From: Candidatus Puniceispirillum sp.
GTDB lineage: Bacteria; Pseudomonadota; Alphaproteobacteria; Puniceispirillales; Puniceispirillaceae
Assembly (NCBI GenBank): GCA_028382965.1
Contig: JAOEUK010000005.1
Location: forward strand, 89,971-153,970
Direction of reading: 5' to 3'
Length of the DNA: 64,000 nt
The stretch's first letter is position 1. Each line of letters opens with the position of its first letter. The position numbers were made by a program, and so were the translations under genes. The notes under the pieces are model-generated. The model did not search any database, was not told where the DNA came from, and saw only the letters and a program-made list of their open reading frames with translations. Of the stretch, positions 1-64,000 are shown piece after piece.

Positions 1-804
<804 letters not shown>

Positions 805-833
805 TTAACGTTAAGCGCAAGCATTCCCAAGAC

Positions 834-1652
834 CTAGTCACGTCTGGCCCGATCAATCCGCATCAAGCTGTCCAGCAATGACGGCATTTCAGATAAAGGC
901 ACCATATTATGCCCATCTGATGGAGCTCGATCTGGAGCTTCATGCGATTCCATGAATATACCTTGAACGCCAACAGCAACCGCTGCCCTTGCCAGTACCG
1001 GCACGAATTCACGCTGCCCTCCTGAACTGCCGCCAAGCCCGCCAGGTTGCTGAACCGAATGGGTAGCATCAAAGACAACCGGATGGCCCAATGCCGCCAT
1101 GGTAGGCAAGGAGCGCATGTCCGACACAAGCGTATTATAGCCAAACGATGTTCCACGCTCGGTTAGTAATAGCTTTTCATTACCAGCCGCAATAATTTTT
1201 GCCACAACATGGGTCATATCCCATGGTGCCAAAAACTGACCCTTTTTCACATTGATAACACATCCAGTTTTTGCTGCTTCAACAAGAAGATCCGTTTGCC
1301 GGCACAAAAAGGCAGGAATTTGGATAATGTCAAGTACTTCAGCCGCCGCAGCGCATTGATCAGGCAGGTGAACATCGCTTAAAACTGGTACGCCAACCTT
1401 AGCCTTGACCATAGCCAGAATGTCCAGCCCATCATCCATGCCAACCCCGCGCACAGCATCAGAAGATGTTCGGTTTGCCTTGTCATAGGATGATTTGTAA
1501 ACAAACCCCATACCGGCTTTTGTCGCCAATTGGGCAAGAGCCTCGGCACAGTATAGAGCGTGATCGCCGCTTTCAATCTGGCAGGGACCCGCAATCAAAA
1601 GCAGTGGCGCATCGCCACCACAAGCAACGTTACCAATTCTTACAGCCTCCAT
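834..1652 (-). CDS. kdsA: 3-deoxy-8-phosphooctulonate synthase (KDO-8-P synthase)
   Basis: ORF 272 aa, [11 protein letters not shown]...[27 protein letters not shown] motifs; next to eno and pyrG. Confidence 0.95.
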
Positions 1653-1703
1653 AACATCTGCTCCCTAACACAAATAGTGGTCACTCACGGCCTAAAACCA
1701 TAA

Positions 1704-3383
<1,680 letters not shown>

Positions 3384-3443
3384 TTAATTGCAAAAATTTT
3401 AAAATTGTTTGGATTGACAAATCGTTATTTGTCAATCTTGTCC

Positions 3444-3755
3444 TTACTTGCCAGTTGGCACAGTAGGCCCAGATGGCTTAGCGGGTGTTTCTTTTATTAC
3501 ATCATTAACAATTGATACTGGCGCTTTTCCAGCACCCGCCATTATCGCAAGAACAATCGTTGTTGAAAAAAAACCGACAGCTAAAATAGTTGTTAGTCGC
3601 GTCAGAAGACTTGCGGTACCCCGCGCAGTCATAAACCCACCACCACCTCCGCCACCGCCAATACCAAGGCCTCCACCTTCGCTTCGCTGAAGTAGAACAG
3701 TAATGACCAGCCCAAGGGCGATCAAAATATGAATAGTCAGAACCAGCGTTTCCAT
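3444..3755 (-). CDS. secG: Preprotein translocase subunit SecG
   Basis: 103 aa, two hydrophobic segments, QRSEGGGLGIGGGGGGGGFMTARG motif; between pyrG and tpiA. Confidence 0.92.
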   Translation of the reverse strand: METLVLTIHILIALGLVITVLLQRSEGGGLGIGGGGGGGGFMTARGTASLLTRLTTILAVGFFSTTIVLAIMAGAGKAPVSIVNDVIKETPAKPSGPTVPTGK

Positions 3756-3865
3756 AGTATTGGTTTCCTGCAGATGAAATCTATGTGCCGCTTATATTGC
3801 GTCTTTGATTAGTTTTCAACAAAAATGGCGCAAGTGATGTCCATTTTGGAATTCATTTGCTGTAT

Positions 3866-4630
3866 TTATTTTACAAACTCGGATTTTAACATTTGCGAAC
3901 GTGCCGATTCACAAATCAAATCAAACGCCTCAGCGTCAAGACTTGCGCCACCAATCAGCCCTCCACCAACGTTATCAAGAGAAAAAATAGATGCCGCATT
4001 CTCTGCATTTACCGAACCACCATAAAGAATCGGTACATTTGGTATTATATCGCCCCTTTGATTTTTTGGAAGCTCACTAGCAATTGCATCATGCATTGCG
4101 GCGATATCAGCAAGTGATGCCACTTCACCTGTTCCTATAGCCCAAACTGGCTCGTAAGCGATCATAAGCTGGCCTCGCGGTATTTCATCGGGGACAGAAG
4201 CACGCAACTGGTCAATAACCACCTGCTCTGCTTGTCCAGCATGCCGCTCACCAAGTGTTTCGCCAAGGCAAACAATTACATCCATGCCATGAACAATTGC
4301 CTGTTTTGCTTTTTCGGCAACCAACCGGCTTTTCTCACCGTGATTAATCCGCCGTTCAGAATGCCCCAGAAGCACAACTGATGCGCCGCAATCACGCAGC
4401 ATCGCTGCCGAAACGTCACCCGTATGCGCTCCATCCGCAGCTTGATGACAATCCTGTCCACCAAGCCGAATATCACTGCCCTGAAGGCGAATGGACATTG
4501 GAATTAAATATGTGTGCGGCGCAAGTAATATCCTAGTCACTGGCTGAACAATTTTAGCGTTAAGGGCATTAGCGAGGCCCCCTGCATCCTTTAATGATGG
4601 GTTCATTTTCCAATTAGCGGCAATAATCAT
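3866..4630 (-). CDS. tpiA: Triosephosphate isomerase
   Basis: MIIAANWKMN start, LLGHSERR, AYEPVWAIGTG, YGGSVN motifs; start moved from 4657 to MIIAANWKMN. Confidence 0.96.
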   Translation of the reverse strand: MIIAANWKMNPSLKDAGGLANALNAKIVQPVTRILLAPHTYLIPMSIRLQGSDIRLGGQDCHQAADGAHTGDVSAAMLRDCGASVVLLGHSERRINHGEKSRLVAEKAKQAIVHGMDVIVCLGETLGERHAGQAEQVVIDQLRASVPDEIPRGQLMIAYEPVWAIGTGEVASLADIAAMHDAIASELPKNQRGDIIPNVPILYGGSVNAENAASIFSLDNVGGGLIGGASLDAEAFDLICESARSQMLKSEFVK

Positions 4631-4963
4631 TTCAATATCAATCTTACAAAAGTCCACTTATTACAAAGAGTTTGTACCTAAAAAAACCATGTAATGTTGA
4701 CAAATCTTGGCTAGATTTTACGTATCGTATACGTCCTTAAATTAATTTATTTGCTTTATAACACATATCGATCGACATAACCTAAACAACATTAACACAA
4801 TCGCTAGTCCAAACTGGAACAAAAAACCTGATTATTTTTATGAAACATATTATATTATAATATTGAAGTTGCCCCACTTGCCGGCAATCTTTATTAAAGT
4901 AAATTAAAGCTTAGAATTCTGGCTAAAACAGCCCGACCTGAAAAAGAAATGGACGACTGAAAA

Positions 4964-6820
4964 ATGCTACAGGCAATGCGCAGCGGTACTAAATCCCCAA
5001 TTATGAAGTTTTTTCTTCTGTTCCTAGCGGGTGGGTTTGCCTTGTGGGGTGTTGGAGATGTCACTACAGGCCTGATTGGCGGAAGTGACAAAGCCATTTC
5101 AGCCCATGATGTATCGATGTCACCACGCGAGGTTGCTGTAGAATTTGAGCGTACACGGCGAAACTATCTGCCAAATAGTAGCGTTGGTGAGGCCCTCCAG
5201 AGCGGCTTACTCAATGACGTGATGGGGGCATTGTCGCGCGATGTTCTTTTCCGAGCTGAAAATCTTGGGCTTAACTTAACAGTCACGCGCGAGATGCAGC
5301 GAGATTCAATAGTTAATGAAAAATCATTTCAAGACAAACTTGGCTCTTTTTCTGAGGGGCGCTTTTTACAAGCCCTTAACCGCTCTGGCATGTCAGAATC
5401 AGACTATCTAAAACGTGTCGATGGAGTATTGATGCGTGATCAATTGATGGGATCACTAACGTCTGGGACCCGCTTTGACAAAGCTACTGCCCGAGTTATT
5501 GCTTCCTATGACCTTGAAAAGCGCGTTGTGCGGCTTACCAGTTTTCCAGTTACTACCAGTTCGATCCCCACGCCAGCGGCGAATGTCCTTGAGAAGTTTT
5601 TTGCAGAAAATAAATCAGTTTATGATGCTCCTAAACTTCGCAAAGTAACCATAGCCAGTATTTCAGCCCAAATGCTGGCAAATAAGCTTGATATACCCAA
5701 TGCTGAAATCCAGTTAGCATTTGAGAATCGAATTGAAGAGTTCAGCAAACCAGAAATGCGCAAAATTCAGCAAATGGTTTTTGACGATATCGAAAAAGCT
5801 AAAACAGCCCAATTACGCATTATTTCGGGTGAAAAATTTGTTGCTGTTGCTGCCGATATGTTGAACTGGACAGATGCTGATACAATTCTTGGTACCGTTA
5901 CCAAATCAGCGCTTGATCCAGCGCTAGCAGATATTGCTTTTGGAAGTGAAGTTGGAATTCCTGTTGGGCCAGTGGAAACAGCATTTGGTCAACATGTCAT
6001 TGTTGTTGAAAAAATTATTATGGGTGAACAAGCTTTGTTGCCTGATGTTAAGCAAAAGATTATTGACACGCTGCGTGCCGAAAAATCCATTGATATGCTT
6101 TACGAAAAGGCAAATGAGTTTGAGGATGCAATCGGCTCAGGTGCCACTATTGAGGAAGCTGTTTTCAAGGTTGGTGGTAGCCTTATCACAATCGAAAATG
6201 TTAGTCGCAATGGCCTTGACGTTGATGGCCGTCCAATCACAGGAGATGGAGCCAAATTAATCAAAGACACCGCTGTTTTGGACCTGATTTGGGCGGGTGA
6301 AATAAATGAAACAAGTGTCATCCAAGAAGGTGGTGACGATATGTTCTTTGCAGTAAAGGTAAACTCTCAAAGCCCCCAAAAAGAAAGAAGCCTTGATGAT
6401 GTTCGTCAGCGTGTTAATGCTGACTGGAAAAAGGCTGAGGCAATCAAAATAGCCAAGGCCAGCGCCGAAGTAGCAGCCAAGATAAATGATGATAATGGCA
6501 CCATCACTGAAACATTCCGCCGGAATGGTCTAGGTCTTGATCATGAGGCGGCAGGACTTATTGCAAACCGCGCCTTTGATTTGAAAATTAATAGTAGCGG
6601 TGTGGTTGAAACTGGCAGTGAGGCTATTGCCATTAAAACTCTTCAGATTATTCCAGCCGGTGATACAGAAATTGAAGAAACTGGAGCAATTGTTATTGAG
6701 GTGTTAAATAATGCACTTCGAGAAGATATGCTGAACATGGTATTACTATCCTTTTCTGAAAGTCATGACCTTCAGCTTAATCCCACAGCTGTTCGCCAGC
6801 TACTTGTTGGAAACCAGTAG
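4964..6820 (+). CDS. PpiD/SurA-like peptidyl-prolyl isomerase, membrane anchored
   Basis: 618 aa; N-terminal MLQAMRSGTKSPIMKFFLLFLAGGFALWGVGDV anchor, SurA-N-like domain and parvulin-like segment; between tpiA and trpE. Confidence 0.85.
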   Translation: MLQAMRSGTKSPIMKFFLLFLAGGFALWGVGDVTTGLIGGSDKAISAHDVSMSPREVAVEFERTRRNYLPNSSVGEALQSGLLNDVMGALSRDVLFRAENLGLNLTVTREMQRDSIVNEKSFQDKLGSFSEGRFLQALNRSGMSESDYLKRVDGVLMRDQLMGSLTSGTRFDKATARVIASYDLEKRVVRLTSFPVTTSSIPTPAANVLEKFFAENKSVYDAPKLRKVTIASISAQMLANKLDIPNAEIQLAFENRIEEFSKPEMRKIQQMVFDDIEKAKTAQLRIISGEKFVAVAADMLNWTDADTILGTVTKSALDPALADIAFGSEVGIPVGPVETAFGQHVIVVEKIIMGEQALLPDVKQKIIDTLRAEKSIDMLYEKANEFEDAIGSGATIEEAVFKVGGSLITIENVSRNGLDVDGRPITGDGAKLIKDTAVLDLIWAGEINETSVIQEGGDDMFFAVKVNSQSPQKERSLDDVRQRVNADWKKAEAIKIAKASAEVAAKINDDNGTITETFRRNGLGLDHEAAGLIANRAFDLKINSSGVVETGSEAIAIKTLQIIPAGDTEIEETGAIVIEVLNNALREDMLNMVLLSFSESHDLQLNPTAVRQLLVGNQ

Positions 6821-8319
6821 TGGCGCTAGGAACTAGTGATAATTTTGACAGCTTTGCAGCCACTTTTGACGCTGACAGTCTTCAGCTTGTTCACCGTGTT
6901 CTCGTAGCTGACACTCAAACTCCCGTTTCGGCCTATTTAAAGCTAGCAGGCGATAAGCCAAACTGCTTTTTATTGGAATCAGTTGAAGGTGGTGAAGTTA
7001 GAGGTCGCTTCTCGGTTATTGGATTAGCACCCGATCTGATCTGGCGGTGCCGCAATGGACAGGCTGAAATCAACAAAACACCTGAAAATGAGAGTTGCTT
7101 TGAGCCTGAAAAATTACCCCCACTAGATTCACTTCGAGCACTGATGCGGCAATCTCAAATGTCTAATACGGGTAATTTGCCGCCAATGGCCGCAGGTTTG
7201 TTTGGCTATTTCGGATATGACATGATTCGCCTGATAGAGGATATCCCTGACTCTAATGAGCCAATTATTGAAATGGATGATGCACTATTGCTAAGGCCTT
7301 CTTTGATTGCTATTTTTGATAGACTTCAGGACAGTATTACCCTTGTTACACAAATTCGACCGAATGATTGGGATAATGCGGCTACGGCTTGGAACGAAGC
7401 TCAATCCCGCCTTGTCAGCGCCATCAAAGATCTGGACAGCCCATTACCTCACACCGAAATTGGCAATGCCAAAACGCCACTTCCTGAACCAACAGCCAAT
7501 ATGAAAAAATCTTCTTTTTTGGATATGGTTGAAAAAGCTAAAGATTATATTCGCGCGGGCGACATATTCCAAATTGTTGTATCTCAGAGGTTTAGCATTC
7601 CCTTTAACCTGCCATCAATCAATTTGTATCGATCATTGCGTCGACTAAACCCATCTCCTTTTCTGTTTCATTTTAATTTTGGAAAAATGGCGCTGGTAGG
7701 TTCCAGTCCAGAAATTCTAGTACGACTACGCGGTATTGACGTCACAATTCGCCCTGTTGCTGGCACTAGAAAGCGTGGCGCAAATCCTAATGAAGATGCG
7801 GCAAATGCTGCCGACTTAATGGCTGATGTTAAAGAAAGGGCTGAACACCTGATGCTACTGGACCTCGGACGCAACGATGTTGGGCGAGTATCAAAGCCGG
7901 GCACAGTGCGTGTTAAATCAAATTATGAGGTTGAATATTACAGTCACGTCATGCACATAGCTTCCCAGGTTGAAGGAGAGATTCGTGACAACCTTGACGC
8001 AGTTGATGCTTTGGTTGCTGGATTTCCAGCCGGCACAGTATCTGGTGCCCCAAAAATTCGAGCTATGGAGCTGATTGACAAACTTGAACCAGACAAGCGT
8101 GGTGCCTACTCTGGTGCTGTCGGCTACATTTCAGTCGCAGGTGATCTTGATACGTGCATCGCGCTTCGGACAGCAGTTATCAAAGACAAAACCATGTACG
8201 TTCAAGCTGGCGCTGGAGTAGTTTATGACAGTGATCCAGAGTCAGAATATGAAGAGACACGGAGCAAGGCAAGAGCCCTAATCCGTGCCGCCGGTGAGGC
8301 ACTGCGCTTCACACACTGA
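6820..8319 (+). CDS. trpE: Anthranilate synthase component I (GTG start overlapping the ppiD stop)
   Basis: 499 aa; GSSPEILVRL, RPVAGTRKRG, ERAEHLMLLDLGRNDVGRV, FPAGTVSGAPKIRAMELI motifs. Confidence 0.94.
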   Translation: MALGTSDNFDSFAATFDADSLQLVHRVLVADTQTPVSAYLKLAGDKPNCFLLESVEGGEVRGRFSVIGLAPDLIWRCRNGQAEINKTPENESCFEPEKLPPLDSLRALMRQSQMSNTGNLPPMAAGLFGYFGYDMIRLIEDIPDSNEPIIEMDDALLLRPSLIAIFDRLQDSITLVTQIRPNDWDNAATAWNEAQSRLVSAIKDLDSPLPHTEIGNAKTPLPEPTANMKKSSFLDMVEKAKDYIRAGDIFQIVVSQRFSIPFNLPSINLYRSLRRLNPSPFLFHFNFGKMALVGSSPEILVRLRGIDVTIRPVAGTRKRGANPNEDAANAADLMADVKERAEHLMLLDLGRNDVGRVSKPGTVRVKSNYEVEYYSHVMHIASQVEGEIRDNLDAVDALVAGFPAGTVSGAPKIRAMELIDKLEPDKRGAYSGAVGYISVAGDLDTCIALRTAVIKDKTMYVQAGAGVVYDSDPESEYEETRSKARALIRAAGEALRFTH

Positions 8320-8386
8320 CTTTTTGCTTCTTTCAAACCACCTGACCTTGCCAAGGCTTACAGTCTTTGTCTAAGGTTACGCCCTA

Positions 8387-8418
8387 CTCTGATTTCTAAA
8401 TCAGAGCCTCTTTTGTCT
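8387..8418 (+). terminator. Rho-independent terminator downstream of trpE
   Basis: CTCTGAT-TTCTAA-ATCAGAG hairpin followed by CCTCTTTTGTCTT. Confidence 0.6.
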
Positions 8419-8429
8419 TGTCGTACTGA

Positions 8430-9044
8430 TTGATTAAACGTTGCCCCATGGATTTGCCAACCATACTATCATTTACACTATTCGCATTTGTATCTGCCTT
8501 TACACCAGGCCCAAATAACATCATGCTAGCAGCCTCAGGAGCTAATTTTGGATTTTGGGCTAGCGTACCTCATATATCAGGCGTTTTGATCGGCTTTATC
8601 TCATTGGTTGTAGCAGCAGGACTGGGGCTTTCTGGATTGTTTTCCATATTCCCTAACTTTTATAATATATTAAAGATTATTAGTTTCTTTTTTTTAGTTT
8701 ACCTTGCATTAAAAATTGGGACAGCTGGGCATGCACAAGCTCAGCACCGCGATCTACCACTACGATTCTGGCAAGCTGCGATGTTTCAATTAGTTAATCC
8801 AAAAGGTATATCAGTTATTATCAGTTCAGTTACAGCCTTTACAAGTAGCGCAAACGCATTGGCAACCGAGGTTTTTGTTTTGTTTGTGGTCTTTTCATTT
8901 GTCACAATTGGATCCACCTGCACTTGGACCCTATTTGGCATGGTCATTGGTAAGATTCTAAACTCAGAAAAAAGGCTGCGCTTATTCAACCGTTCAATGG
9001 CATCATTATTGTTTGTGAGTTTAGTGCCGGTGATTTTAAGCTAG
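8430..9044 (+). CDS. LysE/RhtB family amino-acid exporter
   Basis: 204 aa hydrophobic; TPGPNNIMLAASGANFGF motif typical of LysE family. Confidence 0.88.
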   Translation: MIKRCPMDLPTILSFTLFAFVSAFTPGPNNIMLAASGANFGFWASVPHISGVLIGFISLVVAAGLGLSGLFSIFPNFYNILKIISFFFLVYLALKIGTAGHAQAQHRDLPLRFWQAAMFQLVNPKGISVIISSVTAFTSSANALATEVFVLFVVFSFVTIGSTCTWTLFGMVIGKILNSEKRLRLFNRSMASLLFVSLVPVILS

Positions 9045-9287
9045 CCGACCACTTACCAAACAGATACCTCTCCATGCCAAATCAGGACTTAAAATTATAT
9101 TAAATTAATGATTTTATCTAAAAAGTCTAACCAAAGATATTAACTCATCAGCGTTCCTAAAAAAATTTCTAAGAAAAAGACAATTTTAACTGTACCAGCG
9201 CTACACTCATCGCAATCACATTTGCAATTACACTAATTTCCGATAGGCTAAAGACCCTATTAACAAATTAATCAAAGTCTAAAAAGC

Positions 9288-11069
9288 ATGAATTTGACCC
9301 AGAAAACTGTCAACTCTCCGCATTATATCACACATGCAAACCTGGTTGAGACCTTTTTCAAAAATGCAGCTAAACACGGTGAAAAACCGCTTCTTTTTCA
9401 TAAACAAAAAGGGAAATGGGCTGGAAAAAACTGGAATGAGGTTGCTAATGCAGTGCGACGCCTAGCTGGAGCGCTTGTTGCAGCTGGGATAAAACCCCGC
9501 GACCGCGTTATCATCAGTGCAGAAAATCGGCCTGAATGGGCTATCGCCGACCTTGCCATTATGTCGATTGGCGCAATTGTTGTTCCAGCTTATACAACTA
9601 ACACGGAAGACGACCATATATATATCATGGAACATTCCGGTGCGGTAGCAGCCATCACATCTGGCGGCATTCTCGCCAGCCGTTTAGTTCTTGCGGCGTC
9701 GCGCGTTGAAAATATTCGTATGCTTGTAACAATGGATGAGGGGGAAAATCAGCCAAACCTTGGCACAAAAATAATCTGCAATTGGCAGTCATTGATGGAA
9801 ACCAATCAACCTCTTGCTGATATTGATAGCCGTATTGCGGCTCAAGATACTGATGATATTTGCTGTCTTGTCTATACATCTGGTACAGGCGGCAGGCCAA
9901 AAGGTGTGATGCTTACACACCGTTCGATTCAAGCTTGCATCACAGCCGCAATTGAAATTCTAAAAGAAGGAGGAGTTGACAAAAACCAAAGATTTTTATC
10001 ACTTCTTCCTCTATCACATTCATATGAACATACCGCTGGCATGCACTTGCCAATTCAAACAAAGTCAGAAGTTTGGTATTGTGAGTCTGTTGAACAGATT
10101 GGTGCAAATCTAAAAGAAGTATCGCCAAGCCTCATGACTGCAGTTCCGCGGCTCTATGACGTGCTGCATGAGAGAATTGTGAGAAGCGTTAGAACCAAGG
10201 GTGGCCTAACTGAAAAATTGTTTTTGGAAACTATCCGCCTTGGGCGTAAACGCTTGGCTGGCAAAGCGTTGTTACCCCATGAGTTTTTCATCGATCTCTT
10301 ACTCGAACGTCTTGTTCGTCAAAAAATACAGGCACGACTTGGTGGGAGGCTGAAATACTTCATTTCTGGAGGAGCTGCTCTAAATCCTGAAATTGGAAGC
10401 TTCTTTATGGCACTTGGTGTCAAGCTATTGCAAGGTTACGGACAGACTGAAGCATCACCAGTAATCTCGGCAAACCGGCCAAATAAAATCAAAATCGAAA
10501 CAGTTGGTCCCCCTGTTTCTGGAGTAGAAGTCCGCTTTGCTGATGATGGAGAAATTCTTGTACGTGGAGATCTATTAATGAAGGGCTATTGGCGCGATGA
10601 TCACAGCACCGCTGCAGCAATTCGCGATGGCTGGCTACACACAGGCGATATAGGTAGTTTGGATGATGACGGCTACATAAGCATTACTGGACGAAAAAAA
10701 GAAATCATTGTTAACTCAGGTGGTGAAAATATTGTACCAACCAGAGTTGAGGCGTTATTAACAATAGAAGCTGAAATTGAGCAGGCAATGGTTGATGGTG
10801 ACCAGCGACCTTGGCTAGCAGCAGTCATTGTTCCAAGCTTGGAAACTCGTAAAAACGCTAACACTCAAGAGGCACTAATACTGCTAATTACAGAAACAGT
10901 TGAACGTGCAAATAGTAGGCTTTCACAGATTGAGCGGGTTAGAAAGTTTATTATTGCTGATGATTTTTTTACAATTGAAAACAGTCAATTAACGGCCACC
11001 TTGAAAGTAAGGCGTCATATTGTAAAGGCCCAATACAAGGATCGGCTTGCTGCCCTGTACACCCGTTAA
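9288..11069 (+). CDS. Long-chain acyl-CoA synthetase / AMP-dependent ligase
   Basis: 593 aa; YTSGTGGRPKGVMLTH, GYGQTEASPVIS, GWLHTGDIG, ITGRKKEIIVNSGGENI motifs. Confidence 0.93.
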   Translation: MNLTQKTVNSPHYITHANLVETFFKNAAKHGEKPLLFHKQKGKWAGKNWNEVANAVRRLAGALVAAGIKPRDRVIISAENRPEWAIADLAIMSIGAIVVPAYTTNTEDDHIYIMEHSGAVAAITSGGILASRLVLAASRVENIRMLVTMDEGENQPNLGTKIICNWQSLMETNQPLADIDSRIAAQDTDDICCLVYTSGTGGRPKGVMLTHRSIQACITAAIEILKEGGVDKNQRFLSLLPLSHSYEHTAGMHLPIQTKSEVWYCESVEQIGANLKEVSPSLMTAVPRLYDVLHERIVRSVRTKGGLTEKLFLETIRLGRKRLAGKALLPHEFFIDLLLERLVRQKIQARLGGRLKYFISGGAALNPEIGSFFMALGVKLLQGYGQTEASPVISANRPNKIKIETVGPPVSGVEVRFADDGEILVRGDLLMKGYWRDDHSTAAAIRDGWLHTGDIGSLDDDGYISITGRKKEIIVNSGGENIVPTRVEALLTIEAEIEQAMVDGDQRPWLAAVIVPSLETRKNANTQEALILLITETVERANSRLSQIERVRKFIIADDFFTIENSQLTATLKVRRHIVKAQYKDRLAALYTR

Positions 11070-11104
11070 TAGTCGATGCTTTGGCCTGCTACAAATTAAA
11101 GCGA

Positions 11105-11353
11105 TTATTTTACCCAAGTGGAACTCCGTTTTGGCCCCAGATCATCACTCATTAACTGACTGAAGGCCTCTGCAAAATTACGATGCGCTTCTCGATTTTT
11201 TTTCAAAATAGCATCTAGCGGAATAACGATGTCTCCATCTTTACGAAGCCTAGGAGGGTCATAATTACCATAACCAATTATAAGTTGCTGCAAAGCAGCC
11301 ATCAATTCTTTTTCCTGTTCATCCTCGGCCATTTTAAGCTCCCTTGACATCAT
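11105..11353 (-). CDS. Small hypothetical protein (82 aa)
   Basis: Isolated ORF with charged/hydrophilic composition; convergent with the acyl-CoA ligase gene. Confidence 0.5.
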   Translation of the reverse strand: MMSRELKMAEDEQEKELMAALQQLIIGYGNYDPPRLRKDGDIVIPLDAILKKNREAHRNFAEAFSQLMSDDLGPKRSSTWVK

Positions 11354-11734
11354 CAGCAGCTAAATCATCACTGATATTTTTAGATTAACGGCGCAAAAGT
11401 CCAGCTACAAACATCAACTCTTACTAATGAGAGCGAACGGTTTGAGAACCTTTTTTAACAAACCATGCAATAGATTTGCCATAGCTTAAATATTCTGCGT
11501 TAAATTTAAAACTATAAACGAGGTTTTATAGGTTGTCATTACCTCCAGAGTGGCATCATTCAAGCCTCCCCAGCAAGTTGAAAGAGGCTTTATGAGTCAC
11601 TTTAGCCGCAATTATCTTGGAAGCATAAATTGAATTGCCTAATGATGGCTACAATAGCAATCAACATTATCGAAGCCTAAAAAATAGGATAGTCCTTTAT
11701 ATTAATGCTAAAAAAAACTTAGTTAGTTTCGTGA

Positions 11735-12691
11735 ATGAAGAAACAAATCCTAAAAATCTTTCAGTCGCCAGAAGGTGACCGCCCACTCAGCGCCATGGCG
11801 CTTCTGCTTGTCGGTGTATTCACGCTTGCCCTCCAAGATTCGACAGTGAAATTGATTGCCCCTGAAACATCTTTCTGGCAACTTCAAACCCTTCGTTCAA
11901 TTGGAAATGGTCTATTTATTGCCGCGCTTGCCTCATTCAGCGGTAACTTTAGTATTCTTGTGCCAAGAAATTGGCGACCCGTTTACATCCGTGGAATGAT
12001 GCTAAGCATTTGTATGTTCTGTTTTTTTTCTGCAGCACCTGTGTTATCAGTTGCCCAAATGGCTTCAGGCTTATACACGTATCCATTATTTGTGTCGTTG
12101 CTAGCTATCCCCATACTTGGTGAAAAAGTTGGTCCATGGCGTGTTACCGCTATCATTATTGGCACAATAGGCGCAGCCATTACACTCAACCCTTTTAATG
12201 AAAGCTTTTCATCCACACAACTCCTTCCCATTGCCGCAGGGTTCTTTTACGCCTGCAACCTTATTATTTTACGTCACTCCTGCAGATACGAATCTCCTCT
12301 CGCGCTTGCCATGGCTGTTGCGGTGCTGTTTTTCTGCAGTGGCCTTGCTGGTATCATTTTTCTGACATTATTTTCGGTATCAAACGATGTTGCGGTCACG
12401 CTTCCCTTCATAGCCGTTGGCTGGCCAAAATTAACGATGACAGTGCTTGTCTTTGCGATTTTTTGTTCAATACTGAACCTATTGGGAAATATTTGTCTTT
12501 CTAGGGCCTACCAAACTGCCGACAGCAGCTGGTTGGCGCCGATTGACTTTTCATATCTTCTATTTGCAGCCTTTTGGGGTTGGATAATTTTTAATGCTTG
12601 GCCGCCACAAAATGCCGTTATTGGCATGACTCTGATTGCCATAGCTGGCATGCTGACTGCATGGCGAGAACAACAAAAACAAAAGAGCTGA
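11735..12691 (+). CDS. EamA/DMT family transporter
   Basis: 318 aa, about 10 hydrophobic segments, duplicated EamA pattern (LGEKVGPWRVTAIIIGTIGAAI). Confidence 0.88.
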   Translation: MKKQILKIFQSPEGDRPLSAMALLLVGVFTLALQDSTVKLIAPETSFWQLQTLRSIGNGLFIAALASFSGNFSILVPRNWRPVYIRGMMLSICMFCFFSAAPVLSVAQMASGLYTYPLFVSLLAIPILGEKVGPWRVTAIIIGTIGAAITLNPFNESFSSTQLLPIAAGFFYACNLIILRHSCRYESPLALAMAVAVLFFCSGLAGIIFLTLFSVSNDVAVTLPFIAVGWPKLTMTVLVFAIFCSILNLLGNICLSRAYQTADSSWLAPIDFSYLLFAAFWGWIIFNAWPPQNAVIGMTLIAIAGMLTAWREQQKQKS

Positions 12692-12703
12692 GCTCTATTT
12701 TTT
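12684..12703 (+). terminator. Short rho-independent terminator overlapping the EamA stop codon
   Basis: AGAGC-TGA-GCTCT followed by ATTTTTT; the TGA stop lies in the loop. Confidence 0.5.
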
Positions 12704-12820
12704 CACTGCTAAATTATGCGCTTTGAAAAGTTTTCCATATAGGTCTAAACTAATATCTTCAAACAACGATATTCACCTTTAGTATTAAATATTTAAAAGG
12801 TTAGGGAGGAGATTGTTTTT

Positions 12821-13321
12821 ATGAGTAAAGTTTTAATCAATTTAGTACAAAATTGTCGCCAAATAATCATTGATTGTCCAGGACCAGAGGGTCGAGAAAA
12901 GATTGCTAACTTGCTGACAAACTTGTTGTCTGATCCAACAAATGTTGACACACTTGTTCCCATATCAACCGGCGAGCGTGAATTGCTGTATGAGGACCCT
13001 GATATAGGATTTTGTATTCTTGCGCATAATTACGACGGAGCAAAAACAACACCACCGCATGACCATGGGCCATCATGGGCTATCTATGCTCAAGCACGCG
13101 GCGCGACCATCATGCACGATTATGACAAGATTGAAGATGCCAGTATAGAAAAAATAGGCAAAGTAAGAATTTCACGTACATATAGCCTTACCCCCGGCGT
13201 TGCCCATGTCTACAACGAAGGAGATCTTCATTCACCAACCAGGGATGGGCCAACAAGCCTTATACGCATCGAAGGCACTGATATGAGCAAGGTTAGTCGT
13301 TTCCGCTACGAACTTGCTTAG
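12821..13321 (+). CDS. Cupin-fold protein, cysteine-dioxygenase-like / COG5553-type putative metal enzyme
   Basis: PPHDHGPSWAIYAQARG metal-binding cupin motif plus later His residues; strong SD GGGAGGAG upstream. Confidence 0.75.
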   Translation: MSKVLINLVQNCRQIIIDCPGPEGREKIANLLTNLLSDPTNVDTLVPISTGERELLYEDPDIGFCILAHNYDGAKTTPPHDHGPSWAIYAQARGATIMHDYDKIEDASIEKIGKVRISRTYSLTPGVAHVYNEGDLHSPTRDGPTSLIRIEGTDMSKVSRFRYELA

Positions 13322-13354
13322 CTTGCGTTGCCCTGAAAAACATAGGAAGCAAGA

Positions 13355-14890
13355 ATGAGTTATGGATTATTTACCAAACTTTATGAGGCTGGAGAACCCT
13401 TTACTCTGATTGACAGCCGTGAACGCCGCGATTACGTTTCCGGTCATTGGTTTGGCAGCATAAATATACCGCTATCCTTGTTTTCCACCCGCATCAGCTA
13501 CCTTTTTAAATCCACAGATACTTTGATTAATATTCTTGATTGGGATGATTCTGCCAGTGCCGAGGCAATATATCAACTCAAACTGATCGGTTTTTATAAC
13601 GTCACAATCCATAAGACTAAACGTCCGACAAAGATGGGATGCGGCTTTGTAAAAGGTGAATATGTCTGGTCAAAAGCCTTTGGCGAAGTGGTTGCAAATC
13701 AAATTGATCTTCCCGAGGTCACTCCGCAGCAATACCTGGCTAATTACCAAGATGCGATGCTATTTGATGTTCGCCCAACTGCCGAGTATCAAGACTTCAC
13801 CATACCAACATCTCAAAGTCTCCCAAACAGTCTGCTTTTAGCAAATATTCATGCCCTTAAAGAAACTAAAAGGATGTCCCTATTACATTGTGCAGGACGA
13901 ACACGGTCTATTATAGGCGCCTTTACCCTGATGGCATCCGGCTATGACGGTCAATTCGCTGTTTTTCGTGGTGGAACGCAGGCATGGCAGCTTGATGGAC
14001 ATGACCGCGAACATAACGCAAACCGTTTTTTTGCCACCGATCACGAATCATCCGATGTGGTTACTAGTTTTTTGCACCGTTGGCAAATCACGTCCGAAAG
14101 AGTGCCAGCCAATAAACTGGCCGCCTATACCTCTGCTCATAGCAATGAGCTTATGTTTGATGTATCTGATGATGCAGCAACCGGACAACTCGTAGCGCAT
14201 GGCATAATAAAAATTTCCGGCACCAACTTGATCCAGCAAACAGATTGGTCGATTGCTCTTTTTCATGTGCCAATAACCTTATTTGATCATGGTTCAGGCA
14301 GCAGAGCTGCCTTTGCCGCTTTTTGGCTCCACAGCATGGGTTTTTCGGTCAATTTAGTTTATCTTGATAACCCTGTCGTTGCAATGGATACAAAAAAAAG
14401 AACCCACTTTGGCAACTTGGCACCACCCACCGTCTACCTCGACGCCACTGAACTTAGCAATTGGCAAAACGAGCATAAAAAAATTTATGATTTTCGTTCC
14501 TCCGGCTCCTTCAAAAATGGCTACATTGTCAATAGCCAATGGCATAACATCAGTGCCATCTTAGACGAAACCCCTCATCATATACCGATGGCCATCATCG
14601 CAAACGACATGACAGCAGGTAGGCTTATTGCACATTGCCTGACCCGCCATGGCTGGCAAATTGTAGGTATTTATATATGGAATAGTGGTGATTTTGATCA
14701 ATCAAAATTGGCCACAGGCAGCCCAGAGATGACGCTTGACGAATCTGCTCTTTTTGCTGGACGCCATCGTGGGGTTTTAAAGGATGCCCAAGACTATCTT
14801 GCATGGGAAGAAGACCTACCCCACGAAATTGACAAACTAATTCATGATTTGTGGTGTCAACGGGTCGACAGGGAACCCAAATTGGATTAA
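13355..14890 (+). CDS. Multi-domain rhodanese-like sulfurtransferase (apparently four tandem modules)
   Basis: 511 aa; repeated (F/L)DxR...E(Y/F) module openings; LLHCAGRTRS active-site-like loop in module 2; 33 bp downstream of cupin CDS. Confidence 0.82.
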   Translation: MSYGLFTKLYEAGEPFTLIDSRERRDYVSGHWFGSINIPLSLFSTRISYLFKSTDTLINILDWDDSASAEAIYQLKLIGFYNVTIHKTKRPTKMGCGFVKGEYVWSKAFGEVVANQIDLPEVTPQQYLANYQDAMLFDVRPTAEYQDFTIPTSQSLPNSLLLANIHALKETKRMSLLHCAGRTRSIIGAFTLMASGYDGQFAVFRGGTQAWQLDGHDREHNANRFFATDHESSDVVTSFLHRWQITSERVPANKLAAYTSAHSNELMFDVSDDAATGQLVAHGIIKISGTNLIQQTDWSIALFHVPITLFDHGSGSRAAFAAFWLHSMGFSVNLVYLDNPVVAMDTKKRTHFGNLAPPTVYLDATELSNWQNEHKKIYDFRSSGSFKNGYIVNSQWHNISAILDETPHHIPMAIIANDMTAGRLIAHCLTRHGWQIVGIYIWNSGDFDQSKLATGSPEMTLDESALFAGRHRGVLKDAQDYLAWEEDLPHEIDKLIHDLWCQRVDREPKLD

Positions 14891-15897
14891 TGGGTGCTGT
14901 CTTTATTAAGTTTCATCTGGCGCCAAACAATCACAAGTCCCGCTGCAACAATGGCAAGGACACCGGGAAATAAACGTTCAATTGGTGCTTCAGCAAAAAA
15001 CCACCAGCCAAAAAACAGCGCAAAGGGAATACCAAAATATTCAAATGGGGCCAAAAGGCTAGGCTGTGACATACGATAAGCAACCACAAGACCCAAAACC
15101 CCGATACCACCCAAAAAGCCAAGTAATAAAAACAGTCCGAGATCTAATGCAGATGCTATGGGTGTAGCCTCGCCAAAACATAGCCACAGCAATAAAGAAC
15201 ATCCAGTTGCAAAAATCTGCGATCTGAACTGGATCACACCAGATAGATGATTGGCCGAAAACAGCTTTACAAGCGTGCTTGAAGTTGCATAGCAAAGCGC
15301 GGCCAATACCGGCAAGACCGAAAATAACGAAAAAATACCAGTGCTAGGCTGCATGATCATGACAACTCCACCAAACCCCATCAGCACAGCCGACCACCGC
15401 CAAAACCCAACTCGCGCGCCTAGCAGTGGCACAGACAAGGCTGTCACAAAGAATGGACCAGAAAAAATTAAAGTTCCAACAGTGGCAAATTCTAGCCTAC
15501 TATAAGCCACAAAAAGACACAGCTGCGCAACAGCGACACTGGTACCACGTATTATACAAAGCAGCCATTCTTGCCTCAAAAAAGGCATTTTTAGCGCATT
15601 CATTTTTTGGCTGTAGGCCAAAAGGAATAAGATTGGGAAAAAACCAAAAACATTGCGGGTAAAGGAAATTTGAAATACCGAATAATCTTCGGTCAAAACT
15701 CGAACGACAACTCCCATAAGGGAAAAAGAAAACATAGCTCCAATAATTGTCAAAACAGCCCGTGTCAAAAAATTTCCTTTAGTCGCACATTTCTGTTTGT
15801 TATGATCTGTTTCCTTGACACAGGAGACACCCTTTATCCAAATTAGTCTTGATCCAAACCTATCCCTAGATTTTGTCCGTATCCAATGGATTAACAT
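14887..15897 (-). CDS. EamA/DMT family transporter (true start probably downstream of 15897)
   Basis: About 10 hydrophobic segments, LLGARVGFWRWSAVLMGFGGVVMIM; the annotated N-terminus overlaps the upstream CDS and is not membrane-like. Confidence 0.85.
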   Translation of the reverse strand: MLIHWIRTKSRDRFGSRLIWIKGVSCVKETDHNKQKCATKGNFLTRAVLTIIGAMFSFSLMGVVVRVLTEDYSVFQISFTRNVFGFFPILFLLAYSQKMNALKMPFLRQEWLLCIIRGTSVAVAQLCLFVAYSRLEFATVGTLIFSGPFFVTALSVPLLGARVGFWRWSAVLMGFGGVVMIMQPSTGIFSLFSVLPVLAALCYATSSTLVKLFSANHLSGVIQFRSQIFATGCSLLLWLCFGEATPIASALDLGLFLLLGFLGGIGVLGLVVAYRMSQPSLLAPFEYFGIPFALFFGWWFFAEAPIERLFPGVLAIVAAGLVIVWRQMKLNKDSTH

Positions 15898-16411
15898 TAA
15901 ATGCTTTGATGGTCATAGAAATAAGTGCGTAGTACCCCAGCACACCAACCAAATCGACTGTGCCACCCTCCCCCAAAATCTTTACAGACCGGGCAAAAAG
16001 CTCATCAGACACCCTTCGGGTCGTGTTTAATTCAAGAGCAAATTCATAAACCAACGCCTCATCATCGGCCTTAAAAACTGGCGGCTTGTCTGCGGCCAGC
16101 GCATCAACAATCGCAGGTTCAAGGCCAGCAGCCAATGCAGCTGGCAGATGGGCATCCCATTCAAAAGAAGCGTCCCAAATGCGTGCGGTTGTGAGGATGG
16201 CTAGTTCAGACAGCCGTGGCGGTAAGGACGAATCATATCGGCAATACTGGCCCAAAGCTTGGGCCTTATCAGCAAAATTCGCCCGATAAAGCCATATGGA
16301 AAGTGGCCCACGCACATTTCCACGAGGGCCCGAAGCAATTGCCTGATAAACCTCTTTTTGACGTTGGTCCATCTGGCTTTGGTCAAGCGCAGGCAATCTG
16401 GTCATATTCAT
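15866..16411 (-). CDS. Carboxymuconolactone decarboxylase (CMD) family protein
   Basis: LPPRLSELAILTTARIWDASFEWDAHLPAALAAGL; no CxxC, so not AhpD-type; likely start MNMTRLPALDQ at 16411. Confidence 0.8.
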   Translation of the reverse strand: MNMTRLPALDQSQMDQRQKEVYQAIASGPRGNVRGPLSIWLYRANFADKAQALGQYCRYDSSLPPRLSELAILTTARIWDASFEWDAHLPAALAAGLEPAIVDALAADKPPVFKADDEALVYEFALELNTTRRVSDELFARSVKILGEGGTVDLVGVLGYYALISMTIKAFNVNPLDTDKI

Positions 16412-16621
16412 ACCTTTCTGGAGCACTAGGAGGTCGCAAAAAAAGATTTTTTTACTAATCAGTATAATCACGCAAAATGTTTATTGCCAACGACTTGTTT
16501 TGCATCATGTTATAATCAGTAACACCAAGATTTTCGCAATTATAAGTCACTACTTTCAAAATACTCTCTATAAAATACAGTGTATAATATTTATTGAACT
16601 CAATTCTCAAACGGGATCATC

Positions 16622-17725
16622 ATGTCAAATCAAACTGCAATTCCATTCATTCAAATGCGCGGTGGCAGCTCAAAAGGTATTTACTTCCACGATAGAGATT
16701 TACCCAGCAATTCCAGTCGTCGTAATAGTGTTTTAAAATGGGTTATGGGCGCCTATGGCGACCCACGACAGATTGATGGCATGGGTGGTGCTGACCCACT
16801 CGCCTCAAAAATTGCTATCGTATCCATCTCAAGCCGCGATGATAGCGATGTTGAATATACATTTGTTCAGGCACTCGTTGGAGAGGACCAATTAGATTGC
16901 ACACCAAATTGTGGAAACATTCTATCTGGCATTGGTGCATTTGCTGTTGAAACGGGTCTTGTTGAGCCAAAAGGCGAAGAGGCCAGTATCCGTGTTTACA
17001 TGACCAATAGCGGCAACCGTTGCATGCTACAATTTCCATTAGAAAATGGGTTACCTGTTTATCATGGTGATGCCCGCATTGATGGCGTTTTAGGCACATC
17101 AGCAGCTGTTATATGCCATTATCAAAATCTTGAGGGATCCGCCTGCGGTAGTCTGTTCCCTACTGGAAATCAGCTGGATGAATTTGACAATATTCAAGTA
17201 ACCTGCATCGATAACGGGATGCCCGTTGTTTGCATGAAGGCTGAAAATTTTGGCCTCAATGGCAGCGAAACACCAGACCAGCTAAATCAAAATGAAGATT
17301 TAAAATCACGGCTAGAGTCAATTCGTTTACAAGCTGGAGTGTTAATGGGGCTTGGCAATGTTTCGAAAAAAGTGGTGCCAAAAATGAGCCTTGTTTCAAA
17401 ATCGCGTTATGGAGGAGCTGTCAACACTCAAACCTTTGTTCCGAAGCATTGTCATAAGGCCATTGGCGTTCTTGGGGCAGTTTCAATTGCCACTGCCGCA
17501 CTGTTTGAAGATAGCGCTATTCATGGCCTTGCAAGGCTACCTCATGGCCAAACAAAAGATATGAATATAGAACATCCATCAGGCAGTTTTGCGTTGCAGA
17601 TTATGCTTGTCGATCACGCTGGACATCCCCAGATCGAACGTGTTGGTTTGCTCCGCACTACTCGAATGCTTTGCAGAGGCGAAGTTTACGTGCCGCAATC
17701 TGTATGGGATGGAAAAACTGATTAA
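16622..17725 (+). CDS. PrpF family isomerase (4-oxalomesaconate tautomerase-like)
   Basis: IPFIQMRGGSSKGIYF, DGMGGADPLASKIAIVS, DCTPNCGNILSGIGAFAVE motifs. Confidence 0.87.
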   Translation: MSNQTAIPFIQMRGGSSKGIYFHDRDLPSNSSRRNSVLKWVMGAYGDPRQIDGMGGADPLASKIAIVSISSRDDSDVEYTFVQALVGEDQLDCTPNCGNILSGIGAFAVETGLVEPKGEEASIRVYMTNSGNRCMLQFPLENGLPVYHGDARIDGVLGTSAAVICHYQNLEGSACGSLFPTGNQLDEFDNIQVTCIDNGMPVVCMKAENFGLNGSETPDQLNQNEDLKSRLESIRLQAGVLMGLGNVSKKVVPKMSLVSKSRYGGAVNTQTFVPKHCHKAIGVLGAVSIATAALFEDSAIHGLARLPHGQTKDMNIEHPSGSFALQIMLVDHAGHPQIERVGLLRTTRMLCRGEVYVPQSVWDGKTD

Positions 17726-17789
17726 TGACTATATGCTAAAAATTATTATGAAAAAATCACTTCACTTTCTGAGGCAAAGTCTAAAAAAT

Positions 17790-18989
17790 CTATACACTTT
17801 TTTTTGATGTGGGCAAAACAAGACGCCCCGACATAACAACAACAGCAAGACAAGCCGGAACAAGACATAAGATTCCAATGCTCCAACTTTGCGTGACATC
17901 AACAACACGGCTAACTAATGCTGGCCCAACAAGCATACCCAGTCCCTGAATTTGAAACGTCCATGCTACAAAAACTGGCAAATTTTGCGGGTCTTCATTC
18001 GACTTGCTGACAAGATAGAAAAAGATTGGTGCTGACCCCCCAATAACTAGCCCAGTCAAACTTAAAATTAAAAGCATTGCCCATGATGATTCTTTCAGTA
18101 AAACCAAACCAATCAACAGAACAGGCACAAGTAAAAAGACAAGTCTTACTATAAGCGCGGGTTTTTTACCACGCTGTAATGCGTGTCCAGCAATCAAGTT
18201 TCCAAAAAAATTTATTAAACAAAATAACCCTGTTATCAGTGCACCTACGGCAAGGCTGACTCCTAAAAATGACTGTGAAAAAAGTGGCATAAATTGAATC
18301 AGGGTTTGATAAACCAGGGAGTGGCAAGCAAAACTGAGGCCTATGAAAGCCAATAGTGGCAGTTTCACTGCAAGCTTTAGTGCAGTGGTATCAAAATGGC
18401 CGCGCATTTCAACTTTGTCACTGGGAATAAAGAGCCACCCGAGGATAAATACTACCACCGAAAACCAAAGTCCAACCTCCCATACCAAGTGCCACCCCCC
18501 TATATCAATCAGATAGGGCGCAGAAATAATTGCAACAGCATTCCCAAGCGGCATGAAACCACCCCATGTCCCCATAATCCACCCCCGGTGTATAGGTGCT
18601 GTATGCTGGGCTAAAATAGCTGGCGCAGTTAATGTAACGGCGATCAGACTTACCCCTTCAATTGCACGCCCAATAAAAAGGCTTGCTACTGACCCTCCAG
18701 AAAGACTGATGACATTGCCAAGACAGGCGATTAATAAAGCTGTTAACAAAATGCGCTTTGTTCCAGCACCACGAACAATACCTCCGATTAACGAGCCTGC
18801 AAGCACCATGATTAAGGTAAAAACTGAGGCCAACAGGCCTATTTCTGTCAGGCTGAGGCCAAAGCTTGCTGCAAGTGTGGTGGTGGTTGGTGCTAATTTT
18901 GCAATATTAATACCACTTAAAGCTCCGCAGAATAGAACAATGATGGTCAATCGTAGATCACGAATAAAGAGTGAAGACGTTACTACCAT
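17790..18989 (-). CDS. MFS transporter
   Basis: 399 aa, about 12 hydrophobic segments. Confidence 0.87.
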   Translation of the reverse strand: MVVTSSLFIRDLRLTIIVLFCGALSGINIAKLAPTTTTLAASFGLSLTEIGLLASVFTLIMVLAGSLIGGIVRGAGTKRILLTALLIACLGNVISLSGGSVASLFIGRAIEGVSLIAVTLTAPAILAQHTAPIHRGWIMGTWGGFMPLGNAVAIISAPYLIDIGGWHLVWEVGLWFSVVVFILGWLFIPSDKVEMRGHFDTTALKLAVKLPLLAFIGLSFACHSLVYQTLIQFMPLFSQSFLGVSLAVGALITGLFCLINFFGNLIAGHALQRGKKPALIVRLVFLLVPVLLIGLVLLKESSWAMLLILSLTGLVIGGSAPIFFYLVSKSNEDPQNLPVFVAWTFQIQGLGMLVGPALVSRVVDVTQSWSIGILCLVPACLAVVVMSGRLVLPTSKKSV

Positions 18990-19096
18990 GATCTCTTAAA
19001 TTCCCTTTTCTAGACATCTGCCCAAATTACAAACACACTTCGCAGAATAGCCAAGTCATAAAAATTGGCGCTTATCCCAGCTTATTCACATGCGGG

Positions 19097-20239
19097 CTAT
19101 GCGATCGCCCGCCACCCTGGCGAAAAAACAAACATTGTTAAAGCTATGATAAAGGCCAATGCAATAAAAATATGCATCAGCTCAGGCGCGATAAAGACAA
19201 GGCATAACCCTGTTGCAAGGGGGCCAGCTGCTGCCCCAACATCGCGCCACGTCTGATTGCGCGCCAATGCTTTTATCTTGTCTTCTGGATAAATACGCGC
19301 AACTGCTGCAGGAAATAATGTACCCAATGCACCACGCGCCAACACCAAGGCAATAGATCCCAGCATCAACATTCCACCGCCAATCGAAGCGAACCCAACA
19401 ATTGTCAGGAGAATTGCCAGCAATAGTGGCATGCGGATGCCAAGTCGATCAGCAATCACGCCTGCACAAGGAGCCACCAGCATTTCGCTTAAACGCCGGC
19501 CAGCAAGAACGCTTCCGCCGAATAAGATAGCCATTTCGGTTGATAAATATTGCGCCCACATCAATGAAATTGACACAGTAAACACGCCGTCAATACCTGC
19601 GCCCATCCAGAATATCAGTAAATCCAAACTATCTGGTCGTGGAAACATGCGGTAACGGGTGGCTTTCTGTTTCAACCGTTTTGGTTGAGCAGCTTCATTG
19701 AGCCCAAACGCTAGAAAAACGGAAAAAGCTGTTGCAAACGCCAGATACAAAAACACGTCTCGTGGTCCAACAATTGTTGCTAACCATGCACCAACAGTCA
19801 TTGCCAGCAATGGTCCCACCTGTTCAACCGATCGACTGATTCCAATTCTAGTGCCAGTCTTGGCTGGATTTTCTGCTGCATACGTCAAGGTCACCAGAAG
19901 AAGTGCGGCAAAGGAAAGGCCCCAAATTATACGTGATATAGTTAAGAAAAATACACTTTCAAACAACCCATAACCAGCGGTTGATAGCGTGGCAGTAACA
20001 GCCGCAATAAGACAAAGTTTCTTAACTCCAATAAGTTCTGCCAAATGGACAATTAACCCATAGGCAAAGGTACGAATGAGTCGGTTAACAGACAGCAAGA
20101 TTCCGACCATTAACATACTGATCCCAAATGCTTCAGCATGAACTGGCAAAATCACATAAATCAACGCATCACCAAAAAGTGATAACGATAACACCCAGGA
20201 TGAAATCCAAACATTACGCATGACTAATCTATCAATCAT
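19097..20239 (-). CDS. MFS transporter
   Basis: 380 aa, about 12 hydrophobic segments; ADRLGIRMPLL loop. Confidence 0.87.
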   Translation of the reverse strand: MIDRLVMRNVWISSWVLSLSLFGDALIYVILPVHAEAFGISMLMVGILLSVNRLIRTFAYGLIVHLAELIGVKKLCLIAAVTATLSTAGYGLFESVFFLTISRIIWGLSFAALLLVTLTYAAENPAKTGTRIGISRSVEQVGPLLAMTVGAWLATIVGPRDVFLYLAFATAFSVFLAFGLNEAAQPKRLKQKATRYRMFPRPDSLDLLIFWMGAGIDGVFTVSISLMWAQYLSTEMAILFGGSVLAGRRLSEMLVAPCAGVIADRLGIRMPLLLAILLTIVGFASIGGGMLMLGSIALVLARGALGTLFPAAVARIYPEDKIKALARNQTWRDVGAAAGPLATGLCLVFIAPELMHIFIALAFIIALTMFVFSPGWRAIA

Positions 20240-20468
20240 TTGCAGACATTCCAGAGGGTACCTATAGTTTTATTGATCAATAATTTAGCAGCAGGTCTAA
20301 AATTTGAACATTGGATCTCTGTGCACTGAAACTTACGATTGGCGGCAACATGACATTTAGTACATTTTTTCAAGCAGGCCATCCTTGATCAATAATATTT
20401 GGACTTGAATAAAGCAGTTTTAGTAAAATATTAAAATATATAAAAAAATTCAAAATTAGGTTTTTAAA

Positions 20469-20681
20469 ATGTTTGAAAAGTTTGATCACAAATTTAAAGG
20501 TAAAAAAGGTTATAATTTTCTAATTACTTTTATAGGCTTACTTTTTGCCTGTTTTTTAATTTTACCAGAAGATTGGTGGAGCGTGACCTCATTTCTTCTT
20601 ACCACATTTTTCTCTTTATTGATTTCTCACCTTGCTTCAAAGAACATAGATCAACAAAAAAAGCAGCGATTTACAAAATAA
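20469..20681 (+). CDS. Small membrane protein, two predicted TM helices (70 aa)
   Basis: FLITFIGLLFACFLIL and FLLTTFFSLLISHLA hydrophobic segments with charged ends. Confidence 0.45.
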   Translation: MFEKFDHKFKGKKGYNFLITFIGLLFACFLILPEDWWSVTSFLLTTFFSLLISHLASKNIDQQKKQRFTK

Positions 20682-20811
20682 AAAAATAACTTAAATTTGT
20701 TATTATTCTCGCCAAGGAATCTCTAAGGTTGGAATTCACTAGTTAGTGTAACAGAATTTAAATTAGCAATTCTTAAACCCCTCTGATATCTTCCCATTGG
20801 AAAAATAAATA

Positions 20812-22290
20812 ATGCCAACTTATGAACCCTTAACTGAACTAATGCAGTTTCAACGTGACACTGAAGCCCTTATGTCAATTGCTGGTAGGCTTAGTTGGGA
20901 TCAGGAAACTATGATGCCTCATGGCTCGTCGGACCAGAGAGCAACAGAACATGCGGCATTAGTTCGGATTGTACACACAAGGAACACAAACCCACGAATA
21001 GCAGACTGGCTAGATAAGATTACTCCCGGTAATGAGACAGAGGCAGCAAATATCAGGCTTATCAAAAAGGGTTATGAAAAAGATTGTAAAGTCCCTATAG
21101 AACTTAATGCCTCTATTGCGAGGGTTACCTCAAAAGCCCACGGTATTTGGGCTTCTGCACGGCAAAATGAAAACGTCGCAGAATACCTACCGATCCTGGC
21201 TGAGATTATTAAATTAAAGATCGAGAAGGCAGCAGCTCTTGCCCAAGGTGACGAACACTATGATGCTCTCATTGATGAGTATGAACCAAATGTTTCCGGA
21301 GATGAAATTTCAACAATGTTTCAGAATTTACGCCCTACCTTGGTCAATCTGCGTAAAGAAATCCTGAGCAAAGAAAAGCCCAAAGCGATAAGCGGTAATT
21401 TTGATGAAAAAATCCAGCTAAAGCTTGCAAATGAATTAGCAATTGCCTTTGGCTATGACCTAAACAAAGGTCGAATTGATCAAGCAATTCATCCATTTTC
21501 ATCAGGCTCTGGCGATGATGTGCGCATAACCACGCGAACAGATCCATCTGATCCGTTTAACTGCATTTACTCAACCATTCATGAAGTTGGCCACGCGACA
21601 TATGAGCAGAACATTCAAAAGGATTTTATTTTTAGTCCTTTAGGTCGAGGGGTATCACTTGGAGTTCATGAAAGCCAAAGTCGGATTTATGAAAACCAGC
21701 TTGGACGAAGTCGCCCTTTCACAAGTTGGCTTTTTCACCGTATGAGAGATCTGTTTGGTAACTTTGGCATTGATGACCCTGAGACGTTCTACAAATGCGT
21801 AAATCAGGTGGATTCAGGATTCATCCGCACGGAGGCAGACGAACTGCAATATAACCTTCATGTGATGTTACGCTTTGATCTTGAAAAGTTACTGATATCA
21901 GGTGATCTCGGCGTTAACGACATCGAAAATGCGTGGAACGAACGATTTGAGTCAGACTTTGGTTACAAAGTTGAAAAGCCATCACAAGGGGTCCTTCAAG
22001 ACGTCCATTGGGCAACCGGAGCTTTTGGTTATTTTCCTACCTATACCCTAGGCAACGTTTATGCAGGTTGCTTGTATCAAAAAATGCAAGAATCTATCTT
22101 TAATTTGGATGATTCCCTATCAAATGGAGACCTCAGTGGCGCTACTGCATGGCTGAGTGAAAATATTCAAGTGCATGGAAGTTTGTTTGAGCCGAAGGCG
22201 ACTATTGAAAAGGCTACAGGCACTAGTATTACTGTTGGTCCCCTGTTGAACTATCTCGAGAAAAAATATGCAGACCTTTACGGACTTTAA
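20812..22290 (+). CDS. M32 family carboxypeptidase (carboxypeptidase Taq)
   Basis: 492 aa; TIHEVGHATYEQ (HExxH), GVHESQSR, DVHWATGAFGYFPTYTLGN motifs. Confidence 0.93.
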   Translation: MPTYEPLTELMQFQRDTEALMSIAGRLSWDQETMMPHGSSDQRATEHAALVRIVHTRNTNPRIADWLDKITPGNETEAANIRLIKKGYEKDCKVPIELNASIARVTSKAHGIWASARQNENVAEYLPILAEIIKLKIEKAAALAQGDEHYDALIDEYEPNVSGDEISTMFQNLRPTLVNLRKEILSKEKPKAISGNFDEKIQLKLANELAIAFGYDLNKGRIDQAIHPFSSGSGDDVRITTRTDPSDPFNCIYSTIHEVGHATYEQNIQKDFIFSPLGRGVSLGVHESQSRIYENQLGRSRPFTSWLFHRMRDLFGNFGIDDPETFYKCVNQVDSGFIRTEADELQYNLHVMLRFDLEKLLISGDLGVNDIENAWNERFESDFGYKVEKPSQGVLQDVHWATGAFGYFPTYTLGNVYAGCLYQKMQESIFNLDDSLSNGDLSGATAWLSENIQVHGSLFEPKATIEKATGTSITVGPLLNYLEKKYADLYGL

Positions 22291-22455
22291 TAAATTCAAA
22301 CAGGCTTGGTGGACAGCAACGCGCGTGCATTGCTGTGCGACTGGATTAAAATAAGGGTGTTGCCTAGAAAAAGGTAACCCGCAGATTCACACTATTCCTT
22401 GTCTGCAGCTTTGAAGTCGCATTAATTCTGTTTGTGTAGCTTGATCATATACTAA

Positions 22456-23376
22456 TTAGTCACAGAAAACTGATTGCACTGCTTTAAAGACGATACTATG
22501 AAGCTGTGCTACTTCCTCATTTGTTTCGCCATAACCACCACCTATGGTGGTAGCAATTGGAACCTGTCGGTTTTTGAAATGGGTCAAAACAACTCTGTCT
22601 CTTTGCTCAATGCCTTCTGACGTCATTTCTAAAAGGCCGAGCTTGTCACGACCATGCACGTCAACAGCCGCATCATAAATGACCAAATCAGGTGAGAAGT
22701 TTACTCGGTCTATCTCAGAGAGACATTGCCTCAATGCAGCAAGGTAATCCTCATCACCAGCACCTTTTGAGATTGGAAAATCTAGGTCACTTCTAGCCTT
22801 TTTTGCAGGATAATTTTCTGCGCAATGGATTGAACATGTGAAAATATTTTTGTCCTTAGAGAGTATACTTGCAGTCCCATCTCCCTGATGCACATCACAA
22901 TCAAAAATCAGAACTCTTGTTACAAGTTTTAGCTCAATTAAAGCGCGCGCTGCATATACTAAGTCATTAAATACACAAAATCCGGCACCAAAACCCCAGT
23001 GGGCGTGATGAGTTCCACCTGCAACGTGACAGGCTATCCCGTTTTGAAGTGCGAGTTGTGCCGTGAGCAAGGTACCATTCGGTGCTAAGAAAGAACGTTG
23101 ACGGAGTATTTCACTCCACGGCAAACCTAATTTTGTTTGCTGCTGTTTTGATAGATTACCTGTTTCAATGGCACGAATATAAACTGGATCATGTGCAATA
23201 GATAAATGTGCTGCAGTAGCTGGTTTGGGCACATATCTCAGATAATTTTCTATTTGCCCTGTGCTCTCAAGCTGTTTAATTAGCACACTATATTTTGTGC
23301 CAGGAAAGCGGTGGTTTTCAGGCAGAGGGATATCATACGATGGGTGGTAAATAATTGGATGCTTACCAGTTTTCAT
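22456..23376 (-). CDS. Histone deacetylase-like / acetylpolyamine amidohydrolase family protein
   Basis: GGTHHAHWGFGAGFCVFNDLVYAA, VLIFDCDVHQGDGTA, YDAAVDVHGRDKLG motifs. Confidence 0.9.
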   Translation of the reverse strand: MKTGKHPIIYHPSYDIPLPENHRFPGTKYSVLIKQLESTGQIENYLRYVPKPATAAHLSIAHDPVYIRAIETGNLSKQQQTKLGLPWSEILRQRSFLAPNGTLLTAQLALQNGIACHVAGGTHHAHWGFGAGFCVFNDLVYAARALIELKLVTRVLIFDCDVHQGDGTASILSKDKNIFTCSIHCAENYPAKKARSDLDFPISKGAGDEDYLAALRQCLSEIDRVNFSPDLVIYDAAVDVHGRDKLGLLEMTSEGIEQRDRVVLTHFKNRQVPIATTIGGGYGETNEEVAQLHSIVFKAVQSVFCD

Positions 23377-23504
23377 TTATCAAAATGTCTTCTTAATTAG
23401 TTTTTTTTTAATGTAATCAAGTAATTCCGTGACTTTTTTCCTTGTCAAATTCTTTACAACATTCTGCAAGGAGTGATGCTTTAGGAATGCAGAGTAATAA
23501 TATC

Positions 23505-23538
23505 TATATAATATAATATAATATAATATAATATAATA
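23505..23538. repeat. Pentanucleotide tandem repeat (ATATA)n
   Basis: Six perfect ATATA units at 23506-23535 plus flanks. Confidence 0.9.
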
Positions 23539-23852
23539 CATTAACTTCAATGCATTGCTTCGTAACATTGCATAGCAAGGTAAGCAATAAAGCAACATTT
23601 GATAAAAAGAAAACAAGCATAACAGCGTCAGTGCTTAACACTGCATGGCTTAGCAATGTATTATTATTAATATTACCAGCACAGCAAACGTTATGCCCCC
23701 TTTCCTTTCAAGATACAAAATTTTCTCAACAAAGCAGCTTTGTCACATTGCCGCGAGGCTGTAGGCAAAAGAGAAATTGCACCAGAATGACTGGATTGTA
23801 CGCATTCACGATTTTTAGAATTTCGTTATGAGATTGATTTTATTATAATATT

Positions 23853-23929
23853 TGGTCGGAACGGCAGGATTTGAACCTGCGACCCCTACACCCCCAGTGT
23901 AGTGCGCTACCAGGCTGCGCTACGCTCCG
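23853..23929 (-). tRNA. tRNA-Pro (anticodon GGG), CCA encoded
   Basis: Cloverleaf: CGGAGCG/CGTTCCG acceptor, anticodon stem-loop CTACA-CTGGGGG-TGTAG, GGTTCAAATCC T-arm. Confidence 0.96.
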
Positions 23930-23984
23930 GATCCAAAACTATAGCTAAACTCCTAGCTATAAACCAATTGTTCTTATAAAAAAA

Positions 23985-24356
23985 TTATGCGTTAAGATTC
24001 TGTTTTAATTTCACAAGACGTATTTTAGCCTCATCAATTAATTTTATTACATTGTCTAGCGATTCCAATGTCTTGTCGGACCCTACTATAGTATTGATTG
24101 ACTCACCAGCAGAACTTTTACTCCGCAAAAATTTTTGTGCACCTTTTATCGTAAACCCATCAACGTAAAGCAGCTGCTGGATCCGGCGCAAAGCAATCAC
24201 ATCATCAGGGCGATAATAACGTCTACCACCACTTCGTTTTAAAGGACGAGGACTGTTAAACTTACCTTCCCAAAACCTCAAGACATGAGCTGGAACTTCG
24301 AGAAGCGCTGACACTTCCGAGATTGTCTTAAAAGCATCGCTAGCTTTGCCATTCAT
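23985..24356 (-). CDS. MerR family transcriptional regulator
   Basis: [23 protein letters not shown]...[19 protein letters not shown] helix-turn-helix; downstream of ihfA. Confidence 0.92.
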
Positions 24357-24643
24357 TTTTCGCTATCAACACGGTCCTTGAGAATATGAGAAGGGCGAAA
24401 GGACAAAACACGCCTTGAAGTAATAACCGCTTCAATTCCTGTCTTAGGGTTTCGACCAACACGCTGGTTCTTTGCATGGACTGAAAAAGTACCAAATGAT
24501 GAAATTTTAACTTCTTCACCAGATTCTAAGCATGAACAAATTTCTTCGATAACGGTCTCAACCAAATCGGCTGATTCGTTTCGTGAAAGCCCTATATTCC
24601 GATATACGGATTCTGTTAGATCTGCACGGGTTAAAGTTCTCAT
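24353..24643 (-). CDS. ihfA: Integration host factor subunit alpha
   Basis: [26 protein letters not shown]...[25 protein letters not shown]. Confidence 0.95.
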
Positions 24644-24782
24644 TATAATTTCAGTCTAACGCATTTTCAGCTATTGGTCAATTCAGAATATTAGTACAGT
24701 TGAGCTATTAAGATAAAAAATATGAAGACAATTTTATCCTTTTGCTGGAGAACGCATTCTACTCATTAAAGACTTGGCTTAT

Positions 24783-25769
24783 TTAGGTTAGAGCTGGACG
24801 CCCAAACTTAACTAATGCTGCACCCCAAACAAGACCTCCACCAATTGCCTCCATCGCCACAACATTACCATTCTGGATCCGGCCATCATTAATAGCTGTA
24901 GCCAAAGCCAATGGAATAGATGCGGCTGATGTATTGGCATGTTTATCAACCGTACGAACAACACGATCTGATGCTAAACCCATTTTTTTTTGCATTGCAT
25001 CAATTATACGAATGTTTGCTTGGTGTGGGACAAACCAGTCAATATCTTCAAAACTCATTTTTGCGGCAACCAGGGCCTCATCCATGACCTCCGCAAGCTT
25101 TTCGACTGCATGACGAAACACTTCTTTGCCCTCCATTCGAACGTGACCAACCTTCCCATTGATTGATGGACCACCGTCAACATAGAGAATATCACGATAA
25201 GCTCCATCAGAGTGCAACACTGATGAGCGAATCCCCCAATCCGCACTATCTTGAGAGGTTTCTAGAATTACTGCACCAGCACCATCACCAAATAACACAC
25301 AGGTTGACCTATCTTTCCAATCCAACAATTTAGAAAAGCTCTCCGCTCCAACAACAAGAGCTCGGCATCCCCGACCTGATTGTAGCATCGCATCCGCAAT
25401 ATCAAGTGCATAAATAAATCCAGCACAAACAGCTTGCACATCAAAGGCTATAGCAGTCTTCGCACCAAGCTGATGCTGTAACTTGGAAGCTGTTGAAGGA
25501 AAAGTGTTGTCCGGTGTTGTTGTAGCTACAATTATGATATCAATGTCATCTCCAGTTAGCTTTGCATTAGCCAGTGCCTCAAGCGCCGCATGCTTAGCTA
25601 AATCAGCTGTTGTTTCACCCTCCGCAACAATATGGCGTTGTGAAATACCAGTGCGTCTGCGGATCCATGTATCGTCAGTATCCACAAACGTTGATAAATC
25701 ATCATTAGAGACTACCTTTGCTGGGAGATAAGACCCAACTGCAGTCATCAAAACTTGTTGATTACTCAT
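24783..25769 (-). CDS. fabH: 3-oxoacyl-ACP synthase III
   Basis: DTDDTWIRRRTGI, FDVQAVCAGFIYAL, VPHQANIRI, HANTSAASIPLAL motifs. Confidence 0.96.
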   Translation of the reverse strand: MSNQQVLMTAVGSYLPAKVVSNDDLSTFVDTDDTWIRRRTGISQRHIVAEGETTADLAKHAALEALANAKLTGDDIDIIIVATTTPDNTFPSTASKLQHQLGAKTAIAFDVQAVCAGFIYALDIADAMLQSGRGCRALVVGAESFSKLLDWKDRSTCVLFGDGAGAVILETSQDSADWGIRSSVLHSDGAYRDILYVDGGPSINGKVGHVRMEGKEVFRHAVEKLAEVMDEALVAAKMSFEDIDWFVPHQANIRIIDAMQKKMGLASDRVVRTVDKHANTSAASIPLALATAINDGRIQNGNVVAMEAIGGGLVWGAALVKFGRPALT

Positions 25770-26805
25770 TTACAGTCTTTCTTTGTTCACGAATCAATCC
25801 GGCCTTTTCAATCGCAGCGCTAACATCTGGAATAAAACCATGATCAACAAGGTTGGCAGCAACATCAATAGCATTAGAAAACCCAAGAGCATCAGTACCA
25901 CCATGCGATTTTACCGCAATGCCATTTAACCCAAGGAAAACCGCCCCATTGTATCGCCGAGGGTCCATTTTGGCACGAAAAAGCTTTAATGCATTACGGG
26001 CGAAAATATATCCTATTCTTGATAATAGAGATGCACGAAACGTTTGGCGCAGCGCTGACGCAAATAGTCCTGCCACGCCCTCCGCAGTTTTCAAAGCAAC
26101 ATTCCCAGAAAAACCATCAGTTACAACAATATCAACACTACCCTTAACCAAGTCAGAACCTTCAACAAAACCACAATAATTAACCCCAAGATCAGGGTTT
26201 GATAACTCTTGTGCGGCTAAACGAAGGTATTCATGACCCTTCTGCTCCTCTTCACCAACATTTAAAAGTCCAACAGACGGCTTGGTTTTTCCCATCAATG
26301 ACAGATAAAAGGCTTGGCCCATTAAAGCGAACTGCACCAAATTTTCTTCATCACATTCAAGATTGGCGCCAAGATCGAGCATACACATTGGATTGAGCTC
26401 AGTTGGAAAAAAACCAGCAATAGCTGGACGCGTAATACCTGGCATAGTTCGTAACTGTAACTTAGCCATAGCCATAAGGGCACCTGTATTACCAGCAGAA
26501 ACCACAGCGTCAGCTCGTTTGGCACTAACTTCGGCAATAGCAAGCCACATTGAACTCTCCCGACCTCTTCGGACAGCCTGTGACGCTGTATCACCAGACG
26601 ATACGGCTTGATCAGTGTGAATCAGTTCTGCATCCTTAAAATGCTTTGATTTTTCAAGCAGTGGTTTTATTGCTTTTTCATCACCAACAAACACTATTTC
26701 GATATTTGGGGATTTTGCCTTTGCAATATCCGCTCCATCAACAACCGATACGGGGGCGTTGTCACCACCCATCGCATCAAGCGCAATCTTAATAACTTCA
26801 GACAG
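25762..26805 (-). CDS. plsX: Phosphate acyltransferase PlsX (start probably a non-ATG codon; ORF extends to 26820)
   Basis: IKIALDAMGGDNAPVSVVDGA; HTDQAVSSGDTASQAVRRGRESSMW. Confidence 0.94.
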   Translation of the reverse strand: MSEVIKIALDAMGGDNAPVSVVDGADIAKAKSPNIEIVFVGDEKAIKPLLEKSKHFKDAELIHTDQAVSSGDTASQAVRRGRESSMWLAIAEVSAKRADAVVSAGNTGALMAMAKLQLRTMPGITRPAIAGFFPTELNPMCMLDLGANLECDEENLVQFALMGQAFYLSLMGKTKPSVGLLNVGEEEQKGHEYLRLAAQELSNPDLGVNYCGFVEGSDLVKGSVDIVVTDGFSGNVALKTAEGVAGLFASALRQTFRASLLSRIGYIFARNALKLFRAKMDPRRYNGAVFLGLNGIAVKSHGGTDALGFSNAIDVAANLVDHGFIPDVSAAIEKAGLIREQRKTVNE

Positions 26806-26832
26806 GGTAAACCCTCCCAACCTGTTTTGACT

Positions 26833-27342
26833 CTATTTGAGGGTCTGGCGTTTAAATGCAGCAAGCCCAGCAAACGGATGATCTGGTAATTTCTCACCAC
26901 TCGTAAATGTTTCCGGTGCTTCAACAGCACGCGGCCAAGGTGTGACAGCAACCGCAAGCGATTGTGCCAGCATTTCGCCAATATTTATTGCCCCATTTTC
27001 AAGAGGTTCAGCCTCATCAATTAGAACTTCAACTTCATTAAGACTGCTTACGACGCGAACATAGCGCTCTTTGATCTTAAAATCTACAGTCTCGCGAAGC
27101 GGAACACCAGTTACGCCACAAGCTTGAACAACATGACCTCTTAATTGTCCATTAACATCCCAGCAATTGCGCGCTGATTTGTTTACACTAAACTCAGCTG
27201 AAAACGCTTTTACGTCAATAAAATGAAAGCGGGCTGCCAGTAATTGACATTCACAATCATTCGCAGAAAATTTAAAAAAATTTAGCGAATCAGAGCGTAT
27301 ATGGTCAACGTTTATAAGCGAATTCAGTCTAATTTTAGGCAT
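26833..27342 (-). CDS. DUF177 / YceD family protein
   Basis: CGVTGVPLRETVDFKIKERYV and C-terminal PDHPFAGLAAFK pattern; upstream of plsX. Confidence 0.82.
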   Translation of the reverse strand: MPKIRLNSLINVDHIRSDSLNFFKFSANDCECQLLAARFHFIDVKAFSAEFSVNKSARNCWDVNGQLRGHVVQACGVTGVPLRETVDFKIKERYVRVVSSLNEVEVLIDEAEPLENGAINIGEMLAQSLAVAVTPWPRAVEAPETFTSGEKLPDHPFAGLAAFKRQTLK

Positions 27343-27438
27343 TTTAAACCTACCAACAAATTATTATCAGACGTCTCAAACCCAGAATAACCAGATAGCG
27401 AGAGCTAATCACAACTTTTTTCTATTCTGTTACCTAGT

Positions 27439-28044
27439 CTAGGTAACAGTTATACGGCCAGCAAGCAAAGCCTGCGCTGAAAAATGGTCAAACTTCTCAA
27501 CTAAATCAAACAAATAATCAACTAAGCCATTAGCCACAGGATCAATCGTTTCATTTCCTCGAAATAAATTACGTTTTAATGCAGATGAAAATTGTTTTTT
27601 ATCATTTTTATCAATAGCTTGCACATATGAATTAAGACGCCCCAAAAAAGCTTCTGCCATCACTCTTATGCGTTTTGCAACACCAGTGTCACCTGCCCCC
27701 ATTTCACGTAGTGACAAATCCATGTCAGCAAACATTGAGTCAAATAATTCCTGGCTTAAAACTTTGCCCTCTTCACCTAAAGGCTTCAATCGCCGCATCA
27801 ACAATATAACAATGAGGCTCAGTGCATCAAACCGCCCATCAACACTATCAGCAACACCATATTTTTGATAAAAATGGGGTGCACGAGCCAGACGAATTGC
27901 TTCCACATAAAGCTTTTCAGCATTACTACTTTGCCGACTTTTCCCCCAGTCTAATAAATTACCAAGCCAAGCTTGTGCTTTCTCTTGCATTGTTGCAACA
28001 TCCTGCATTAATGATAAATCTTTGAACGGGCTAAACCGGTCCAA
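27439..28044 (-). CDS. Ubiquinol-cytochrome c chaperone family protein
   Basis: ARAPHFYQKYGVADSVDGRFDALSLIVILLMRRLK...SQELFDSMFADMDLSLREMGAGDTGVAKRI. Confidence 0.9.
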   Translation of the reverse strand: MDRFSPFKDLSLMQDVATMQEKAQAWLGNLLDWGKSRQSSNAEKLYVEAIRLARAPHFYQKYGVADSVDGRFDALSLIVILLMRRLKPLGEEGKVLSQELFDSMFADMDLSLREMGAGDTGVAKRIRVMAEAFLGRLNSYVQAIDKNDKKQFSSALKRNLFRGNETIDPVANGLVDYLFDLVEKFDHFSAQALLAGRITVT

Positions 28045-28073
28045 TAAACTTTCTATATCGCAGGAACCGCCTA

Positions 28074-28556
28074 ATGACTAGTGTTTCATTGACTTGCAAT
28101 TATATTGTACACCATTTCAGAAGAGTTCTGACGACCCTTTTTTTAGGTATTCTTTGCTTTGGGGGCCTAAGCGGTTGCGGTGAAAAGATCAGTGAGCATG
28201 GACACACACTCAACCTAACCGCACTATCTATGATAGAGATTGGTCGTTCAAAGAAAGCTGATATTTTGGATGCACTCGGTTCACCAAGCTTTGAAGGCGC
28301 GTTTGACAAACAAAAACTTTATTATCTTAGCCAAACCATGGTTGAGCCGGTAGCTGGAGCCAACACCACAAAAAATCGCAATATTTACATATTTTCTTTT
28401 AACGCAAAAAATGTTCTACAAACAATAGATTTAATTGATGAAAAAAGTGGGCTTAATGTTGTTCACATAACTGAGAAAACACGCACTACAGGTGTTAATC
28501 TTGGTGTTTTTGATCAAATTTTTTCTAACCTAAAGCGAAACCAATCAAGTGACTAA
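28074..28556 (+). CDS. bamE: BamE/SmpA-like outer-membrane assembly lipoprotein
   Basis: Lipobox-like LSGCGE; SMIEIGRSKKADILDALGSPSFEGAFD. Confidence 0.78.
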   Translation: MTSVSLTCNYIVHHFRRVLTTLFLGILCFGGLSGCGEKISEHGHTLNLTALSMIEIGRSKKADILDALGSPSFEGAFDKQKLYYLSQTMVEPVAGANTTKNRNIYIFSFNAKNVLQTIDLIDEKSGLNVVHITEKTRTTGVNLGVFDQIFSNLKRNQSSD

Positions 28557-28579
28557 ACCTCCGCTATACCGTACTAATA

Positions 28580-29074
28580 TTATTTCGCCGTCATTTCAGT
28601 AATTCTGGCTTTTCTTGCTAAACTGTCAAGAACAGCGTTTACGAATTTAACATCACATCCGCAAGCATCACCAAGACCAGAGTATTCACTTATAGCTGCG
28701 CGCGCCGGAATGTGCGGCATTGAGCGCAACTCGTAGGTACCACAACGGATTACCGACAGCTCAATTCGCGCCAAACGAGCAATCGACCACCCATCAACAA
28801 GCTGAGCAGCTATAGCAGCATCGATAGCGTCAGCATCATTTTCAACACCCATAAAAAGCGTGTTTAAATGCTCATGATCCAAATCTTTAACCTTAAATGA
28901 CTTGGCAGCATCCGTAGCATAATGCGCTAAGAATTGGGGTACAAAATTAATTACTGTTTGTCCAGTAATCAAAGATTGATAAGTAATTTGGACTGCTGCC
29001 AAGCGTGCAGCTGAACGCCGGCGCACAGGAATTGCCTTTAATGTTTGTTTTTCAGCACTCATTGAATCAACCAC
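28580..29074 (-). CDS. nusB: Transcription antitermination factor NusB
   Basis: RRSAARLAAVQITYQ...ARIELSVIRCGTYEL..AAISEYSGLGDACGCDVKFVNAVLDSLAR. Confidence 0.93.
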   Translation of the reverse strand: MVDSMSAEKQTLKAIPVRRRSAARLAAVQITYQSLITGQTVINFVPQFLAHYATDAAKSFKVKDLDHEHLNTLFMGVENDADAIDAAIAAQLVDGWSIARLARIELSVIRCGTYELRSMPHIPARAAISEYSGLGDACGCDVKFVNAVLDSLARKARITEMTAK

Positions 29075-29528
29075 AAAATACCTGTTTTAACGCCGCCATG
29101 GCGAGGGCTGCCCGCGCAGCATCACCTCCTTTGTCTTGACCATCAGAATCAGCCCTAGCCCAAGCTTGGGCCTCATTCTCTACCGTCAAAATACCGTTAC
29201 CTATAGCCAGCCCATTAGTGAGCGATAAATGCATTAAACCACTGGCAGACTCTTTGCAGACTGTCTCATAGTGAGACGTTTCACCACGAATCACACAGCC
29301 CAAGGCAATATAACCATCAAACTGACGCGTGCCACTGGAAGCCATTGCTATTGCTGTAGGGATTTCTAATGCTCCAGGTACAGAAACACGCTCAAAGCTT
29401 GCATCTGCAGCCATTAGGGCAGCTATCGCTCCTTCTGCCTGCGCATCCGCAATTTCACCGTAAAAACGAGCCTCAACAATCAGAAAACAACCAGCCACTA
29501 TATTTTCTCCTGATGAATCCGCTGCCAA
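29067..29528 (-). CDS. ribH: 6,7-dimethyl-8-ribityllumazine synthase
   Basis: VPGALEIPTAIAMA, ALGCVIRGETSHYETVC, AIGNGILTVENEAQAWAR. Confidence 0.95.
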   Translation of the reverse strand: MAADSSGENIVAGCFLIVEARFYGEIADAQAEGAIAALMAADASFERVSVPGALEIPTAIAMASSGTRQFDGYIALGCVIRGETSHYETVCKESASGLMHLSLTNGLAIGNGILTVENEAQAWARADSDGQDKGGDAARAALAMAALKQVFCG

Positions 29529-30634
29529 TCAGTGATTTCGAGGTCATAACCATCCAAACTCACAACATTTGGACGCGTATCAGATAAAAGGGTCATTTTA
29601 CGAATGCCAAGATCAGTCAGAATTTGTGCACCAACACCATAATCGCGTAAGTCGCGATTTGCTGCTGGATCATTCGCAATATTTAATTTTTGTCCAACCA
29701 TTGAAGACAAACTAGCAGAACTTGACTCACGAAGAACAACGATGACCCCACAGCCAGCATCGGCGATCTTTGCCATCGCAGTAGCTAGCTCATCTCCAGC
29801 CCGCTTCTCTGAGATCTCACCTAAAAGGTCAGCCATCAGATCAAGCGCGTGCATACGAACTAAAACTGATTTTCCAGAGCTAATGTCACCTTTTACTAAA
29901 GCAATATGTTCAATGTTTGATATAGTATTTGCGTAAATTACGACTCGCCACTCACCACCGACACGGCACGTAATAGCAGTTTCTACAGTACGTTGGACTA
30001 GGGATTCATTCTGACGTCGCCAAGCAATTAGATCTGCTATTGAGGCTATTTTCAAAGAGTGTTCTTTTGCAAAATAAACCAAATCTGGCAGCCGCGCCAT
30101 CTCACCATCATCTTTCATGATTTCACAAATCACTCCAGATGGGTTTTCCAATCCACAGGCACGTGCAATATCAACCACAGCTTCAGTATGGCCAGCCCTA
30201 ACCAATGTCCCACCATCACGTGCAACAAGCGGAAAGATATGGCCCGGTGTAGTGATATCTCTTTCACCACACTCTGGGTTGATGGCAGTTTTGATAGTTA
30301 AAGCACGGTCAGCAGCAGAAATTCCAGTTGTTACGCCTTCACGGGCTTCAATTGAAACTGTGAATGCAGTTTCATGTCTAGACTCATTTCGACGCTCCAT
30401 CATTGTTAAGCCAAGTTGTTCTGTACGAAAACGTGTTAAAGCGAGACAAATCAAACCACGCCCATGTTTGGCCATAAAATTAATAGCGTTTGCCGTTGCA
30501 TACTCGCCAATAACGCAAAGGTCTCCCTCATTTTCACGATCCTCATCATCAACAAGGATAAAAAGCTTGCCAGCCTTAGCATCAGCAATCACATCATTAA
30601 TTGTTGCTAAGTCATAATGGTTTGATGGCGTCAT
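29498..30634 (-). CDS. ribB: 3,4-dihydroxy-2-butanone-4-phosphate synthase fused to a degenerate GTP cyclohydrolase II-like domain (RibBX-like)
   Basis: ILVDDEDRENEGDL DHBP synthase motif; C-terminal GCHII fold remnants (NIEHIALVKGD, LRDYGVGAQILTDLGIRKMTLLSD) without C..C.C zinc ligands; start moved to MTPSNHYDL at 30634. Confidence 0.9.
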   Translation of the reverse strand: MTPSNHYDLATINDVIADAKAGKLFILVDDEDRENEGDLCVIGEYATANAINFMAKHGRGLICLALTRFRTEQLGLTMMERRNESRHETAFTVSIEAREGVTTGISAADRALTIKTAINPECGERDITTPGHIFPLVARDGGTLVRAGHTEAVVDIARACGLENPSGVICEIMKDDGEMARLPDLVYFAKEHSLKIASIADLIAWRRQNESLVQRTVETAITCRVGGEWRVVIYANTISNIEHIALVKGDISSGKSVLVRMHALDLMADLLGEISEKRAGDELATAMAKIADAGCGVIVVLRESSSASLSSMVGQKLNIANDPAANRDLRDYGVGAQILTDLGIRKMTLLSDTRPNVVSLDGYDLEITDWQRIHQEKI

Positions 30635-30638
30635 TGCA

Positions 30639-31232
30639 TTATTCCTTATTAAACTCTGCCAGACGCGCAACATAGCGCGCAAGCATATCAACTTCCATAT
30701 TCATTTTCTGACCACATTTTGTCAAAGCCCATCCAGTGAAATCCCATGTGTGCTTAATTACATTGACACTAAAGGAACTATTCGTAACTGAATTAACGGT
30801 AAGGGATACACCATCTAACGCAACCGACCCTTTGACTGCTACAAGTGGCACCAGCGAAAGGGGACTGGATAACCAAACAACATGGCTATCTCCAACCGGC
30901 GTAATTGAACTAATTTCAGCAACCCCATCAACATGCCCTGATACTATATGCCCGCCAATTTCGTCACCAATGCAAAGTGCGCGCTCAAGGTTAATTGACA
31001 CTCCAATATGCCAATTAAAAAGATTCGTTAAAGCCAAAGTTTCTTTTGAAGCTGCCACCTCAAACCACCGATCACCTCTATCAACAACAGTCAAGCAAAC
31101 TCCAGAACAAGCTATTGATGAGCCAAGATCAATTGCCATACAATCCCACTCACAAGAGACACGAAACAGCCTGTCACCTTTTTCAATGATCGCCTCGAGG
31201 TACCCAATAGTTGTAATAATGCCAGTAAACAT
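30639..31232 (-). CDS. ribE: Riboflavin synthase alpha subunit
   Basis: MFTGIITTIGYLE; SIACSGVCLTVV; GGHIVSGHVDGVAEI; VALDGVSLTVN. Confidence 0.95.
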   Translation of the reverse strand: MFTGIITTIGYLEAIIEKGDRLFRVSCEWDCMAIDLGSSIACSGVCLTVVDRGDRWFEVAASKETLALTNLFNWHIGVSINLERALCIGDEIGGHIVSGHVDGVAEISSITPVGDSHVVWLSSPLSLVPLVAVKGSVALDGVSLTVNSVTNSSFSVNVIKHTWDFTGWALTKCGQKMNMEVDMLARYVARLAEFNKE

Positions 31233-31236
31233 AAAA

Positions 31237-32430
31237 CTAAGCCTGTGCTTTACCGCTGTTAATGAGCACTTTTTTCAAGATAGTTAAGCGATCACTTCCA
31301 ATAACCCGATGACAGGACTGGGTATACTTGTTTTCTAGCATAATTGCCACCTTGTTCATCTGCTTCGGATTAATAGCTCCAACTGCGGCAAGCGTATCAG
31401 CACCAAGGATGTGGTTAGATTGCGTCCAGTAGATCTGATCCACCAAATCTGCGTTTAAAAAGGCAGTAACAATTTCAGTTCCAGCCTCGATCAATACATG
31501 ATTAAGTCCCTGTGATCCCAAGTACTGTAATGCAGCGCAAATATCAAGTTTACCTGTAGAATCATCTGGCAAGACCACAACAGTTGCTCCAAAATTAGAA
31601 AATCTAGCTTTGCGTTTGTCCGGAACAGAATTGCCACAAAAAAGTGTTACAGTTTGCAGGCTTTGGAATAGTTTTGCATTTGGAGGCGTTCGTAACAACC
31701 TATCAAGCACATAAATTGGTGGACTATCATACTGCAGACCGGCATTACGACAGTTAAACTCTGGATCATCAGCAAGAACTGTTCCAATACCAGTAACAAT
31801 AGCGTCAACTTGGCTGCGCAAAAAATGCACATACCTACGCATCGGCAAGCCAGTTATCCATCTCTTTTTTCGATCAGAGAGCGCTATTTTACCATCGATA
31901 GAAGCTGCAATCTTAATTGAACATAACGGTTTTCCATGTTTTATTTTATTAATAAACCCAGATATAATCTCTGCATATTCCAACTGCAAGACCCCTGAGA
32001 TGACTTCTATATTTGCTGCAGCTATCTGGTCAAGACCACCACCATTCATCCTAGGGTCTGGATCCTCCAAAGCAACAACAAGTCGCTTAATACCAGCGCC
32101 AATCAGCGCATTGCTACATGGTGGTGTTTTCCCATGATGTGTACAAGGCTCAAGAGTAACATAGGCTGTTCCTCCTTGAAGAGCAGAACGATCAGCATCA
32201 CGAAGACTTTGGAGAGCAGCCCTTTCAGCATGCGGCACTCCACCCTTTCCTGTATGACCAACTGATAATAGTCGGCCATCTACGCTAATCAACACACAAC
32301 CAACCGGCGGATTAACCCCACTTCGGCCCACAGCCTGCCGCGACGCGGCAATGGCAGCACGCATCCAACGGACGTCATCAGGAAAAAATGGATTTGACCG
32401 GAAATCCTGCGCTTTAAATTCTTTAGTCAC
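31237..32430 (-). CDS. ribD: Bifunctional riboflavin biosynthesis deaminase/reductase
   Basis: [25 protein letters not shown] deaminase motifs; [10 protein letters not shown] reductase; GTG start at 32430 overlapping the nrdR stop. Confidence 0.94.
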
Positions 32431-32875
32431 CAAGCTCTTTTTCAACAAAGGCTTCAAAATCCCTGGCCTCACGAAAGTTTCGATAAACGGACGCGTAACG
32501 AACATAAGCGACTTGATCCAAGTTGGACAGTGCTTCCATTACTAACTCTCCGACACGCGCACTAGGCACATCACCATCTGTATGGCTTTCTAGTTGTCTC
32601 ACGATTCTATTGATTTCCATGGCAACATATTCTGGATCAACGTCACGCTTGCGCAGCGCAATATCAATTGATCGCTCAAGTTTTTTCCTATCAAAAATTG
32701 ATTTTTGTCCATCACGTTTAACAATTGTTAACTCGCGGATTTGCACCCGTTCAAAGGTAGTAAAGCGAGCGTCACACTTGCCACACAATCGCCGGCGCCT
32801 GATAGCAGCTCCATCTTCAGCAGGCCGAGAATCCTTTACTTGCGTTTCCTCATTACCACAAAACGGACAAATCAT
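32423..32875 (-). CDS. nrdR: Transcriptional repressor NrdR
   Basis: [45 protein letters not shown]. Confidence 0.97.
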
Positions 32876-32972
32876 GGTGTAACACTACTCCAATCTAACA
32901 AACACTTAGCAATAGTCAGGCAGAAGAGATTCTTGCGACCTCTTACAGATAGTATTGGAAATAGTCTATACA

Positions 32973-34277
32973 CTATTGGTAGATTGGGAAAGCCCGGCAT
33001 AAAACTCTTACTTTTTCACGGACACGTGCCTCGATAAAACTGTTGTCATCAGGGTGATCTGCAAGACCGTCAAGGACATCACCGATCAAATGTCCAATCT
33101 TGACAAATTCTTCATTACCGAAGCCCCTGGTAGTGCCAGCAGGGGTACCGAGACGAACACCTGATGTAACTGTTGGCGGCTGTGGATCAAAAGGAATCCC
33201 ATTCTTGTTGCAGGTAACCCCTGCATTTTCAAGCGACAGCTCAGTAACATTACCGGTCAAACCCTTTGGTCGCAAATCCACCAGCACCACATGCGTGTCT
33301 GTGCCGCCAGATACGGTAGCGACGCCACGCGAAATTAGTGTGTCAGCCAGGATACGAGCGTTGCTAACAACTAAACTCATATAGGCTTTAAATTCTGGGC
33401 GTAGAGCTTCACCAAATGCAACAGCTTTACCTGCAATTGCATGCATAAGAGGGCCACCCTGTAATCCTGGGAACACCGCAGAATTAAACTTTTTTGCCAG
33501 CGCTTCGTCATTTGTCAAAATTAACCCGCCACGCGACGCTCGAAGTGTCTTGTGAGTAGTAGAAGTAACCACATGCGCGTGCTCAATAGGGCTTGGATGA
33601 ACTCCCGCAGCAACCAAGCCAGATATATGTGCCATATCCACCATAAAGAGTGCGCCAACAGAATCTGCAATTTCGCGGAATTTAGCAAAATCAAGGGTTC
33701 TTGGGTAGGCAGAACCACCAGCAAGAATGAGCTTTGGTTTGTTTTGTTCGGCCAATTTTTTAAGTTCATCAAAGTCAACTTGCGCGGTTGTTTCATCCAC
33801 ACCATACTGAATTGCATTAAACCATTTTCCAGATAAGTTCGGCGCCGCTCCATGAGTTAGGTGACCACCAGCAGCTAATGACATACCCAATATAGTGTCA
33901 CCGGGTGTTAGAAGGCTTAAAAAGACCGCTTGGTTAGCCTGCGCGCCTGAATGAGGCTGTACGTTAACAAAATTGCACTTGAAGAGCTCCTTCGCACGAT
34001 CTATGGCTAGAGTTTCTATAACATCCACATTCTCGCAACCACCATAGTAACGACGGCCAGGATAACCCTCCGCATATTTGTTAGTAAGAATTGAGCCCTG
34101 TGCTTCCATGACTGCATTAGAAACTATATTTTCAGAGGCAATCATTTCGATCTGGTCTTGCTGGCGCAAAAGTTCATCACCAATCGCAGCCGCAACTTCT
34201 GGGTCAGTTTGTGCCAAGGGGCCATCAAAAAAACCTTGCATTGTCATTGCTGCTTTTACATTCCCAAATTCATCCAT
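32973..34277 (-). CDS. glyA: Serine hydroxymethyltransferase
   Basis: [46 protein letters not shown]. Confidence 0.97.
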
Positions 34278-34379
34278 AATCCATCTCCTTAAATAAAATG
34301 CGACGTCAATTAGTTTTTAACAAAAGTAATATTGTAATTTTATCATACCATAGAAGCAAAAACAAAGGATACATTCCAA

Positions 34380-34841
34380 TCACAAAGTGCGGCGTTCTGC
34401 CCCAATCACCGCGAGTTTATCAACTCTAGGCTGATGCCGCCCCCCTTCAAATTTGGTAGCTAAAAATGTATCCACACATTTAAGCGCAAGATCACGGGCA
34501 ATCAAACGTTCGCCAAAAGCAAGAACATTGGCATTGTTATGCCGACGCGATAGATTTGCAGCTTCCGATGAGCTAACAAGTGCAGCCCGTACCCAAGCAA
34601 ATCGATTCAACGCAATTGAAATGCCAATGCCACTTCCACAAACAGCAATGCCTAGCCCTTCATCGTTGTTTTCTAATACCATAGCCAATTTGACAGCAGA
34701 ATCAGGATAATCAGCAGCAGTATCAACTGCGGGCCCAAGGTCAACAATCCTATTATCTCTTGAAATAAGATGCTCATAGACAGCCTGCCTAAGCAAACAG
34801 CCTGCATGATCTGACACTAAATAAATCGCCCTTTTTTGCAT
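34380..34841 (-). CDS. rpiB: Ribose-5-phosphate isomerase B
   Basis: LVSDHAGCLLRQAV; GIAVCGSGIGISIALNRF; RRHNNANVLAFGERLI. Confidence 0.94.
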   Translation of the reverse strand: MQKRAIYLVSDHAGCLLRQAVYEHLISRDNRIVDLGPAVDTAADYPDSAVKLAMVLENNDEGLGIAVCGSGIGISIALNRFAWVRAALVSSSEAANLSRRHNNANVLAFGERLIARDLALKCVDTFLATKFEGGRHQPRVDKLAVIGAERRTL

Positions 34842-35096
34842 AACGAGCATACCTTTTTCAATAAAATATCGTTTCTAGACTTCCCTTTATTAAAACAACA
34901 TGTCTGAAAAATGTTTTTTAAACAGTCCGAAGAGCAATCAATCGTTAGCAAAATTTCAGCAACAGCCAAATCATTATGAACATGTTTTTTAATTCCAAGG
35001 CAAAGTATTTACATACTAGTAAATTTTATGTCTTTTTTTTTGAATTTTGTATCGACAAATCGTACATTCTTTTTATCGTTTCAAAAGTAGGTTGTA

Positions 35097-35179
35097 AAAA
35101 CCAAGTTTAAGGAGAGCGTGCTCTGCCAAAAGAGCAGTGAGCAAAAACAACAAGGCGAAAGCCTTGGTTTTCTTCTTTT
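35097..35179 (+). terminator. Structured intergenic element including a bidirectional terminator hairpin
   Basis: CAAGGC-GAAA-GCCTTG (35151-35166) followed by GTTTTCTTCTTTT; reverse side followed by TTGTTTTTG, so it can also terminate the rnj-mce-DUF1467 operon. Confidence 0.7.
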
Positions 35180-35189
35180 ATGACTTGGA

Positions 35190-35426
35190 TTAAAGCTGAC
35201 TAAGTGAAATGAAACTTGAGTCAATGATCCAATAAACAATTGCAAACAGAACTGAACTAATAATGCTTGAAATCATAGCTTTACGCCAAAGCCTTGGTTT
35301 TTCTGGCGCTGATGTAGCATGTCCAATTTCAGCCACGTCAGGTGTTTTAATACCAAATGGTAAGCTCATAAAAAAAACCCACCACCAAAGCAATATAAAC
35401 ACTACTAATCCCGAGACAAAATCCAT
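35190..35426 (-). CDS. DUF1467 family membrane protein
   Basis: WWWVFFMSLPFGIKTPDVAEIGHATSAPEKPRLWRKA. Confidence 0.9.
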   Translation of the reverse strand: MDFVSGLVVFILLWWWVFFMSLPFGIKTPDVAEIGHATSAPEKPRLWRKAMISSIISSVLFAIVYWIIDSSFISLSQL

Positions 35427-35849
35427 CTATTCAGTTCCACTATGTTTAGTTTGCTCTAGTTCAATCAAAGTCCCGTTGAAATCCTTTGGGTGTAAAAATA
35501 TTACTGGATTACCATGCGCACCAATTTTGATTTTACCATCCCCCAGCAGCCGTGCACCTTTTTTAATAAGACTTTTGCAAGCAATATCAATGCTATCAAC
35601 CTCGTAACAGATGTGATGCATACCTCCGTCAGGGCTGCGCTCCAAAAAACCCACTATTGGTGATTTTTCACCATAAGGCTCCATCAACTCAACTTGACCA
35701 TTTGTTGAATGCACAAAGGCAATCCTCACACCATGGTCTATCAATATTTGTGGAGCGCTGATATCAGCTCCCAGCTGATTATGCCAGTGCGCTGCAGCGG
35801 CATCAAGATTAGCAACTGCGATTGCAACATGATTAATTCGTCCAATCAT
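35427..35849 (-). CDS. mce: Methylmalonyl-CoA epimerase
   Basis: INHVAIAVANLDAAAAHW; GGMHHICYEVDSI; FLHPKDFNGTLIELEQ. Confidence 0.94.
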   Translation of the reverse strand: MIGRINHVAIAVANLDAAAAHWHNQLGADISAPQILIDHGVRIAFVHSTNGQVELMEPYGEKSPIVGFLERSPDGGMHHICYEVDSIDIACKSLIKKGARLLGDGKIKIGAHGNPVIFLHPKDFNGTLIELEQTKHSGTE

Positions 35850-37591
35850 GTCCGTAGATCCTCAGCTCTAATCCGCATGATATGCACTTGTGCAATTGGT
35901 CGTAATCCAAATAAGGAACGGGCTACTCTTCGTACTGCTTGTGAGACAACCTCTTCAATTGAGGCATCATTAAGCCGTGCAGTTTTACCAAGAGCTTCGA
36001 TTGCGTCTTCCACAGCAATTGAAGCTGCTGCAATGTAATCACTTGCTAAATCTCCATCACCAACGCCACTTTGTCCAATGCTTGGAACTGTACACAGCCG
36101 CCCAGATTGATTTAAAACTATCGAAACTGTTACAAAGCCGTTCCATAACATTCGTCGACGAGCGCGCATCATATCTGCCTGCAGCTCTATAATATTTCCT
36201 TTTTCAGACGTAAGAGCACCGGTATGCACATTATCAATAATTTGTGCCCTGCCCCCAGATAGCTTGATCATCGCACCATTATTAGAAAGAATTGTTTGCC
36301 CAACCTGACAGTTTTTTGCAAGCTCGGCATGGGCCAGAAGATGGCGCGCTGTGCCATGCACAGGAATGGCAATTTTGGGCCGGATCAGCCCGTACATCTC
36401 AATCATTTCATCACGTGATGGGTGGCCAGATACATGCACTGGCGCGTCCTGATCTGTTACAAGATTAATTTTGCGCCTAACCAGCATGTCCTGAACGCGG
36501 GCAATGGCACTTTCATTGCCCGGTATCTGTCTCGAGGAATAAATAACCGTATCCCCTGCTTCTAGGCTGATGGATTCGTGCGAGGCGGCTGCAATGCGTG
36601 CCATAGCAGCCCTTAGCTCACCTTGGGTACCAGTGCAAACAATGACAATCGCATTGCGCGGTAGTAGATCAACATCACCTTCGGGCACCAAATCCGGCAA
36701 GTCAGCCAGATACCCTACTTCACGTGCTGCAGAAATCGCCCGGTCCAAAGCACGCCCCACAATGGATACTGACCGGCCATTGGCCTTTGCCGCCTGACAG
36801 ATAGAATCAATACGCGCAACATTACTGGCAAAGCAGGTAATCGCAACCCGCCCAGTTGCCTTTGCGATGGCAGCGGTCAACCCTTCCTTTGCATCATTTT
36901 CAGACCCAGTACGCCCTTCAACCATGGCATTTGTTGAGTCACCAACAAGAGCTAAAACTCCCTCATCACCAACAGCCGTCAGCCTCTCGCGATCAGTATT
37001 GCTGCCAAGAACGGGTGTTTCGTCAAACTTCCAGTCACCAGTATGAAGGATTGTACCAGCATCGGTTCGAATGACGAGGGCCGCGGGATCAGGAATTGAA
37101 TGGTTCAGCGCCACCATCTCGATTTCAAAGGCCCCCAACTTAAATGGGGCATTCATTCCGATTTCATGCAGTGGAATATTCAAATCACCCCGTGACTCAG
37201 CTAGTTTACGGCGCAATAGCGCAAGGGTGAATGCACTTCCATAAACCGGACAGCCAATTTGGCTCCAAAGATATGGGATTGCCCCCAAATGGTCTTCATG
37301 GCCGTGAGTCAGCACTAGTCCAGCCAACCTTTCACGCCGATCAGCAATGAATTTTAGATCCGGCAGGATCACATCCACACCGGGGGTGCTTTCATCGGGA
37401 AAAGATATACCAAGATCAACCATGATCCAGCTGTCACAGAAATGGTATAAATTAACATTCATACCAATTTCTCCCGACCCCCCCAGAGGTACAAATAGCA
37501 AATCATCTTTTGAATAACTCATAAAATCGACCTTACTTTTTTTACTTTTTTTAGCTTTTTTAGCGTTGGTTCTGGGCATGGATGCGAACAA
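35846..37591 (-). CDS. rnj: Ribonuclease J
   Basis: VPLGGSGEIGMNVNLY; LTHGHEDHLGAIPYL; SGHPSRDEMIEMYGLIRPKIAIPVHGTARHL. Confidence 0.95.
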   Translation of the reverse strand: MFASMPRTNAKKAKKSKKSKVDFMSYSKDDLLFVPLGGSGEIGMNVNLYHFCDSWIMVDLGISFPDESTPGVDVILPDLKFIADRRERLAGLVLTHGHEDHLGAIPYLWSQIGCPVYGSAFTLALLRRKLAESRGDLNIPLHEIGMNAPFKLGAFEIEMVALNHSIPDPAALVIRTDAGTILHTGDWKFDETPVLGSNTDRERLTAVGDEGVLALVGDSTNAMVEGRTGSENDAKEGLTAAIAKATGRVAITCFASNVARIDSICQAAKANGRSVSIVGRALDRAISAAREVGYLADLPDLVPEGDVDLLPRNAIVIVCTGTQGELRAAMARIAAASHESISLEAGDTVIYSSRQIPGNESAIARVQDMLVRRKINLVTDQDAPVHVSGHPSRDEMIEMYGLIRPKIAIPVHGTARHLLAHAELAKNCQVGQTILSNNGAMIKLSGGRAQIIDNVHTGALTSEKGNIIELQADMMRARRRMLWNGFVTVSIVLNQSGRLCTVPSIGQSGVGDGDLASDYIAAASIAVEDAIEALGKTARLNDASIEEVVSQAVRRVARSLFGLRPIAQVHIMRIRAEDLRT

Positions 37592-38339
37592 GTCCCTTTA
37601 AGGTAAGGTCGGGGTCAACCATCATTATTGCCGCCACGTGATCAGCAAATAAAGGAGCCAGACCACCTGTTGCGATGGCTGGCAAGTTTACCCCATGATC
37701 ATGGCGAAGCCGCTCAATCAAACCATCAACCATGCACACATAGCCCCAGAAAACACCAGAATGCATTGCACTGATCGTGTCTTTTCCAAGGACAGGCATA
37801 TCAGGTGCCCATGGTTCAACTGCCAAGCGCGGCAAACGCGCCGCCGCCAAATAAAGCGCTTCAACCGATAAATTAACCCCCGGTGCAATAATACCTCCGT
37901 CATAAGATCCACCCTTGCCAATCAGATCAAAAGTTGTGGCCGTACCAAAATCAAGAATGATTGCTGGCAGATCATATAGATCACGCGCCGCAACAGCATT
38001 TACAAGACGGTCGGCGCCGGCTTGATCAGGCCGATCAATATTGATTTTGATACCAAGGTCAATATCTTCATCGCCAATAACTTGTGGGATAAGGCCAAAA
38101 CCGCGCTGCGCCAGAATCATCAATTGTGGCTGTACTTCTGGAACAACATTAGCGATGATCATATCTGTAACAAAATCGACCACAATACCCTTCAGAGCCA
38201 TTAACTGGGTTAACCATACCAAATATTCATCAGCGCTGCGCTTTGGATCCGTACTGATCCGCCAATTTGTATGCTGGATATCACCATCATAAAGAGCAAA
38301 TACGATATTGGTATTGCCACAATCTACCGCTAAGAGCAT
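37560..38339 (-). CDS. coaX: Type III pantothenate kinase
   Basis: MLLAVDCGNTNIVFALYDG; GADRLVNAVAA; LDFGTATTFDLIG. Confidence 0.95.
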   Translation of the reverse strand: MLLAVDCGNTNIVFALYDGDIQHTNWRISTDPKRSADEYLVWLTQLMALKGIVVDFVTDMIIANVVPEVQPQLMILAQRGFGLIPQVIGDEDIDLGIKINIDRPDQAGADRLVNAVAARDLYDLPAIILDFGTATTFDLIGKGGSYDGGIIAPGVNLSVEALYLAAARLPRLAVEPWAPDMPVLGKDTISAMHSGVFWGYVCMVDGLIERLRHDHGVNLPAIATGGLAPLFADHVAAIMMVDPDLTLKGLVRIHAQNQR

Positions 38340-38342
38340 AGT

Positions 38343-39119
38343 TTAACTGTCCAAGAGTTTTACATCACCAGTAGTGATATGGTGTGTTTGGCCTGAATCA
38401 TCAAGCAAAAGCAATGCCCCATCCATGCCAAGGTCATGAAAAACTCCTGAAATTTCATTTGTTCCGTGCCGAACAGATAGTGTTTTCCCCAAAAACAGTG
38501 CATTGGCAAGCCACGCATCACGAATAGGAATAAATCCATTCTGATTAAACTGACCATACCAGTAAGCAAGGCGCGCCATATAGAAGCTGGCAAGCTGGTG
38601 CGGAGTTGGTAAATCACCTGCTGTTTTTGGCCAAACATCAGCCAACGCCACCGGCGCGATTGCCTGATGGTTTTTTGCTTTATGGGTTAGAACTGGTGCA
38701 ATATTGATCCCACTGCCTACAATCAGGGTTTTTCCTTCAGCCTCAAGCAGAATGCCAGCAATTTTTCCGCCTCCCATTATCACATCATTAGGCCATTTCA
38801 GCCCTATTTGTGGCATATGCTTGCCATCAAAATGTGGGCCAAGCTGGTCAAGCACTGTATCAAGAACAGCCAAAGATGCTGCAAATGAAAGAGCAAACCA
38901 ATGTTTTTTTTCTGCCGTTGGCCGCAGCAGAACAGATAGATACATACCACCTTTTTTCGATGACCAATGGCGCCCTTGCCGGCCGCGGCCAGCGGTCTGT
39001 TGAATAGCAAGAAAACCGCTGCCCGGCGGCGCCCCTTTTGCCACAGCTTGCTTCGCAAGATCAGATGTGGATGTTGCGCTTTGTTCAGTCGTGATGGACC
39101 AGATCAGCGGATCAGCCAT
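38343..39119 (-). CDS. birA: Biotin-[acetyl-CoA-carboxylase] ligase, no N-terminal HTH
   Basis: QQTAGRGRQGRHWSSKKGGMYLS; LKWPNDVIMGGGKIAGILLEAEG. Confidence 0.94.
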   Translation of the reverse strand: MADPLIWSITTEQSATSTSDLAKQAVAKGAPPGSGFLAIQQTAGRGRQGRHWSSKKGGMYLSVLLRPTAEKKHWFALSFAASLAVLDTVLDQLGPHFDGKHMPQIGLKWPNDVIMGGGKIAGILLEAEGKTLIVGSGINIAPVLTHKAKNHQAIAPVALADVWPKTAGDLPTPHQLASFYMARLAYWYGQFNQNGFIPIRDAWLANALFLGKTLSVRHGTNEISGVFHDLGMDGALLLLDDSGQTHHITTGDVKLLDS

Positions 39120-39125
39120 GCTGAC

Positions 39126-40580
39126 CTAAAGCTCTGCCATCAGCGCGCTTGCGGCAATATTAGCTGACTCCAGCAGCGGGCTAAGACCGACAAAAAATAG
39201 CAGAATAACCATGATTGATACACCAAGCACAACTTTATTGGCAACCGGAATATCGGCATCCAGCGGCTCATCGGCATCTTCAAAATACATGATCTTGATG
39301 ATGCGCAGATAATAGAAAGCACCAACCACGCTCATCACCACACCTGTCACCGCCAACGGGATCAATCCGGCATTGACCGCTGCCAAGAACACATACCATT
39401 TACCAAAGAAGCCAGCCAAAGGTGGAATTCCTGCCATGGAAAACATCATAACCATTAGACCAAGCGCCAGCATGGGATGGGTGCGCGAAAGGCCCTGTAA
39501 ATCGGCAATCTTTGATACCGACTGACCATCACGGCGCATCAATAAAATGACGGCAAAGCTGCCCGCACCCATGAATATATAGCCAGTCATGTAGATCATC
39601 ACACCAAGGACGCCTTGCTGGGTGCCGGCGGCAAGACCTGCCAGCGCATACCCCATATGAGCAATCGACGAGTAGGCCATCATCCGTTTGATATTACTTT
39701 GCATGATCGCACCAAGCGCGCCAACCGCCATAGACGCTATTGAAAGGGCAATCAGCACTTGTGACCATTGATCAGCAATCGAACCAAAAGCGCCATAGGT
39801 CAACCGCATCATCAGCGCCATGGCAGCAACCTTTGGGGCAATCGCAAAAAGAGCTGTTACGGGGCTTGGAGATCCTTCATAAACATCGGGAGTCCACATA
39901 TGGAAAGGCGCTGCCGAAACCTTGAAGGCAATGCCTGAAATCATAAAGACCATGCCAACAATAAAGGCTGCCGGCAGCTGATTAATTGATACGGCAGCGG
40001 CGATACCAGCAAAGCTGGTAGTGCCAGCAAACCCATAAACAAGTGATGCTCCATAAAGTAGCATCCCAGATGACAAGGCACCTAGCAGAAAATATTTCAA
40101 TCCCGCTTCAGAGGATCGCAGCGAATTTGTACGCATTGCAGCCACCACGTAAAGTGGCAAAGATTGCAATTCAACCGCCATATATAATGACATTAAATTA
40201 TTTGCCGAAATCATCAGCATCATGCCAACAAGCGACAGTACAACAAGAAGTGAGAATTCCGGCTTGTTGATATCATCCTTGGCAAGCGGAGTGATCGACA
40301 TATAAAGCGCACTAAATGTGCCAAGAAGCACCAGGATCTTCATATAATCGGCAAAGCTGTCAGCCCGATACATGCCGCCAAAGGCTGTTTCATCATTTGC
40401 CGCACCAAACCAGATAAGCGCCAATGATAGCAAAATACCGCCAAGAGAAATGCGCGTGACACGCCGTGCATTCCTTGCCCCCTCACCACCAAATGCAGTA
40501 ACAAGAACAAGAACAAGTGCAAATGCAGCCAAAAGAATTTCAGGCAAGGCAGGCAAAATATCGTTTAGATTAAATACCAT
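39126..40580 (-). CDS. nuoN: NADH-quinone oxidoreductase subunit N
   Basis: Membrane antiporter-like subunit; position after nuoM; FSMAGIPPLAGFFGKWYVF. Confidence 0.96.
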   Translation of the reverse strand: MVFNLNDILPALPEILLAAFALVLVLVTAFGGEGARNARRVTRISLGGILLSLALIWFGAANDETAFGGMYRADSFADYMKILVLLGTFSALYMSITPLAKDDINKPEFSLLVVLSLVGMMLMISANNLMSLYMAVELQSLPLYVVAAMRTNSLRSSEAGLKYFLLGALSSGMLLYGASLVYGFAGTTSFAGIAAAVSINQLPAAFIVGMVFMISGIAFKVSAAPFHMWTPDVYEGSPSPVTALFAIAPKVAAMALMMRLTYGAFGSIADQWSQVLIALSIASMAVGALGAIMQSNIKRMMAYSSIAHMGYALAGLAAGTQQGVLGVMIYMTGYIFMGAGSFAVILLMRRDGQSVSKIADLQGLSRTHPMLALGLMVMMFSMAGIPPLAGFFGKWYVFLAAVNAGLIPLAVTGVVMSVVGAFYYLRIIKIMYFEDADEPLDADIPVANKVVLGVSIMVILLFFVGLSPLLESANIAASALMAEL

Positions 40581-40598
40581 TTTATGTCCTCAAACTCA

Positions 40599-42104
40599 TT
40601 ACCTTGCTGCCAGAACTGACAGGCCACTTGCAGACAGGCCATCTAACAGAAACTGGATGGATACAGCCATCACATCAAGCAGTGCCATTGGATAGACACC
40701 AAAAAGCAGTACCAGCACAGATAGTGGTAGGAAGATTGAGAATTCCCGCATCTGCATAGGCTCCATTGCTTTTACCTCATCATTTATAATTGCACCAAAC
40801 ATCACACGTCGATATAACCACAACATATAAGCTGCTCCGAGAACAAGGCCTGTTGCGGCAAAGAAGGCAACCCAGCTACTTGCATGCCATGCCCCAACCA
40901 GAACTAGCATTTCACCAACAAACCCGCTTGTTCCTGGTAGCCCAACCGACGCCAGCATCATGAACATGAAAAAAACGGCATAACGGGGCATCACCGCCGC
41001 AACACCTCCATAGGCGCTAATTTCGCGAGTATGCAGACGATCATAAATAACACCAACGCTAAAGAAAAGCGCGGCCGACACAAGACCATGACTGATCATC
41101 TGAAACATCGCGCCAGCGATCCCCTGCTCGGTCATAGTGAAAATGCCAATCGTCACAAATCCCATGTGAGCAACTGAAGAATAAGCAATCAACTTTTTCA
41201 TATCCGTCTGCGCCAACGCCACAAGTGAGGTGTAAATCACTGCAATAATTGACATGGTAAAAATTAGTGGCGCAAAAAATTCAGAAGCTAGAGGGAACAT
41301 CGGCAACGAGAACCGCAAAAAGCCATACCCCCCCATTTTCAACAGTACACCAGCCAAAATCATCGATCCGGCAGTTGGAGCCTGAACATGAGCATCGGGA
41401 AGCCATGTATGAACTGGCCACATTGGCACCTTGACTGCAAATGATGCCAGGAAGCCAAGGAAGAGCCATGTTTGCATCGAACCAGCAAATTGATGTTCTG
41501 TCAGGGCTGGAATGTCAGTTGTGCCCGCATCAACATACATCACCAAAATACAAACCAGCATCAAAACCGACCCAAGAAGCGTATATAAAAAAAACTTAAA
41601 TGCCGCATAAACACGGCGCGAGCCACCCCAGATACCAATAATCAGGAACATAGGGATTAGCACAGCCTCGAAGAACAAATAGAACATCAGCATATCTAGC
41701 GAGACAAACATGCCTACCATCATCGTTTCCAACACAAGAAAAGCGATCATATATTCTCTAACACGGTGTGCAATCGCTTTCCAACTGGCCAAAATAGCCA
41801 ATGGTGTCAAGAGCGTGCTCAGCAAAACAAACGGCATTGAAATGCCATCAATACCTATATGATAGCCAATACCTGTTCCAGCGAGCCAAACAGCCTTTTC
41901 TTCAAATTGGTAACCAATTATCGTGCTATCAAATCCAAACAGGAGAGGCAACGATAGAAAAAATGTAAAGCTAGAGACCCACAAGGCTACCCTACGGGAA
42001 TTTCGCGCCAGAATGTGCTCATCGCCTCTTATCATCAATAAAAACAAAACACCGGCTAACGGCATAAATGTAACTATAGATAAGATAGGCCAACTAACAC
42101 TCAT
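40599..42104 (-). CDS. nuoM: NADH-quinone oxidoreductase subunit M
   Basis: [32 protein letters not shown]. Confidence 0.97.
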
Positions 42105-42107
42105 TGC

Positions 42108-44045
42108 CTAAACTCCCTCAAAACGGAAATAGTACCAGGTGATAAGCACAACCACCCCTATCAACATGACAAAAGCGTAATGGAAGACAAACCCAGTTTG
42201 GACCCGCGAACAAACACCAGAAAGACGGTACACGAACGCTGAAATACCATCCGGACCAAAGCCGTCAATTGTGTCCTTATCGCCGCGTTGCCAAAGATAT
42301 TTGCCAATCCGCACAGCTGGACGAACAAAGATCGCATCATATAGTTCATCGAAATACCATTTGTTGAAAAACAGCAGATAAACCGGGCGGAACAATGCCG
42401 CTATCCGTGCTGGCATTGATGTCAAATAGCCATAGAACAGAACCGCAAGGGCAACCCCGCTGGTTGCCAGCACAATAGGCAGCAACTTTACCCACGTTGG
42501 CACATGATGCGCATTTTCCATTGCCAAATTGGTTGGTAGAATAAAGATTGATGAGCCCCAAAACTGCTTCATATCATGACCAACAAATAGTTCATAACCA
42601 AGCCAGCCTGAGAACACTGCGCCAATTGCCAGAATTAATAGCGGTAAAGTCATAACCCTAGGAGACTCATGCACATGCGCCATCACTTTGGAGCTCGCCC
42701 TTGGCGCACCGTGAAATGTCATGATCAACAAACGCCAACTATAAAAAGCAGTTAGAAAAGCTGCCAAACATCCAAGCCAAAAAGCCATTCCACCGACGGC
42801 GCTATCAGCTGCGTAAGCGGCTTCAAGAATCATATCTTTGGAATAATAACCAGCAAAGAATGGAAAGCCGGCAAGAGCCAATGAACCAATCCACATCATC
42901 ACATAGGTTACTGGCACTTTTTTCCAAATGCCACCCATATTGCGAAGGTCCTGTTCATCAGACATCGCATGGATAACTGAACCAGCGCCAAGAAACAGTA
43001 AAGCCTTAAAAAATGCGTGAGTTGTTAAATGAAACATTGCCGCAGGATAGGCCGAAACCCCAGCTGCAAAAAACATGTACCCAAGCTGCGAACAAGTCGA
43101 GTACGCAATGACGCGTTTAATGTCAAACTGGGTCATGCCAATCGTTGCCGCAAAAATTGCAGTCAAGGCACCAACCACCGTAATGACATCCAATGCAAAT
43201 GGCGCATATTCCAGCATTGGTGAAAGGCGACAAATCATGAACACACCCGCTGTGACCATGGTTGCCGCATGGATAAGCGCAGATACAGGTGTAGGCCCCT
43301 CCATCGCATCAGGAAGCCACGTATGAAGCCCTAGCTGAGCTGACTTGCCCATTGCACCAATAAAGAGAAGTATCCCTGCAACTTCAAGCGCTGGCAATTG
43401 ATAGCTGAGGAAACTGATATCAGCGGCGGCAATCACACTGGATTGCGCAAAAATAACGTCGAACTCGACAGACCCAAACATTGCGTAAACTGCTAATATA
43501 CCAAGTGCAAAACCAAAGTCACCAACCCGATTAACAACAAAAGCTTTCATCGCCGCCGCATGGGCTGAGTCTTTTTTGTACCAGAAGCCAATCAACAGAT
43601 AAGAGGCAACACCAACCCCCTCCCAGCCAAAAAACATTTGCACTAGATTATCAGCTGTTACCAGCATCAGCATGGCAAAGGTAAAAAGGCTAAGGTAAGA
43701 CATAAAACGCGCACGCGCGCTGTCATGCGACATATATCCAATCGAATAAATATGCACCATCGAAGAGACGCCGGTAACGACAATTAGCATCACCGCAGTC
43801 AATGTGTCAAAACGCAGACTCCAATTAGCAACAAAACTGCCCGATGAAATCCAGCGGCCCAGATTAACCGTTTCCGAAACCCCACCAATTGCCACATTGG
43901 CAAAGGTCACAACCGACAATAATAATGATAACAATAGTGCTGAAACTGTAACCAATTCAGCAGCACGATCACGATGGTAAAGGCCTAGAAATCCTGCAAT
44001 TATTGCCCCGAACAAAGGAAGGAAGACTATAAGTAAATATATCAA
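42108..44045 (-). CDS. nuoL: NADH-quinone oxidoreductase subunit L
   Basis: FFGWEGVGVASYLLIGFW; TWLPDAMEGPTPVSALIHAATMVTAGVFM. Confidence 0.97.
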   Translation of the reverse strand: MIYLLIVFLPLFGAIIAGFLGLYHRDRAAELVTVSALLLSLLLSVVTFANVAIGGVSETVNLGRWISSGSFVANWSLRFDTLTAVMLIVVTGVSSMVHIYSIGYMSHDSARARFMSYLSLFTFAMLMLVTADNLVQMFFGWEGVGVASYLLIGFWYKKDSAHAAAMKAFVVNRVGDFGFALGILAVYAMFGSVEFDVIFAQSSVIAAADISFLSYQLPALEVAGILLFIGAMGKSAQLGLHTWLPDAMEGPTPVSALIHAATMVTAGVFMICRLSPMLEYAPFALDVITVVGALTAIFAATIGMTQFDIKRVIAYSTCSQLGYMFFAAGVSAYPAAMFHLTTHAFFKALLFLGAGSVIHAMSDEQDLRNMGGIWKKVPVTYVMMWIGSLALAGFPFFAGYYSKDMILEAAYAADSAVGGMAFWLGCLAAFLTAFYSWRLLIMTFHGAPRASSKVMAHVHESPRVMTLPLLILAIGAVFSGWLGYELFVGHDMKQFWGSSIFILPTNLAMENAHHVPTWVKLLPIVLATSGVALAVLFYGYLTSMPARIAALFRPVYLLFFNKWYFDELYDAIFVRPAVRIGKYLWQRGDKDTIDGFGPDGISAFVYRLSGVCSRVQTGFVFHYAFVMLIGVVVLITWYYFRFEGV

Positions 44046-44050
44046 CTGCC

Positions 44051-44362
44051 TTACCCCTTCAATATATTCACATCTTCAACCGCGATGGAACCACGGTTGC
44101 GGAAAAACACCACCAGAATGGCAAGGCCAATCGCTGCTTCAGCCGCTGCAACCGTCAGAATAAAAAGCGAGAAAATTTGACCTTCCAAATTTCCACCATA
44201 TGCTGAAAATGCGACCATGTTGATATTGACTGCGAGAAGCATGAGCTCAATAGACATCAAGATTGTAATGACATTTTTCCGGTTTAAAAAAATGCCAAAG
44301 ATTCCAAGTGCAAATAAAATAGCTGAGACAGATAAATAATGATTAAGCGTTAGTTCTAACAT
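44051..44362 (-). CDS. nuoK: NADH-quinone oxidoreductase subunit K
   Basis: [31 protein letters not shown]. Confidence 0.97.
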
Positions 44363-44374
44363 CTCACCGACCCC

Positions 44375-45004
44375 TTATTTAGCATCAACATTAATATTGA
44401 CACCATCATCTTTTCTTTTTTCTTTTCCAGATGGTATTTTAACAATTTCCATAACCTCTTCACGACGGCGACTGTTCTGCGCTGCAATTGATTGGCGGCG
44501 AACACCAACGCGTTTGCGCATGGTCAATGAAATCGCCCCAATCATTGCAACCAAAAGAATCAAACCTGCAATCTGGAATAAAAAGGCGTATTTTGTATAA
44601 AGCACACCGCCAAGCTGAGTGGTGTTAGCAATCTCTGATGCCATTGGCAGACTGGCGTTAGAAAAGGCATCGCCATACATGGCCGTTACCAATTCAAATA
44701 CCAGAATGCCGCCAACAACAAGGCCAAGCGGCAAATATTTTTGAAAGCCTGCACGCATTTCTGCAAAATTAATGTCAAGCATCATCACGACAAACAAAAA
44801 TAAAACTGCAACTGCGCCTACGTAAACAACAACGAGCAGCATGGCCAAAAATTCAGCCCCAATCAAAACAAACATGCCCGCAGCATTGAAAAAAGCGAGG
44901 ATTAGAAACAGCACCGAATAGACGGGGTTACGCGAAACGACTACCATTAATCCACTGGCAAGCATCACCCCAGAAAACAGGTAAAAGAACAAGGCTTCAA
45001 GCAT
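44375..45004 (-). CDS. nuoJ: NADH-quinone oxidoreductase subunit J
   Basis: NPVYSVLFLILAFFNAAGMFVLIGAEFLAMLLVVVYVGAVAVLFLFVVMML. Confidence 0.96.
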   Translation of the reverse strand: MLEALFFYLFSGVMLASGLMVVVSRNPVYSVLFLILAFFNAAGMFVLIGAEFLAMLLVVVYVGAVAVLFLFVVMMLDINFAEMRAGFQKYLPLGLVVGGILVFELVTAMYGDAFSNASLPMASEIANTTQLGGVLYTKYAFLFQIAGLILLVAMIGAISLTMRKRVGVRRQSIAAQNSRRREEVMEIVKIPSGKEKRKDDGVNINVDAK

Positions 45005-45049
45005 AGTCTGGCAGTCTTTCTATTTGCATCAAAAACCACATTTTACAAC

Positions 45050-45538
45050 CTAGCGCCATTTAGCGTCAGCAGAAAGATTCCGGGCTATTTCCGTTTCCCA
45101 GCGGTCACCATTCGCCAAAAGCTTGTCTTTATCATAATACAGCTCTTCACGCGTTTCAGTGGCAAATTCAAAATTTGGACCTTCTACAATTGCATCAACC
45201 GGGCATGCTTCCTGACAAAATCCACAATAGATGCATTTAGTCATGTCAAGGTCATAACGCGTAGTCCGTCGACTGCCATCATCACGCGGCTCAGCTTCGA
45301 TAGTTATGGCCTGTGCTGGACATACCGCTTCACATAATTTGCAAGCGATACAGCGTTCCTCACCATTCGGATAGCGGCGCAATGCGTGTTCACCCCGAAA
45401 TCGTGGCGATAAACTACCTTTTTCATAAGGGTAATTAATTGTGACTTTTGGCTTGAAAAAATATTTCAAGGTCAGAAACATCCCTTTACCAAGCTCAATA
45501 AGCAGGAATGAACGAATTGCATTAACCAAAGCGACCAA
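45050..45538 (-). CDS. nuoI: NADH-quinone oxidoreductase subunit I (2x4Fe-4S)
   Basis: [16 protein letters not shown] and [16 protein letters not shown]. Confidence 0.97.
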
Positions 45539-45550
45539 TTTCTTCTCTCC

Positions 45551-46576
45551 TTAACTCAAAATTACAGCTGGCAAACGGTCAGTCATAAGCAAAAAACCTG
45601 CCGTCAAAACAACATAGATCAGCGAGAATGGTAAAAAGATTTTCCATCCTAGGCGCATCAATTGGTCATACCTATAACGGGGCGTTGTGGCACGAATCCA
45701 CAAGAACACGAACAGCACCAACATGATTTTAATTATAAACCAAAGCGGCCCAGGAATGATGTTAAGCGGCCAGATATCAAATGGTGACAGCCATCCTCCA
45801 AGAAACAGTAAAACAGTCATGCTGCTCATCAAGATCATATTGGCGTATTCCCCCAGAAAGAATAGTGCGAATGACATTGAAGAATATTCAACAAAATAAC
45901 CGGCGACAAGCTCGGACTCTCCTTCTGGCAAATCAAATGGTGCCCGATTTGTTTCTGCCAGCGTTGAAATAAAAAAAACAACAAACATCGGTAACAAGGG
46001 CAGAGCAAACCACAGATCACGCTGCGCCTCAACAATATCAATTAGGTTTAATGACCCAGCACATAACAACACATTGATAATAACCAAACCCATTGATACT
46101 TCATATGACACCATCTGTGCTGCTGACCGCAATGCTCCTAAAAATGCATATTTTGAATTACTAGCCCACCCAGCCATGATCACGCCATAAACACCGAGCG
46201 AAGAAATCGCAAACAAGTACAAAATGCCAACGTTGATATTGGCGATAACCAGTCCCTCACCAAAAGGAATCACAGCCCATGCAACAAGCGACAAGATAAA
46301 AGTCAACATAGGTGCAATAAAAAAGACTACTTTATTCGCTCCTGCCGGCAGGATTGTTTCCTTAGCCATGAGCTTTAGCGCATCAGCAAAAGGCTGAAGC
46401 AGACCAAAGGGCCCAACCACATTCGGACCTTTGCGAAGCTGCATAAAAGCAATCACACGACGTTCAGCAAGGGTAAGATAAGCAACAGCGATCAATAATG
46501 GTCCGATCACAACCAAAATCTTGGCAATAATCCAGCCAAGGTCAAAAATCCAGTCTTGCATGAATAAATCCAACAC
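45551..46576 (-). CDS. nuoH: NADH-quinone oxidoreductase subunit H
   Basis: [58 protein letters not shown]. Confidence 0.97.
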
Positions 46577-46581
46577 TGCCG

Positions 46582-48642
46582 CTACTCCGCTGCAACAGCA
46601 GCGACGTTCTCAACGCCACTAGCCCGAACGCACTCTGCCATGGTTTCAGATGCACGGCTGATAGCACAGGTCATATAAAAATTATCAATAGCATAACCAA
46701 CTGGGCTGGATGCCAGTTTAGCCCGCCCGCCAAAAGGCGCCCATTTCGCTGGAGCAATCTGATCAGCATCGGCAAAATGTGGATGTAAAGCACATAAGGC
46801 AGCCCGCAGTTCAACCAGACTGTCAAATCCGACAGATTTTCCAACTATTCCCGAGACAGCACGTATAATTGCCCAATCCTCACGAGCATCACCAGGCGGA
46901 AATGCCGCTCGGCTGGCATATTGAACACGGCCTTCAGTATTGACATAAATTCCATCTTTTTCAGTATAGGCTGCACCTGGAAGCACAAGATCGGCATGAT
47001 GCGCACCAGCATCACCATGATGCCCCTGATAGACTACAAAGCTTGATGAAAACACCTCAAAATCAATTTCATCAGCGCCAAGAAGCCATAAAACATCTAG
47101 CCTAGAAGCCTTGGCTGCTTTGCCCATAGCCGCAATATCCATACCGCCGCGGCTCGGCACAAAACCGATATCAAGTCCTCCAACCCGCGCCGCCGCATCA
47201 TGCAACATGTTAAAGCCATTCCAGCCATTTGCGACAACACCACAAACTTCAGCAATCTGCCGAGCCTTGCCAAGCATGGCGGCCCCATCAGTTCGTTTTA
47301 AGGCACCCATACCGATAATAATCATTGGCCGCTTTGCTTTTTTTAGCTTGGCTGAAAACTTATGGCTTCCATCGGCAAGCGCATCAATAATTGATGGGTC
47401 GTCACCAAGAAAATCAGCATTATAAGTAAGATCAACTTTTGGTCCAACAACCGCAATTGGCATCCTGCTGGATAGCCAGTTGCGTCGAATACGGGCATTG
47501 AGAACCGCAGCTTCAATACGCGGATTGCTGCCAATAATCAGCAAGGCATCAGCTTCATCAATGCCAGCAACCGTTGAATTAAAAAGATAGCCAGCGCGGT
47601 TGCCTCCAATTTTGGCACCATCTTGACGGCAATCAATGTTTGAGCTTCCGAGACGGGACATTAGGTTTTTTAGAGCAAACATTGATTCCACATCGGCCTG
47701 ATTACCAGCAATCGCAGCAATTCTATCAGGCTTTGCCTTACGAAGAGCTGCGGCGAGGCCTTTCAAAGCCTCGTCCCAACTTACCGGATGCAAATGGCCA
47801 TCGCGTCCCCGCGCATAAGGCCTATCCAATCGTTGGCAGCGAAGGCCATCAATAGCATAACGGGTTTTGTCTGAAATCCATTCTTCATTGATATCTTCGT
47901 TGAGGCTCGGCAAAACACGCATAACTTGCGCCCCTCTGGCATCGACACGAATATTGCTACCAAGCGCATCCATTACATCAACGGTTTCAACCTTGTTCAA
48001 TTCCCAAGGCCGCGCTGTAAACGCGTAAGGCCGGGAGGTCAAAGCACCTACCGGACACAGATCAATCACATTCGCCGAAAGCTCAGATGCTAGTGTCTTT
48101 TCAAGGTAAGTGGTAATTTCCATTGTCTCACCACGGCCAATCGCGCCAAGCTCTGGCACACCTGCAACCTCAGTTGCAAATCGCACACAACGCGTGCAAT
48201 GGATACAGCGCGTCATCACCGTGCTGATCAACGGTCCCATGTGTTTGTTATCAACTGCACGCTTGTTTTCAGAAAATCGTGACTCATCAAACCCATAGCC
48301 CATTGCTTGATCTTGTAAATCACATTCTCCACCTTGATCGCAAATAGGACAATCAAGTGGATGATTTATAAGTAAAAATTCCATCACTCCTTCACGCGCT
48401 TTTTTTATACGGTCCGTATCAGTGCGAATGACCATGCCGTCGCCAGCAGGCATTGCACAAGACGCAATAGGTTTTGGAGCACGCTCCATATCGACAAGGC
48501 ACATACGGCAATTGCCAGCAATTGACAAACGATCGTGATAGCAAAAACGGGGGATTTCAACGCCAGCTTCCTCGCATGCATGCAAAACGGTTGATCCGTC
48601 TTCAACTTCCACTTCGATATCATTTACCGTTAGCTTTGGCAT
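46582..48642 (-). CDS. nuoG: NADH-quinone oxidoreductase subunit G
   Basis: [50 protein letters not shown]. Confidence 0.96.
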
Positions 48643-48657
48643 GGCGCTATCCGCTTC

Positions 48658-49950
48658 CTATTCTGCCGCATTCACAGCATCAACCGAATGGCGTGCTGAA
48701 ATACGACGTTCAATTTCGGGCCGAAAATGCTTGATGAGCCCCTGAATCGGCCACGCAGCCGCATCACCTAATGCGCAGATCGTATGTCCCTCAATCTGGC
48801 GTGTCACCTGTTCAAGCGTATCGATTTCATGACTTTCCGCTTCGCCGCGCACCAACCTTTCCATCATCCGCCACATCCAGCCCGTACCTTCACGGCATGG
48901 CGTACATTGACCGCAGGATTCATGCTTGTAGAAATAGGAAAGCCGAGCGATGGCCTGCACCACGTCAGTGCTTTTATCCATCACTATCACACCCGCTGTT
49001 CCAAGGCCCGTTCCCGCATTGCGGAGCGCGTCAAAATCCATCGTAATGTCAGCGCAAACTTCAATGGGCATCAAGGGGGTCGATGATCCACCTGGAATTA
49101 CAGCCAGAAGGTTCTTCCAGCCACCGCGAACACCTCCAGCGTGCTTTTCAAGCAATTCACGAAGGGGGATGCCCATTTCTTCTTCGACGTTACACGGGTT
49201 GTTTACATGACCTGAAATGCAAAACAGCTTTGTGCCTGTATTATTTTCCTTGCCTAAACCCGAAAACCAGGCGGCACCACGCCGCAGGATTGTTGGCGCA
49301 ACGGCAATTGATTCAACATTATTAACCGTTGTTGGGCAGCCATAAAGGCCAACACCAGCGGGAAACGGAGGCTTTAAACGCGGCTGGCCTTTCCTTCCTT
49401 CAAGCGATTCCAACAGGGCTGTCTCTTCACCACAGATATAAGCGCCTGCACCGCGGTGCAAATAAATGTCAAAATCCCAACCAGACTTTGCAGCATTTTT
49501 GCCAAGCAAGCCAGCATCATACGCCTCATCAATAGCAGCTTGCAAACGACGTGATTCATTCACAAACTCGCCACGAATATAAATGTAGGCAGAGTGGGCA
49601 CGCATTGCAAAACCAGCCACAAGGCAGCCCTCAAGAAGCTTATGTGGCTCGTGCCTAATAATATCACGATCTTTACATGTACCAGGTTCAGACTCATCAG
49701 CATTCACAACAAGGTAATGAGGGCGCTGCCTAACTACTTTTGGCATAAATGACCACTTTAAGCCGGTTGGAAACCCTGCCCCACCTCGACCCCGAAGGCC
49801 AGATGCCTTAATTCTTTCAACAACTTCATCGTGACCCAACGCTAACAGTTTTGCAGTTTTGTTCCAATCACCACGGGCCTTAGCACCTTTTAATCCGGTA
49901 TCACCCCATCCATAAATATTGGTGAAAATACGATCTGAGTCATTAAGCAT
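48658..49950 (-). CDS. nuoF: NADH-quinone oxidoreductase subunit F
   Basis: [36 protein letters not shown]; start moved to MLNDSDRIF at 49950. Confidence 0.96.
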
Positions 49951-50599
49951 TGATCGAACTCCGCTTCTTTTTTGCTCCAGCCGAAGCCGTTTTGGGCTTA
50001 ACCGTAGCAAGTGTAGTTGCTCCGTTTATAGCTTCTGATCCTGATCGCCCTAGAACTGAACCAACAGGCAATGACTTGCCAGCCTCAAGACACTCCAGTA
50101 AGTCACATGTTGTTTGGTAATCAAGATCTTCATAAAAATCGTCATTCACTTGCAAGATTGGCGCGTTAACACAGGCACCAAGACATTCAACCTCAAGCAA
50201 CGAAAACTTTCCACAAGCTGATGTTTCACCAGAATTGATATCATACCGGTCCTTAATCGCCCTCATCATCTCGTCCGATCCACGCAGCCAGCACGGCGTT
50301 GTGGTGCAGGCTTGAAGAAAAAATTGTCCTACCGGCTTGAGATTAAACATAGTATAGAAAGTGGCGACCTCAAGCACGCGAATTTCAGCCATATCAAGTT
50401 TGCCTGCAATCAATTCAATAGCCTTCATTGGGATCCAGTTATCATGCTGGCGTTGAGCTAGATCAAGCAAAGGCATAACAGCGCTCGCTTGGCGGCCCTT
50501 TGGATATTTGGCTATAATACGTTTAATTTGACTCTCATTTTCTTTCGAAAATTTGAAGTTATCTGGTTGATTGCTAGCAATGCGGGATTCAATACTCAT
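49943..50599 (-). CDS. nuoE: NADH-quinone oxidoreductase subunit E
   Basis: [41 protein letters not shown]. Confidence 0.96.
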
Positions 50600-51774
50600 C
50601 GGTCAATCTCACCAAAAACAATGTCTAACGATCCAATTATCGCAACCGAATCAGCTAGCATATGCCCCCGAGATAGGTGATCTAATGCCGCCATAAAATA
50701 AAAGCCGGGCGCCCGAATCTTACACCGATAAGGCTTATTAGTGCCATCTGAAACCAAAAAGACTCCAAATTCGCCTTTTGGAGCTTCAACAGCAGTGTAA
50801 CTCTCACCTTCAGGAACATGAAACCCTTCAGTGTAGAGCTTAAAATGATGAATCAGCGCTTCCATTGATTGTTTCATTTCCCCCCGCTGCGGCGGGGTTG
50901 CTTTGTGGTCTGGCGCCATAACAGGCCCAGGCGGCATACCTTCAATGGCCTGAGCAATTATTCGTAAAGATTGCCGCATCTCCTCGACCCGAACTAGATA
51001 ACGGGCATAGCAATCGCCCGTTTTGCCAATAGGAATGTCAAAATCCATTTCTTCATAAGCATCATAGGGCTGACTTTTGCGCAAATCCCAAGCGACACCA
51101 GATCCACGAAGACACGGGCCAGTCATTCCAAGAGATAATGCGTCATCTTTGCTAATTACACCAATATCAACTGTACGCTGCTTAAATATCCTGTTCTCAC
51201 TGAGCAAGGTTTCCAAGTCATGAATAAAGCTCGGAAATGTTTTCGTCCAATTGTGGATGTCGCGGAGCAAGTCATCCGGCAGATCTTGGTGCACTCCGCC
51301 CGGGCGGAAATAAGCGGCATGAAGACGCGCACCACAGGCACGCTCGTAAAACCCCATTAAATGTTCGCGCTCTTCAAAACCCCAGAGAAGCGGTGTCATC
51401 GCCCCCACATCAATAGCAAAGGTGGTCAGATTTAATAGGTGATTCAGAATTCGGCCTATCTCACAATAAAGAACCCGGATGTATTGCGCACGCATTGGCA
51501 CATCAATACCAAGAGCTTTTTCAATCGATAGCGCCCAAGCATGTTCCTGGTTCATAGGCGACACATAATCCAACCGGTCAAAATAGGGCAGTGCTTGGAG
51601 ATAGGTTTTATGCTCAATTAGTTTTTCAGTACCGCGATGCAATAGGCCAATATGTGGATCAGCGCGCTCTATCACCTCGCCATCCATTTCAAGAACAAGC
51701 CGCAAAACCCCATGTGCTGCTGGGTGCTGCGGGCCAAAATTCATTGTAATCGGTTTAATTTGCATCTCTGCCAT
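50596..51774 (-). CDS. nuoD: NADH-quinone oxidoreductase subunit D
   Basis: [42 protein letters not shown]. Confidence 0.97.
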
Positions 51775-51792
51775 AACTGTTAATTTAAAACC

Positions 51793-52458
51793 TCATTTTG
51801 ATGTCTTGTCATGACCAGATCCATTAGCACTGTCAACAAGGTCACTGTGCATCCCTTCCCAAGGGCTAAGAAAATCAAAATCACGAAATTCCTGGACCAG
51901 ACTAACCGGTTCTTTGATTACACGACGCTGTGTATCGTCATATCTCACTTCCACATGACCAGTTAGCGGAAAATCTTTTCGAAGTGGATGCCCCTCAAAG
52001 CCATAATCTGTTAACAGACGGCGCAAATCTGGATGACCAGAAAAGAAAATACCAAACATATCCCAAACTTCACGTTCAGCCCAATTTGCAGCCATAAAAA
52101 CTCCTGTGACGGACGGCACCATTTGAACTTCACTTGCCTTTGCAACAAGCCTAAGACGCATATTATTTTGCATTGATAGCAACTGATAGACTATATCAAA
52201 ACGGCTTTTTCGATCAGGATAGTCGACTGCGGTCAAATCGATTAGCTGTGTAAAAGTAGCCTGGCGGTCTTCACGAAGTAAAGTCAAAGCGGCAACAACA
52301 TCAGACACCTTCACCATTACTTCTATTTCTCGGTTCACTATGCCGCATGTCATCCCCATTGATTGTCCAACATTATTGAGATGAACCACCATCAATTCTA
52401 AGGACGATTGGTCACCGAAGACCTCATCCGATTTTATCATTATTTCGGTTTCGTTCAT
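51793..52458 (-). CDS. nuoC: NADH-quinone oxidoreductase subunit C
   Basis: [44 protein letters not shown]; start moved to MNETEIMIK at 52458. Confidence 0.96.
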
Positions 52459-52510
52459 TATAGCGCCCTTCCAAGGCTTGCTAAAGCAAAAGAAATACCA
52501 GACAACTAGC

Positions 52511-53059
52511 CTAGACTCGTGCAATTGTAGCTGTGCGACGGATTTTCTTCTGTAATTGCAAAAGCCCATAAATCAGGGCTTCAGCTGTCGGTGGGCACCC
52601 TGGAACATATACATCAACTGGCACGATACGGTCACATCCCCGCACGACTGCATAGGAATAATGGTAATATCCTCCACCATTAGCACATGAACCCATAGAC
52701 ACAACCCAACGTGGCTCTGGCATCTGATCATAAACTCGGCGTAAGGCTGGTGCCATCTTATTGGTTAGCGTACCGGCAACAATCATCACATCTGATTGGC
52801 GTGGACTTGGCCTGAACAACATCCCATACCTGTCCATATCATAGCGGCTGGCCGCCGAATGCATCATTTCGATAGAACAGCATGCAAGACCGAAGGTCAT
52901 CGGCCATAATGAACCAGATCGTGCCCAGTTAAAGAGCTTATCCGCTTTTGCGATTACAAAGCCCTGATTATTGATTTCACTTCCAACAGCACGCAGAATT
53001 GCATCCTGATCAGCCCCTTGGGGTATTGGCCTTTCTAAAGCCGAATCTATTACTCCCAT
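52511..53059 (-). CDS. nuoB: NADH-quinone oxidoreductase subunit B
   Basis: [57 protein letters not shown]. Confidence 0.97.
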
Positions 53060-53490
53060 TCCAAAGCTCCCTTTTTCCATTCATATATGAAGCCAAGAGT
53101 CAAAACAGTAAGAAACAACATCATTGACCAGAATCCAAAAAGTCCAATGCCACCAAGTGCAACCGCCCACGGAAAAAGGAAGGCTATCTCGAGGTCAAAA
53201 ATAATAAACAAAATGGCTACTAAATAAAAACGCACATCGAACTGACCACGAGAGTCATCAAACGCATCAAATCCACACTCATAAGCGGCCATTTTCTCGC
53301 TATCCGGACGCTGATTCCCAAACACGAAAGCAGTTAGAACAAATACCAAAGATAGACCAGTAGCTATCGCAAAAAATACCGCGATTGGCAAATATTCACC
53401 GAGAAAAATATCCAACAGTAGCTCCCGAATTATTAGCCTTAAACCTATGTTCTTTAGGTAGTTCAGTGCTGCCCAAAATGCAAGGCACAA
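53050..53490 (-). CDS. nuoA: NADH-quinone oxidoreductase subunit A (start probably internal to this ORF)
   Basis: [43 protein letters not shown]. Confidence 0.95.
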
Positions 53491-53700
53491 AGGGGAAAAA
53501 TATCAAGAAATCCACGCTATTTTATAATCATCTTTCTTGAATGTTCGTTACTTATTCGCAACATCCGGTTGCATATCGTGTAGATCATCACTTAGGTTAG
53601 CAATCAATATTCAAGATAACACTGTTACCACGCAGTAAATTTTCGTTGTTGACTGCCAAGCCTGGAGAAAACGCTGGCGCATGCTATTAAGGGATTAAAA

Positions 53701-54144
53701 ATGGAACCACTTTTACAAAACGATCCAAATCCAAAAATACCCTATTTTCTTGGATGGGCCGGTCTTGTTCCGTTTGGCTCTGCTGCGCTTGTCACTCACA
53801 GTGGCTTAGACGCGTTTGTTCTGTATGGCTTTTTGGGAGGCACTGCTTATGGAGCAGTGATACTTAGTTTCCTTGGAGCTGTCCATTGGGGCTTAGCCAT
53901 GCGAGAAGACCGAAGCCCTCACTGGTATGTATGGTCAATAACCCCGGCCCTATTGGGGTTTGCAACTTTGTTGATTTTTGACGTTGAGATAAGGATTATT
54001 GCCCTGATACCCTTATTTGCTCTTACATGGTTGATTGACCGACAAGCCTTTAAACACGGCTTAATTCCAGATTGGTACTTGCAACTGCGCACTATACTCA
54101 CAGCAGGCGCTATAATTAGCCTTGCAGCCATGCTGCTTGCCTAG
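53701..54144 (+). CDS. DUF3429 domain membrane protein
   Basis: IPYFLGWAGLVPFGSAAL...YGAVILSFLGAVHWGLAM; several TM segments. Confidence 0.82.
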   Translation: MEPLLQNDPNPKIPYFLGWAGLVPFGSAALVTHSGLDAFVLYGFLGGTAYGAVILSFLGAVHWGLAMREDRSPHWYVWSITPALLGFATLLIFDVEIRIIALIPLFALTWLIDRQAFKHGLIPDWYLQLRTILTAGAIISLAAMLLA

Positions 54145-54185
54145 CGATACGAATCCAGAACACGCTAACCAAAACTGTGGCTAGT

Positions 54186-55052
54186 CTACCGGGCGCGAAT
54201 CATAATTAAATTGCCAGTCAGCACGAACCCTAGACCAATCATACCATGTAGACTCCAGTGATAATCCTCAAAGACTGTTGAAAGAAGCAGGGCAAAGACC
54301 GGAAACAACACCGTTGCATAGCCCGCCCGGCTGGCCCCAATCCGGCCAATCAACAGCAAATAACAGCTGAAGGTTAGAACCGAAGATACGACCGTCAACC
54401 AGACCAGTGACCCCAGATAGCGCACCGTAGGATCGATGATGAATTCATGCCCCATCAGAACTGAGAATACTCCCAGATAGCAGGTGCCATAAAGCATGCC
54501 CCATGCGGCTGATGCAAAAACTGGGATGCCACGCTGCTGACTATTTTGCGACACCAAATTGCCAGTGCAAAAAAACAACGTACCGACAAGACAGAAAACT
54601 AAATTTTGTAAGGCCGTATCCGACATCTTTAGTTCCGGCCAATACAGCATAGCAACACCGCTAACACCAACTAGTGCCGCCATCACATGAAGCATTGGCG
54701 GCCGGGTCCGGTCAATTAACGCCCCCATCATCACATTCACCAGAGATGCAGTTGAAAAGACAACCGCTAAAAGCCCCGATGTAACACCACTACCTGCATG
54801 ATAAAACAGCGCAAAATTTCCTGAAAAAATACATAAACCTAATGCAGCAAAACGCCAATGAACCCGGTAATCAAACCTTAATGGCTGGCCAAAAAAAAGA
54901 GCAAGCACCGCCATCATAGGTGCGGCCATCAAGAACCGCCAGAATAGCGACACTTCAGGCGCCACAGTGCCAAGCTGCCATGATAAGGGCAGCCAGCTTG
55001 TTGACCAGCCAAACAGAACACCAGCATAAAACAAAATATTGATCGGTGACAT
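54186..55052 (-). CDS. EamA/DMT family transporter
   Basis: 288 aa with about 10 hydrophobic segments; ASRAGYATVLFPVFALLLSTVFEDYHWSLHGMIGLGFVLTGNLIMI. Confidence 0.87.
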   Translation of the reverse strand: MSPINILFYAGVLFGWSTSWLPLSWQLGTVAPEVSLFWRFLMAAPMMAVLALFFGQPLRFDYRVHWRFAALGLCIFSGNFALFYHAGSGVTSGLLAVVFSTASLVNVMMGALIDRTRPPMLHVMAALVGVSGVAMLYWPELKMSDTALQNLVFCLVGTLFFCTGNLVSQNSQQRGIPVFASAAWGMLYGTCYLGVFSVLMGHEFIIDPTVRYLGSLVWLTVVSSVLTFSCYLLLIGRIGASRAGYATVLFPVFALLLSTVFEDYHWSLHGMIGLGFVLTGNLIMIRAR

Positions 55053-55162
55053 TTTGGGGTACCACTAGCTGCAGATAACTGATTTTAGTGCCGTATTATG
55101 TTCCATTACCATGGTGAGACTGGTCTAGTGGTGATAACAACATTCAGGCGTTTAGGCGCCCC

Positions 55163-55531
55163 CTAGCCCGCATTCGGTGATTGCACCCATTGTGCCTCGT
55201 CAATATCAAGATAGGCCTCGACAGCAGCGGTGGCAATGACCGACCGTGTATCGTGCACATCATCGACCACATCAAGTCCACCTTTAACAACTTGAACGCT
55301 GGGGTTGCCCCGGGGCAATTTTGCCGCAACCAAGGCTGTATCCACTTTGCTGGGCTGCTGAACAGCGATGATAACGCGCACATCCATATCGGCATGATCA
55401 AACCCAAGCGACCGAAACAGGGTCAGCGAGCTGTGATGAAGGGCATCTTCAACGGCTCGGCATGCAGCCTTGGTATAATCTTCGCCATAGAGATCGTTAC
55501 CAGTTCCCATTTCTAGAATAATACGCTTCAT
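55163..55531 (-). CDS. Lin0512 family protein (paralogue 2)
   Basis: MKRIILEMGTGNDLYGEDYTKAACRAVEDALHHSSL; paralogous to the adjacent CDS. Confidence 0.8.
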   Translation of the reverse strand: MKRIILEMGTGNDLYGEDYTKAACRAVEDALHHSSLTLFRSLGFDHADMDVRVIIAVQQPSKVDTALVAAKLPRGNPSVQVVKGGLDVVDDVHDTRSVIATAAVEAYLDIDEAQWVQSPNAG

Positions 55532-55884
55532 GATGCGGCTTCTGCAGGTTCGATATCCAGATACACAACCACCGCCACATTGGCGATAACAGTAATACCG
55601 CCATCTGGCTTCGGCACATCAAGCCCGCCATAAACCGCCCGCACCGATGCCTGACCGTAGGGCAAAATCCTTGCCACCATGCTAGTATCTACCTTTTCGG
55701 GATGTTGAACAGCGACATCCACCTCAATAATCATCGCTGACCGATCAAGGCCAAACGCATCAGCAATCGATAACGAATTATGCCATAAAGCATCTTCAAG
55801 GGCCCGGCAGGCAGCGCGAGTATAATCTTGCTGGCGAAGCGAGCTGCCCATGCCCAGTTCCATCACCATTCGTTTTTTTGCCAT
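55528..55884 (-). CDS. Lin0512 family protein (paralogue 1)
   Basis: MELGMGSSLRQQDYTRAACRALEDALWHNSLSIADAFGLD; ATGA overlap with downstream paralogue. Confidence 0.8.
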   Translation of the reverse strand: MAKKRMVMELGMGSSLRQQDYTRAACRALEDALWHNSLSIADAFGLDRSAMIIEVDVAVQHPEKVDTSMVARILPYGQASVRAVYGGLDVPKPDGGITVIANVAVVVYLDIEPAEAAS

Positions 55885-55964
55885 GAGGTAAAACCCTAAA
55901 AATAAATCAAAATTTAGCCATATTAATTCAGTCTGATTTATAACAATTTTACGTTATGGTGTCA

Positions 55965-56309
55965 CTAAATTGCGGATTTATTGATGCCAAGCGCAGATTT
56001 CACAACCGCATTCCAGCCAACATAACTATCAATACCAATAACAATAACTGGCCGCTTTATTAAGGTGGGATGGGTTTGCAACAATATAGGGACAGGCGTT
56101 TGCCGGTCCACATCATCAAGATTACGCCAGGTGGTTGAGTTCCGATTCAGCAACACTGCATCACCATGCTGGTCAAGCCAGTTCTGCAATATATCAGGCG
56201 GAACAGAATTCTCTCTAATATCAACAAATTCAATATCTTTTTGTGCACTCTTAATCTCTTTAAGTGCCTTTTTACAGCTGTCACAATTTCTCAGTCCATA
56301 AAGCTTCAC
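55965..56309 (-). CDS. ArsC/Spx/YffB-family thioredoxin-fold protein
   Basis: MKLYGLRNCDSCKKALKEIK; LLNRNSTTWRNL; LIKRPVIVIG. Confidence 0.87.
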   Translation of the reverse strand: MKLYGLRNCDSCKKALKEIKSAQKDIEFVDIRENSVPPDILQNWLDQHGDAVLLNRNSTTWRNLDDVDRQTPVPILLQTHPTLIKRPVIVIGIDSYVGWNAVVKSALGINKSAI

Positions 56310-56479
56310 ACCTCACCTCCCTATTGATGGAAAAAATATAAACAGCCCAGACCGTTTTGCCAAGCCGGGTGTTTCATAACTATCTTACAGAGACACGGCA
56401 TGTCATTTTGTGCCACTGATGGCTTGCCAGTCAGATCAGATGCGGGCAGATTAGCACCTAAGCCGCCCAATGCACCTGT

Positions 56480-57139
56480 TTGGAGAATGATGTGCTGCGC
56501 CGATTACTCTTTGCTGGCTATGAACGTCAATTGAATCGCGCATACCGTAACCGCCTGGCCAGCAGAGGCAGCACGGCCCAAGGAGTTTTTTGGCGCTCGC
56601 AATCAAGCCAGTTTGCCCGCTTTGACGCTTTGCTGTCATTGGTACATCAGCTGAGGGGCGATCAGCCTACATCGATTGCCGATATTGGCTGCGGATATGG
56701 TGCAATGCTAGATTTTATCAGCGCATCAACTGCCTTTCGGCAAATTGATTATCAGGGCGTGGATATAAACCGTGCCATGATTGCCGCCTGCAAACAAAAA
56801 TTTCCTTATCAAACTGGTGTATTTTCTACTGGCAACAAGCCATCTAGCATGGTGAATTTTTGCCTGTTTTCAGGTACATTCAATCTAACTCACAGCCATG
56901 ACCCGGCCTTGTGGAACGATTATATTTTTACATGCTTAGATCGCTGTATGGCACGCGCACAATATGGGTTGATTCTCAATCTGTTATGCGCCCCAAAGGC
57001 TAAAATTCAGAAGCAAATTTTTTATGCCAGCCGGGCCGCCTTTATTCAGCGTGCAGAGACCCATTTCGGCCCCACTCACGCGCAAACAACACGTCATGTT
57101 ACCGGTGATGTCAGCTTTGTGATTACCCGTAAATCCTGA
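56480..57139 (+). CDS. Class I SAM-dependent methyltransferase
   Basis: SIADIGCGYGAMLDFIS (motif I), DYQGVDINRAMI. Confidence 0.82.
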   Translation: MENDVLRRLLFAGYERQLNRAYRNRLASRGSTAQGVFWRSQSSQFARFDALLSLVHQLRGDQPTSIADIGCGYGAMLDFISASTAFRQIDYQGVDINRAMIAACKQKFPYQTGVFSTGNKPSSMVNFCLFSGTFNLTHSHDPALWNDYIFTCLDRCMARAQYGLILNLLCAPKAKIQKQIFYASRAAFIQRAETHFGPTHAQTTRHVTGDVSFVITRKS

Positions 57140-57687
57140 TAAAAATCCTGTCAAATACAAGCTAAATAGAGCTTAAAATGATAGTTGACTCCCCAGCAAG
57201 CGCCAGATGTGATGAGGTTGGCAGAAATGAAGCGCCGAGACTGATCAACAACGGATCACCCTTGGTGCCAAGCAAACCAGTTCTGCCATATCTTTGGCCA
57301 TTTTTTCTAGCGTGCTTGAAACCCCTTTTAACAACATAACTAGTTTGGCCAAGCTTAGTCTTGAAATGCAATTGGACAAATGAAGGAGCGCTAGCCCATA
57401 TTGCTCCGGCCTTATTAAAAAAAGCTTTTAATATTATTAACAGGCTTAATGCAATAATTTTACATTAACTTAGTAGAAAAGATTCGCGAGTAATCACTGA
57501 TATAAAAGATGAAAAATGGAAAAAAAATTTAATAACCAAGTTTTTGAACCCTCTCTAAACTCCAACCAAGCACAGAGAGAAGATAACGTAAATTTGGTAG
57601 ATTAAAAACTGAAAAGAAAACCGTTGAAAATACCAAGAAAGGTAAATTCCAAAGCTGATGTGATCTTGTAAATAACTAGAAATATGA

Positions 57688-57764
<77 letters not shown>

Positions 57765-57977
57765 TAAAACAGGGCTCTACATTGAGGGTTTGTAACACGC
57801 TTTTACAAGCGTTCAACCCTAAAAATGAGTTAAATTTTATTAGGAACCAAAAAAAAAGAGTCCTTTTGAAGACTAGTTAAACAGATTTTGGACTATACAA
57901 ATTGGGATTATATTAAACAAACCATCATTTTAATTATAAAAATTTCTAGCCCATGAAATGAAGCCAGCTAAATAGAA

Positions 57978-58053
57978 TGGTGGGTGGTGAGGGGCTCGAA
58001 CCCCCGACCTATTCGGTGTAAACGAATTGCTCTCCCAGCTGAGCTAACCACCC
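57978..58053 (-). tRNA. tRNA-Val (anticodon TAC), CCA encoded
   Basis: GGGTGGT/ACCACCC acceptor; anticodon arm ATTCG-TTTACAC-CGAAT; T-arm GGTTCGAGCCC. Confidence 0.96.
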
Positions 58054-58139
58054 CATACATTCGAAAAGGTATTCGTAAAAAATACCAAAAATGACGCCGA
58101 CCCTTAAATAAGGCCGGCGCCAAAAAAGATATATAAAAG

Positions 58140-58415
58140 TTAGCTGTTCACAGCTTCCTTCAGAGGGGCTCCAGCTTTAAATTTAGGCTGTTTGGATGCT
58201 TTGATCTGTATTGTCTCACCAGTTCTAGGATTTCGACCAGTGGTTGCAGCACGATGGGCAACAGAAAAAGTACCAAAACCAACAATACGCACATCTCCAC
58301 CGGATTTAAGAGTACCTGAAATGCTATCAAAAACACCATCAACGGCTCTGCCAGCGTCTGCTTTTGTCAAACCAGCTGCGTCAGCAACTGCGGAAACGAG
58401 ATCATTCTTATTCAT
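58140..58415 (-). CDS. hupB: DNA-binding protein HU
   Basis: MNKNDLVSAVADAAGLTKADAGRAVD...VGFGTFSVAHRAATTGRNPRTGETI. Confidence 0.96.
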   Translation of the reverse strand: MNKNDLVSAVADAAGLTKADAGRAVDGVFDSISGTLKSGGDVRIVGFGTFSVAHRAATTGRNPRTGETIQIKASKQPKFKAGAPLKEAVNS

Positions 58416-58549
58416 AGATACCCCCTGTAAGTAGGTTTTATTTAATTTATTTCTTTATAAGAATACACACCTTTTTCAATGCAGGCAAAGGATTTTCTTA
58501 GAAAATGATGGAAAAAAAACTGTTTGAAACTTGATCTATTATAAAAATA

Positions 58550-60964
58550 TCAATGTGCGACAATATCACTTTTATTTTCTGTTTTCTCAGTTGTTGCAAC
58601 TTGTGATTCGTTTTCAGCAATTGTTTCAAGTGCCAATGGAATAGGTTCATGTATCAGTGCCACAGACAAAGCTTCATCTACCATAGCCACTGGAACAATA
58701 TCAAGGGTGCCTTTTACATTATCAGGGATGTCAGCAAGATCCTTTTCATTTTCTTTTGGAATAAGAACTGTTTTCAAGCCTCCACGCTGCGCCGCCAACA
58801 ACTTTTCTTTCAACCCACCAATAGGAAGAACTCGACCACGAAGTGTTATCTCACCAGTCATAGCCACATCACGACGCACGGCTATCCCAGTAATTGCAGA
58901 AATAATTGATGTTGCCATTGCCACGCCTGCTGATGGACCATCTTTAGGAGTTGCACCCTCTGGAACGTGAACATGAACGTCTTGCTTAGCGAGACTAGTC
59001 AAATCAATACCGTAACTTTGAGCACGCGCCTTAATAAAAAATTCTGCCGCCTGAATAGACTCTTTCATCACATCACCAAGCGTACCCGTTGCACTGACCT
59101 TGCCCTTTCCAGGTACTTTTACAGCCTCAATGTTGAGCAATTCACCACCTACTTCTGTCCAAGCCAGCCCAGTAGTCACACCAACTTGATCGTTCTCCTC
59201 CATCTCACCAAAGCGAAACTTAGTAACACCAAGATAATCATTAAGATTATTAGCGTTTACAGTTACCATTTTTTGTTTACCAGATACGATTGCAGTAACT
59301 GTCTTGCGAGCGATTTTAGCAATTTCGCGCTCCAAGTTTCTTACGCCAGCTTCACGCGTGTAAAGCCTAATTATAGATCGAACTGCATCATCAGTTATTG
59401 TTAGCTCACCTTTTTTAATCCCATGGTCAGAAAACTGCTTTTCCATTAAGTGACGCTTTGTAATTTCTAATTTTTCATCTTCAGTGTAGCCTGACAAACG
59501 GATGATTTCCATACGATCCATTAACGGTTGAGGCATGCTAAGGGTGTTAGCTGTAGTAACAAACATCACGTTAGAGAGGTCAAAATCGACTTCCATATAA
59601 TGGTCTTGAAATGAGTTGTTTTGGGCTGGGTCAAGAACTTCCAAAAGTGCTGAAGTAGGGTCACCTCGCCAATCAGCACCCAGTTTGTCCACCTCATCAA
59701 GCAAGAACAACGGATTATTCATGCCGGCTTTTTTCATTCCCTGTAGCACTTTTCCAGGCATTGAGCCAATATAAGTGCGCCTGTGGCCACGTATTTCAGC
59801 CTCATCACGAACCCCGCCAAGTGCCATCCTGACATATTGGCGACCTGTTGCTTTGGCAATTGATTTGCCAAGTGAGGTCTTGCCAACACCCGGCGGACCA
59901 ACAAGACACAGAATTGGCCCACGCATGCTTTTAGTACGTTGTTGCACTGCCAAAAATTCAACAATACGATCTTTTACCTTATCCAAACCGTAATGATCAG
60001 CATCCAATACGGCTCGTGCCGCAACTATATCTTTTTTTAAACGACTTGCTTTTTTCCATGGCAGCGCGACAATCCAGTCTAGATAATTGCGAACAACAGT
60101 TGCTTCTGCACTCATTGGCCCCATATTTTTTAATTTTTTAAACTCTGATTCTGCTTTTTCACGGACCAACTTTGGCAATTTTAAACCACGAATCTGAGCC
60201 TCAATCTCATCAAGCTCATTCACACCATCCTCACCGTCACCAAGCTCTTTCTGAATGGCCTTCATTTGTTCGTTAAGATAATACTCTCTCTGGGTTTTTT
60301 CCATCTGTCGTTTAACACGGTTGCGCACACGTTTTTCCACTTGAAGAGCCCCAATTTCACCCTCCATAACGCCAAAAATTTTTTCTAAACGCTGATGAAC
60401 ATCAAGTGTTTCAAGCAAATCCTGTTTTTCTGAAATTTTTACCGCAAGATGAGAGGAAATCATATCAGCTATCTTATCAGTCTCTTCGACCTGCTCAACA
60501 GCATTCAAAACCTCTGATGCTATTTTTTTATTAAGCTTAATATACTGCTCAAATTGCCGAACTGTAGCGCGGCCAAGGGCAGTTGTATCTGCACCACGGT
60601 GACCAGTTTGTTTAACTTCGGTGGCTTCCACAAAAAGGTATCCATTATGATTGGACAATGTATCAAGTCGCAATTGCAAACGGTCGCCACCCTCAACCAA
60701 AACTTTTACGGCACCATCCGGCAACTTCAACAGCTGCAAAATTGATCCAATGGTGCCAGTCGCGTAAAGGTTATCCGCAGATGGATCCTCAATACTCGCT
60801 TCAGTTTGCGTGGCAAGAATAATTTGCTTGCCCTCGGACATAACTGCTTCAAGGGCCTTGATTGATTTCTCACGGCCTACGAATAGCGGTACAATCATGT
60901 GTGGAAACACCACAATATCGCGTAGAGGTAAAACAGGAAGCGAGGTCACGGACAATTCAGTCAT
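58550..60964 (-). CDS. lon: ATP-dependent protease Lon
   Basis: LPVLPLRDIVVFPHM; GPPGVGKTSLGKSIA; PEGATPKDGPSAGVAM catalytic Ser motif. Confidence 0.97.
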   Translation of the reverse strand: MTELSVTSLPVLPLRDIVVFPHMIVPLFVGREKSIKALEAVMSEGKQIILATQTEASIEDPSADNLYATGTIGSILQLLKLPDGAVKVLVEGGDRLQLRLDTLSNHNGYLFVEATEVKQTGHRGADTTALGRATVRQFEQYIKLNKKIASEVLNAVEQVEETDKIADMISSHLAVKISEKQDLLETLDVHQRLEKIFGVMEGEIGALQVEKRVRNRVKRQMEKTQREYYLNEQMKAIQKELGDGEDGVNELDEIEAQIRGLKLPKLVREKAESEFKKLKNMGPMSAEATVVRNYLDWIVALPWKKASRLKKDIVAARAVLDADHYGLDKVKDRIVEFLAVQQRTKSMRGPILCLVGPPGVGKTSLGKSIAKATGRQYVRMALGGVRDEAEIRGHRRTYIGSMPGKVLQGMKKAGMNNPLFLLDEVDKLGADWRGDPTSALLEVLDPAQNNSFQDHYMEVDFDLSNVMFVTTANTLSMPQPLMDRMEIIRLSGYTEDEKLEITKRHLMEKQFSDHGIKKGELTITDDAVRSIIRLYTREAGVRNLEREIAKIARKTVTAIVSGKQKMVTVNANNLNDYLGVTKFRFGEMEENDQVGVTTGLAWTEVGGELLNIEAVKVPGKGKVSATGTLGDVMKESIQAAEFFIKARAQSYGIDLTSLAKQDVHVHVPEGATPKDGPSAGVAMATSIISAITGIAVRRDVAMTGEITLRGRVLPIGGLKEKLLAAQRGGLKTVLIPKENEKDLADIPDNVKGTLDIVPVAMVDEALSVALIHEPIPLALETIAENESQVATTEKTENKSDIVAH

Positions 60965-61023
60965 AGGAAACAACCCTTAAGAAGATAAAGCAGGCTTGGC
61001 ACATCCTGCACGGCTTTCATCAG

Positions 61024-61051
61024 ATATAGGACAAATTAGCAAGTTTTCAAC
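61024..61051 (-). promoter_or_regulatory. Putative heat-shock (RpoH) promoter of lon
   Basis: Minus strand TTGAAA-N14-CCTATAT, about 60 bp upstream of lon start. Confidence 0.55.
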
Positions 61052-61080
61052 CATCTCACTACTCTAAAATAGCATCGAGA

Positions 61081-62343
61081 TTAGGCACCTTGCTCAGCCC
61101 CCTGGGACCGTTTGGCATGAACAACAAGAGGTGCTGCTCCGTTTTCGACTACATCGCTATTAATTACAACTTCCTCAATGTCACCAGAAGTTGGTATTTC
61201 AAACATCGGTTCCATCAGAATATTTTCCATAATTGAACGCAACCCTCTGGCCCCTGTCTTACGTTCGATAGCTTTGGCAGCAACTGCTCGAAGTGCACCA
61301 TCGCGGAACTCAAGGTTTACGTCGTCCATTTCAAAAAGCTTCTGATATTGTTTTAAAAGAGCATTTTTTGGTTCAGTCAATATTTTAATCAAGGCGTCTT
61401 CATCCAAATCTTCTAAGGTTGCAACGACAGGAAGGCGACCAACAAACTCAGGTATAAGACCAAATTTAATTAAATCCTCCGGCTCCAGTTCAGAGAGAAG
61501 TTCGCCAATTTTACGGTCATCAGGAGCTCTAACTTCAGCACCAAAACCAATACCAGCTCCCGTGTGTCGGCTAGCAATCAGCTTTTCAAGTCCAGAAAAT
61601 GCTCCACCACAAACAAATAGAATATTAGTGGTGTCGACCTGCAAAAATTCTTGTTGAGGATGCTTACGTCCACCCTGCGGAGGCACGGAAGCAACTGTAC
61701 CCTCCATAATTTTCAGCAATGCTTGCTGCACTCCCTCGCCAGAAACATCTCGAGTTATAGACGGGTTGTCAGCTTTTCGAGAAATCTTATCAACCTCATC
61801 AATGTACACAATTCCTCTCTGCGCACGTTCAACATTGTAGTCAGCAGCTTGTAATAATTTTAAAATTATATTTTCAACATCTTCACCAACATAACCCGCC
61901 TCGGTCAACGTTGTTGCATCAGCCATTGTAAACGGAACATCCAGCATTCTTGCCAGTGTTTGAGCCAATAACGTTTTACCGCAACCAGTCGGGCCAACCA
62001 AAAGTATATTAGATTTTGAAATCTCAACATCACCTGTACGGCCGGCATTAGCCAACCGTTTATAGTGATTATGGACCGCCACAGACAAAACACGTTTAGC
62101 ACGTGCTTGGCCAATGACATATTCATCTAGTACATTTTTTATGTCTGCTGGCGTTGGCACACCATCATTTCCTTTTGTCAACTGCGTTTTGTGCTCTTCA
62201 CGGATAATGTCCATACAAAGCTCAACACACTCGTCACAGATGAAAACAGTAGGACCAGCGATAAGTTTTCTGACTTCATGCTGGCTCTTACCACAAAAAG
62301 AACAAAATAAAGTTCCTTTATCAGCGTCATCTTTTTTTGCCAT
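61081..62343 (-). CDS. clpX: ClpX, ATPase subunit of ClpXP
   Basis: [27 protein letters not shown] zinc finger; [32 protein letters not shown]. Confidence 0.97.
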
Positions 62344-62498
62344 TTAAAGGCTCCTGCGTTTGCTCGGTTAGCCCGCTCTACTGCGGCTGTCGATCATAGT
62401 CTTAGCACCTGTATTCTAGGGCGCGTAATGAGGTAGTTACAAACAAAAACTGTGCCAAATATGAAAGCACCAAACGGCGCTGTAACATCCACCGGGTT

Positions 62499-63164
62499 TT
62501 AATCGTCTGATTTTGGAGCAGGACGCTTTTCAACCACTTGATCAATCAACCCAAATTCTCGGGCATCATCAGCATTCATAAAGGTATCGCGTTCCATAAT
62601 TTTTTCAATTTGTTTGATGGCTTTTCCTGAATGCTTTTCATAAATCCCATTCAACCGACGCCGTAAATCCAATATTTCCCTCGCGTGAATTTCAATATCA
62701 GTTGCCTGCCCTTGAAAGCCTCCTGATGGCTGATGAGTCATGATCCGCGCATTTGGTAAAGAAAAACGTTTACCAGCCGCTCCTGCAGTTAACAACAATG
62801 AACCCATTGACGCCGCTTGCCCCATACAAACTGTAGATACGTCGGGACGAATATATTCCATCGTGTCGTATATAGCTAAACCTGAAGTTACAATGCCGCC
62901 TGGTGAATTAATATACATCGAAATATCCTTGGTTGGATTTTCTGATTCCAAGAAAAGTAATTGTGAACAAACCAAGGAGGCGACGCCATCATCAATAGGT
63001 CCATTTAAAAAAATTATGCGTTCTTTTAAAAGCCGCGAGAAAATATCGTAGGCGCGCTCGCCGCGATTGGTTTGCTCAACAACCATTGGAACCAAATTCC
63101 CCATTGCAGGTTCTTCGATCCGATCTTCCGCGCTATGAAAGATGATTCCGCTGTTCTGGCTCAT
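62499..63164 (-). CDS. clpP: ClpP protease subunit
   Basis: [51 protein letters not shown]. Confidence 0.97.
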
Positions 63165-63299
63165 TCATTATCTCCTAGGGCATCGCAAAAGACTTAAAAG
63201 CCCCAGCCCAATTATGTTTGCTTGTGACAACTCCCTAACAACAGCGGTTGTTGACGTAGACTGAAGTAGGTTCCTAATCTCTAATCAGATTGCACTGTT

Positions 63300-63327
63300 A
63301 TATGGGCATCGTCAAAAACGGTTCAAG
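63300..63327 (-). promoter_or_regulatory. Putative heat-shock (RpoH) promoter of clpP
   Basis: Minus strand CTTGAAC-N14-CCCATAT, about 136 bp upstream of clpP start. Confidence 0.6.
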
Positions 63328-63548
63328 CGAAAGATAGACAAAGTTGACTAGTTTTCCAATGATTTTGGGAAAATAAGCTCAGCATATGTTTCCGCACTCA
63401 AAATTAAAAGCTACCTAGGCACAGATTTGAAACTAACAAATACTTGTTAATGGTTAACAGCTAATTAAGAAGCCGACATAAATAGTCAGCACTTATTTTG
63501 CTAACACACGCAGATGTGCATTAAATACATTATTAGCTTTTATTTACA

Positions 63549-64000
63549 TTAATTTTTACTAACACTTTTTTTTGCTTCAAGTTTCTTGGCAGAAGATTTT
63601 TTTGTCGTTGACTTTTTAGCACCACTGCTTTTCGTTGCAGACTTAGCAGAAGAACCTTTCTTTTTTACCACTTTTTTAACAGTTCCAGATTTATCTGACG
63701 ATGTGTCATCAGGATCTTTGTATAACGCTTCAGGATCCATAGTGATTTCAGTTACATTTGCCATTTCTAATATAAAATCAATTACCTTGTCTTCAAAAAT
63801 TGGACCAGAAATTTGCTGCATAGCTTCAGGGTTCTTCTGAAAATATTCTAAGACCATTTGCTCTTGGCCAGGGTGCCGACGAGCCTCCTCAAAAACAGCG
63901 CGCTTGGTATCCTCATCGGTCACATCAATCTTGTTCACACGGCCAATTTCTGTAACTAGTAAACCAAGCCTTACCCGCCTGGTTGCGACCGACTTTGCCT
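63549..64000 (-). CDS. tig: Trigger factor, C-terminal part (runs off window end)
   Basis: In-frame reading from the window edge KSVATRRVRLGLLVTEIGRVNKIDVTDEDTKRAVFEEARRHPGQEQMVLEYFQKNPEAMQQISGPIFEDKVIDFIL; the GTG at 63938 is internal, not the start. Confidence 0.93.
   Translation of the reverse strand, partial: AKSVATRRVRLGLLVTEIGRVNKIDVTDEDTKRAVFEEARRHPGQEQMVLEYFQKNPEAMQQISGPIFEDKVIDFILEMANVTEITMDPEALYKDPDDTSSDKSGTVKKVVKKKGSSAKSATKSSGAKKSTTKKSSAKKLEAKKSVSKN

Follow-up and report, generated by a model that had tools for sequence, protein, structure and literature searches.

A divergent thiol-dioxygenase-like cupin and its four-module rhodanese partner in Candidatus Puniceispirillum

A 64,000-nucleotide stretch of a Candidatus Puniceispirillum sp. 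contig (hereafter "the window") contains a cupin gene followed by a gene for a large rhodanese-like protein. The locus raises the question of whether the two proteins act together in sulfur metabolism and, if so, in what reaction. The host assembly (2.38 Mb, 39 contigs) is 99.6% complete, and the closest named loci are from SAR116-cluster and Candidatus Puniceispirillum genomes. The pairing of a thiol dioxygenase with a rhodanese has been published already, as 3mdo-tst in Pseudomonas and as msdo-rhodanese in Advenella and Variovorax; the divergent dioxygenase branch appears to be the new part.

The locus and the four-module rhodanese

The cupin gene lies upstream of the rhodanese gene on the same strand, with 33 bp between the cupin stop codon and the rhodanese start codon (Table 1). 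The reading frames, strands, and gap given in the first-pass annotation are all recovered by an ORF check, as is the PPHDHGPSW motif in the cupin translation. The terminator-like hairpin after the upstream EamA gene suggests, on sequence grounds, that the cupin-rhodanese pair may form a separate unit. The sigma-70-like match upstream of the cupin is weak and does not exceed shuffle expectation. SAR116 relatives keep the upstream EamA gene next to the cupin, and this holds even for two of them that have lost the rhodanese.

EamA-family transporter genes stand on both sides of the pair, one upstream (Table 1) and one at 14887-15897, in an order conserved in SAR116 relatives. Further downstream are genes for a carboxymuconolactone-decarboxylase-family protein (15866-16471) and a 4-oxalomesaconate tautomerase (16622-17725), both retained in SAR116 synteny. 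An AhpD-like gene also adjoins 3mdo in Advenella (PMC5373536).

Table 1. Features of the cupin-rhodanese locus, in window coordinates
Feature	Position	Strand	Remarks
EamA-family transporter gene, upstream neighbour of cupin	11735..12691	+	putative unit member at most
Terminator-like hairpin, end of upstream EamA gene	12684..12696	+	consensus scan only
Sigma-70-like promoter match upstream of cupin	12723..12751	+	TTGAAA-17-TAAACT; consensus scan only
Shine-Dalgarno-like sequence before cupin	12803-12810		agggagga
Cupin ORF	12821..13321	+	166 aa; thiol-dioxygenase superfamily, apparently a separate subfamily
Putative Fe ligand H80	13058-13060	+	alignment to Azotobacter 3MDO
Putative Fe ligand H82	13064-13066	+	alignment to Azotobacter 3MDO
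Putative Fe ligand H137	13229-13231	+	alignment to Azotobacter 3MDO
Putative carboxylate Arg R160	13298-13300	+	aligns with 3MDO Arg168
Shine-Dalgarno-like sequence before rhodanese	13344-13349		aggaag
Four-module rhodanese ORF	13355..14890	+	511 aa; 1YT8 homologue
Module 1, ~aa 1-92	13355..13630	+	loop LDWDDSASAEA, Cys-free; borders approximate
Module 2, ~aa 120-216	13712..14002	+	loop CAGRTRS (LLHCAGRTRS); borders approximate
Putative catalytic C179 (module 2)	13889-13891	+
Module 3, ~aa 245-338	14087..14368	+	loop FDHGSGSRAAF, Cys-free; borders approximate
Module 4, ~aa 360-443	14432..14683	+	loop IANDMTAGRL, Cys-free; borders approximate
Conserved C-terminal helical tail, ~aa 460-506	14732..14872	+	Y481-L482-x-W484-E485 motif invariant

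The predicted structure of the 511-aa protein (AlphaFold2; pLDDT 86.6, pTM 0.87) reveals four rhodanese modules. In particular, 1YT8, a P. aeruginosa thiosulfate sulfurtransferase, is the sole PDB entry that matches the model globally (Foldseek; TM 0.79/0.77), and a profile of the rhodanese relatives spans 1YT8 end to end (E = 3e-118; 5-496 against 14-522). Pfam detects two rhodanese stretches above noise, and profile searches match rhodanese structures in each of the four quarters. The first-pass annotation had likewise read the protein as four modules; four are predicted, rather than fewer than three, and the loop sequence that it quoted for each is present and aligns with rhodanese loops. 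Its further claim, that only module 2 carries an active-site Cys, also holds: the protein contains four cysteines (residues 96, 179, 428, and 501), of which C179 alone lies in an active-site loop. C179 is the sole invariant Cys in the alignments, being conserved in 96/96 aligned family members (a few entries duplicate a single genome), and cysteines in or near the loops of modules 1, 3, and 4 are not conserved across this alignment.

The same architecture is present in 1YT8, which has four modules and an active Cys in module 2 and is matched over its full length, but which differs in having a Cys of its own close to the loop of module 4 (LTCGSS in the profile alignment); the protein here lacks it. 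From the shared species and annotation we infer that 1YT8 is PA2603 itself. Judged by the alignment, four modules with one putative catalytic Cys is the normal design of this family (PA2603/1YT8 type) and is not peculiar to this locus. PA2603 is called a thiosulfate sulfurtransferase by annotation only, as "probable" (PMC12947264), and a full-text search for 1YT8, released in 2005, returned chance string matches only and no functional paper.

A thiol-dioxygenase fold with an altered outer sphere

The cupin had been placed by the first-pass annotation in the family of cysteine dioxygenase (CDO) and 3-mercaptopropionate dioxygenase (3MDO). The AlphaFold2 model of the cupin (pLDDT 96.4) supports this at the level of the superfamily: the best 50 Foldseek matches are all thiol dioxygenases, with TM to query of 0.60-0.79, in the order 4TLF, 6XB9, 4QMA, and 8VNI, then B. 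subtilis CDO, ADO, plant cysteine oxidases (PCO), and mammalian CDO. By sequence the cupin matches zero Pfam or NCBIfam families at E<=1; the missing match to Pfam CDO_I (PF05995) is a weak test, since genuine partners resembling mercaptosuccinate dioxygenase (MSDO) miss CDO_I too. Its relatives have weak Cupin_2 matches only, in 7/45. The nearest PDB sequence is 8VNI (E = 2.8e-5 by phmmer, 1.7e-6 by profile), a weak match compared with the 7.6e-65 of a true MSDO-like partner.

Alignment to Azotobacter 3MDO places H80, H82, and H137 at the positions of the Fe ligands His90, His92, and His142, and R160 at the position of Arg168, which binds the substrate carboxylate (residue roles from PMC8050391). 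All four residues are invariant in 45/45 cupin sequences, down to 26% identity; the pocket residues are unchanged across these divergent sequences too, and an equivalent of R160 is found in all MSDO- and 3MDO-like proteins aligned. H69 and Q91 are invariant in this cupin clade only. The outer sphere is different. Specifically, Ser155-His157-Tyr159 (SHY) of 3MDO corresponds to L147-R149-E151 of the cupin, a triad found in 41/45 of the sequences, with W/R/T in the remaining four, whereas the SHY His and Tyr are retained in 18/18 MSDO-like and 15/15 3MDO-like proteins of the same alignment. At the column of 3MDO Gln63 the cupin has R53, which is present in 41/45 cupins; 8VNI and 8/18 MSDO-like partners likewise have Arg there, and 3MDO has Gln.

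The cupin thus has a thiol-dioxygenase fold, yet it is neither CDO nor 3MDO proper, since it lacks the SHY motif and Gln63 and stands apart from both; that part of the earlier assignment calls for correction. Taken together, residues and similarity scores make it look like a separate thiol-dioxygenase subfamily, and the branch appears to be undescribed so far, no paper on this cupin subfamily having been found in an incomplete coverage of the literature. Because SHY is common to CDO and 3MDO, its absence means that thiol oxidation by the cupin is not assured. ADO and PCO, which are likewise 3-His cupins without SHY, are still active, so that loss of SHY does not forbid activity (PMC8503633). 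They differ from the cupin in having Asp in place of the SHY His, where the cupin has Arg, and in having proteins as substrates. To our knowledge, neither ADO nor PCO has a rhodanese partner.

One genus of the family (g7; L037-L043) carries remote cupin relatives (~30% identity; PHDHGxSWA; W/R/T for SHY) in genomes that contain no four-module rhodanese. Another thiol-dioxygenase-like cupin, of about 231 aa (L184, G000:C1:361048-361497), is encoded in the host genome; it contains HNHKTW and retains SHY intact, as SLHTY, and no four-module rhodanese is adjacent to it within the surrounding 3.4 kb. Two alphaproteobacterial genomes, G312 and G376 (L135, L138), hold up to six matches to the cupin family, some in tandem.

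Conservation of the pair and its sister pairs

The cupin and the rhodanese are conserved functional partners, as the first-pass annotation had proposed. Both genes are kept in other genomes at 50-78% identity, indicating that the observation is not due to chance. In the family sample (61 genomes), the 18 genomes with a strong cupin homologue are the very ones that have a four-module rhodanese (18/18; Fisher p = 8e-16, which overstates independence since the genomes are related), and the two genes are adjacent on the same strand in 15. The other three, all SAR116 (G017, G018, and G027), have the cupin without a downstream rhodanese, and each has a rhodanese of another branch elsewhere. Among the SAR116 loci of such other-branch copies (L016, L017, and L018), the copy at L017 adjoins a gene for an NMT1/TAXI-type binding protein.

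In the class sample (387 genomes), a four-module rhodanese is present in 55/62 genomes with the cupin versus 32/325 without, and the two genes are mostly non-adjacent in genomes holding both. Adjacency nevertheless extends across several lineages beyond SAR116: Rhizobiaceae MAGs (L053, L055), Granulosicoccaceae (L058, L061, L074), Chromatiales (L097), and Polynucleobacter (L076, L110), MAG names being as deposited and possibly wrong. Few genomes carrying this clade turned up in a phylum-wide cupin search. The cupin is common in Burkholderiales as well, but at most loci there no four-module rhodanese is nearby, and linkage is missing in many alphaproteobacteria too, so the rhodanese is not always adjacent. 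The genes around the cupin in Burkholderiales (histone-deacetylase-like, Bug/TctC, and other clusters) offer no clear clue to a substrate and for the most part look like conserved gene order. Elsewhere, cupin relatives stand beside sulfur genes, namely a TauE/SafE exporter gene together with one for a rhodanese domain (L128), TauE/SafE again (L130), and TauD (L143), and glutathione S-transferase (GST) genes adjoin them at L133 and L139; these neighbours are in line with sulfur metabolism.

A rhodanese tree built on reference columns reveals that the cupin adjoins rhodaneses from three separate branches. In particular, 21 proteins adjoining this cupin form one clade (support 1.0), the Polynucleobacter proteins lie next to MSDO-linked ones in another clade (0.994), and two divergently linked proteins are placed elsewhere. 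For this cupin, two or more separate linkages with a rhodanese look secure; the exact number of events is uncertain because some deeper nodes are weakly supported.

Rhodaneses of other branches are linked to other thiol dioxygenases. At L164 and L168, the rhodanese gene lies directly downstream of an MSDO-like cupin (8VNI, E = 7.6e-65 and 8.9e-39), and at L193 directly after a 3MDO (3USS/4TLF, E = 2e-111); the gene ends of such sister pairs often overlap. At six loci (L159, L160, L161, L170, L176, and L197), MSDO-like cupin and four-module rhodanese form one reading frame; in the L159 fusion, residues 54-245 match 8VNI (1.2e-71) and residues 264-792 match 1YT8 (1e-112). The fusions fall in two clades of the rhodanese tree.

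Two published systems have the same arrangement. In P. protegens, 3mdo and tst form an apparent transcription unit with homologues PA2602 and PA2603 (PMC12947264); in both P. aeruginosa (PA2602-PA2603) and P. protegens CHA0 (c14110-c14100), the thiol dioxygenase lies directly upstream of a 1YT8-type rhodanese, an order also confirmed here at L193. This pair differs from ours in that its dioxygenase is a true 3MDO with Gln63 and SHY and its rhodanese belongs to another branch, identity between branches being 23-27%. In Advenella and Variovorax, msdo is reported to have a rhodanese gene close by (PMC5373536); the clusters of V. paradoxus B4 and A. mimigardefordensis thus have a dioxygenase with a linked rhodanese, as do the MSDO-rhodanese fusions described above. 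MSDO differs in retaining the SHY His and Tyr, the cupin here being far more distant, and the cluster as described there additionally has a cystathionine beta-lyase gene and a LysR gene, unlike the locus here. Within our incomplete literature coverage, nothing else on point was found for rhodanese-thiol dioxygenase fusions or four-rhodanese proteins.

A proposed reaction and its alternatives

Building on the observed folds, conserved metal-site and Arg residues, one-Cys design, and partnership, we propose, with a probability of about 50%, that the two genes form a unit that oxidises a small organic thiol. The cupin would be a mononuclear iron thiol dioxygenase of a new 3-His subfamily, converting a thiol-carboxylate to a sulfinate, which would release sulfite. 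The rhodanese would act as a sulfurtransferase of the 1YT8/PA2603 type, in which C179 of module 2 would cycle through a persulfide and exchange sulfane sulfur with that sulfite, either forming thiosulfate or running in the opposite direction; modules 1, 3, and 4 would serve structure and docking, the first-pass annotation having suggested that they may form a scaffold or substrate-binding array. There are precedents for parts of this scheme: the MSDO product sulfinosuccinate decays to succinate and sulfite, and a role in sulfite detoxification has been proposed for the rhodanese near msdo (PMC5373536). When tst was deleted in P. protegens, 3-mercaptopropionate (3-MPA) showed no significant change (PMC12947264), a result that fits a step downstream of thiol oxidation without proving one. 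The host genome also has other rhodanese genes and molybdopterin-oxidoreductase (sulfite-oxidase-family) genes, whose products could deal with sulfite instead.

A narrower version of this proposal, not mutually exclusive with it, is that the cupin is functionally a mercaptosuccinate dioxygenase, with R160 and R53 holding the two carboxylates of a dicarboxylic thiol. The rank of 8VNI as best PDB sequence match and the occurrence of R53 at the 8VNI Arg position favour it, but R149 and E151 replace the very His and Tyr that all MSDO-like proteins aligned retain, and the R53 column varies among MSDO-like proteins in a weakly aligned region; we consider it possible but doubtful. Less probable still is a persulfide route, in which the rhodanese would use thiosulfate or some other donor to make a low-molecular-weight persulfide (R-SSH) that the cupin would then oxidise to sulfite. 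Natural fusions (5VE3, a persulfide dioxygenase-rhodanese fusion termed PRF, and Blh) do combine a rhodanese with an Fe enzyme that oxidises sulfur, 5VE3 is among the structural matches of the rhodanese model through its rhodanese domain, and the GST genes beside cupin relatives would suit such a route. Known persulfide dioxygenases, however, have a metallo-beta-lactamase fold, whereas the protein here is a cupin, and assignment of the cupin to the persulfide dioxygenases was rejected on fold; 5VE3 and Blh both consist of a dioxygenase of that fold and one rhodanese domain. Moreover, the same rhodanese family partners 3MDO and MSDO, both of which have thiol substrates.

The replacement of the outer-sphere triad in nearly all members could instead mean that catalysis was lost and that the cupin is a metal-binding sensor or regulatory subunit tuning the rhodanese. 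We regard this as quite unlikely, since all 45 divergent sequences share the three His, the carboxylate Arg, and the pocket residues, many cupin relatives occur alone, and ADO and PCO are active without SHY. That the two genes are merely chance neighbours would accord with the missing linkage in many alphaproteobacteria and the majority of Burkholderiales. It is made extremely improbable by the complete co-occurrence across the family, the several separate linkages, the replacement of the rhodanese copy, and the sister-dioxygenase fusions.

Returning to the thiol-oxidising unit, dioxygenases of three subfamilies are recurrently linked, and in some cases fused, to the four-module rhodanese, which indicates a role bound up with thiol dioxygenation; that role thereby becomes testable. 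We tentatively suggest that the subfamily with a Leu-Arg-Glu outer sphere oxidises an unrecognised sulfur metabolite and that 3MDO, MSDO, and this subfamily each recruited the four-module rhodanese independently, as a general partner; the result would be a recurrent thiol-oxidation module with a sulfur-relay step. The locus is of interest for its divergent dioxygenase branch and for the evidence it adds that four-module rhodaneses are recurrent thiol dioxygenase partners; a 3-His thiol-dioxygenase-like clade with Arg and Glu in place of His and Tyr would bear on the function of the SHY motif.
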